Assembly: GCA_027315255.1 (NCBI GenBank)
Contig: DAHUYL010000171.1
Location: forward strand, 1-33,648
Origin: Solirubrobacterales bacterium
GTDB taxonomy: Bacteria; Actinomycetota; Thermoleophilia; Solirubrobacterales; Solirubrobacteraceae
Length of the DNA: 33,648 nt
Reading direction: 5' to 3'
Shown one piece after another: positions 1-33,648 of the stretch. The notes under the pieces were generated by a model. That model searched no databases and had not been told where the DNA came from. It saw only the letters and a list, made by a program, of their open reading frames with translations. The first letter of the stretch is position 1. Every line of letters begins with the position of its first letter. The translations under genes were made by a program, and so were the position numbers.

Positions 1-303
1 ACCGCGGCGCTCTCCGAGCGCGAGCTCGCGCTCGACGGCGGTGCCGAGCCCCAAGCCGGCACCGCCGCGCACACCGCCGGCGCCCACGGCGCCCACGACC
101 CGCTGCGCGAGCTGCTCACCCGGCGCGAGCTCGAGGTGGTCGAGCTGATGGTCCGCGGTGAGACGAACGCCTCGATCGCGCGCGACCTCGTGCTGTCGAC
201 CGGCACCGTCAAGTTCCACGTCAAGAACATCCTGCGCAAGCTGCACGCCGCCAACCGGGCGGAGGCGACCTCGCGCTACATGCGGATCACGCTCGGGCGC
301 TGA
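1..303 (+). CDS. LuxR-type HTH regulator, C-terminal end (5' truncated)
   Basis: The reading frame is open from the first base and stops with TGA at 301-303, giving the last 100 residues of a protein that starts outside the window. Residues about 42-95 form a GerE/LuxR DNA-binding domain: LTRRELEVVELMVRG, then TNASIARDLVLS, then the recognition helix region TGTVKFHVKNILRKL. The preceding 30 residues are rich in Ala, Gly and His and look like a flexible linker. The N-terminal part (receiver, PAS or MalT-like ATPase) is not visible, so the input signal cannot be named. The 3' end overlaps the convergent methyltransferase gene by 17 bases. Confidence 0.9.
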   Translation, partial: TAALSERELALDGGAEPQAGTAAHTAGAHGAHDPLRELLTRRELEVVELMVRGETNASIARDLVLSTGTVKFHVKNILRKLHAANRAEATSRYMRITLGR

Positions 304-1795
304 GCACCCGGGCGCGCTCGAACCGGCTGAAGGCATCGCGGGGGCGTGCCTCGAGCACGACCGTGTTGGACCCTTCGCGGTGGCCGAACGGCTCGACCCG
401 GACGCGGAACCCCGCGCGCTCGCCGACGCGCTGGAACACGCGCCCGTTGACCCAGTTGACGATCGACCCCTCGACCTTGCCCGGCCCGCGGAACGCGGCG
501 TACTGCCCGATGTCGGTCACGAAGATGTCCTGCGCCACCAGCACCCCCTCGCCGTGGAGCAGCGCGAGCGTCTGCGCGAAGCTCTCGACGGCGACCGTGG
601 AGGCGTGCACGCGGGTCCACTCGGGCAGCTCGTCGAGCAGCTCGTCGAGGTGCAGCTCGATGCTCGGCGCGACCCGCATCGCCCCCGGCGCGGGGATCTC
701 GTCGTAGATCTCCTCGAGATGGACGGCGTCCCACACGTCCGACCAGAACCGGACGCCGGCGGCGATCTCGCCGAAGCACTCCGGTCCGTGCCGCAGCACC
801 CGCTGGACGGCCGGCACGATCTCGTCCTGCGCGACCCCGTGCACGCGCGCCAGCTCGGCGATCTCCGCCGGGGTGATGCTCGCCCGCACGAGTGGCTCGT
901 ACGCGCGGTCGCCGACGCGCATCAGCTCGTCGGTCGGGAGGTTGTCGTACAGGTTGCAGGTGTGCGCGAACAGCACCCGACCGCGCAGGTGTGACAGACC
1001 GTGGACGGGGTTGCGGAAGTCGAGCTCCATGCTGTCGACCAGCTCGCCGTAGGGCGCGAGCCGCTCGCGGGCGCGCGCCAGCACGTGTGGCGAGTAGTCG
1101 GCGATCAGGTACCGGACGCGCTCGAGGTAGTCGCGCCCGCGGGCCGCACATGCACGTGTGAACTGCTCGAGCCACACCTGTGACTGCTGCCCGTTGCCGA
1201 CTCCGAGCTCGAGCACGTGGATCTCGTCGGGCAGCTCCGACCACTGCTCGAGCCGGTCGAGCGTCTGCATGAACGTCTCGATCCGCTCCGCCCAGAAGTC
1301 GGGGTTGGTTCCGTCCGAGACGCCACCCGGCAGCGCGGCGGCGTAGTCGCGCCCGAACGTCTCGTCCCAGGCGGCGAGGTGGCGCCAGTAGCTGCGGTTG
1401 AACGACCAGGCGACGCTCTTGCCCGGCCTGACCCAATCCTCGAGGTGGACGCACTCGTGCACGTCGGGGATCAGCCCGAGCGCCTTCGACAGGCGGTCGA
1501 CGATGTCGCGCACGAGCACGTCGTACGGGATCTCGCGCGCGCGGCGGACGTCGATCGCGATCTCGGCCAGCGGCCCGCCGCTGCGCCCGCCCGCGCCGTC
1601 GCCGCCCGGCTCGCGCCCGAACGGGCGCACCATCACCGGCGCGCGGAAGTTGCGCCGGTACTGGACCCAGTCGAGCACCGCGGCCAGCCGCGAGTGGTCG
1701 AGCGCGACCGCCTGCGCCGCCTCGGCCAGCGCGGGCAGGACTGCCTCGAGGTCGGCCGGCCGGGCCCGGCCGACGCAGTTCAGCTGGATCACCAC
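287..1795 (-). CDS. MidA/NDUFAF7-like SAM-dependent methyltransferase
   Basis: Predicted 502-residue class I SAM-dependent methyltransferase. The SAM-binding glycine loop is HVLELGVGNG (about residues 193-202), followed by an acidic strand LIADYSP and a further strand MELDF. The segment FAHTCNLYDNLPTDEL recalls the 'aNE..DalP' region of the MidA/NDUFAF7 family (Methyltransf_28), whose members methylate protein arginines, but the match is distant and the substrate is unknown. About 190 residues precede the SAM domain and resemble nothing I can name. I chose GTG at 1795 because GGAGG lies 7 bases upstream; the frame stays open further upstream but runs into the divergent gene's promoter with poor protein character. 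It is divergent from the MTHFR-like gene, which suggests a one-carbon or methyl-transfer theme. Confidence 0.7.
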   Translation of the reverse strand: MVIQLNCVGRARPADLEAVLPALAEAAQAVALDHSRLAAVLDWVQYRRNFRAPVMVRPFGREPGGDGAGGRSGGPLAEIAIDVRRAREIPYDVLVRDIVDRLSKALGLIPDVHECVHLEDWVRPGKSVAWSFNRSYWRHLAAWDETFGRDYAAALPGGVSDGTNPDFWAERIETFMQTLDRLEQWSELPDEIHVLELGVGNGQQSQVWLEQFTRACAARGRDYLERVRYLIADYSPHVLARARERLAPYGELVDSMELDFRNPVHGLSHLRGRVLFAHTCNLYDNLPTDELMRVGDRAYEPLVRASITPAEIAELARVHGVAQDEIVPAVQRVLRHGPECFGEIAAGVRFWSDVWDAVHLEEIYDEIPAPGAMRVAPSIELHLDELLDELPEWTRVHASTVAVESFAQTLALLHGEGVLVAQDIFVTDIGQYAAFRGPGKVEGSIVNWVNGRVFQRVGERAGFRVRVEPFGHREGSNTVVLEARPRDAFSRFERARVLSARA

Positions 1796-1944
1796 CGCTC
1801 GGCCTCCGCTCCCATCCGCACATGGTCGGGGCGAGCGGCGACTCGCGCGACGACCGTTCGGGCTGTATTGCCTACCCGTTCGGGCGGGGAAAACCCGCCG
1901 AGCGGGCGTCGCGCGCCGTCCGCGCGGACGCGACAGTGTCGTGC
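1796..1944. promoter_or_regulatory. Divergent promoter region with two 10-bp direct repeats
   Basis: This 149-bp gap separates the methyltransferase and MTHFR-like starts. CCGTTCGGGC occurs at 1854-1863 and again at 1876-1885, exactly 22 bp (two helical turns) apart, as expected of an operator pair. A short inverted repeat GGCGGG/CCCGCC (1883-1888, 1894-1899) overlaps the second copy. GACAGT at 1932-1937, 7 bases before ATG 1945, is a plausible -10 box giving a leaderless MTHFR message. The regulator is not known. Confidence 0.45.
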
Positions 1945-2784
1945 ATGCCATCCACGCTCGATCACGTGCGCTACGAGACGCTTCCATTCGGCTCCGCCGA
2001 GCGGGAGGCAGCCGAGCTCACCCACCCGCTGACGCTGACCGTCACCTGCTCGCCGAAGCACGGCAACGACCACACGCTCGAGGTCGCGGCCCGGCTGCGC
2101 GCGCTCGGCCACACCGTCGTGTGCCACCTCGCGACGCGGATGGTGTCCTCGCCGGAGCACCTCGATCGGCTGCTCGCCGGGATGCGAGCAGCCGATCTGC
2201 ACGACGTGTTCCTGGTCGGCGGGGACCACCCGGAGCCGCTCGGCCCGTACGCACGCGCGCTCGATCTGCTGCCCGTCCTGCGCGAGCACCCGGACGCGCC
2301 GCGCACGATCGGCGTCACCGCCTACCCCGAGGGTCACCCGATGATCGCCGCCGACGTGCTCGCCGACGATCTGCGCCTGAAGGCGCCGTACGCCGACTAC
2401 ATGGTGACCCAGATGTGCTTCCACGCGGACGCGCTCGTGCGCTGGCTCGAGCAGGTCCGGGGCGAGGGCGTGAGCGTGCCGGCGGTCGTCGGGCTGCCGG
2501 GGATCGTCGACCGCAAGCGGCTGCTCGAGATCTCGGTCAAGGTGGGGGTGGGCGCCTCGATCTCCTTCCTGCGAAAGCAGCACGGGATCGGCAAGCTCGC
2601 GCTGCGCAGCCACAGCACCGCCGAGCAGCTGCTCGCCGAGGTCGCGCCCCTGCGCGGCGGCGCGCTCGGCGTCGCGGGCTTCCACTTCTTCACGTTCAAC
2701 CGGATCCTCGACACGGTCGCGTTCTACGAGCGCAACGGGCTGAGCGAGCCGGGCGAGGTCGTCACCGTGGGGAGCGTCCGGTGA
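1945..2784 (+). CDS. Methylenetetrahydrofolate reductase-like protein (short, non-canonical)
   Basis: A 279-residue TIM-barrel protein of the MTHFR family, which reduces 5,10-methylene-THF to 5-methyl-THF with a flavin or NADH. Family landmarks are VFLVGGDHP (the ALRGD strand, Asp kept), VTAYPEGHP, and QMCFHAD (the Q of the folate site). The start of the barrel reads LTVTCSPKHG where canonical MetF has the FEFFPP signature, so the catalytic Glu (E. coli Glu28) is missing. In this it resembles the short non-canonical MTHFR-like proteins known from mycobacteria, so a different proton donor or a different substrate should be considered. ATG at 1945 is chosen because the domain begins a few residues later and a -10-like GACAGT sits 7 bases upstream; an upstream ATG at 1822 would add low-quality sequence. 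A strong hairpin follows the stop. Confidence 0.8.
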   Translation: MPSTLDHVRYETLPFGSAEREAAELTHPLTLTVTCSPKHGNDHTLEVAARLRALGHTVVCHLATRMVSSPEHLDRLLAGMRAADLHDVFLVGGDHPEPLGPYARALDLLPVLREHPDAPRTIGVTAYPEGHPMIAADVLADDLRLKAPYADYMVTQMCFHADALVRWLEQVRGEGVSVPAVVGLPGIVDRKRLLEISVKVGVGASISFLRKQHGIGKLALRSHSTAEQLLAEVAPLRGGALGVAGFHFFTFNRILDTVAFYERNGLSEPGEVVTVGSVR

Positions 2785-2813
2785 GCGGTTGGCGACCCGG
2801 TTCAACCGCTCGC
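2781..2813 (+). terminator. Hairpin at the stop of the MTHFR-like gene
   Basis: GAGCGGTTG (2783-2791) pairs perfectly with CAACCGCTC (2803-2811) around an 11-base loop, beginning inside the TGA stop codon. There is no clear T-tract, as is common in very GC-rich actinobacteria. The following bases up to 3018 contain no gene I can support. Confidence 0.5.
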
Positions 2814-3018
2814 GAGTCCGACGCCCGAGTGCCAGCGCGGCTTGCCTGACCGGCAGTACGCCGTCGCGTCGGCGTCGCTGGGCACGCCACCCGCCGGCCG
2901 ACCTGCGCCCCCGCGCGAGTGCCAGGTACTCGGCGTCCAGTTGGCTTCGCACTGCCGCGCGACTGGAGCAGGGTCTCCTGGCGCTACGCCGGGGCCGACC
3001 GAAGCGGGGTGTGTCGGA

Positions 3019-4137
3019 TCAGCGTTGCCACGCGTGGCCGGTGCGAATCGCGCGCATCGTGCGCGCGGTGACCAGCAGCCAGAAGCCGAGCAGGGTGAGG
3101 AACAGGGCGGCGCCTGCCCATTCGACTGGGGTGGTGTGCCAGGCGCGGGCGAGTTGGACGGTGGCGACGGTATAGGCGCCGAGCGGGAAGGTGAATGCCC
3201 ACATGCCGATGGTGTACGGGACGCCGCCGGTTCGCAGGTAGCGGATCAGCAGCGCGGCGGCGATCGCGAGCCACCAGATGCCGAGGCCCCAGAGCACGGC
3301 GGCAGCGAGCTCGGAGACGCCGTGTATCGCCGCATCGCCGGCGCCGAAGTAGGGGTGCCACGCGGCGGCGAGGCGCAGCAGTGCGAGGCTGCCGACGCCG
3401 ATCGGGCCCAGGCCAATCCACAGCGAGGGGGCGAGCTGCGCAGGTGGCAGCGGATGGAAGACGAGCCGTCCGAACAGAACCGCGGCGATCAGCACGAACA
3501 GCAGCAGCCCGATCCCGAGCGCCGCGTAGCCGGCGAGCAGCAGCAGCCGCCCGTTCGACGCGCTGACGTGTGGTAGCAGCGGGACCAGCGCCAGTGGGAT
3601 GATGATCGCGACGACGGGTGGGATGAACCAGCCGCCGTTGGCGCTGTCGCCGGCGATCCCATCGGTGGTGAAGAGCGTGTAGGCGAACAGGACGCCGGCG
3701 GCGATCGCCAGCGGCGCGCCGATCGCCGCGAGCACGGCGACGATCACCGTGACGGTGTGGGCGGGCAGGATCGAGCCGCCGACGGTGGCGGTCGTGGTGG
3801 CAAGCACGAGGACCGCGGCCGGGAGGGTGGCGTACAGCGCGCCGACGATCGGGTTGTGCAGGTCGATCACGGCGGCGTCGCGGTGGCGGACCAGCCGGGT
3901 CAGGTAGGGGATCGCGATCGTGATCACAAGCAGCCAGGCGAGCAGCGCGAACGTGACCCCGATCACGTGGGCGGTGTGGCGCAGCGCGGGCTCGGCCCCC
4001 GGGTTCAGATAGGCGGCGGTGCCAACGATGCCGGTGCCCATCACGGCTGCGAACCAGCCGGGATGAAAGCCACGCAGGATCTCCCGTGCCGGTGGTGCCG
4101 CTGAGAGCGGTTCGCGGGTGTGTGTCAGCGTGCTCAT
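3019..4137 (-). CDS. TDT-family (TehA/Mae1/SLAC1-type) anion or dicarboxylate transporter
   Basis: A 372-residue, very hydrophobic protein with about ten membrane segments. The N-terminal GFHPGWFAAVMGTGIVGTAA is the typical first helix of the tellurite-resistance/dicarboxylate transporter family, and FTFPLGAYTVATV near the C-terminus matches the conserved late helix. Family members carry C4-dicarboxylates, sulfite or chloride, or confer tellurite resistance; the sequence alone does not choose between these. ATG at 4137 has AGGAG 6 bases upstream, which fixes the start. Codon use is looser than in neighbours (ACA, TCA, GCA, TTT, CAT, TAT all occur early), and gene-poor stretches of 234 and 408 bases flank it, hinting at acquisition by transfer. 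Confidence 0.85.
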   Translation of the reverse strand: MSTLTHTREPLSAAPPAREILRGFHPGWFAAVMGTGIVGTAAYLNPGAEPALRHTAHVIGVTFALLAWLLVITIAIPYLTRLVRHRDAAVIDLHNPIVGALYATLPAAVLVLATTTATVGGSILPAHTVTVIVAVLAAIGAPLAIAAGVLFAYTLFTTDGIAGDSANGGWFIPPVVAIIIPLALVPLLPHVSASNGRLLLLAGYAALGIGLLLFVLIAAVLFGRLVFHPLPPAQLAPSLWIGLGPIGVGSLALLRLAAAWHPYFGAGDAAIHGVSELAAAVLWGLGIWWLAIAAALLIRYLRTGGVPYTIGMWAFTFPLGAYTVATVQLARAWHTTPVEWAGAALFLTLLGFWLLVTARTMRAIRTGHAWQR

Positions 4138-4545
4138 CGTTGCTCCTGTTCCGGTCGCCGTGGGCGGGTCGGCTTGAATCGCGCCGGGCAGCTCGCAGGC
4201 GGCGGCGCGGGTGTCGGTGATCGTGACGAGGCGCGTACCGCATCGGCGGGCCGAGGCTCGTGGACTCGGGGGTCGCGCGGCCGCGGTCTGCATCGGGGGT
4301 ACGTCTTACATAGGTGATCGTCAATTGAATCGAAGATGGTCGAAGCATCGTCCGCGCGCCGACGGTGGTCAACCGTAAGGCCCCCGAAATCCCCGTCCGG
4401 GTTTGCCCGCAGACCATCCCGGAGTTGCTGCCTGCGCTGCCGGGACCCGCGTCGAGCCCGGTCAACCTGACCGTCAGCCGCGGCCCGCAGCCCCGCCCCG
4501 GGGCGGGGTCGCCATCCGCTCGGCCGCTGCTGTAGCGTGGTTGCG
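4138..4545. other. Intergenic region between the TDT transporter and SDR genes
   Basis: This stretch of 408 bases holds no gene I can support; frames that stay open here have no domain character. It contains a patch unusually rich in A+T for this window (about 4307-4347, including TCAATTGAATCGAAG), with TTGACG on the minus strand at its centre as a possible -35 element for the transporter. At its right end are a perfect 18-bp palindrome (4491-4508) and the SDR promoter. Confidence 0.6.
4491..4508. repeat. Perfect 18-bp GC palindrome
   Basis: CCCCGCCCC is followed immediately by GGGGCGGGG, a self-complementary 18-mer with no loop. It lies 25 bases upstream of the -10 box of the SDR gene, so it may be a protein-binding site. 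It could also be the end of a transcript arriving from the left, but no gene on that strand is nearby. Confidence 0.5.
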
Positions 4546-4546
4546 G
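4533..4546 (+). promoter_or_regulatory. Leaderless -10 promoter of the SDR gene
   Basis: TAGCGT at 4533-4538 is followed by 7 bases and then GTG at 4546, so transcription would begin at or next to the start codon. No Shine-Dalgarno sequence is present. The same box recurs before several other genes in the window. Confidence 0.5.
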
Positions 4547-5280
4547 TGAGAGCGTTCGTGACAGGCGGCGGCCGCGGGATCGGCGCGGGCATCGCGCGGG
4601 CGCTCGCGGGCGACGGCTGGGATGTCGTCGTGGCGGCGCGCAGCCGCGCCCAGGTCGAGGCGGTCGCCGCCGAGACCGGCGCGCGCGGCGTCGAGCTCGA
4701 CGTCGCCGATCGCGACGCCGTCGAGCGAGCGATCACGGAGGCGGGCGAGCTCGATCTGCTGGTCGCAAACGCCGGGATCAGCGAGGGCCGGGAGACCGGG
4801 CCGTCGTGGGAGCTCGACCCCGACGCGTGGTGGCACGTCTACGAGGTGAACGTGCTCGGCGTGCACCTGTGCTGCCGTGCGGTGATCCCGGGCATGCTCG
4901 AGCGCGGCGGCGGCCGGATCGTGATCACCGGCAGTGGCGCGGCCTACCTTCCCGGCGGCGACTCGACGGCGTATGCCCCGAGCAAGGCGGCCGTCTGCCG
5001 CTACGGCGAGATGCTCGCCAACGAGCTCGCCGGCCGGATCCCCGTGTTCTTCTTCAGCCCCGGTCTGGTGCGGACGGAGCTGACCGCGTCGGTCCCCGAC
5101 GACGCGCCGTGGACGCCGCCGGAGCTCGCGCCCGAGCTCGTCCGCCGGCTCGCGACGGGCCGCTACGACGCGCTCGCCGGCCGCTACCTCCACGCCGAGC
5201 ACGACGACGTCGACGATCTGCTCGAACGGATCGACGACGTGCGCGAGCGCGACCTGAACGCGATCAGGCTGCGGCGCTAG
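4546..5280 (+). CDS. Short-chain dehydrogenase/reductase (SDR)
   Basis: A 244-residue classical SDR. The NAD(P)-binding loop TGGGRGIG is at about residues 6-13, the NAG motif (LLVANAG) near 75, and the catalytic region VITGSG...YAPSK near 130-152 supplies Ser, Tyr and Lys. An Arg-containing strand end (VVVAARSR) favours NADPH. The substrate cannot be read from the sequence. I prefer the GTG at 4546 over that at 4537 because it lies 7 bases after a TAGCGT -10 box and puts the first strand (VRAFVTGGG) at the N-terminus. The next gene starts 60 bases downstream with its own promoter elements. Confidence 0.9.
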   Translation: MRAFVTGGGRGIGAGIARALAGDGWDVVVAARSRAQVEAVAAETGARGVELDVADRDAVERAITEAGELDLLVANAGISEGRETGPSWELDPDAWWHVYEVNVLGVHLCCRAVIPGMLERGGGRIVITGSGAAYLPGGDSTAYAPSKAAVCRYGEMLANELAGRIPVFFFSPGLVRTELTASVPDDAPWTPPELAPELVRRLATGRYDALAGRYLHAEHDDVDDLLERIDDVRERDLNAIRLRR

Positions 5281-5340
5281 CCGCCTGCGCCCGGGTTAGG
5301 GTTCGCTCAAACCCGTCGACCGAAGCGAGGCATACGCGTC

Positions 5341-5826
5341 ATGGCACCTGAACCGACGTACGGAGTTGCAGGGGTGCAGCCCGTCCACGCGCACACGCGG
5401 CTCTACCTTCCGGCGCTGCTGCGGATCGGGCCCGGTCAGATCAAGCGCGACGTGGCGGCAGCCGATACGTTCAACGCCAAGGTCGCGGTGCTGCTGACGC
5501 GGGTGGTGGGCACGATGTGGGCGTTCTGGGTGTTCAACGGGATCGCGCTGGTCAGCCTTCCCTCGGCGATCCAGACCGGCCAGCTCACGGTCTTGATCAA
5601 CTGGGTCAGCTCCAACTGGATTCAGCTGATCCTGCTGCCAGCGCTGATGGTCGGTCAGAACCTCCAGAACATCGCGGCCGACTCCCGCGCCGCCAAGACG
5701 TTCGAGGACATCGAGACCGTCAAGGCCGGCATGGCCACGACGCTGAACGCGCTCGACACGAAGACCGAGGGCGGGCTGAAGGAAGTGCTCGACGCGATTC
5801 ACAGGCTCGCGCCGAGCCCGAGTTGA
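5341..5826 (+). CDS. DUF1003-like small membrane protein
   Basis: A 161-residue protein with two membrane segments (about residues 50-75 and 82-102). The segment MWAFWVFNGIALVSLP, then ILLPALMVGQNLQ and a charged stretch AADSRAAKTFEDIE, follows the pattern of DUF1003 proteins (two helices, a Q-N-R/Q motif, then a coiled-coil-like tail), though weaker than typical. The C-terminal 55 residues are amphipathic and cytosolic. The function of the family is unknown. ATG at 5341 has GAGG 10 bases upstream; TAGGGT at 5297-5302 could be the -10 box, giving a leader of about 30 bases. It converges on the DRE-TIM gene with an 8-base gap. Confidence 0.7.
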   Translation: MAPEPTYGVAGVQPVHAHTRLYLPALLRIGPGQIKRDVAAADTFNAKVAVLLTRVVGTMWAFWVFNGIALVSLPSAIQTGQLTVLINWVSSNWIQLILLPALMVGQNLQNIAADSRAAKTFEDIETVKAGMATTLNALDTKTEGGLKEVLDAIHRLAPSPS

Positions 5827-5834
5827 GTCCTCGA

Positions 5835-7181
5835 TCAGGCAGGCTCCCCAGAGCGGGCGTTGCGCGCGAGTAGCTCCTCGATCTCCTCCCACTCGACGGC
5901 GGTCTGGCGGCCGGCGTCGAACTGGCGCAGCAGCTGCTCGTGGAGCGCGCGCAGCTCGGGGTCGTCCTTCGCGGCCTCGCGGCCGGTGTGCTGTCTGACC
6001 AGGAAGATCAGTCCGGCGACGCCCGAGTCCTTCGTGAAGCTCAGCTCGAGCGGGCGGCCGAGCAGCCGGGGAACGTCGAACGGCGCGTACATCCACCAGA
6101 ACTTGTTGAGCCCGTCGGCGTGGATCCCGGCGCGGGTGCGGTGCGCGTCGCGCCCGTACAGCGGGTACTTGGGCGCGACCGGCTGGCCGAGCTGCTCGTA
6201 GAGGTCGGCGAGCGAACCGAGCACGCGGAAGTCGGGCAGCTGGGGCAGGCACCCCATCCCGGCCGCGTGCAGGAGCACGGCCTCGAGCGGTGCGTTGCCG
6301 GTTCGCTCGCCCTTGCCGAGCAGCGTGCCGTTGATCACCGCGCAGCCCGCGCGCAGCGCCGCCAGGCAGGTGGCTACCGCCAGGTGGGTGTCGTTGTGAG
6401 GATGGAACTCCAGTTCGTCCGCCGGCACCCCGGCGTCGCGCAGCCCGCGGACGAGCGCCGGCACCGAGCGCGGCCAGGCGACGTCGGCGTCCGGGAGTCC
6501 CAGGCCCATCGTGTCGCAGATCCTGAACTTGGGGCGCTGCGTCTCGGGAAACGGCCGCGCAAGCTCGAGCACGGCGGCGACGAACGGGAGCACGAAGTCG
6601 CGCGGGGCGCGGGTCGCGTCCTCCAGGTGCAGGCGCGGCCGCAGGCCCGCTTCGAGCACCGCCCGCACCGCGTCGAGGTACGCGCGCGCGGCCGCGCGGC
6701 GGCCACCCGGATCGAACTTGTAGAAGGTGTGGTAGTCGCTCGCCGACGCCAGCATCCCGGTCTCCCGGACGCCGATCCGGCGCACCAGTGCCGCGTCCTT
6801 CGTGCTCGCCCGGATCCACGTCGTCGGCTCGACCGGGGCGCCGCCGCGCCAGCGCTCGAGCGCCGCCTCCAGCATCCGCCGGTCGGCATCGCGGTAGACG
6901 AAGAACTCGGCCTGGCGCAGCGCACCGCTGGCGCCGGTGAACTCGCACTGGAGCTCGTAGATCCGCACGCCCTGCTCGACGGTCAGCGGCAACCCGCCCT
7001 GCTGCCCGTCGCGGTGGGTCGTCTCGGTCGTCCACACGGCCACCGGCAGATCCGGCGGGCGGGCGGTCCAGTCGTAGACGGGGAAGCCGTCGCGCGGGAA
7101 CGCGCCGGCGAACAACTCGGGCTCCGACGGGTCGGGGAACCGCCCGAGATCGGCGCTTCCGGGTCTCGTGTCGACGCTCAC
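5835..7181 (-). CDS. DRE-TIM acyltransferase, Re-citrate synthase/homocitrate synthase type
   Basis: A 448-residue DRE-TIM metallolyase-superfamily enzyme, predicted to condense acetyl-CoA (or another acyl-CoA) with a 2-oxo acid. Catalytic and metal-site motifs are intact: TTETTHRDGQQ (Arg57, Asp58), EFHPHND (His260, His262) and GKGERTGNAPLE (about 289-300). Segments such as TTWIRAS, ETGMLASASDYHTFYKF, LEDATRAP, RICDTMGLG and AGIHADG are, as I remember them, most like the (Re)-citrate synthase and homocitrate synthase branch of anaerobes such as Clostridium kluyveri, rather than ordinary LeuA; it also lacks the LeuA regulatory domain. Citramalate, isopropylmalate or homocitrate formation remain possible. 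I chose GTG at 7181 because TAGCGT (7194-7189 on this strand) lies 7 bases upstream; GTG at 7190 would overlap that box. It is divergent from a citrate-synthase-fold regulator. Confidence 0.8.
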   Translation of the reverse strand: MSVDTRPGSADLGRFPDPSEPELFAGAFPRDGFPVYDWTARPPDLPVAVWTTETTHRDGQQGGLPLTVEQGVRIYELQCEFTGASGALRQAEFFVYRDADRRMLEAALERWRGGAPVEPTTWIRASTKDAALVRRIGVRETGMLASASDYHTFYKFDPGGRRAAARAYLDAVRAVLEAGLRPRLHLEDATRAPRDFVLPFVAAVLELARPFPETQRPKFRICDTMGLGLPDADVAWPRSVPALVRGLRDAGVPADELEFHPHNDTHLAVATCLAALRAGCAVINGTLLGKGERTGNAPLEAVLLHAAGMGCLPQLPDFRVLGSLADLYEQLGQPVAPKYPLYGRDAHRTRAGIHADGLNKFWWMYAPFDVPRLLGRPLELSFTKDSGVAGLIFLVRQHTGREAAKDDPELRALHEQLLRQFDAGRQTAVEWEEIEELLARNARSGEPA

Positions 7182-7227
7182 AGGAGACACGCTAGCAATG
7201 GCGTCAACGTTGATTTAGGATCAACCT
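7182..7227. promoter_or_regulatory. Nested palindromes over two divergent leaderless promoters
   Basis: TCAACGTTGA (7204-7213) is a perfect palindrome. It overlaps a second dyad, GTTGAT-TTAGG-ATCAAC (7209-7225). The second dyad covers TAGGAT (7216-7221), the -10 box of the rightward HTH/citrate-synthase gene, whose start follows after 6 bases. On the other strand TAGCGT (7194-7189) precedes GTG 7181 by 7 bases. Three copies of the half-site GTTGA/TCAAC within 22 bases are what one expects of an autoregulated operator, most simply bound by the HTH protein encoded next to it. Confidence 0.55.
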
Positions 7228-8400
7228 ATCGAACGCACGGACTCACTCACCTCCGAAGAGGCGGCGGCCTACCTCGGCGTCTCACGCAGGACGCTGTACG
7301 CGTACGTCAGCCGCGGCCTGCTCGCCTCCGAACCGGGGCGAGGCCGCGAGCGCCGATACCCGCGCTGGTCGCTGGAGCAGCTCCGAGCGCAGCGCGGCGG
7401 CCGGCCGGCGCCGGGGACCCAGGCGGCGGCGACGGGCGCTCCGGTCGTCGAGTCGGCGCTGACGCTGATCGACCGCGGCCGCCTCTACTACCGCGGCCGC
7501 GACGCGATCGAGCTCTCGCGCAGCGCCACGTTCGAGCAGGTGACCGGCCTGTTGTGGACGGGGCAGGCCGACGGGGCCGGGCGGCTGTTCGAGTCCGCCG
7601 CGACGGCCGCCAGCGCGCCGCCGCCCCCGACGGCCGCGACCACGGCGGATCGCCTGGTCGCCTGTCTCGTCGCGCAGCGGCGCCGTCCGGCGCTGACCCT
7701 CCGCGCGCCGACCGCCGCGACCTTCCGGGCGGCCGCCGCGATCGTCGCCGCTTTGTTCGAAGCGGCCGGGGCGACCGGCACCGGCACCGGCACCGGCACG
7801 CTCGCGCAGCGGCTCGCGCGCGGCTGGCGCACCGACCGGGTCGACGACCTGCGGGCGGCGCTGATCCTGTGCGCCGACCACGAGCTGAACGCGAGCGCGT
7901 ACACCGCGCGCGTCGTCGCGTCGACCGGCGCGACGCTGGCGAACGTGCTGCTGGCCGCGCTGTGCGCGCTCGAGGGCCGCCGCCACGGCGGCGCCACGCG
8001 TGAGGTCGCGAGCTTCCTCGACGAGGTGCAGCGCGTCGGCGTCGCCCGTGCGAGCGACCGGGTCCTCGCCGAGCGAGGATGGGTGCCGGGGCTGTGGCGC
8101 GGGGCGAGTCTGTACCCCGACGGCGACCCCCGCGCCCACGAGCTGCTGGGCCGGCTCGACCTGCCGCCGGACGGTCCGATCGCGCGGGCCGCCGAGCGCC
8201 TGCGCGAGCTCGGCGGCGGGCCGTCGATCGACTTCGCGCTCGTCGCCCTGCAACGGACGGCGCGGCTTCCACCGGACAGCGCGTTCGCGATCTTCGCGCT
8301 CGGTCGAAGCGCCGGGTGGATCGCCCACGCGCTCGAGGCGGCCGCAGAGGGGCGGCTGATCCGCCCGCGGGCACGCTATGTCGGCCCGCCGCCACGCTGA
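7228..8400 (+). CDS. HTH-fused citrate synthase-like protein, probable metabolite-sensing regulator
   Basis: A 390-residue fusion. Residues 7-52 form a MerR/excisionase-type helix-turn-helix (LTSEEAAAYLGVSRRTLYAY, then SRGLL and an RRYPRWS wing). Residues about 70-390 have a citrate synthase fold: ADHELNAS with His218, GRRHGGA with His253, YPDGDPRA, and PSIDF with Asp335. The third catalytic residue is gone: where the family has GFGH before PLYPDGDPRA, this protein has LWRGASLY, putting Ala293 at the histidine position with a two-residue insertion. It is therefore probably a ligand-binding regulator or an impaired enzyme. The frame is closed by TAG at 7216-7218 and has no ATG, GTG or TTG before 7540, inside the synthase domain; ATC at 7228, 6 bases after a TAGGAT -10 box, is the best start and gives MERTDSLTSEEAA. 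Four ACCGGC repeats (7774-7797) encode a Thr-Gly run. Confidence 0.8.
   Translation: MERTDSLTSEEAAAYLGVSRRTLYAYVSRGLLASEPGRGRERRYPRWSLEQLRAQRGGRPAPGTQAAATGAPVVESALTLIDRGRLYYRGRDAIELSRSATFEQVTGLLWTGQADGAGRLFESAATAASAPPPPTAATTADRLVACLVAQRRRPALTLRAPTAATFRAAAAIVAALFEAAGATGTGTGTGTLAQRLARGWRTDRVDDLRAALILCADHELNASAYTARVVASTGATLANVLLAALCALEGRRHGGATREVASFLDEVQRVGVARASDRVLAERGWVPGLWRGASLYPDGDPRAHELLGRLDLPPDGPIARAAERLRELGGGPSIDFALVALQRTARLPPDSAFAIFALGRSAGWIAHALEAAAEGRLIRPRARYVGPPPR
7774..7797 (+). repeat. Hexanucleotide repeat (ACCGGC)x4 inside the HTH/citrate-synthase gene
   Basis: Four perfect tandem ACCGGC units encode alternating Thr and Gly in a loop of the citrate-synthase-like domain. Loss or gain of units keeps the frame, so loop length can vary by slippage. 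Confidence 0.8.
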
Positions 8401-8616
8401 GCACCATCCACGCTGCGGTCCGGCAGCGCAGGCGGGCACGGCCGGCAGCACGCCGCGACCTTCGCAGCGATCAGCCGCCAGCCGCCGAACTCAGCGTCTG
8501 CGACGTCGCCGGCAGCTGCCACGAAGCGATGCCCGGTACTCGTGAGGCAGGCGCGAACGGATCACTTTGATGGGCGCAATGCGCGGCAGAGAACGCCCCG
8601 CTGCCGGAGAGCGCGC

Positions 8617-9576
8617 TCACACTGCAGCTGTGTCGGTCGGGACGAGCCTGGTTGCAAGCCGCCGCCGGCGGCCGTCGAGCAGTGTCGCGAGAGCAAGGCC
8701 GATCTCGAACAGCAGATACAGGGGCACCGTCTCGAGCAGCATCGTCACGGCATCCCCCGGTAGCAGGGCGCCGACGGCGGCGCAGGCCGCAATCGCATAG
8801 CGCCGTCCGTGCCGCAGTTGGCGTGGGGTCACGATCCCAGTCTGAGTGGCGGCGATCACGAGGACCGGCAGCTCGAACAGGATGCCCATCGCGAGCAGCA
8901 GCTTTGCCGCGAAGCTGTAGTACTGGCTGGCCTGCACCAGTACGTTGAACTGGCTCGAGTTGAAGTTCTGCAGGAAATGGATCGCGGCCGGCAGCACCAC
9001 GAAGTAGCCGAACAGGACGCCGGCGACGAACAGGCCGGGCCCGGCCACGAGCAACGGGCGCAATCGGCGCCTGGCGGCAGGCTCGATCGCCGGCATGAAG
9101 AAGCCGTACGCCTGCAACAGCAGCGCCGGCAGTGCGACGATCAGCGCGAATATCAGCGTCACGGTCACGGTCGTCGTGAAGGGCTCGCCGAGGCCAAGGG
9201 TGACCGGACGGTCGCCCTGTGGCGGTGCCGAGAGCCGCTTGACGTCGCGATCCACCGCGATCACGACTCGCTCGAGAGCAGCCCGGCCCGCCGGCGAACG
9301 CTGCTGCGCCGACACAACCCCTGCCAGTGACCTCACCTGAATCGCGAGGTCACGAGCGGAGCGCTGAACGGTGTAGCTGCGACCCAAGGTTCCGTTGCCA
9401 CTGCGAACCTGCTCCATCGTCTGGCGGGCAAGAGGCGCGTCGATCACGTCAAGCAGGCGCGCGTTCTGCCAGAAGCAAACGCCGAATGCGGCGCCGATCA
9501 CGACCAGTGACACGATCATCCGGGTGCGCAGCTCGTCGAGGTGGCCGACCAGCGGAAGCTGTTGATCGTGTTCCAC
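8617..9576 (-). CDS. tatC: Sec-independent protein translocase subunit TatC
   Basis: TatC is the receptor of the twin-arginine pathway in the cytoplasmic membrane. The protein (319 residues) opens with LPLVGHLDELRTR (E. coli HLIELRKR) and has six membrane segments; GEPFTTTVTVTLIFALIVALP and the FFMPAIEP region carry the conserved second helix and the cytoplasmic Glu. The first periplasmic loop (about residues 38-137) is roughly 60 residues longer than in E. coli, with an Arg- and Gln-rich helical insertion. GTG at 9576 is preceded by GGAGG 12 bases upstream, a little far; GTG at 9627 would add 17 residues and leave a 9-base gap to tatA. It is the distal gene of a tatA-tatC unit. Confidence 0.9.
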   Translation of the reverse strand: MEHDQQLPLVGHLDELRTRMIVSLVVIGAAFGVCFWQNARLLDVIDAPLARQTMEQVRSGNGTLGRSYTVQRSARDLAIQVRSLAGVVSAQQRSPAGRAALERVVIAVDRDVKRLSAPPQGDRPVTLGLGEPFTTTVTVTLIFALIVALPALLLQAYGFFMPAIEPAARRRLRPLLVAGPGLFVAGVLFGYFVVLPAAIHFLQNFNSSQFNVLVQASQYYSFAAKLLLAMGILFELPVLVIAATQTGIVTPRQLRHGRRYAIAACAAVGALLPGDAVTMLLETVPLYLLFEIGLALATLLDGRRRRLATRLVPTDTAAV

Positions 9577-9636
9577 GCCACGCAGAGTCCTCCGCAGCGC
9601 ATGAAGGACGCGCACGATGCCCCCCACGGATCGCCG

Positions 9637-9873
9637 CTACCGGCCGGCGGCGGCGATCCGCTCGCTCGAGACCTGTTCGCCGGTCGCCGCGGTCGGCTCG
9701 TCCTGCTCCGCGGCGTCCAGTCGATGAATCGGCGCTTCGCCGCTGACCGCGTCCTTGAAGCCGCGCAGGCCGTGGCCAAGCGAGCGCCCCATCTCAGGAA
9801 GCCGCTTCGCCCCGAAGACGAGCAGCAGGATCATCAGCAGCAGCGCGAGGTGAATTGGATTGTCGAGGCCCAT
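9637..9873 (-). CDS. tatA: Sec-independent protein translocase subunit TatA
   Basis: A 78-residue pore-forming Tat component. An N-terminal membrane helix (NPIHLALLLMILLLVF) is followed by the hinge FGAKRLPEMGRSLGHGL and the amphipathic helix GFKDAV, then a polar acidic tail, matching the TatA/E family in order and length. ATG at 9873 has GGAG 7 bases upstream; an in-frame upstream ATG at 9942 would put 23 polar residues before the membrane helix and is unlikely. It lies just upstream of tatC on the same strand. Confidence 0.93.
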   Translation of the reverse strand: MGLDNPIHLALLLMILLLVFGAKRLPEMGRSLGHGLRGFKDAVSGEAPIHRLDAAEQDEPTAATGEQVSSERIAAAGR

Positions 9874-9982
9874 GTTGTCGCTCCGATCGTCGGTGGCAGG
9901 TTGCCCGTCTCCAGATACGGAGCGGCAGCCGGCTTGGATCACTCCGTGTCAGCGAGCGGTGCGACGATCACGGGCGCCGGCG

Positions 9983-10618
9983 CTACCGGCGCTCCGCAGC
10001 GATCCGGATTCCGAGGCCGATCATCACGACCCCCGAGAGCCGGTCGAGCGTCGCTCGGACGCGCGGGCGTGTCAGCACGGTCGCGGCGCGCGCGGCGAGC
10101 ACCGCGTAGCCGGACAACCACACGAGTGTCATCAGCACGAACGTGCCGCCCAGCAGCAGCAGCGGCGCGAACACGTTGCGCCCGCTCCCGACGAACTGCG
10201 GCAGCAGGCTCGTGAAGAAGACCGCGATCTTCGGGTTGGCGAGGTTGCTGAACAGCCCCTGGCGGAGTCCCCCGACCAGCCCGACCACCCGGCGCGGTTC
10301 GGTCCCGGACGCGACCGCGGGGTCGCTCCAGTGTCCCGACGCTGCGCGCAGCGCCTTGATCCCGAGCCAGATCAGGTACGCCGCGCCGACCAGCTTCAGC
10401 ACGGTGAACGCGGTCGCGGACGCGCGCACGAGCGAGGCGATCCCGAGCGCTGCCGCGAGCGTCCAGGTGAGCAGCCCCGCGTTCACCCCGAGCGACGTGC
10501 CGAGCGCGGCCCGCCGGCCGTGGATCAGCGCGTTCTTGGTGACGACCGCCGTGTCGGGCCCGGGAGTGAGGATCACGACCGCGGCGACGCCGAGGAACAC
10601 GAGGTAGTGCGCGGGCAA
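9983..10618 (-). CDS. LysE/RhtB-family amino-acid exporter
   Basis: A 211-residue membrane protein with about six helices. The N-terminal FLGVAAVVILTPGPDTAVVTKNAL is the LysE-family signature (tPGPd), followed by GRRAALGTSLGVNAG, LKLVGAAYLIWLGIKALR and NPKIAVFFTSLLPQF, all diagnostic of the LysE/RhtB translocators that export amino acids such as lysine, homoserine or threonine. The substrate is not predictable. I chose TTG at 10618 because it gives the family's normal length and N-terminus and lies 6 bases after GACAAT, a possible -10 box, in keeping with leaderless starts elsewhere here; no ATG or GTG is available until within the first helix. Confidence 0.87.
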   Translation of the reverse strand: MPAHYLVFLGVAAVVILTPGPDTAVVTKNALIHGRRAALGTSLGVNAGLLTWTLAAALGIASLVRASATAFTVLKLVGAAYLIWLGIKALRAASGHWSDPAVASGTEPRRVVGLVGGLRQGLFSNLANPKIAVFFTSLLPQFVGSGRNVFAPLLLLGGTFVLMTLVWLSGYAVLAARAATVLTRPRVRATLDRLSGVVMIGLGIRIAAERR

Positions 10619-10721
10619 GGGGCTATTGTCGCACCCGCCGCTAAGCGAGCAGCCCGGATCCGAATGGATCGGCCGTCGCGCCAACGCGGACGGTGATGCG
10701 CTGATGCGATAGCGTCGAATC

Positions 10722-10973
10722 GTGCGCACGACCCTCGACCTCGACCTCGACCTCGACCTCGACCTCGACGCCGACGCCGACGTCGCCGCCGCGGCCCGTG
10801 AGCTCGCGACCAGCGAGCGGCGTTCGCTCGGCTCGGTGATCTCCGAGCCGGCGCGGCGCGGACTGACGCCCGCCCGGATCGAGTCCGATGCGGGCCTGCC
10901 AGTGATCCGCGTGCCCGCCGGCACGCCGGCGATCACGCCCGAGATGGTGCGCCGGACGCTCGACGAGGACTGA
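10722..10973 (+). CDS. vapB: VapB-type antitoxin with expanded Asp-Leu repeat
   Basis: An 83-residue ribbon-helix-helix antitoxin that would bind VapC and the vapBC operator. MRTTLDLD opens the DNA-binding strand, followed by AAAARELATSERRSLGSVIS and a C-terminal toxin-binding tail (LPVIRVPAGTPAITPEMVRRTLDED) typical of actinobacterial VapB. Two signs of decay are visible. CTCGAC is tandemly repeated six times (10734-10769), replacing the usual short LDLDDDV with a run of Leu-Asp. Also, SEPARRGL has a Pro where relatives have a helix-favouring Leu. TAGCGT at 10710-10715 lies 6 bases before GTG 10722, predicting a leaderless message. The partner toxin downstream is broken. Confidence 0.85.
   Translation: MRTTLDLDLDLDLDLDADADVAAAARELATSERRSLGSVISEPARRGLTPARIESDAGLPVIRVPAGTPAITPEMVRRTLDED
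10734..10769 (+). repeat. Hexanucleotide repeat (CTCGAC)x6 in vapB
   Basis: Six perfect tandem CTCGAC units, followed by two diverged GCCGAC units (10770-10781), lie in the part of vapB that encodes the DNA-contacting strand. Changes in unit number stay in frame. Confidence 0.9.
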
Positions 10974-11073
10974 ATCGGATCGTCCTGCTCGACGTCAACG
11001 CCTTGATCGCGCTCGCGTGGGACTCGCACGTCCGCCCGGCGGCCGCGACGTGATCCTGCTGACGGCGCTGTGA
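10970..11073 (+). pseudogene. vapC: VapC toxin remnant with internal deletion
   Basis: Directly after vapB, one frame reads IVLLDVNALIALAWDSHV, the first strand and helix of a PIN-domain VapC nuclease with its first catalytic Asp, and then ends at TGA 11051-11053. The adjacent frame then reads GRDVILLTAL and stops at 11071-11073, which resembles the C-terminal strand of the same toxin family. About 100 codons expected between these are missing, so this is most simply an out-of-frame internal deletion of a vapC gene of normal length (about 130 codons). The final TGA overlaps the ATG of the next gene. Confidence 0.7.
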
Positions 11074-12152
11074 TGGGGCCGCTGGACGGCATTCGCGTGC
11101 TCGAGCTGGCCGGGATCGGCCCCGGACCGTTCGCTGCGATGCTGCTCGCCGACATGGGCGCCGACGTGATCCGGCTGGCGCGGCCCGGCCAGGCGGCGCC
11201 GATCGGTGGCGGTGCCTTCGACGCCGTCGACCGGGGACGGCCAACCCTCGAGGTCGACCTGAAGTTGAGCGATGGCCGTGAGCTGGCGCTCTCACTGACC
11301 GATCGGGCCGATGCGCTGATCGAGGGGTTCAGGCCGGGCGTGATGGAGCGGCTCGGCCTCGGGCCGGAGGTGCTCCTGCCCCGCAACCCCAGGCTCGTGT
11401 ACGGACGGATGACCGGCTACGGCCAGGACGGGCCGCTCGCGCACGCGGCCGGCCACGACATCAACTACATCGCGATCGCCGGCGCGCTCGGCCCGATCGC
11501 GCGCCGGGGCGAGCGGCCGCTGGCGCCGCTCAACCTGATCGGCGACTACGGCGGCGGCGGGATGCTGCTCGCGTTCGGGGTCGTGTGCGCGCTGCTCGAG
11601 GCGCGCAGCTCGGGCCACGGGCAGGTGGTCGACGCGGCGATGGTCGACGGCGCCGCGCTGCTCACGACCGCGTTTCACGGGCTGCTCGGGACCGGGCACT
11701 GGAACGAGCAGCCCGGCACCAACGTGCTCGACTCGGGTGCCCACTTCTACGAGGTGTACGCCACCGCCGACGGCGGACACTTCGCCGTCGGCGCGCTCGA
11801 GCCGCAGTTCTACGCTGAGCTGCTCGACGTGCTCGGGATCCCGCTCGAGCAGGCGCCGCAGTGGGACGCCACCCGCTGGCCCGAGTTGAAGGAGCGGTTC
11901 GCCGGGGTGTTCGCGACCCGGTCGCGCGATCAGTGGGAGGCCCTGTTCGCCGGCCGCGAGGCGTGCGCGACGCCGGTGCTCACGCTCGGCGAGGCGCCGG
12001 CGCATCCGCACAACCGGGCGCGCGGCACCTTCATCACGCGGGACGGCCGGGCCACTCCGGCGCCGGCGCCGCGGCTCAGCCGCACGCCGCCGGCGATCCG
12101 CGACCCGTCATCGCCGGACGAGGCACTGATCCGCTGGGGCGTCACATCCTGA
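11073..12152 (+). CDS. CoA-transferase family III, alpha-methylacyl-CoA racemase-like
   Basis: A 359-residue CaiB/BaiF-family protein. The N-terminal [29 protein letters not shown] is the family hallmark. [16 protein letters not shown] and [12 protein letters not shown] supply the His, Asp and Glu used by alpha-methylacyl-CoA racemases (MCR/AMACR) to epimerise 2-methylacyl-CoA, so racemase is more likely than CoA transferase. Such enzymes serve beta-oxidation of branched or isoprenoid chains, in keeping with the convergent branched-chain acyl-CoA operon whose last gene it overlaps by 11 bases. ATG at 11073 overlaps the stop of the vapC remnant; GTG at 11070 is the alternative. No separate promoter is evident, so it may be read from the vapB promoter. 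Confidence 0.9.
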
Positions 12153-13659
12153 AGACGCCGTAGGAGACCGGCTCGAGCGGCGCCCCCGCGCACGCGGCGA
12201 GCGCCTTGGCCAGCACCTCGCGGGTCGACCGCGGATCGATCACGCCGTCGTCCCACAGCCGCGCGGTCGAGTACCAGGCGCGACCCTGACGCTCGTACTG
12301 GTCGCGCAGGGCAGCCCCCGCCTCGGGGTCGCCGACCTCCGTCATCACGGCGGCGGCCTGCTCGCCGCCCATCACGCCGATCCGCGCGCCCGGCCACATG
12401 AACAGGAACCGGGGCGAGTAGGCGCGGCCGCACATCCCGTAGTTGCCCGCCCCGAACGAGCCGCCGATGATCACGGTCAGCTTCGGCACCCGTGCGCACG
12501 CGACCGCGGTCACGAGCTTCGCCCCGTCCTTGGCGATCCCGCCGGCCTCGTAAGCCCTCCCGACCATGAACCCGGTGATGTTCTGGAGGAACACGAGCGG
12601 GATCCGGCGGCGGTCGCACAGCTCGATGAAGTGCGCCCCCTTCAGCGCCGACTCGCTGAACAGGATCCCGTTGTTCGCCAGGATCCCCACCGGATGCCCG
12701 TCGAGGTGGGCGAACGCGCACACGAGCGTGTCGCCGTACAGCTGCTTGAACTCGTGCAGCTGCGAGGCGTCGACGAGTCGCCGCAGCACCACGCGCACGT
12801 CGTACGGGGTGCGGCCGTCGAGCGGGACCACGTCGAGCAGGCCGTCGGGGTCCTCGAGCGGCGCCCGCGGCGCCAGCCGCTCCCACGCCGGCGCCGGCGT
12901 CGGCGGCAGGGTCGACGCGATCCCGCGGACGAGCTCCAGCGCGTGCGCGTCGTCGTCGGCGAGGTGGTCGACGACACCCGACACCCGCGCGTGAACGTCG
13001 CCGCCGCCGAGCTCCTCGGCCGACACCTCCTCGCCCGTCGCGGCCTTCACCAGCGGCGGCCCGCCGAGGAAGATCGTCCCCTGCCCGCGGACGATCACCG
13101 TCTCGTCGCTCATCGCCGGCACGTACGCGCCGCCGGCCGTGCACGACCCCATCACGCACGCGACCTGGGGGATGCCGCGCGCCGACATCGTCGCCTGGTT
13201 GTAGAAGATCCGCCCGAAGTGCTCGCGGTCGGGGAACACCTCGTCCTGGAGCGGCAGGAACGCCCCGCCCGAGTCGACCAGGTAGATCGCCGGCAGCCGG
13301 TTGTGCAGCGCGACCTCCTGCGCGCGCAGGTGCTTCTTGACAGTCAACGGGTAGTAACTGCCACCCTTGACGGTTGCGTCGTTGGCGACGATCACGCACC
13401 GGCGACCGGACACGACGCCGACGCCGCTCACGAGTCCTGCCCCGGGCGCATCGCCGCCGTAGCACTCCTCGGCCGCCAGCGGCGAGCACTCGAGGAACGG
13501 CGCGCCCGGATCGCACAGCCGCTCGATCCGGTCGCGGACGAGCAGCTTGCCGCGTGCGACATGGCGCTCGCGCGCGCGCTCGCCACCTCCCGCCCGCACC
13601 CGCGCGAGCCGCTGCTCGAGCTCGGCGATCAGCTCGAGGTGGCCGTCACGGAAGCTCAT
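12142..13659 (-). CDS. accD1: Acyl-CoA carboxylase beta (carboxyltransferase) subunit, methylcrotonyl-CoA type
   Basis: A 505-residue carboxyltransferase that moves CO2 from carboxybiotin to an acyl-CoA. It opens with a helical segment and [19 protein letters not shown], then [31 protein letters not shown] and [16 protein letters not shown] in the N-terminal crotonase-like domain. In the C-terminal domain are [19 protein letters not shown] and [20 protein letters not shown]. These are characteristic of methylcrotonyl- or geranyl-CoA carboxylase rather than propionyl-CoA carboxylase. ATG at 13659 has GGAGG 9 bases upstream and overlaps the end of the alpha subunit gene by 14 bases, implying translational coupling. 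It is the last gene of the acdH-hmgL-accA1-accD1 operon. Confidence 0.92.
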
Positions 13660-15571
13660 CGCGGCGATCCTCCGGCGTCAGCGTGACCAGCGGCTGACCG
13701 CGCTCGACCCGGTCCCCGGGAGCCAGTGCCAGCGCCGTCACCAGCCCGTCGTGGGGCGCCTGGATAGAGTGCTCCATCTTCATCGATTCGAGCACCAGCA
13801 GCACGTCTCCGGCTGATACGCGCGCACCTTCGCCGGCGCGCACCTCGACGACGGTGCCCGGCATCGGCGCCGCGAGCGACTCGGGGCCGCCCGTGCCCGC
13901 GACGCGGTCGCGGCGCCGCGGGCGCAGCTCCAGCTGGAACCCGTCGCGACCGATCCAGGCGCAGTCGCCGGCGGTCGCGACCGCGTACCGGCGCACGAAG
14001 CCGTCGAGCTCGATCGCGAAGCACCCCTCACCCAGGCGGCGCACCACAGCCGGGTGAACCGTGTCACCGTGCTGCACCTGCCCGCCGGCGACGCGCACTG
14101 CTCCCTGCTCGAACTCGCGCCGCCACGGCCCCGGCGGTTCCGAGGAGCCGGCGAGCGCCAGCGCGCCGGCGAGCAGGAGGTCGCCCGGCGGGGCGGGGTC
14201 GAACGCCGCGAGCACGCGCTCGAGCAGATCGGTGTCGAGCTCGCCGCGCTGTACCTCCGGGTGTGCGAGCAGTGTACGTGTGAAAGTGACACTCGTCGGC
14301 ACTCCGAGCAGCTCGAGCTCGGCCAGCGCACGGTCGAGCCGCCCGAGTGCCTGCGGGCGGTCAGGTGCGTGGGCGATCACCTTCGCCAGCAGCGGGTCGT
14401 AATGGGTGCTCACCTCGACGCCCTCGCGGACACCCGAATCGACCCTCGCGCCCGCGGGTTCGCGGTAGCGCCGCACGGTGCCCGCCGCCGGCAGGAAACC
14501 GGCGGCGGGGTCCTCGGCGTAAACCCGCGCCTCGATCGCGTGGCCGCTGCATTCGAGCTGCTCCTGCCGCAGCGCGAGCGGCTCGCCGGCGGCGATCCGG
14601 AGCTGCTGCTCGACCAGGTCCACGCCGAACACGAGCTCGGTGACCGGATGCTCCACCTGCAGGCGCGTGTTCATCTCGAGGAAGTGGAACGCGCCGGTGC
14701 CGGCTTGGGTGCCGGCACCGGCGGGTGCAACCGGCTCGCAGGTGCCACCGTCCCGCGTGCCCGCGGGCACCACGAACTCGACCGTGCCGGCGCCCTCGTA
14801 GCCGCACGCCCGGGCGAGCGCGACCGCTGCCGCGCCGAGCCGCGCACGCAGCTCCGCTCCGACCGCAGGCGACGGCGCCTCCTCGACCACCTTCTGGAGG
14901 CGGCGCTGGAGCGAGCACTCGCGCTCGCCGAGGTGCACGACGCCACCGTGGCGGTCGGCGAGGACCTGCACCTCGACGTGCCTTGAGTGATCTATCCACA
15001 ACTCGATCAGCACCCGGTCGTCGCCGAACGCGGCGAGCGCCTCGCGGCGGGCGGCGGCCGTTGCCTGCTCGAGCTGCTCCGCGCTGCGCACGACGCGCAG
15101 GCCTCGCCCCCCGCCGCCGGCGAGCGCCTTCACGACCACGGGCCACGGCCCGTCGGGCCCGGCCTCCGGGATCACGGGCACCCCCGCCGCAGCGGCGGCC
15201 GCTTTGGCCCGCTGCTTGTCGCCCATCAGCGTGATCGCGCTCGGCGGAGGGCCGATCCAGACGAGGCCGGCTGCCTGCACCGCTTCGGCGAACGCCGCGT
15301 TCTCGGACAGGAAGCCGTACCCGGGGTGAACCGCGGCTGCGCCGGCCAGCGCGGCCGCGGCGACGATGCCCTCGATCGCGAGGTAGGAGTCGATCCGCAC
15401 CGCGGCGTCGACCCGGTCGATGTGAAGCGCCCCGGACCGGGCGTCCGCATCGGTGAACACGCCGACGCTGCGCAGCCCGAGCCGGTGCAGGGTGCGGGCG
15501 ATCCGGATCGCGATCTCGCCGCGGTTGGCGATCAGGACCGGCGACAGCGCAAGCAGCGACGACTCACCCAC
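13646..15571 (-). CDS. accA1: Acyl-CoA carboxylase alpha subunit (biotin carboxylase plus biotin carrier)
   Basis: A 641-residue fusion: biotin carboxylase (about 1-450, starting [21 protein letters not shown]-grasp loop [10 protein letters not shown]; active-site [14 protein letters not shown]) and a C-terminal biotinyl domain ([13 protein letters not shown], biotin on the Lys of MKM). ATP-dependent carboxylation of biotin feeds the beta subunit encoded next, predicted to act on 3-methylcrotonyl-CoA. GTG at 15571 overlaps the hmgL stop by 8 bases. An oddity is an insertion of roughly 22 residues between the strand GAGTVEFVV and FHFLEMN; it is encoded by palindromic DNA (14693-14770) that reads [10 protein letters not shown]. 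The insertion is in frame and the flanking motifs are intact, so the enzyme is probably active. Confidence 0.92.
14693..14770. repeat. In-frame palindromic element in the accA1 gene (copy 1)
   Basis: GCCGGTGCCGGC (14693-14704) and GCCGGCACCGGC (14711-14722) form a perfect 12-bp stem around TTGGGT. A second perfect palindrome, GTGCCCGCGGGCAC, follows at 14757-14770. On the coding strand the core reads GCCGGCACCCAAGCCGGC, encoding AGTQAG. A core with a single difference (one C changed to A) occurs at 30872-30889 in another gene and encodes the same residues. Confidence 0.65.
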
Positions 15572-16478
15572 GGTGCCAGTCCACCGGGCCGGCGACGAGC
15601 GTGTGCGAGCCGAGGCGGCGACCAAGGGTGCGCTGGACCTCGGCGGTTGCCTCGAGCAGCGCCGGCAGGTCGACCCCGGTCTGCACCCCCATCTCGTGGA
15701 GCATGCCGACCAGGTCCTCGGTCGCGATGTTGCCGGTGGCGCCGGGCGGGACCGGGCAGCCGCCGAGCTCGCCGAAGCTCGACTCGAACGACGTGCAGCC
15801 CGCCTGGAGCGCCGCCAGCGCGTTGGCGAGCCCCTGGCCGCGTGTGTTGTGGAAGTGGGCGGTCAGCTCGATCTCCGGCAGCACCGCCCGGGCGGCGGCG
15901 AAGAACTCGCCCACCTGGACCGGGTTGGCCATTCCGGTGGTGTCGCCGAAGCCGATCTCCTCGGCTCCGAAGGCAGCCAGTGCGGTGGCGAGCGCGAGCA
16001 CCCGCTCGCGTGGCACCGGCCCCTCGTACGGGCACCCGAACGCGACGCTGATCACCGCCTCGGCCCGCAACCCCTCGCCGCGGGCGCGGACGATCACGCG
16101 GTCGAGCCCGCGCAGTGACTCCTCGACCGTGCGGCCGACGTTGTGGCGGTTGTGTGTCTCGGACGCGCTCAGGAAGCAGTTCACCTCGTGAAAGCGGTCA
16201 CGGTGAACGAGGGCCCGGTCGAGTCCCCGCTCGTTCGGGATCAGCACGGTCAACGCGACACCGTCCGGAACGTCGATCCGCGCGAGCACCTCCTCCGCGT
16301 CGGCCAGCTGCGGGATCACGTCGGGACGCACGAACGAGGTGACCTCCAGCCGCGGCACCCCGGTTCGCGCGAGCAACTCGATCAACCGCACCTTCTCGGC
16401 GGTGGGGATCACCTCGGGCTCGTTCTGGAAACCGTCACGCGGTCCGACCTCCCGGATCGAGACGCGGGCGGGCAGCAC
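15564..16478 (-). CDS. hmgL: Hydroxymethylglutaryl-CoA lyase
   Basis: A 304-residue TIM-barrel lyase that splits HMG-CoA into acetoacetate and acetyl-CoA, the last step of leucine/isovalerate breakdown. VSIREVGPRDGFQNEP carries the catalytic Arg-Asp pair; VTSFVRPDVIPQLAD, GFGDTTGMANP, TAHFHNTRGQGLAN (metal-binding His-x-His) and ELGGCPVPPGATGNIATEDLV (with the flexible-loop Cys of the G-GCP motif) are all diagnostic and intact. GTG at 16478 shares its G with the TAG stop of the acyl-CoA dehydrogenase gene (TAGTG), so translation is coupled. Length matches the family (about 300). Confidence 0.95.
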   Translation of the reverse strand: MLPARVSIREVGPRDGFQNEPEVIPTAEKVRLIELLARTGVPRLEVTSFVRPDVIPQLADAEEVLARIDVPDGVALTVLIPNERGLDRALVHRDRFHEVNCFLSASETHNRHNVGRTVEESLRGLDRVIVRARGEGLRAEAVISVAFGCPYEGPVPRERVLALATALAAFGAEEIGFGDTTGMANPVQVGEFFAAARAVLPEIELTAHFHNTRGQGLANALAALQAGCTSFESSFGELGGCPVPPGATGNIATEDLVGMLHEMGVQTGVDLPALLEATAEVQRTLGRRLGSHTLVAGPVDWHRG

Positions 16479-17626
16479 TACGCCCCCAGCGCCCGCGCGA
16501 TCACCATCTGCTGAACCTCGTCGGTCCCCTCGCCGATCGTCAGGATCTTCGCGTCGCGGTACATGCGACACACCGGGTACTCCTCGATGTACCCGTAGCC
16601 ACCGTGGATCTGGACCGCCTCCTCGGTCGCGCGCACGGCGAGCCTTCCGGACTTGAGCTTCGCCTGCGCCGCGCATAGGCTGAAGTTGCGCCCTGCGTCC
16701 TTCAGCGCGGCCGCCTTGCAGGTCAGCAGGCGGGCCGCCTCGACCTCGGTCGCGATGTCGGCGAGCTTCGCCTGGATCGCCTGGAACTTCGAGATCGGCC
16801 GTCCGAACGCCTGGCGCTGCCTGGCGTACGCGAGCGCCTCGTCGAACGCGCCCTGAGCCAGCCCGACGCCCATCGCCGCCACGCCGATCCGGCCGATGTC
16901 GAGGATCTGGAGGAACTGCCGGAAGCCGGCGCCGCGCGGGCCGAGCAGGTTCTCCTCGGGAACACGACACTCGGTGAACGTCAGCGGGCGCGTGTCGGAC
17001 GCGTTCCAGCCCATCTTGCGGTACGGCTCGCCCTGCTCGTAGCCGGGGGTGCCGTTCTCGACGATCAGGTTGGAGATCTCGGCTTCGCCCGTCACGGCGG
17101 TGATCGCCACCACACCGGAGATCCTCGTGCCCGCGTTGGTGATGAACTGCTTGGCGCCGTCGATCACCCACTCGCCGTCGCGCAGCACGGCCCGGGTCCT
17201 GGTGTTGCCCGCGTCGCTTCCCGCCTCGGGCTCGGTCAGCCCGAACGCGCCGAGCCTGCGCCCGCTCGTCAGCTCCGGGAGCAACCGCTCCTGCTGGTCG
17301 GCACTACCGAACAGGTAGATCGGCTGCGTGCCGAGCGACGTGTGCGCGCACATCGTGATCGCCACCGACGAGTCGACCCGGGTCAGTTCCTCGACCGCGA
17401 TCGCGTACTGCAGCGTCGTTCCGCCGGCGCCGCCGACGCGCTCGGGGAACGGGATCCCCATCCAGCCGAGCTCGCCCATCTTCGCGACCAGCTCGTACGG
17501 GAACCGCTTGTCGCGGTCGAGCTCGGCAGCGACCGGCGCGACCTCGCGCTCGGCGAAGTCGCGGACCGTACGTCGCAGCAGTTCGGTGTCGTCGTCGAGC
17601 TCGAACAGCATCGCGGCCGCGATCAT
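16478..17626 (-). CDS. acdH: Acyl-CoA dehydrogenase (AcdH-like, branched or short chain)
   Basis: A 382-residue FAD-dependent acyl-CoA dehydrogenase. [16 protein letters not shown] is the flavin and substrate motif, [18 protein letters not shown] and [21 protein letters not shown] the conserved C-terminal half. The catalytic Glu is in the standard position ([10 protein letters not shown]), whereas isovaleryl-CoA dehydrogenases have Ala or Gly there and use a Glu in the DLER segment; here that segment reads DIGRIGV. It should therefore be called a short or branched-chain dehydrogenase, not strictly isovaleryl-CoA dehydrogenase. Gene order acdH-hmgL-accA1-accD1 is that known from Streptomyces. 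ATG at 17626 is used as start; ATG at 17611 is equally plausible and neither has a Shine-Dalgarno sequence. Confidence 0.92.
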
Positions 17627-17670
17627 ACCGAATGCTCGTTCGAAGTTATAGCGAACGTCCGGTATAAACT
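17624..17670. promoter_or_regulatory. TetR operator shared by the acdH operon and tetR-bioA
   Basis: Positions 17647-17666 form a 20-bp dyad of the form TATAnCGnACGTnCGnTATA (16 of 20 positions symmetric). Its right end overlaps TATAAA (17663-17668), a -10 for tetR at 17682. Its left end overlaps TATAAC on the minus strand (17650-17645), a -10 for acdH. A weaker copy of the same pattern starts 23 bp to the left (17624-17643). One bound TetR dimer would block both promoters, so the regulator probably represses itself and the catabolic operon. Confidence 0.65.
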
Positions 17671-17681
17671 CACGCTCGACG

Positions 17682-18299
17682 ATGGCAGCTGCCCCCCCGA
17701 CCAGTCCGGCGCTGCGCAGCCGTTTCGACCGCCGCCGGGAGGCGGTGGTGACGACGGCCGCCCGCGTGTTCGCTGCACGCGGTTTCCACGCCACCTCGAT
17801 CCAGGACCTCGCGGCCGCGACCGGACTGGCCGCCGGCGGGCTGTACCACTACATCGGCTCGAAGGACCAGCTGCTGGTGGCGATCTGCGACGAGCTGATG
17901 GAGCCGCTGCTGGCTCAGGCGCAGGCGATCGCTGCGTCGGACGCGTCCGCCGACCGGCAGCTGCGCCAGCTCGTGCGTGTCTGGATGGACCATGTCGAGC
18001 GCCACCGCGACCACATGCTCGTGTTCCAGCAGGAGCGCCGCGTGCTCGAGTCGGGTCGCCAGTGGCAGCACGTCCGCCGCCGGCGCAAGCAGTTCGAGCA
18101 GCTGCTCGCGGACGTGCTCGAGCGCGTCGAGGCCGAGCGCCTCGGGCGCTTCGCCGACCGGGATCTGGCGCTGCACGCGCTGCTCGGGATGGTCAACCAC
18201 ACGCCGCAGTGGTACCAGCCGCGCGGGCGCCTCAGCGCCGAGCAGATCGCGGACGGGTACGTCGAGCTGCTCCTCGCGCCGGAGCGACGCGACGCGTGA
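17682..18299 (+). CDS. TetR-family regulator (KstR2-like C-terminal domain)
   Basis: A 205-residue TetR repressor. The HTH is at about residues 24-68: [20 protein letters not shown], then [20 protein letters not shown] and IGSKDQLL. The C-terminal domain ends in [29 protein letters not shown], a pattern I associate with KstR2-type and other acyl-CoA-responsive regulators. Its divergent position to the acdH operon and the shared 20-bp operator suggest it senses an acyl-CoA intermediate of that pathway. The last codon overlaps the GTG of bioA in GTGA, so regulator and bioA are co-translated. Confidence 0.88.
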
Positions 18300-19606
18300 C
18301 CGGCACGCTCGCCGACCTGCTCGAGCGCGACCGCCGGCACGTGTGGCATCCGTACGCGCCGCTGCCTGCGCCGGACCCGCCGCTCCCGGTGCGAAGCGCC
18401 CAGGGCGCCCGCCTGCTGCTCGCCGACGGCCGCGAGCTGATCGACGCGATGTCGTCCTGGTGGTGTGCGATCCACGGGTATCGCCACCCCGCTCTGGACG
18501 GCGCGATCACGGCACAGCTCGGGCGGATGGCCCATGTGATGTTCGGTGGCCTGACGCACGAGCCGGCCGTAGCGCTGGCGCAGGCGCTGGTCGAGCTCAC
18601 GCCGGAAGGGCTCGAGCACGTGTTCTTCGCCGACTCCGGCTCGGTCGCGGTCGAGGTCGCAATCAAGCTCTGCCTCCAGTATCAGCACGCGCTCGGCGCA
18701 CCTGAGCGGCGTCGACTGATCACCGTCCGCGGCGGCTATCACGGTGACACCTTCGGCGCGATGTCGGTGTGCGACCCGGTCACCGGCATGCACAACATGT
18801 TCACCGGTGCGCTCGCCGAGCAGGTGTTCGCCGAGCGTCCGCCGGGCGGCTTCGGCGCTCCGCTCGACGAGGCGTACGCGGCCCATCTGGCCGAGGTGGT
18901 CGGACGTCACGCGAGCGAGGCAGCGGCCGTGATCGTCGAGCCGGTCGTCCAGGGCGCCGGCGGGATGTGGTTCTACAGCCCGGCGATCGTGAGCCTGCTG
19001 CGCGAGCTGTGCGACAGGCACGGCCTGCTGCTCGTGCTCGACGAGATCGCGACCGGGTTCGGCCGCACCGGCGAGCTGTTCGCGTGCGAGCACGCCGGCG
19101 TCGCGCCCGATGTGATGTGCGTCGGCAAGGCGCTCACCGGCGGCACGATCACGCTGGCGGCGACGCTGACCACACCCGCCGTCGCAAGCGCGGTCAGCGC
19201 CGGCCCCGGCGGCGCGCTGATGCACGGCCCGACGTACATGGCGAACCCGCTCGCGTGCGCCGCCGGCCTTGCGTCGATCGGCCTCCTGCGGGACGGGACC
19301 TGGCGCACCCGAGGTGCGCAGATAGAGCGCTCGCTCAACGATCTCCTCGAACCTGCGCGAGAGCTCGAAGCGGTCGTCGACGTGCGTGTACTCGGAGCGA
19401 TCGGCGTGATCCAGCTCGCGCGCCCGGTCGACGTGCGTGCCGCGACCGGCGCCGCGGTCGAGCGCGGCGTCTGGCTGCGCCCGTTCCGCGATCTCGTCTA
19501 CGCGATGCCGCCCTACATCGTGACCGAGTCCGAGCTCGAGCAGATCGCCGCGGCGATGGTCGCCGCCGCCGGGGCAGCGGGCGCTACGGTCCGAGCACGC
19601 CGTTGA
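18296..19606 (+). CDS. bioA: Adenosylmethionine-8-amino-7-oxononanoate aminotransferase
   Basis: A 436-residue class III PLP aminotransferase that converts KAPA to DAPA with SAM as amino donor in biotin synthesis. [72 protein letters not shown] and VGKALTGG (PLP-binding Lys) match BioA point by point, including the Trp-Trp and [14 protein letters not shown] segments that separate it from other class III enzymes. GTG at 18296 overlaps the tetR stop by 4 bases, with GGAG upstream. No other biotin gene is next to it. It sits beside the operon for a biotin-dependent carboxylase. Its 3' end overlaps the convergent cysNC gene by 23 bases. Confidence 0.93.
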
Positions 19607-21494
19607 GCTCGAGCAGCTCGAGCACCGCTGCGGCTGCCTGGGCAGGCGTCGTCACGGCCGTGTCGAGCCGCAGCTCGGGCGCCACCGGCGGCTCGTACGG
19701 CGCGTCGATCCCCGTGAAGTTCTGAAGCTCGCCCGCCCGCGCCTTGCGGTAGAGGCCCTTGGGGTCGCGCTCCTCGACCACGGCGAGCGGCGCGTCGACG
19801 TGCACCTCGAGGAACTCGCCCGCGGCGAACAGGCCGCGGGCCATCTGGCGCTCGCTGCGGAACGGCGAGATGAACGAGACGATCACGATCAGCCCCGCGT
19901 CGACCATCAGCCGCGCGACCTCGGCGACGCGGCGGATGTTCTCGACGCGGTCGGCGTCGGTGAAGCCGAGGTCCTTGTTGAGGCCGTGGCGGACGTTGTC
20001 GCCGTCGAGCACGTACGTGTGGCGGCCGAGCCGGTGGAGCTCGCGCTCGACCAGGTTCGAGATCGTCGACTTGCCGGCCCCGGACAGCCCGGTCAGCCAC
20101 AGCACGGCGGGCCGCTGGTGCTTGAGGCTGGCCCGTGCCTGCTTGTCGACGTCGAGCTGCTGCCAGTGGACGTTCTGCGACCGGCGCAGCGCGAAGTGCA
20201 GCATCCCCGCGCCGACCGTGTGGTTGGTGATCCGGTCGACCAGGATGAAAGCGCCCATCTCGCGGTTCTCGTCGTATGGGTCGAACGCGACCGCCTGGTC
20301 GAGCTCGATCGCGCACACGCCGATCTCGTTCAGCTCGAGCTTCGTCGCTGCGACGTGCTCGAGCGAGCTCACGTCGATCCGGTACTTGAGCGGGGCGATC
20401 GTCGCGGTCACCCACTTGCAGCCGATCCGCATCAGGTAGCTGCGTCCGCGCAGCATCGGCTCGGCTCCCATCCAGACGACCGTGGCCTGGAACTGATCGG
20501 CGACGCCGGCGGGGGCATCGGCTTGCGCGATCACATCGCCGCGGCTGATGTCGATCTCGTCGGCCAGCGTCAGCGTCACCGCCTGACCCGCGACGGCGAC
20601 GTCGAGATCTCCGTCGGCGGTGACGATCCGCGACACCGCGGTCGTGTGCCCCGATGGCAGCACGCGGACCCGGTCCCCAGGACGGACGGAGCCGCTGAGC
20701 ACCGTGCCGGCGAAGCCACGGAAGTCGAGCGCCGGGCGGTTCACCCACTGCACCGGCAGCCGGAACGGCGCCAGCTGCCGCGACTCCTCCGGGGTCGCGA
20801 CGGTCTCCAGGTACTCGAGCAGCGTCGGTCCCGTGTACCACGGCATCCGCTCGCTGTGTACACGGACGTTGTCGCCCTCGAGCGCCGACACGGGGATGCA
20901 GGTGACCCCGTCGAGCCCGAGCGTCGTCGCAAACGCGCGGTACTCCTCGTCGATCGCCCTGAACGCAGGCTCCGCGTGCGCTACCAGGTCCATCTTGTTG
21001 ACGACCAGCGCCACGCTCCTGATCCCGACCAGCGACGCGAGGTAACTGTGACGGCGGGTCTGCGTGAGCACCCCCTTGCGCGCGTCGACGAGGATCACCG
21101 CGCAATCCGCGGTCGAGGCGCCGGTCACCATGTTGCGGGTGTACTGCTCGTGGCCCGGCGCGTCGGCGACGATGAACCGCCGCTTGTCGGTCGCGAACTG
21201 GCGGTAGGCGACGTCGATCGTGATCCCCTGCTCGCGCTCGGCCGACAGGCCGTCGAGCAGCAGCGCGAAGTCGAGCGCGGCCCCCTGCGTGCCGTGCCTG
21301 CGCGAGTCGGCGGCCAGCGCCGCGAGCTGGTCGTCGAACAGCGTCTGGCACTCGTACAGGAGCCGGCCGATCAGCGTGCTCTTGCCGTCGTCGACGCTGC
21401 CGCAGGCGATGAACCGCAAGAGCGTCTTGCGCTCCTGCCCGTGCAGGTACTCGGCGAACGTCTGTCCCTGCACGCGCGGGGCGCAGGACTCCAT
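19584..21494 (-). CDS. cysNC: Bifunctional sulfate adenylyltransferase GTPase subunit/APS kinase (CysN-CysC)
   Basis: A 636-residue NodQ-type fusion that activates sulfate to PAPS. The N-terminal GTPase (CysN) has the P-loop GSVDDGKST (about 32-40), [12 protein letters not shown] and NKMD, followed by EF-Tu-like beta domains. The C-terminal APS kinase (CysC) has the P-loop GLSGAGKST (about 469-477), [17 protein letters not shown] and [14 protein letters not shown] with the catalytic Ser. All key residues are present. ATG at 21494 overlaps the cysD stop in TGATG, so the two subunits of ATP sulfurylase are translationally coupled. Confidence 0.95.
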
Positions 21495-22411
21495 CAGAAG
21501 TACCCCTCCTGCTTCTTGCGCTCCATCGAGGCGGGCGTGTCGCGATCGATCAGCCGGCCATGGCGCTCCGACGTGGTGGCGCGCAGCATCTCCTCGATGA
21601 TCGCCGGCACGCTGTCCGCCTCGCTCTCGATCGCGCCCGACAGCGGATAGCACCCGAGCGTGCGGAAGCGCACGCGCCGCAGCTGCGGCTGCTCGCCGGG
21701 ATCGAGCGGCATTCGCCCGTCGTCGACCATGATCAGCGTCCCGTCGCGCTCGACCACCGGTCGCGGCGCGGCCAGGTACAGCGGCACGATCGGAACCTCG
21801 TGCACGTGGATGTACTGCCACACGTCGAGCTCGGTCCAGTTCGACAGCGGGAACGCGCGGAGCGACTCGCCCTTGCGCTTGCGCGTGTTGTACAGCGCCC
21901 ACAGCTCGGGTCGCTGGTTCTTCGGATCCCAGCGGTGCTGCGCAGTGCGAAACGACAGGATCCGCTCCTTCGCGCGCGACTGCTCCTCGTCGCGCCGCGC
22001 ACCGCCGAAGGCCGCGTCGAACCCGTGCGCGTCGAGCGCCTGGCGCAGTGCCTGCGTCTTCATCACGTCGGTGTACACCGCCGATCCGTGCGTGAACGGC
22101 GAGATGCCCTGTCCGAGCCCCTCCCGGTTCACGTACACGATCAGCTCCATGCCACTGTCCCGTGCCATCCGCTCGCGCATCGCGTACATGTCACGGAACT
22201 TCCAGGTGGTGTCGATGTGCAACAGCGGGAACGGCGGCGGCGCCGGGTGAAACGCGCGGCGGGCAAGATGCAGCATCACCGCACTGTCCTTGCCGATCGA
22301 GTACAGCATCACCGGCCTGTCCGCATCGGCGACGACGTCGCGCATGATCTGGATCGCCTCGGTCTCGAGACGCTCGAGGTGCGTGAGCCGCTTCGGAAGC
22401 GCTGTCCCCAT
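21494..22411 (-). CDS. cysD: Sulfate adenylyltransferase subunit CysD
   Basis: A 305-residue adenylyltransferase subunit (PAPS reductase-like ATP pyrophosphatase fold) that makes APS from ATP and sulfate with CysN. The PP-loop [52 protein letters not shown] and [15 protein letters not shown] are the family signatures. Length is normal. ATG at 22411 has TAGACC 7 bases upstream on its strand, a near-match to the leaderless -10 pattern. It is the first gene of cysD-cysNC and divergent from cysQ with a 35-base gap. Confidence 0.96.
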
Positions 22412-22446
22412 CTGACCTGGTCTACTTCCCTGGTAGGCTCGACCTG
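22412..22446. promoter_or_regulatory. Compact divergent promoter between cysD and cysQ
   Basis: Only 35 bases separate the two start codons. Rightward, TAGGCT (22434-22439) lies 7 bases before ATG 22447; leftward, TAGACC (22424-22419 on the minus strand) lies 7 bases before ATG 22411. CTGGT is repeated 11 bases apart. The two -10 boxes are so close that the polymerases would exclude each other or be controlled together. Confidence 0.45.
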
Positions 22447-23223
22447 ATGTCGCAGGCTACCAGCGCCGCGCCCGGGGGGCTGCTGGATCCGCTCGCGTCG
22501 CTCGCCCGCGCCGCCGGCGAGGCGATCCTGGAGGTGTACCGCACCGATTTCGCCGTCCGGGACAAGGCCGACGGCTCTCCCGTGACGGAGGCCGACGCCC
22601 GCGCCGAGGCGATCATCCTCGCGGGACTGCACGAGCTCGACCGCCAGACCCCGATCGTCTCCGAGGAGGCCGCCGCGGCGCGCGACACTCCCCCGGCGGG
22701 CAGCTTCTGGCTCGTCGATCCGCTCGACGGCACGAAGGAGTTCATCGCCCGCAACGGCGAGTTCACCGTCAACATCGCGCTGATCCACGACCACCAACCC
22801 GTCCTCGGCATCGTGCTCGCCCCGGCACTCGGGCGACTGTACGCCGGCGCGGCCGGCGCCGGCGCGTTCGTCGAGGACGGCGGCACGCGGCGGCCGATCG
22901 CCTGCCGCCGCGCGCCGCCCCGGGGGCTGACCGTCGCCTCGAGCCGCTCGCACGGCGACCCCGCCGCGCTGGCCGCGTTCCTCCGCGGGCGCGCGGTCGC
23001 GCGGACCCTGACCGCCGGGTCCTCGCTCAAGTTCTGCCTGGTCGCGGCGGGGGAGGCCGATCTCTATCCGCGGCTCGGGCGCACGATGGAGTGGGACACC
23101 GCCGCGGGCGACGCGATCGTGCGCGCGGCGGGAGGTTCGGTCGTCGACCTCGCCGGCCACGTTCTGACATACGGCAAGCCCGGCTTCGAGAACCCGCACT
23201 TCGTCGCGCGCGGAACCGGCTGA
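22447..23223 (+). CDS. cysQ: 3'(2'),5'-bisphosphate nucleotidase CysQ
   Basis: A 258-residue lithium-sensitive phosphatase of the inositol monophosphatase superfamily. [39 protein letters not shown] and [20 protein letters not shown] carry the metal-binding acidic residues, and DGTKEF with [10 protein letters not shown] marks CysQ rather than SuhB. It hydrolyses PAP to AMP, clearing the by-product of PAPS use, which fits its place next to cysD-cysNC. ATG at 22447 is 7 bases from a TAGGCT -10 box and lacks a Shine-Dalgarno sequence. Confidence 0.93.
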
Positions 23224-23282
23224 GCTGAGCCGCATCGTCCCGGGACGCCGCTCGCCCGCGCGCGATACTTGCCGGGACGCCG

Positions 23283-23651
23283 ATGCGGATCGACCGGTGG
23301 TTATGGGCGGCGCGACTGTTCAGATCGCGGACGCTCGCGGCCGAGGCCGTCACCGGTGGCCGGGTGCACGTCAACGGCGTCGCGGTCAAGCCGAGCCGCG
23401 ATCTCGTGGCCGGCGACGAGCTCGAGATCACGGTCGGCCCGACGCGCCGGACGGTGATCGTGCGCGGCGCCGCCGAGCGGCGTGTGTCCGCCGCGGCCGT
23501 CGCCTCCCTCTACGAGGAGACGGCGGAGAGCATCGCCGAGCGCGAGCGCCAGGCGGAGGCACGCCGGCTGGCGGGACCGGTCGCGCACGGCCCGAGGCCG
23601 ACCAAGCGCGACCGGCGTCGCTACGACGGCGGCCAGCTCCGTCGCCCGTAG
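23283..23651 (+). CDS. S4-domain RNA-binding protein, Hsp15/RqcP-like
   Basis: A 122-residue protein whose first 65 residues are an S4 RNA-binding domain (MRIDRWLWAARLFRSRTLA, GGRVHVNGVAVKPSRDL, GDELEITVG), the pattern of heat-shock protein 15 (HslR) and RqcP, which act on stalled large ribosomal subunits. The basic tail ends in RPTKRDRRRYD, like actinobacterial Hsp15 homologues. Assignment to rescue of stalled ribosomes is by family. ATG at 23283 begins the domain; GATACT at 23264-23269 could be the -10 box. A 12-bp palindrome CGTCCCGGGACG (23236-23247) lies in the gap after cysQ. Confidence 0.88.
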   Translation: MRIDRWLWAARLFRSRTLAAEAVTGGRVHVNGVAVKPSRDLVAGDELEITVGPTRRTVIVRGAAERRVSAAAVASLYEETAESIAERERQAEARRLAGPVAHGPRPTKRDRRRYDGGQLRRP

Positions 23652-23682
23652 GCACCACGCCGCGTCTAGGATCGCGCCCAAG

Positions 23683-25890
23683 GTGAGCGAGCCGACAGCC
23701 ACGGACAGCGCCGAGTCGCCTGCCTCGGTCGAACCCACCGCGGTCGAACCCGCCGCGACAAGGGGGCTGGTCGCCGCGATCGGCGCCTGGGCGGCCCGTC
23801 GAGGCTCGCTGGTCGCAGGAGCGTGGGTGCTCGTGCTGGTGGCGGCGACGCTCGCGCACCGCGCGGCCGGCAGCACCTACAGCGACTCGCTGACGATCCC
23901 GGGCTCGAAGGCCCAGGCCGGGCTCGCCGTGCTGCGCGCGCACGAACCGACGATCGGCGGGCAGAGCGGCCAGGTCGTGTTCGTCGACGGCCACGGCAAG
24001 CTCAGCTCCGCCGCTGCGGCCGTCGAGCAGTCGGTCGCCAACGTCAGGAAGCTCGCGCACGTGCTGTCGGCGGCCGACCCGCTGTCGGCTCAGACCATGT
24101 CCAAGGACGGGCGGACCGCCTATTCGACCGTTCACTTCGACACCAACCCGCAGCAGCTCGGCAGCGCCTATGTGACAGCTGTCGACGAAGCCGTCGCGCC
24201 CGCACGCCGAGCCGGGGTCGAGGTCACCTACGGCGGTCAGCTGGGCCAGGCGGCGGCGCCGAAGGCAAACGACATCACCTCGGAGGCGATCGGGCTCGGG
24301 ATCGCGCTGCTCACCCTGCTGGTCGCATTCGGCAGCGTGCTCGCCGCTTTCGCGCCGCTGCTGGCTGCGCTGCTGGCGGTCATCACCGGGATCGGGATCC
24401 TCGGGGTGGTGGCGGCTTCGGTCGCGTTCGGCACGGCCGCGCCGACGCTGGCGACGATGATGGGGCTCGGCGTCGGGATCGACTACGCGCTGTTCCTGAC
24501 GACCCGCAACCGCCAGCTGCTGATCGACGGCGAGGACTTCGACCGCGCGATCCGCCGCACGATGGCCGCCAGCGGCCGCTCGGTCCTGATCGCGGGCTCG
24601 ACGGTGATCATCGCGATGCTCGGGTTGTACGCGTCGGGAATCTCGTTCATCGGCAAGCTCGGGTTCGCGGCGGCGATCACGGTCGCGGTGGCGATGCTGT
24701 CCGGACTCACGCTGGCCCCGGCGCTGCTCGGGATCGCGCGCGGCCGGATCGACCGCTTCCGCGTGCGCAAGCCGATCGCCGAGCCACGCAGCCTCGACTC
24801 GCCGCTTCACCGCTACACGGCCACCGTCGCCCGCCACCCGTGGTGGTTCGCGCTCGGCGGGCTCGCGCTCCTGTTCGTGATCGCGATCCCGACGCTGTCG
24901 ATCGACCTCGGGCACGTCGGCCCCGGTTCGGAGCCGAAGAGCTACTCCGAGCGCCAGGCCTACGACGCGATCAGCCGGGGCTTCGGCGCCGGCGCCAACG
25001 GCCCGCTCACGATCGTCGTGGCGCTGCCCCGCGGGACCGGCGCGCAGCAGGCCGCGGCGCTCGCGACGAAGCTGCAGAGCACGATCGCGCAGACCAAGGG
25101 CGTGCGGAGCGCCGGGCCGCTGAAGCCCTCGCCCGATCAGGCGATCCTCGTCGGCAGCGCGATCCCGGCGAGCGGTCCGACGGCCGACTCCACCAGGACG
25201 CTCGTGCAGCGCCTCCAGGACACGGTCCTGCCAGCGGCGCTGCGCGGGTCGCACGCGACCGCTTACGTCAGCGGCACGACCGCGGCGACGATCGACTTCG
25301 AGCAGACCGTCTCGAACCGGCTGCCGCTGATCATCGGCGTCGTGATCCTGGCCGCGTTCGTGCTGCTGCTCGCATCGTTCAGATCGGTCGTCGTCGCGAT
25401 CAAGGCGGCGCTGCTCAACCTCGTCTCGATCGCGGCCGCCCTCGGCGTGATCGTCGCCGCGTTCCAGTGGGGCTGGGCGACGAGCCTGCTCGGCGTCGCA
25501 GGCAAGGTCCCGATCGAGTCGTATGTCCCGATGATCGTGTTCGCGATCGTGTTCGGCCTGTCGATGGACTACGAGGTCTTCCTGATCTCGCGGATCCGCG
25601 AGCACTGGCTCGCCGGCGCGAGCAACCAGGAGTCGGTCGCGAACGGCCTGGCCGAGACCGCACGCGTGATCACGTGCGCCGCGCTGATCCTCGCGTGCGT
25701 GTTCTTCTCGTTCCTGCTGTCGACCAGCGTGACGGTGAAGATGCTCGCGCTCGGGCTCGGCGCCAGCGTCCTGCTCGATGCGACCGTGATCCGGATGGTG
25801 ATCGTTCCCGCCCTGATGTTCCTGTTCGACCGGGCGAACTGGTGGATTCCGGCGTGGCTCGACCGGATCCTGCCGAAGCTGGAAGCCTGA
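23683..25890 (+). CDS. MMPL-family RND transporter
   Basis: A 735-residue membrane protein with two repeats, each one membrane helix, a large extracytoplasmic loop and a five-helix bundle (12 helices in all). Helix motifs GLGVGIDYALFLTTR and VFGLSMDYEVFLISRIREHW carry the Asp-Tyr pairs of the proton relay in MMPL transporters. Typical substrates are lipids or hydrophobic compounds; none can be inferred. The first 25 residues contain an imperfect SVEPTAVEPAA repeat and precede the first helix. GTG at 23683 is preceded by TAGGAT (23667-23672) at 10 bases and no Shine-Dalgarno sequence. It lies 35 bases before the sensor kinase gene. Confidence 0.92.
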   Translation: MSEPTATDSAESPASVEPTAVEPAATRGLVAAIGAWAARRGSLVAGAWVLVLVAATLAHRAAGSTYSDSLTIPGSKAQAGLAVLRAHEPTIGGQSGQVVFVDGHGKLSSAAAAVEQSVANVRKLAHVLSAADPLSAQTMSKDGRTAYSTVHFDTNPQQLGSAYVTAVDEAVAPARRAGVEVTYGGQLGQAAAPKANDITSEAIGLGIALLTLLVAFGSVLAAFAPLLAALLAVITGIGILGVVAASVAFGTAAPTLATMMGLGVGIDYALFLTTRNRQLLIDGEDFDRAIRRTMAASGRSVLIAGSTVIIAMLGLYASGISFIGKLGFAAAITVAVAMLSGLTLAPALLGIARGRIDRFRVRKPIAEPRSLDSPLHRYTATVARHPWWFALGGLALLFVIAIPTLSIDLGHVGPGSEPKSYSERQAYDAISRGFGAGANGPLTIVVALPRGTGAQQAAALATKLQSTIAQTKGVRSAGPLKPSPDQAILVGSAIPASGPTADSTRTLVQRLQDTVLPAALRGSHATAYVSGTTAATIDFEQTVSNRLPLIIGVVILAAFVLLLASFRSVVVAIKAALLNLVSIAAALGVIVAAFQWGWATSLLGVAGKVPIESYVPMIVFAIVFGLSMDYEVFLISRIREHWLAGASNQESVANGLAETARVITCAALILACVFFSFLLSTSVTVKMLALGLGASVLLDATVIRMVIVPALMFLFDRANWWIPAWLDRILPKLEA

Positions 25891-25925
25891 ACCGGCGAAG
25901 TAGACTCCTCCGGGAAGGAGAGAGG

Positions 25926-27551
25926 ATGAGACGCCGGCGCCTGCTGTCAAACCGGATTCTGGCGAGCGTGGTCGCGATCCTGGTTGCCAGCACTGCGGTC
26001 GGGTTCGCGCTCGACACCCTGAGCCGCAGGACGATGCTGGTCAGCCAGTACCAGCGCCGGGCGCTCGGGATCGCCGAGACGTTCGCGGCGATGCCGACGA
26101 TCCGCGAGGCACTGTGGCGCCACGACGCGAACGACCGGCGGCTGATCCAGTCGCTCGCCGAGCAGGTGCGCCGCGAGACCGGCGCGAGCTACATCGTCGT
26201 GATCGACCGCCACGGCGTGCGCTTCTCCCACCCCGACCGGTCGTTGATCGGCAAGCGTGTCAGCGAGCCGGTGATCGCGCTCGACGGCCGCAACCACCTC
26301 GGCATCGACCACGGCAACCTCGGCGTCTCGGCCAACGCCAAGACGCCGCTGCGCGCGCCCGACGGCCAGATCATCGGCGAGGTCTCGGCGGGCATCGAGG
26401 AGACCGCGATCTCGTCGCAGCTGCTGCGCGGGCTGCCGACGCTGATCCTGTACTTCGCGTGCGCGCTCGGGATCGGGCTGGTCGCCTCGCTGACGCTCGC
26501 GCGGCGGCTCAAGCGCAGCACGTTCGGACTCGAGCTGGACGAGATCGCGGCGCTCGTGCAGGAGCGCGAGGCGATGCTCCACAACATCCGCGAGGGCGTG
26601 ATCACGCTCGATCGCCATGGGCGGGTGACGCTGATCAACGACGAGGCCCGGAGGCTGGTCCCGGTCGGCCCGACGGCCGTCGGGCAGCCGATCGAGCAGC
26701 TCGTCGCGCCCGGGCGGCTGCGCGATCTGCTGACCGGCGCGGTCGTCGGTCAGGACCAGGTGGTGCTTACCGACGAGCACGTGCTCGTCGTCAACCGGAT
26801 GCCGGTCTCGCGCAAGGGACGCGCACTCGGAGCAGTCGTGACGCTGCGCGACCGCACCGAGCTCGAGGCGCTGCTGCGCGAGCTCGACAGCGTCGACGCG
26901 CTGACCGAGGCGCTGCGGGCCCAGCAGCACGAGTTCTCGAACCGCATGCACACGCTCGCCGGGCTGATCGAGCTCGGCGACCATGCCGCCGCCGCCAGCT
27001 ACGCGCTCGACGTCTCGCGTGCCAGCGGCGGCCTCGCCGAGCAGATCCGCGAGCAGATCGAGCGCCCCGAGATCGCGGCGATGCTGCTGGCGAAGACGAC
27101 GGTCGCGGCCGAGCACGGCGTCGAGCTCGTCCTGACCGAGGACTCGCAGCTCGCCGGCGAGGGCGTCGACACCAGCGGGGTGCTGACGATCGTCGGCAAC
27201 CTGATCGACAACGCGATCGACGCCGCCGCATCCGGGCCGGCGCCCGCGCGCGTGTGGGTCCGCCTCGATCGCGACCGAGCCGACGACGTGGTCATCGAGG
27301 TGACCGACACGGGCGACGGCGTGCCGCCCGAGCTCTCGGAGGAGATCTTCGCCGACGGCTTCACGACCAAGCCCGCCGCGGGCGAGCGCCACCGAGGGAT
27401 CGGGCTCGCGCTCGTGCACCGCCTCGTGTCCCAGGCGGGAGGCACGATCGCCGTCCGCTGCGACGGCGTGACCGTGTTCACGGTGAAGCTCCCCGTCGCG
27501 GGGCGCCCGCGGGGGGCCGGCGCGGTCCCCCGGTCCGGAGTCGCGGCGTGA
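25926..27551 (+). CDS. CitA/DcuS-type sensor histidine kinase
   Basis: A 541-residue membrane kinase. An N-terminal helix (about 8-30), an extracytoplasmic PDC sensor domain (about 35-170, with YIVVIDRHGVRFSHPD and a GEVSAGI motif), a second membrane helix (about 180-198), a cytosolic PAS domain (about 205-300), the phosphoacceptor region LRAQQHEFSNRMHTLAGL (His335), and an ATPase domain with GNLIDNAIDAA, DTGDGVP and RGIGLALV. This architecture belongs to the CitA/DcuS family, whose known members sense citrate or C4-dicarboxylates outside the cell. ATG at 25926 has AAGGAG and AGAGG upstream; TAGACT at 25901-25906 is a likely -10 box. It overlaps the response regulator gene by 4 bases. Confidence 0.93.
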   Translation: MRRRRLLSNRILASVVAILVASTAVGFALDTLSRRTMLVSQYQRRALGIAETFAAMPTIREALWRHDANDRRLIQSLAEQVRRETGASYIVVIDRHGVRFSHPDRSLIGKRVSEPVIALDGRNHLGIDHGNLGVSANAKTPLRAPDGQIIGEVSAGIEETAISSQLLRGLPTLILYFACALGIGLVASLTLARRLKRSTFGLELDEIAALVQEREAMLHNIREGVITLDRHGRVTLINDEARRLVPVGPTAVGQPIEQLVAPGRLRDLLTGAVVGQDQVVLTDEHVLVVNRMPVSRKGRALGAVVTLRDRTELEALLRELDSVDALTEALRAQQHEFSNRMHTLAGLIELGDHAAAASYALDVSRASGGLAEQIREQIERPEIAAMLLAKTTVAAEHGVELVLTEDSQLAGEGVDTSGVLTIVGNLIDNAIDAAASGPAPARVWVRLDRDRADDVVIEVTDTGDGVPPELSEEIFADGFTTKPAAGERHRGIGLALVHRLVSQAGGTIAVRCDGVTVFTVKLPVAGRPRGAGAVPRSGVAA

Positions 27552-28210
27552 TCGACACGCTGATCGTCGACGACGACTTCCACGTCGCATCGATTCACGG
27601 CGCCTACGTCCAGCGCGTCCACGGCTTCTCGCTCGCGGGCCACGCGGCGACGCTCGAGAGCGCGCGCGCGCAGACGCGCCGGCTGGAGCCGGCTCTGATC
27701 CTGCTCGATCTGTACCTCCCCGACGGGCACGGTCTCGACCTGCTGCGCGAGGCCCGCCGGCGTGACGGATACCGGCCAGATTTCCTGGTGATCACCGCCG
27801 CCCGAGACATGAAGAGCGTGCGCCAGGCGATGCAGCTCGGCGCGGTCCACTACCTCGTGAAGCCGTTCACCTACGCCCAGCTCGAGCAGCGGCTGCTCGC
27901 CTACCGCGACCTGCGGCGGCGACTCGAGCGGATCCAGGAGGCCGAGCAGGACGAGGTCGACGCGCTGTACGGCCTGCTGCGCGGGCCCGCGTCGCCGTCG
28001 AAGAGCCAGGTCGGTCCGACGATGGCGCGCGTCAGCGAGCTGCTGACGGGGGCCGGCGAGCGCTCCGCCGCCGAGATCGCCGAGCAGATCGGGATCAGCC
28101 GCTCGACCGCGCAGCGCTACCTGAGCGACCTCGTCAGCCAGGGCAAGGCCGAGCTGCGCCTCCAGTACGGGACGACCGGCCGGCCGGAGCATCGCTACCG
28201 CCTCGTATGA
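27548..28210 (+). CDS. CitB/DcuR-type response regulator
   Basis: A 220-residue response regulator. The receiver domain (1-120) has the acidic pair in TLIVDDDFH, phosphoacceptor Asp54 in LILLDLYLPDGHGLDLL and the conserved Lys in YLVKPFTYAQLEQRL. The C-terminal HTH reads SAAEIAEQIGISRSTAQRYLSDLV, as in DcuR/CitB/DctR. GTG at 27548 overlaps the kinase stop (GTGA). Family members turn on uptake or use of citrate, malate or fumarate; no transporter is adjacent here, so the target lies elsewhere or is the upstream MMPL gene or the downstream GNAT gene. Confidence 0.93.
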   Translation: MIDTLIVDDDFHVASIHGAYVQRVHGFSLAGHAATLESARAQTRRLEPALILLDLYLPDGHGLDLLREARRRDGYRPDFLVITAARDMKSVRQAMQLGAVHYLVKPFTYAQLEQRLLAYRDLRRRLERIQEAEQDEVDALYGLLRGPASPSKSQVGPTMARVSELLTGAGERSAAEIAEQIGISRSTAQRYLSDLVSQGKAELRLQYGTTGRPEHRYRLV

Positions 28211-28698
28211 CCGAGATCCACCCGGCGAGCGCCGACGAGCGGGCGTGGGTCGCCCAACGCCTGAACGAGCTGTGGGCCTCGACCACCGTCGTCAGCCGCG
28301 GCTGGACCCACGACGCCTCGGAGCTGCCGGCCTTCGTCGCCTCGAGCGGCGCCGAGCCCGTCGGCCTCGCGACCTACCGGATCGAAGCCGCCGAATGCGA
28401 GCTCGTGACGCTCGACGCGTTCCGCCGCGGCGAAGGGGTCGGCACCGCGCTGCTTCACCGGGTCGCGAGCGAGGCGGCCGCGCAGCGGTGTCATCGGCTG
28501 TGGTTGATCACCTCCAACGACAACCTCGACGCGCTGCGCTTCTACCAGCGTCGCGGGCTGCGGCTCGTCGCGGTCCATCGCGGCGCGATCGACGCGGCGC
28601 GCAGGCTGAAGCCCGAGATCCCGGAGGTCGGCGACCACGGGATCCCGATCCACGACGAGCTCGAGCTCGAGCTGGTGCTCCCCGCCGCCGCGGGCTGA
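28207..28698 (+). CDS. GNAT-family N-acetyltransferase
   Basis: A 163-residue GCN5-related acetyltransferase. Acetyl-CoA binding motif A is VTLDAFRRGEGVGTALLHRV (R-x-x-G-x-G), followed by LWLITSNDNLDALRFYQRRG, the usual motif B with Asn and the RFYQRRGF-like strand. The acceptor is unknown. ATG at 28207 overlaps the response regulator stop (ATGA), so it belongs to the kinase-regulator operon, an unusual third partner for a CitA/CitB system. The stop codon sits in the loop of a strong hairpin that probably ends the operon. Confidence 0.9.
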   Translation: MTEIHPASADERAWVAQRLNELWASTTVVSRGWTHDASELPAFVASSGAEPVGLATYRIEAAECELVTLDAFRRGEGVGTALLHRVASEAAAQRCHRLWLITSNDNLDALRFYQRRGLRLVAVHRGAIDAARRLKPEIPEVGDHGIPIHDELELELVLPAAAG

Positions 28699-28710
28699 CC
28701 CGCGGCGGCG
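28683..28710 (+). terminator. Hairpin terminator of the kinase-regulator-GNAT operon
   Basis: CGCCGCCGCGGG (28683-28694) pairs perfectly with CCCGCGGCGGCG (28699-28710) around the loop CTGA, which contains the GNAT stop codon. A 12-bp all-GC stem is the strongest hairpin on this strand here; no T-tract follows. Confidence 0.6.
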
Positions 28711-29185
28711 AGCCGGTCAGCCGGCCGCGCTGATCGAGAAGCGGACCTGGTCTCCCTCGCGCGCCGCGTCGAGCAGCTTGTCGTCGTCGGGCGGTCTGCG
28801 ACGCTCGGGGCGAGCGCGTCGCCGCACTCGGGCGGTCGGGATTGGGTGCGCGCGATCCGGGCACAGCTGGATTCGCGGGGTCGCTTGCGGGTTTTGTCCT
28901 GCGGGGGTGAGGAGGTGCGCGCGGTCGGGCGCTGCCGGCTGTGGGTGCGGGTCACGGTCGGTGGGTCGCGTGGAAACGGCATAAGCTCGACAGCACCGAG
29001 GTTTGCGGTTGGGGTGGTGCGGATCGGCTGCGCATGGGGGCGTGGGTGCGCGCGGTGTGGTCGCGGGGCCGGTGCTGGTGCGGTTGTGCCGGTCGGCGGC
29101 TGGGGCGAGCTCGTCGACGCCGGTCTGGCGCTGCGCCGTGCACCCACTGCCTTTGGCGACGAGCGCTCCACCTGACAGAGCACTG
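28711..29185. other. Gene-poor degenerate region
   Basis: This stretch of 475 bases holds no intact gene I can support. From about 28840 to 29100 the plus strand is strongly G- and T-rich (for example GGTTTGCGGTTGGGGTGGTG), unlike the neighbours. An open frame at 28846-29175 begins with RAQLDSRGRLRVLSCGGEE, faintly like beta-sandwich repeats of secreted proteins, but then turns into low-complexity sequence. A possible gene tail on the minus strand lies at 28717-28800. Confidence 0.5.
28717..28800 (-). pseudogene. Possible C-terminal gene remnant
   Basis: On the minus strand this segment reads PPDDDKLLDAAREGDQVRFS followed by ISAAG and a TGA stop at 28719-28717, which looks like a genuine protein C-terminus with normal codon use. 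Upstream the frame turns into Arg/Pro-rich sequence with no domain character. I cannot name the family. It may be the end of a gene cut off by the rearrangement that produced the degenerate region. Confidence 0.3.
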
Positions 29186-29743
29186 CTAGCCGCGGGTGAG
29201 ATCGGCGACGATCGCGCCGAGGCCGCGCAGCTCGGACAGCGCTCGCTCGCCGTCGCCCGGCCCGGCGTCGACCGCGCGTGTGGCAGAGGTGTCGACGGTC
29301 ACCGCGAGCCCCTCGCGCAGCGCGTCGCGGGCGGTGTTCAGCACGCAGTAGTCGGTCGCGAGCCCGACGACCGTCACCGCCGTCACCCCGTTCTCCCGCA
29401 GCCGCTGCCCCAGCTCGGGATTCTCGAACGCCGAGTACCCCTCGGTGTCCCGTCGCTGGCCCTTGTCGATCACCGCGTCGATCCGCGCCCGGTCGAGCGC
29501 GGGGTGAAGCTGTGCGCCTTCGGTGTCACGCACGCAATGCTCGGGCCACGGCCCGCCGTGCGCGCGAAACGAGCCGTGATCGGGCGGATGCCAGTCGCGC
29601 GTCGCGATCACGATGTCGTAGCGCGCATCGGCCGCGAGCTCGTTCAGCCGCGGCGCGATCGCGTCGCCTCCGGGGACGGCGAGTGCGCCGTCCGGCGGGG
29701 TGAAGTCGCGCTGGAAGTCGACGATCAGGAGCGCCTGCGTCAT
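29186..29743 (-). CDS. pncA: Nicotinamidase (isochorismatase family)
   Basis: A 185-residue cysteine hydrolase that turns nicotinamide into nicotinate for NAD salvage. The catalytic triad is Asp9 (LLIVDFQRDF), Lys94 (VIDKGQ) and Cys133 (GLATDYCVLNTARDAL). The metal site DWHPPDH (Asp50, His52, His56) and WPEHC (His69) is complete, which marks a nicotinamidase rather than another isochorismatase-fold hydrolase. ATG at 29743 lies 3 bases after the stop of the acyl-CoA synthetase gene, so the two are co-transcribed, an unexpected pairing. Confidence 0.93.
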   Translation of the reverse strand: MTQALLIVDFQRDFTPPDGALAVPGGDAIAPRLNELAADARYDIVIATRDWHPPDHGSFRAHGGPWPEHCVRDTEGAQLHPALDRARIDAVIDKGQRRDTEGYSAFENPELGQRLRENGVTAVTVVGLATDYCVLNTARDALREGLAVTVDTSATRAVDAGPGDGERALSELRGLGAIVADLTRG

Positions 29744-29746
29744 CGC

Positions 29747-31192
29747 CTACCGCGAGCCTACCCGCGCGCGCAGCTGTTGCTTGAGCACCTTTCCCATCGC
29801 GTTGCGCGGCAGCGACTCGACGAGGTGAACCTCGCGCGGGCGCTTGTGCGGCGCCAGCAGCGCCGCCACGTGGGCGGCCAGCGCCGCCGCCGACGGCGGC
29901 TCGGCGCCCGGCTCGAGCACCACCCAGGCGACGATCCGCTCGCCGAGATCCTCGTCGGCGACGCCGAGGACCGCCGCCTCGCGGACCGCGGCGTGCTCGA
30001 GCAGCGCTCCCTCGACCTCGCCGGCGCCGACCTTGAAGCCGCCGGTCTTGACCAGGTCGGTCGCGCGGCGCCCGACGATCCGCAGGTAGCCGTCGGGCGC
30101 GCGGGTCGCGAGGTCGCCGGTCTGAAACCAGCCGTCGCGCATCACCTCGGCGGTCGCGTCGGGGCGGTTCAGGTAGCCGCTGAACAGGCTCGGACCGCGC
30201 ACCGCGACCTCGCCGATCGTGTGGCCGTCCGTCGGCGTCTCGCGACCGTCGTCGGCCACGAGTCGCAGCGTGACCCCTGTCACGGGCGGGCCGACCTCGC
30301 CCGGGCGTCGCTCGCCGTCCGCCCGCACGGCCGTGTTGATCAGCGTCTCGGTGAGTCCGTAGCGCTCGGCGATCAGCTGCCCGCTGGCGCGCCGTATCCG
30401 GTCGAACGTCCGCGCCGGCAGCGGTGCCGAGCCCGACACGAGCAGCCGCGCCCGCGCGAGCGCGGCGGCCACGTCGGGGTCGCGCTCGGCGGCCTCGGCG
30501 AGCCGGTGGTACATGGTCGGCACGCCGAACAGGACCGTCCCACCGGCGGCGAGCGCAGCCGCCGCCGTGCCCGGCGAGAACCGTCCGAGATGGTGCAGCG
30601 CGCCGCCCCGCCGCAGCGGCCCGAGCAGCCCGAGCACGAGCCCGTGGACGTGGAAGGCCGGCAACCCGTGCACGACCCGGTCCTCCGCGGTCCACGCCCA
30701 CGCGTCGGCGAGCGCATCGAGGTTCGCCGCAACCGCGCGCGCCGACAGCAGCACCCCCTTCGGGTGGCCGGTCGTCCCCGAGGTGTAGATCACGAGCGCG
30801 GTGCGTTCGGGGTCGCCCGGCGGCGGCAGCCCCGCGCGGGCGTCGAGCTCGACCGCCAGCATGCGGGGACCGCCGGCTTGTGTGCCGGCGGTCCCATCGG
30901 CAGGCGTGCTGCCGACGACCACCTGCGGCCGGGCGTCCGCGAGGACGTGCGCCAGCTCGGCGGATCCGAGCAACGGGTTGAGCGGCACGAGCTCGACGCC
31001 GGACTCGATCGCCGCCACGATCGCCACGAACGCCTCGAGCGTGCTGTCCGCCTGCACCGCGACGCGGGTCGCGCCGCCCCAGCGGGCGGCGAGCGCGCCG
31101 GCGGCTCCGCGCAGCTCGGCGTAGCTGAGCGTGCGCTGCCCGAGCGTCAGCGCCGGCTCGTCACCGAGCTCCCGGAGGCGCGTCAGCTCCAC
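29747..31192 (-). CDS. AMP-forming acyl-CoA synthetase, MatB-like
   Basis: A 481-residue member of the ANL superfamily that activates a carboxylic acid with ATP and CoA. The P-loop is YTSGTTGHPKGVLLS, then LPAFHVHGLVLGLLGPLRRG, AERYGLTET, GWFQTGDLA, GRRATDLVKTGGFKVGAGEVE and the C-terminal Lys in PRNAMGKVLKQQ. The FHVHGL motif and short length suggest malonyl-CoA synthetase (MatB) or a short-chain relative; the substrate is not certain. GTG at 31192 is the only start that keeps the N-terminal helix. A hairpin-encoded segment DGTAGTQAGGP lies in the linker before the P-loop (30866-30895). It forms an operon with pncA and is divergent from a flippase-like gene. Confidence 0.9.
   Translation of the reverse strand: MELTRLRELGDEPALTLGQRTLSYAELRGAAGALAARWGGATRVAVQADSTLEAFVAIVAAIESGVELVPLNPLLGSAELAHVLADARPQVVVGSTPADGTAGTQAGGPRMLAVELDARAGLPPPGDPERTALVIYTSGTTGHPKGVLLSARAVAANLDALADAWAWTAEDRVVHGLPAFHVHGLVLGLLGPLRRGGALHHLGRFSPGTAAAALAAGGTVLFGVPTMYHRLAEAAERDPDVAAALARARLLVSGSAPLPARTFDRIRRASGQLIAERYGLTETLINTAVRADGERRPGEVGPPVTGVTLRLVADDGRETPTDGHTIGEVAVRGPSLFSGYLNRPDATAEVMRDGWFQTGDLATRAPDGYLRIVGRRATDLVKTGGFKVGAGEVEGALLEHAAVREAAVLGVADEDLGERIVAWVVLEPGAEPPSAAALAAHVAALLAPHKRPREVHLVESLPRNAMGKVLKQQLRARVGSR
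30866..30895. repeat. In-frame palindromic element in the acyl-CoA synthetase gene (copy 2)
   Basis: GGGACCGCCGGC (30866-30877) and GCCGGCGGTCCC (30884-30895) form a perfect 12-bp stem around TTGTGT. The coding-strand core GCCGGCACACAAGCCGGC differs by one base from the core in accA1 and encodes the same AGTQAG, while the outer stem differs but is again fully complementary. Confidence 0.65.
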
Positions 31193-31315
31193 GCGTGTTT
31201 TCTACCATTCCTCGATCGGTTCGCACCGTTCGCGGTGTCGCCGGAAATCGTATGGCGCCGGATAGTTGAGTACCAAACTATCTTTGCTACGATGGGTTTA
31301 CGGCAGGCTTAGGAG
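31193..31315. promoter_or_regulatory. 22-bp dyad shared by two divergent promoters
   Basis: GATAGTT (31261-31267) and AACTATC (31276-31282) flank a GTAC centre, a dyad with 18 of 22 positions symmetric. Rightward, TTGAGT (31266-31271), a 16-bp spacer and TACGAT (31288-31293) form a promoter for the flippase-like gene. Leftward, TTGGTA (31276-31271), an 18-bp spacer and TACGAT (31252-31247) form one for the acyl-CoA synthetase. Both -35 elements lie inside the dyad, so one bound repressor would silence both. The sequence resembles MarR/TetR-type operators. No regulator gene is adjacent. Confidence 0.6.
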
Positions 31316-32413
31316 ATGAGCGCGACTACCGCTACCCAACGGATGCCGGACGAGTTCAGCCCGCGACACTGGCGCCGGCGGCTGCTTCAGATCGCGGGGG
31401 TGGTCGCGATCGTGGTCGTCGTCGTCGTGCTCGGGCCGGGGCTGGGCAAGCTCCGCGACCAGCTCGGGGACGCCACCCCGGGGTGGGTGGCCGCAGGCGT
31501 CGGATTCGAGCTGCTCTCGGTGGCGGCGTTCGTCGTGATCTTCCGGGCCGTGTTCTGCGCCCACATGAGCTGGCGGCTGAGCTACGAGATCGCGATGTCC
31601 GAGCAGGCGGCCAACTCGGTGCTGCCGGCGAGCGGCGCCGGCGGGCTCGCGCTCGGCGCCTGGGCGCTACGGCGCGGCGGCATGAGCACCGAGCACATCG
31701 GCCGGCGCTCGGTCGCGTTCTTCTTCCTCACGAGCCTGGCGAACGTCGGCGGCGTGATCGTGTTCGCGCTCCTGTTCCTGGCGGGCGTGCTCGACGGCGA
31801 CCGCGATCCCGCGCTCACGTACGTGTTCGGTGCTGCGGCACTGCTCGCGACGCTGTTCGTGCTGGCGCTGCCGAGGCTGCTGCGCGGCCGCGACCAGCAG
31901 CGGGCGGCAGGCCCGCGCGAGGGCCGCCGCGCCGCCGTGCTGCGATTCGTCCGGGTGTCGCTCGGCCAGGGGATCCCCGACGCCCTGTCGCTCGTGCGCC
32001 GCCGCCCGGTGCCGGTGCTGGCCGGCTCGATCGGGACGATGGCGTTCGACCTGGCGGTGCTGGGGGCGACGTTCGACGCGTTCGGGCACAACCCGCCGTT
32101 CGGGGTGCTGGTGCTCGGCTACCTGATCGGCCAGCTCGGCGGGAACATCCCGCTTCCGGGCGGGATCGGCGGGATCGACGGTGGCCTGATCGGCGTGTTC
32201 GCGCTCTACCACCAGCCGCTCACGCAGACCGCCGCGGCGGTGCTCGTCTACCACGCGATCTCGCTGTGGATCCCGGCGCTGCTCGGCAGCGTCGCGTTCG
32301 TGCAGCTGCGCAACACGCTGCGCCACGAGGTCCAGCCCGAGGCGATGTGCGGCGAGCTCGCAGAGCCGCTCACGGAAGCCCCGACCGGCACCCCGGCGCA
32401 GGCTCACGCCTGA
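31316..32413 (+). CDS. Lysylphosphatidylglycerol synthase TM-region/flippase-like protein
   Basis: A 365-residue integral membrane protein with about eight helices of the UPF0104/YbhN/AglD family (membrane half of MprF). The signature GQLGGNIPLPGGIGGIDGGL near residue 285 and NSVLPASGAGGLALGAWAL near 105 are clear; there is no C-terminal aminoacyl-transferase domain, so it is not a lysyl-PG synthase. Members are thought to move lipids or lipid-linked sugars. ATG at 31316 directly follows AGGAG (too close to serve), but CAGG lies 8 bases upstream. The promoter overlaps a 22-bp dyad. The stop codon is the first TGA of a 20-bp tandem repeat. Confidence 0.87.
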   Translation: MSATTATQRMPDEFSPRHWRRRLLQIAGVVAIVVVVVVLGPGLGKLRDQLGDATPGWVAAGVGFELLSVAAFVVIFRAVFCAHMSWRLSYEIAMSEQAANSVLPASGAGGLALGAWALRRGGMSTEHIGRRSVAFFFLTSLANVGGVIVFALLFLAGVLDGDRDPALTYVFGAAALLATLFVLALPRLLRGRDQQRAAGPREGRRAAVLRFVRVSLGQGIPDALSLVRRRPVPVLAGSIGTMAFDLAVLGATFDAFGHNPPFGVLVLGYLIGQLGGNIPLPGGIGGIDGGLIGVFALYHQPLTQTAAAVLVYHAISLWIPALLGSVAFVQLRNTLRHEVQPEAMCGELAEPLTEAPTGTPAQAHA

Positions 32414-32490
32414 CCGGGCTCGGGTAGTCCTGACCGGGCTCGGGTCGTCCTGACCGGGCTCGGGTCGTCCTGACCGGGCTCGGGGCCGTC
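32411..32490 (+). repeat. 20-bp tandem repeat, four units
   Basis: Four consecutive 20-bp units each begin TGACCGGGCTCGGG. Units 2 and 3 are identical, unit 1 differs by one base, and unit 4 diverges in its last bases. The first unit begins exactly at the stop codon of the flippase-like gene, and every unit begins with TGA. It looks like a variable-number tandem repeat. Confidence 0.9.
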
Positions 32491-32533
32491 TGCGCGCCGC
32501 GCGGCCGCATTTGCCACAATCTCGACCTAATCA

Positions 32534-33481
32534 ATGCATTTAGATGCCTACATGGTGCTCGGCAGCGCTGCGGTCGGGCTGCTCGTGGGGATGACGGGCG
32601 CGGGTGGCGGCGCGCTGATGACGCCGATGCTGATCCTGGTGTTCGGGGTGGCGCCCGGGGCGGCGATCTCGAGCGATCTCGTGGCGGCGGTGGTGATGCG
32701 GCCCGTCGGGGCGGCGGTCCACTTCCGCGCGGGGACGGTCCACCGCCGGCTGGTGGCGCTGCTGGCCGCAGGCTCGGTCCCGGCGGCCGTGCTCGGGGCG
32801 TTCGTGCTGCACCTGCTCGGCAGCTCGAGCGCGGAACGGGACGACGTCAAGACGCTGCTCGGCGTCGCGCTGCTGACGGGGGCGGGCGCGATGGCGCTCC
32901 GCTACGCGCTCGACCGCGGGAGCGGGCAGGCGCGCGCCGGCGTGCTCGAGGCGATCCGGCCCAGACCGCTGGCGACGGTCGCGATCGGCGTCGTCGGCGG
33001 GGTCATGGTCGGGATGACCTCGGTCGGGGCGGGCTCGCTGATGATCGTGCTGCTGCTGTTCGCCTACCCGACGATCGGCGCCGGGCAGCTGGTCGGCACC
33101 GACCTCGCGCAGGCGGTGCCGCTGACGCTCGCCGCCGCGTTCGGCGCGCTGCTGTTCGGCCACGTCGAGTTCGGCGTGACGACGTCGCTGGTGATCGGCA
33201 GCGTTCCCGGGGTGCTGATCGGGTCGCTGGTCTCCTCGCGCGTGCCCGACCGCTTCATCCGTCCCGTGATCGCGCTCGTGATCTTCGCCTCCGGCCTGAA
33301 GTACGTCGGGATGCCGACCACCGCGCTCGCGTGGACCGTGGTGGCAGCGCTCCTGCTCGGGGCGGCGGGCGTCGTGGCCCGGCGCCGTGCCTCCGGTCCA
33401 CCAGACCGGAGGCACGGAGATCACCGCCTGCGCCGGGCGCTCCGCGGACGACCAACTGCGGAGAACACGCAAACGCCGTAG
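32534..33481 (+). CDS. TSUP-family (TauE/SafE) permease
   Basis: A 315-residue membrane protein with about eight helices in two repeats: GLLVGMTGAGGGALMTPMLIL at the start and GVVGGVMVGMTSVGAGSLMI in the middle, the paired glycine-rich motifs of sulfite/organosulfonate exporters (TauE/SafE, DUF81). The direction and substrate (sulfite, sulfoacetate, thiosulfate or others) are not readable. The last 40 residues are polar and partly encoded by a 14-bp hairpin, an extension beyond the family's usual end. CACAAT at 32515-32520 is a possible -10 box, 13 bases before ATG 32534. Confidence 0.9.
   Translation: MHLDAYMVLGSAAVGLLVGMTGAGGGALMTPMLILVFGVAPGAAISSDLVAAVVMRPVGAAVHFRAGTVHRRLVALLAAGSVPAAVLGAFVLHLLGSSSAERDDVKTLLGVALLTGAGAMALRYALDRGSGQARAGVLEAIRPRPLATVAIGVVGGVMVGMTSVGAGSLMIVLLLFAYPTIGAGQLVGTDLAQAVPLTLAAAFGALLFGHVEFGVTTSLVIGSVPGVLIGSLVSSRVPDRFIRPVIALVIFASGLKYVGMPTTALAWTVVAALLLGAAGVVARRRASGPPDRRHGDHRLRRALRGRPTAENTQTP
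33385..33417 (+). terminator. 14-bp perfect hairpin inside the 3' end of the TSUP gene
   Basis: CCGTGCCTCCGGTC (33385-33398) pairs perfectly with GACCGGAGGCACGG (33404-33417) around CACCA. It lies 64 bases before the stop codon, after the last membrane helix. It could terminate transcription early in the non-essential tail, or be a REP-like element whose insertion extended the frame. Confidence 0.5.
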
Positions 33482-33492
33482 CATCGATACCG
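33479..33492 (+). promoter_or_regulatory. -10 box of the last gene, overlapping the TSUP stop
   Basis: TAGCAT at 33479-33484 begins with the TAG stop codon of the TSUP gene and lies 8 bases before ATG 33493, matching the leaderless pattern seen elsewhere in the window. Confidence 0.45.
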
Positions 33493-33648
33493 ATGCCCGA
33501 TATCGAGCAGATTTGCCATGCGATCGACCAGCGTCTCCGCGAGCTCGCGCTCGAGGAGGCCGCGCTCGAGGCGGGGCGGGCGGCGATGCTCGCGGCGATC
33601 GGCGCCGTGCCGGCGGCGCAGCCCGCGGCGGCGGCCCAGCCGGTGGCG
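33493..33648 (+). CDS. Coiled-coil protein, N-terminal end (3' truncated)
   Basis: The frame from ATG 33493 runs open to the window edge, giving 52 residues: an amphipathic helix (EQICHAIDQRLRELALEEAA, LEAGRAAMLAAIG) followed by a Pro-Ala linker. The helix has a heptad-like spacing of Leu, Ile and Ala and would form a coiled coil. No domain can be named because the rest lies outside the window. Confidence 0.6.
   Translation, partial: MPDIEQICHAIDQRLRELALEEAALEAGRAAMLAAIGAVPAAQPAAAAQPVA

Follow-up and report, generated by a model that had tools for sequence, protein, structure and literature searches.

The Re-citrate synthases of Clostridium kluyveri, Dehalococcoides and Heliomicrobium have a DRE-TIM fold, and the known enzyme is described as sensitive to oxygen and as belonging to anaerobes (PMC12016533). 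MocR proteins are enzyme-derived one-component regulators in which an aminotransferase fold is combined with a helix-turn-helix (HTH) domain (PMC5320631). A description of an HTH-citrate-synthase regulator was not recognised in the literature searched, a coverage outside which most subscription papers fall. The operators of MerR regulators lie between the -35 and -10 boxes.

The window, a 33,648-nucleotide stretch of DNA from a Solirubrobacterales bacterium, carries a DRE-TIM synthase gene and, divergent from it, a gene for an HTH-citrate-synthase protein (HTH-CS). The DRE-TIM enzyme has its fold and catalytic motifs in common with Re-citrate synthase. HTH-CS has the mycobacterial citrate synthase CitA and the PRK12350 citrate synthase 2 among its nearest proteins by profile and by fold, and it differs from them in the extra HTH and in its best score of 129.6 bits against curated citrate synthase models, which does not reach the cut-off of 332. 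As in MocR, an enzyme fold is reused as a proposed sensor together with an HTH and a specific predicted operator; unlike in MocR, the fold is that of citrate synthase and the putative target is an unrelated enzyme that apparently carries out the same reaction. The HTH resembles the MerR/excisionase type, with matches to HTH_17 and MerR_1, whereas the predicted operator, unlike that of MerR, ends at a -35-like box.

The divergent gene pair

The DRE-TIM Claisen-condensing synthase is encoded at 5835..7190 on the minus strand (451 codons), with a GTG start listed at 7190 and a possible alternative GTG at 7181. It was assigned from its profile match (PF00682, HMGL-like, E 3.2e-24), its motifs and its predicted fold, the AlphaFold2 model being a TIM-barrel synthase (pLDDT 85.8). 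The DRE-TIM catalytic motifs that the first-pass annotation had read in it are all present (RDG, LEDATR, HPHND, GKGERTGN and GIHADG), and the catalytic residues R60, D61, E190, H263, H265, E295, N299 and H357 are found in 63-64 of the 64 rows of its clade. HTH-CS, assigned from profile matches and predicted fold, is an open frame of 393 codons at 7219..8400 on the plus strand, in which an HTH_17 DNA-binding domain (residues 10-59, 7246..7395, plus strand, E 3.5e-13) is followed by a citrate synthase domain (Citrate_synt, PF00285, residues 72-384, 7432..8370, plus strand, E 2.8e-50). Its AlphaFold2 model has the citrate-synthase fold (pLDDT 89.5), and Foldseek gave Thermotoga maritima citrate synthase and mycobacterial CitA as the top PDB matches (E 4e-14). 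The domain matches and the model agree with the earlier reading of this gene as an HTH fused to an Si-citrate-synthase fold.

The pair is real and conserved. A survey of genomes for conserved divergence of the two families, proposed in the first-pass annotation, finds the arrangement kept across phyla, with HTH-CS back to back with the DRE-TIM gene in 41 of the 58 sampled relatives that have at least 900 bases upstream. The sample comes from a list of the best 80 of 82 relatives found by two peptide patterns; of the 62 close relatives, four with fewer than 900 bases upstream were left out of the count. The phyla include Chloroflexota, Deinococcota, Actinomycetota and Verrucomicrobiota among others, and the divergent pair is present on two Deinococcus plasmids too. 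An adjacent HTH-CS is absent at 17 of the 58 sampled loci. There are three genomes (G222, G224 and G238) in which HTH-CS is at another place and the predicted operator still stands before the DRE-TIM gene. One of the 41 divergent loci, L049, is degenerate. Reading a function from the wider neighbours was set aside: gene clusters common to up to 11 loci are at scattered positions around the pair, and a GntR-like gene, at 4 loci, is the sole further neighbour with a fixed place. The enzyme is rare nearby, being found at E 1e-30 in its own genome only among the 201 searched in the window's order, as might be the case for chance neighbours, but the pairing and the operator are conserved across phyla and leave that explanation a negligible probability.

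Predicted operator and promoter

Most HTH-CS loci feature a predicted operator with the consensus TTGAT-N5-8-ATCAA-N2-TTGAC. In the window the shared motif is matched by TTGATCCTAAATCAACGTTGAC at 7203..7224 on the minus strand, reading towards the DRE-TIM gene. The first-pass annotation had noticed palindromes between the genes, and one of these, GTTGAT-N5-ATCAAC (7209-7225), belongs to this 22-base match, which has a single occurrence in the window and none in 100 shuffles. In the window's genome (4.3 Mb, 92% complete) the exact pattern occurs once, at the HTH-CS/DRE-TIM locus.

Scored on the same HTH-CS loci from which the motif was first read, the operator reaches at least 14 of 15 within 180 bases at 54 of 65 loci and in none of 1300 shuffles, with a gap of 5-8 bases permitted. 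The gap is 7 at the plasmid loci, which a fixed gap of 6 misses. L125, L127 and L132, which are the loci of L032, L045 and L072, were left out of the scoring and, as was L049, of a tree. L059 and L062 score low because the exact operator sits beyond 180 bases, and L134 and L135 because HTH-CS and a citrate synthase gene are convergent there; at L134 the exact operator is located before the citrate synthase gene. The exact operator occurs once per genome in 28 of 50 carriers, 27 of the 28 times before the DRE-TIM gene, and a reversed-pattern control gave 0. The operator stands before the DRE-TIM gene in 35 of the 37 genomes that carry HTH-CS and in none of the 11 that lack it (Fisher p 3.5e-9, kinship among genomes being ignored), in a table for which HTH-CS presence was coded by hand for 50 of 62 loci and L046 (no upstream DNA) and L035 (ambiguous) were left out.

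The TTGAC of the predicted operator resembles a -35 box for the enzyme gene. TAnnnT follows TTGACN by 17-18 bases in 40 of 63 loci and is seen in 0-2 loci at every other spacing; the -35 reading does not extend to every locus, as among the 63 TAnnnT is absent at 17-18 bases from all seven proteobacterial plasmid loci, L176, L178 and the window. The window TTGACG (7202..7207, minus strand), at the site that motif comparison makes the likely -35 box in relatives, is only 7 bases from TAGCGT (7189..7194, minus strand), a -10-like hexamer by sequence reading, which is 7 bases before the GTG at 7181. The regulatory reading put forward in the first-pass annotation is well supported by the divergence across phyla, the mostly single exact operator per genome, the -35-like box, the co-occurrence and the three genomes in which HTH-CS is unlinked. 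It is now directly testable, since the predicted binding site is conserved across phyla.

Enzyme residues in HTH-CS

The functional residues of pig citrate synthase are H238, H274, H320, R324, R329, D375, R401 and R421. In 28 aligned HTH-CS proteins H221, H256, R305 and R363 are retained in all, and H296 and R382 in at least 90%. A comparison of the 25 commonest patterns per motif showed that the GHRVYK of the enzymes is GH.LYP in most HTH-CS rows listed, which replaces a residue that we take to bind the CoA phosphate. The description of HTH-CS as a former enzyme holds only in part, the catalytic and carboxylate-binding residues being mostly retained in the 28 proteins. The features that mark a one-component regulator at the sequence level are found in HTH-CS, namely an HTH, a ligand-type domain and a conserved motif at the target promoter. 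The retained His/Asp-type residues would also suit a citrate synthase that is still active and binds DNA as well, the pair merely adding two enzymes; this reading is improbable given the conserved operator with mostly one exact site per genome, the GH.LYP change and a window copy that does not have the GFGH motif.

Classification of the DRE-TIM enzyme

The window enzyme belongs to a separate deep DRE-TIM clade and is neither a proven Re-citrate synthase nor a housekeeping enzyme. In the free tree, whose counts ignore kinship among loci, the clade has a support of 100/100 and is outside LeuA, outside CimA and also outside the Re-citrate synthase candidates. The latter were picked by size (frames of 424-441 codons) among DRE-TIM matches; they are 25-27% identical to the window enzyme, and the conserved Arg186 of the clade is Gly in them. 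AU tests, which left out L153, L163, eight clade rows and two Re-type rows, rejected no placement of the clade at 0.05, with p values of 0.32 for the Re-type candidates, 0.34 for a position as sister of CimA, 0.21 for HCS, 0.28 and 0.15 for two NifV groups and 0.067 for LeuA. The QxEF and SGxxG patterns of the clade are shared, among the groups compared, with the Re-type candidates only. Arg186, four residues before Glu190, is common to the Sulfolobus homocitrate synthase and not to these candidates; an Arg ahead of the ED motif presumably has a functional role in homocitrate synthase. The first-pass annotation had placed the enzyme closest to Re-citrate and homocitrate synthases, and of this the free tree bears out the separation from LeuA and CimA and does not show a grouping with the Re-citrate synthase candidates.

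Membership of LeuA is not supported by the scores of its bacterial and yeast-type models (36-79 bits, cut-offs 455-748) or by the position outside the LeuA clade (100/99) in the free tree, the AU value being 0.067, and membership of CimA is not supported by 55.6 bits against 450 or by its separate clade in the free tree, though the AU value is compatible with a sister position. The score for NifV/HCS by TIGR02660, the top NCBIfam model, likewise stays below its cut-off (128.4 bits, cut-off 462.9). Homocitrate for nitrogenase is an unlikely role, with nifH in 1 of 51 genomes searched. LeuA- and CimA-type genes are present at other loci in the window's genome, which gave no nifH match, and together these weaken the usual alternatives.

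A stand-in for the housekeeping citrate synthase was rejected for most carriers, as a citrate synthase scoring above 415 bits is present in 47 of 50 genomes; of the other three, G201 gave a partial match (265 bits), G202 pieces only, and G219 a single match, at 203 bits, that fits HTH-CS. The window's genome has two canonical citrate synthases. With 47 of 50 carriers owning one, the need for a second is not obvious, and the question raised is why a second, separately controlled citrate synthase would be kept beside the existing one. Aconitase is present in 50 of 51 genomes and was uninformative.

Partner genes and proposed mechanism

HTH-CS and the operator face a CitA-type citrate synthase at many loci, the two such partners tested being of the CitA/PRK12350 type, and at one locus a Re-citrate-synthase-type protein that is 50-57% identical to Re-citrate synthase candidates from genomes without a PF00285 match. 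The same slot can be taken by a class III CoA-transferase or DUF2332 and, in two Deinococcota genomes, by genes of other kinds, so that it is not reserved for citrate synthases. The swap with CitA-type and Re-type partners suggests that the DRE-TIM enzyme is a regulated auxiliary citrate synthase. It gives indirect support to the first-pass proposal of a functionally equivalent but unrelated enzyme, which the genes of other kinds in the slot weaken.

We consider it fairly probable that the two genes form a module of an HTH-CS regulator and a divergent DRE-TIM auxiliary citrate synthase. HTH-CS would be a one-component transcription factor, an HTH domain fused to a citrate-synthase fold, which we infer to bind the palindrome TTGAT-N-ATCAA adjoining the -35 box of the divergent gene and to overlap that box through TTGAC. 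It would control the DRE-TIM gene, with either sign, and probably itself as well, depending on a ligand in the old active site, for which the likeliest candidates are oxaloacetate, citrate and acyl-CoAs. The DRE-TIM enzyme would most likely condense acetyl-CoA and oxaloacetate to citrate, as an inducible auxiliary enzyme beside the housekeeping Si-type citrate synthase. What can be seen in the sequences is the pairing, the conserved motif, its usual -35-like site, its linkage to HTH-CS and the CitA- and Re-type partner swap.

The enzyme of the same module could instead join an acyl-CoA and a 2-oxo acid to something other than citrate (2-methylcitrate, homocitrate, citramalate or an unknown alkylmalate), with HTH-CS sensing that product or its precursor. 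The closest profiles to the window enzyme are NifV and LEU1_arch, Foldseek puts methylthioalkylmalate and homocitrate synthases first among its PDB matches, a grouping with CimA, NifV or HCS is compatible with the AU tests, and Arg186 is the residue of Sulfolobus homocitrate synthase and not of the Re-type candidates. This reading is nevertheless unlikely in view of the partner swaps with CitA- and Re-type citrate synthases, the near absence of nifH and the separate LeuA- and CimA-type genes of the window's genome.

For the preferred module of regulator and auxiliary citrate synthase, a broader possibility, whose prospects we put just short of even, is an exchangeable auxiliary citrate synthase slot in several phyla, with one regulator and one operator, in which the Si-type (CitA), the Re-type and an unrecognised third DRE-TIM class, that of the window enzyme, have been swapped. 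Some carriers of this third class (Deinococcus, Calidithermus) are aerobes, in contrast to the anaerobes with known Re-citrate synthase. If the slot is real, a single switch over three analogous citrate synthases would be a clean example of non-homologous enzyme replacement within a fixed regulatory circuit, and a regulator family would have arisen from an enzyme of central metabolism, its operator being searchable in any genome. Regulation would also offer independent grounds for assigning a function to an uncharacterised DRE-TIM clade whose Deinococcus members are annotated as pyruvate carboxyltransferase.

The window copy

The window HTH-CS is an atypical copy with an unusual start, an altered GFGH motif and a short promoter spacing. 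A stop at 7216-7218 comes just before its open frame, and no ATG, GTG or TTG lies ahead of the HTH, which makes it the sole such row among 68; an ATC at 7228 is in the position of the ATG of L015. GLWRGAS replaces GFGH, a motif kept in most HTH-CS rows listed. Lacking both a standard start codon and GFGH, this copy may be in decay, and ATC for ATG, GLWRGAS for GFGH and a TTGACG 7 bases from the -10-like hexamer would fit the decaying remains of a module that is functional elsewhere. That reading is somewhat unlikely, as the frame stays open over 393 codons, the operator match is exact and the oddities could stem from a MAG error. The enzyme is 73-78% identical to the three nearest relatives compared, with a pN/pS of 0.34-0.44, and the pN/pS of HTH-CS, 0.57-0.67, is inside the range of the other pairs (0.42-0.67).

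Conservation of the divergent pair

The leftward gene (5835-7190, minus strand) encodes a DRE-TIM protein of 451 residues, and the rightward frame (7219-8400, plus strand) encodes a fusion of an HTH_17 domain and a citrate-synthase fold (HTH-CS), as identified by profile searches. Foldseek searches with AlphaFold2 models determined that the enzyme has the fold of a TIM-barrel Claisen synthase, with methylthioalkylmalate and homocitrate synthases as first matches, and that the HTH-CS has the fold of citrate synthase, with the T. maritima enzyme and mycobacterial CitA as first matches. The genome of the window (4.3 Mb, 92% complete) features two further citrate synthases of canonical type, which score 473 and 412 bits. 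The window also encodes a hydroxymethylglutaryl-CoA lyase (15564-17171; 333 bits against a cut-off of 246), whose reading frame, as listed, includes a long N-terminal stretch without a match. A SLAC1-type channel gene (PF03595) is located near the pair at 3019-4293, and another, with 25% identity, lies directly upstream of the enzyme gene at L066 (5360-6424); this was seen at these two loci only.

Within the order of the window, the enzyme was found at E 1e-30 in 1 of 201 genomes, that of the window itself. The pair is present on plasmids of Deinococcus wulumuqiensis (enzyme 75% identical) and Deinococcus sp. QL22 (69%). The annotation splits the QL22 enzyme (L011, 8013-9337) into two neighbouring frames, most likely because the gene is disrupted or its sequence contains an error. 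A scan of genome contigs revealed at least 62 close relatives of the enzyme (L015-L076, at least 56% identity, from the best 80 of 82 matches), which among the matches listed belong to Chloroflexota, Deinococcota, Actinomycetota, Verrucomicrobiota and other groups. Pairing was counted in the 58 of these with at least 900 bases upstream (four have fewer); among the matches listed, a divergent HTH-CS is present in 41 (degenerate in L049) and absent in 17. The divergent pair described in the first-pass annotation is thus borne out, and the survey of genomes that it proposed finds the pairing across several phyla. Among the enzyme loci, no third gene was found to recur at a constant position next to the pair. 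Four loci (L047, L048, L051 and L058), all without HTH-CS and operator, instead have a small GntR-like gene, seen by eye, immediately before the DRE-TIM gene and on the same strand.

The predicted operator and the promoter

The intergenic DNA contains a predicted operator, TTGAT-N5-8-ATCAA-N2-TTGAC, oriented towards the enzyme gene; a pattern scan located the sole exact copy in the genome of the window at 7203-7224. When sites within 180 bases were scored at 65 HTH-CS loci, whatever their context, the best one reached 15 of 15 in 46 and at least 14 in 54, while 1300 two-base-block shuffles reached 13 at most; since the motif was derived from the same loci, this is an enrichment and not an independent discovery. 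The independent evidence comes from genome scans. The exact operator is present in 28 of the 50 carrier genomes (those with the enzyme), one copy each and 27 of them before the DRE-TIM gene, and the backwards control pattern was found in none of the 50. Among 396 Actinomycetota genomes it was found 16 times, spread over 15 of them; 8 copies adjoin an HTH-CS and the other 8 do not, and the control pattern was found twice. The 111 genomes searched from the Calidithermus phylum contain three copies, each next to an HTH-CS. One exact copy (L118, G214:C359:7644-7666) precedes a peptidase S58 gene that has no neighbouring HTH-CS, and this gene is a possible second member of the regulon.

The operator goes with the regulator. 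It precedes the enzyme gene in 35 of 37 carrier genomes with an HTH-CS (34 adjacent, 3 elsewhere) and in 0 of 11 without one (Fisher p 3.5e-9, kinship ignored). In G222 and G238 the HTH-CS lies elsewhere, with no operator in the surrounding stretch covered, and the operator is at the enzyme gene; in G224 the HTH-CS is apart from the enzyme gene, beside a 14/15 site.

When TTGACN is taken as a -35 box, TAnnnT follows 17 bases on in 26 of 63 loci and 18 bases on in 14, with 0-2 loci at each other spacing; spacings 16-19 combined account for 42 of 63 loci against a shuffled mean of 4.3. For the majority of these loci, the last five operator bases would therefore double as the -35 box of the gene under control. 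TAnnnT at 17-18 bases was found in none of the seven proteobacterial plasmid loci, nor in L176, L178 or the window. By eye, an ATG can be seen 6-7 bases past the -10 in L010, L015, L017, L056 and L189, and these transcripts look leaderless.

Partners of the probable regulator

The same operator, scoring 14 or 15 of 15, accompanies plasmid HTH-CS genes that face other partners. These are a non-HTH citrate synthase in Agrobacterium, Chelatococcus and Pararhizobium, a class III CoA-transferase in Comamonas and in two Azospirillum cases, and a DUF2332 protein in Roseomonas. Among 201 genomes from the phylum of G224, taken here as Chloroflexota, 19 have HTH-CS profile matches, two of which lack the HTH part. 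For the remaining 17, the facing gene is a non-HTH citrate synthase in 11 and, in 3 whose loci were already among those counted, a DRE-TIM gene belonging to the clade of the window enzyme; 2 are convergent with a non-HTH citrate synthase, and 1 has neither kind of gene. At L134 the HTH-CS and citrate synthase are convergent, yet an exact operator precedes the citrate synthase. Of eight operator-bearing HTH-CS sites in Actinomycetota, five face a citrate-synthase-fold protein, two the window's clade (window included) and one, L178, a protein with 50-57% identity to Re-citrate synthase candidates, which it joins in the tree at 100/100. These candidates are 424-441-codon DRE-TIM frames chosen by size from small genomes of G224's phylum without a PF00285 match; 12 of 64 genomes had no such match, and nine of these were searched for DRE-TIM genes. 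Both the HTH-CS and the Re-type synthase of the actinomycete locus L178 contain in-frame repeated stretches. Two Deinococcota loci, L193 and L194, have an HTH-CS with an exact operator facing a glycoside-hydrolase-like and an aminopeptidase-like gene (by eye). These partners and the L118 operator are against a narrow rule of citrate-synthase partners. The aminopeptidase-like gene is followed by an ABC permease gene, also seen by eye.

An 83-row tree separates 64 HTH-CS proteins from 19 non-HTH citrate synthases by one branch (100/100). All but one of the 15 partner citrate synthases fall in a single clade (100/98), separate from the housekeeping enzymes of the window's genome, and the two tested are of the CitA type (455 and 369 bits against a PRK12350 cut-off of 332). 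The five labelled groups require 10 changes on the tree against a minimum of 4, and well-supported branches alone require at least 3 for the HTH-CS of citrate-synthase partners, so the partner has been swapped more than once under one regulator.

Identity of the enzyme

The catalytic residues are kept across 64 clade rows of the window enzyme. Among the groups compared, QxEF and SGxxG are common only to this clade and the Re-type candidates, and W-x-R to these two and NifV. Arg186, four residues before Glu190, is present in 64/64 rows; Sulfolobus homocitrate synthase likewise has Arg here, whereas Gly takes its place in the Re-type candidates. The role of this Arg in homocitrate synthases is to bind the 2-oxo acid at its distal carboxylate. 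The clade stands alone on a long branch, and AU tests rejected no partner placement at 0.05 (LeuA was lowest, p 0.067), so identity as a Re-citrate synthase is not established. In the initial placement closest to Re-citrate/homocitrate synthases, the Re-citrate part agrees with the shared motifs and not with Arg186 or the tree, and the phylogeny proposed there gives no firm LeuA grouping while leaving every placement standing. A role as Re-citrate synthase is suggested by the exchange of partners, by part of the motifs and by the poor case for alternative roles: nifH is present in 1 of 51 genomes, and the genome of the window has its own LeuA-type and CimA-type genes, which fall in those clades. 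PMC12016533 describes a confirmed Re-citrate synthase in Dehalococcoides and reports that Re-citrate synthases fall into groups only ~28% identical.

The probable regulator and its copy in the window

An alignment of 28 HTH-CS proteins shows no variation at H221, H256, R305 and R363 and at least 90% conservation at H296 and R382; these residues presumably correspond to the oxaloacetate pocket in citrate synthase. At the position that follows GH..Y, assumed to be a CoA contact, enzymes have K or R and, among the commonest patterns listed, most HTH-CS rows have P; L176 has R. The simplest reading is that the HTH-CS would be a carboxylate sensor with a weakened CoA site. Searches of open-access literature brought up no recognisable description of a citrate-synthase-fold transcription regulator; enzyme-derived regulators as a kind are already known. 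The model of HTH-CS and operator yields a strong, easily tested prediction.

The window copy is atypical. It features ATC in place of ATG (1 of 68 rows) and GLWRGAS in place of GFGH, and the window TTGACG lies 7 bases from a -10-like hexamer, compared with 17-18 in relatives. Its frame is open and its pN/pS is inside the range of relatives, so this copy could be functional from an unconventional start codon, in decay, or affected by errors in the assembly. Four ACCGGC repeats at 7774-7797, inside the frame, encode a Gly-Thr stretch.
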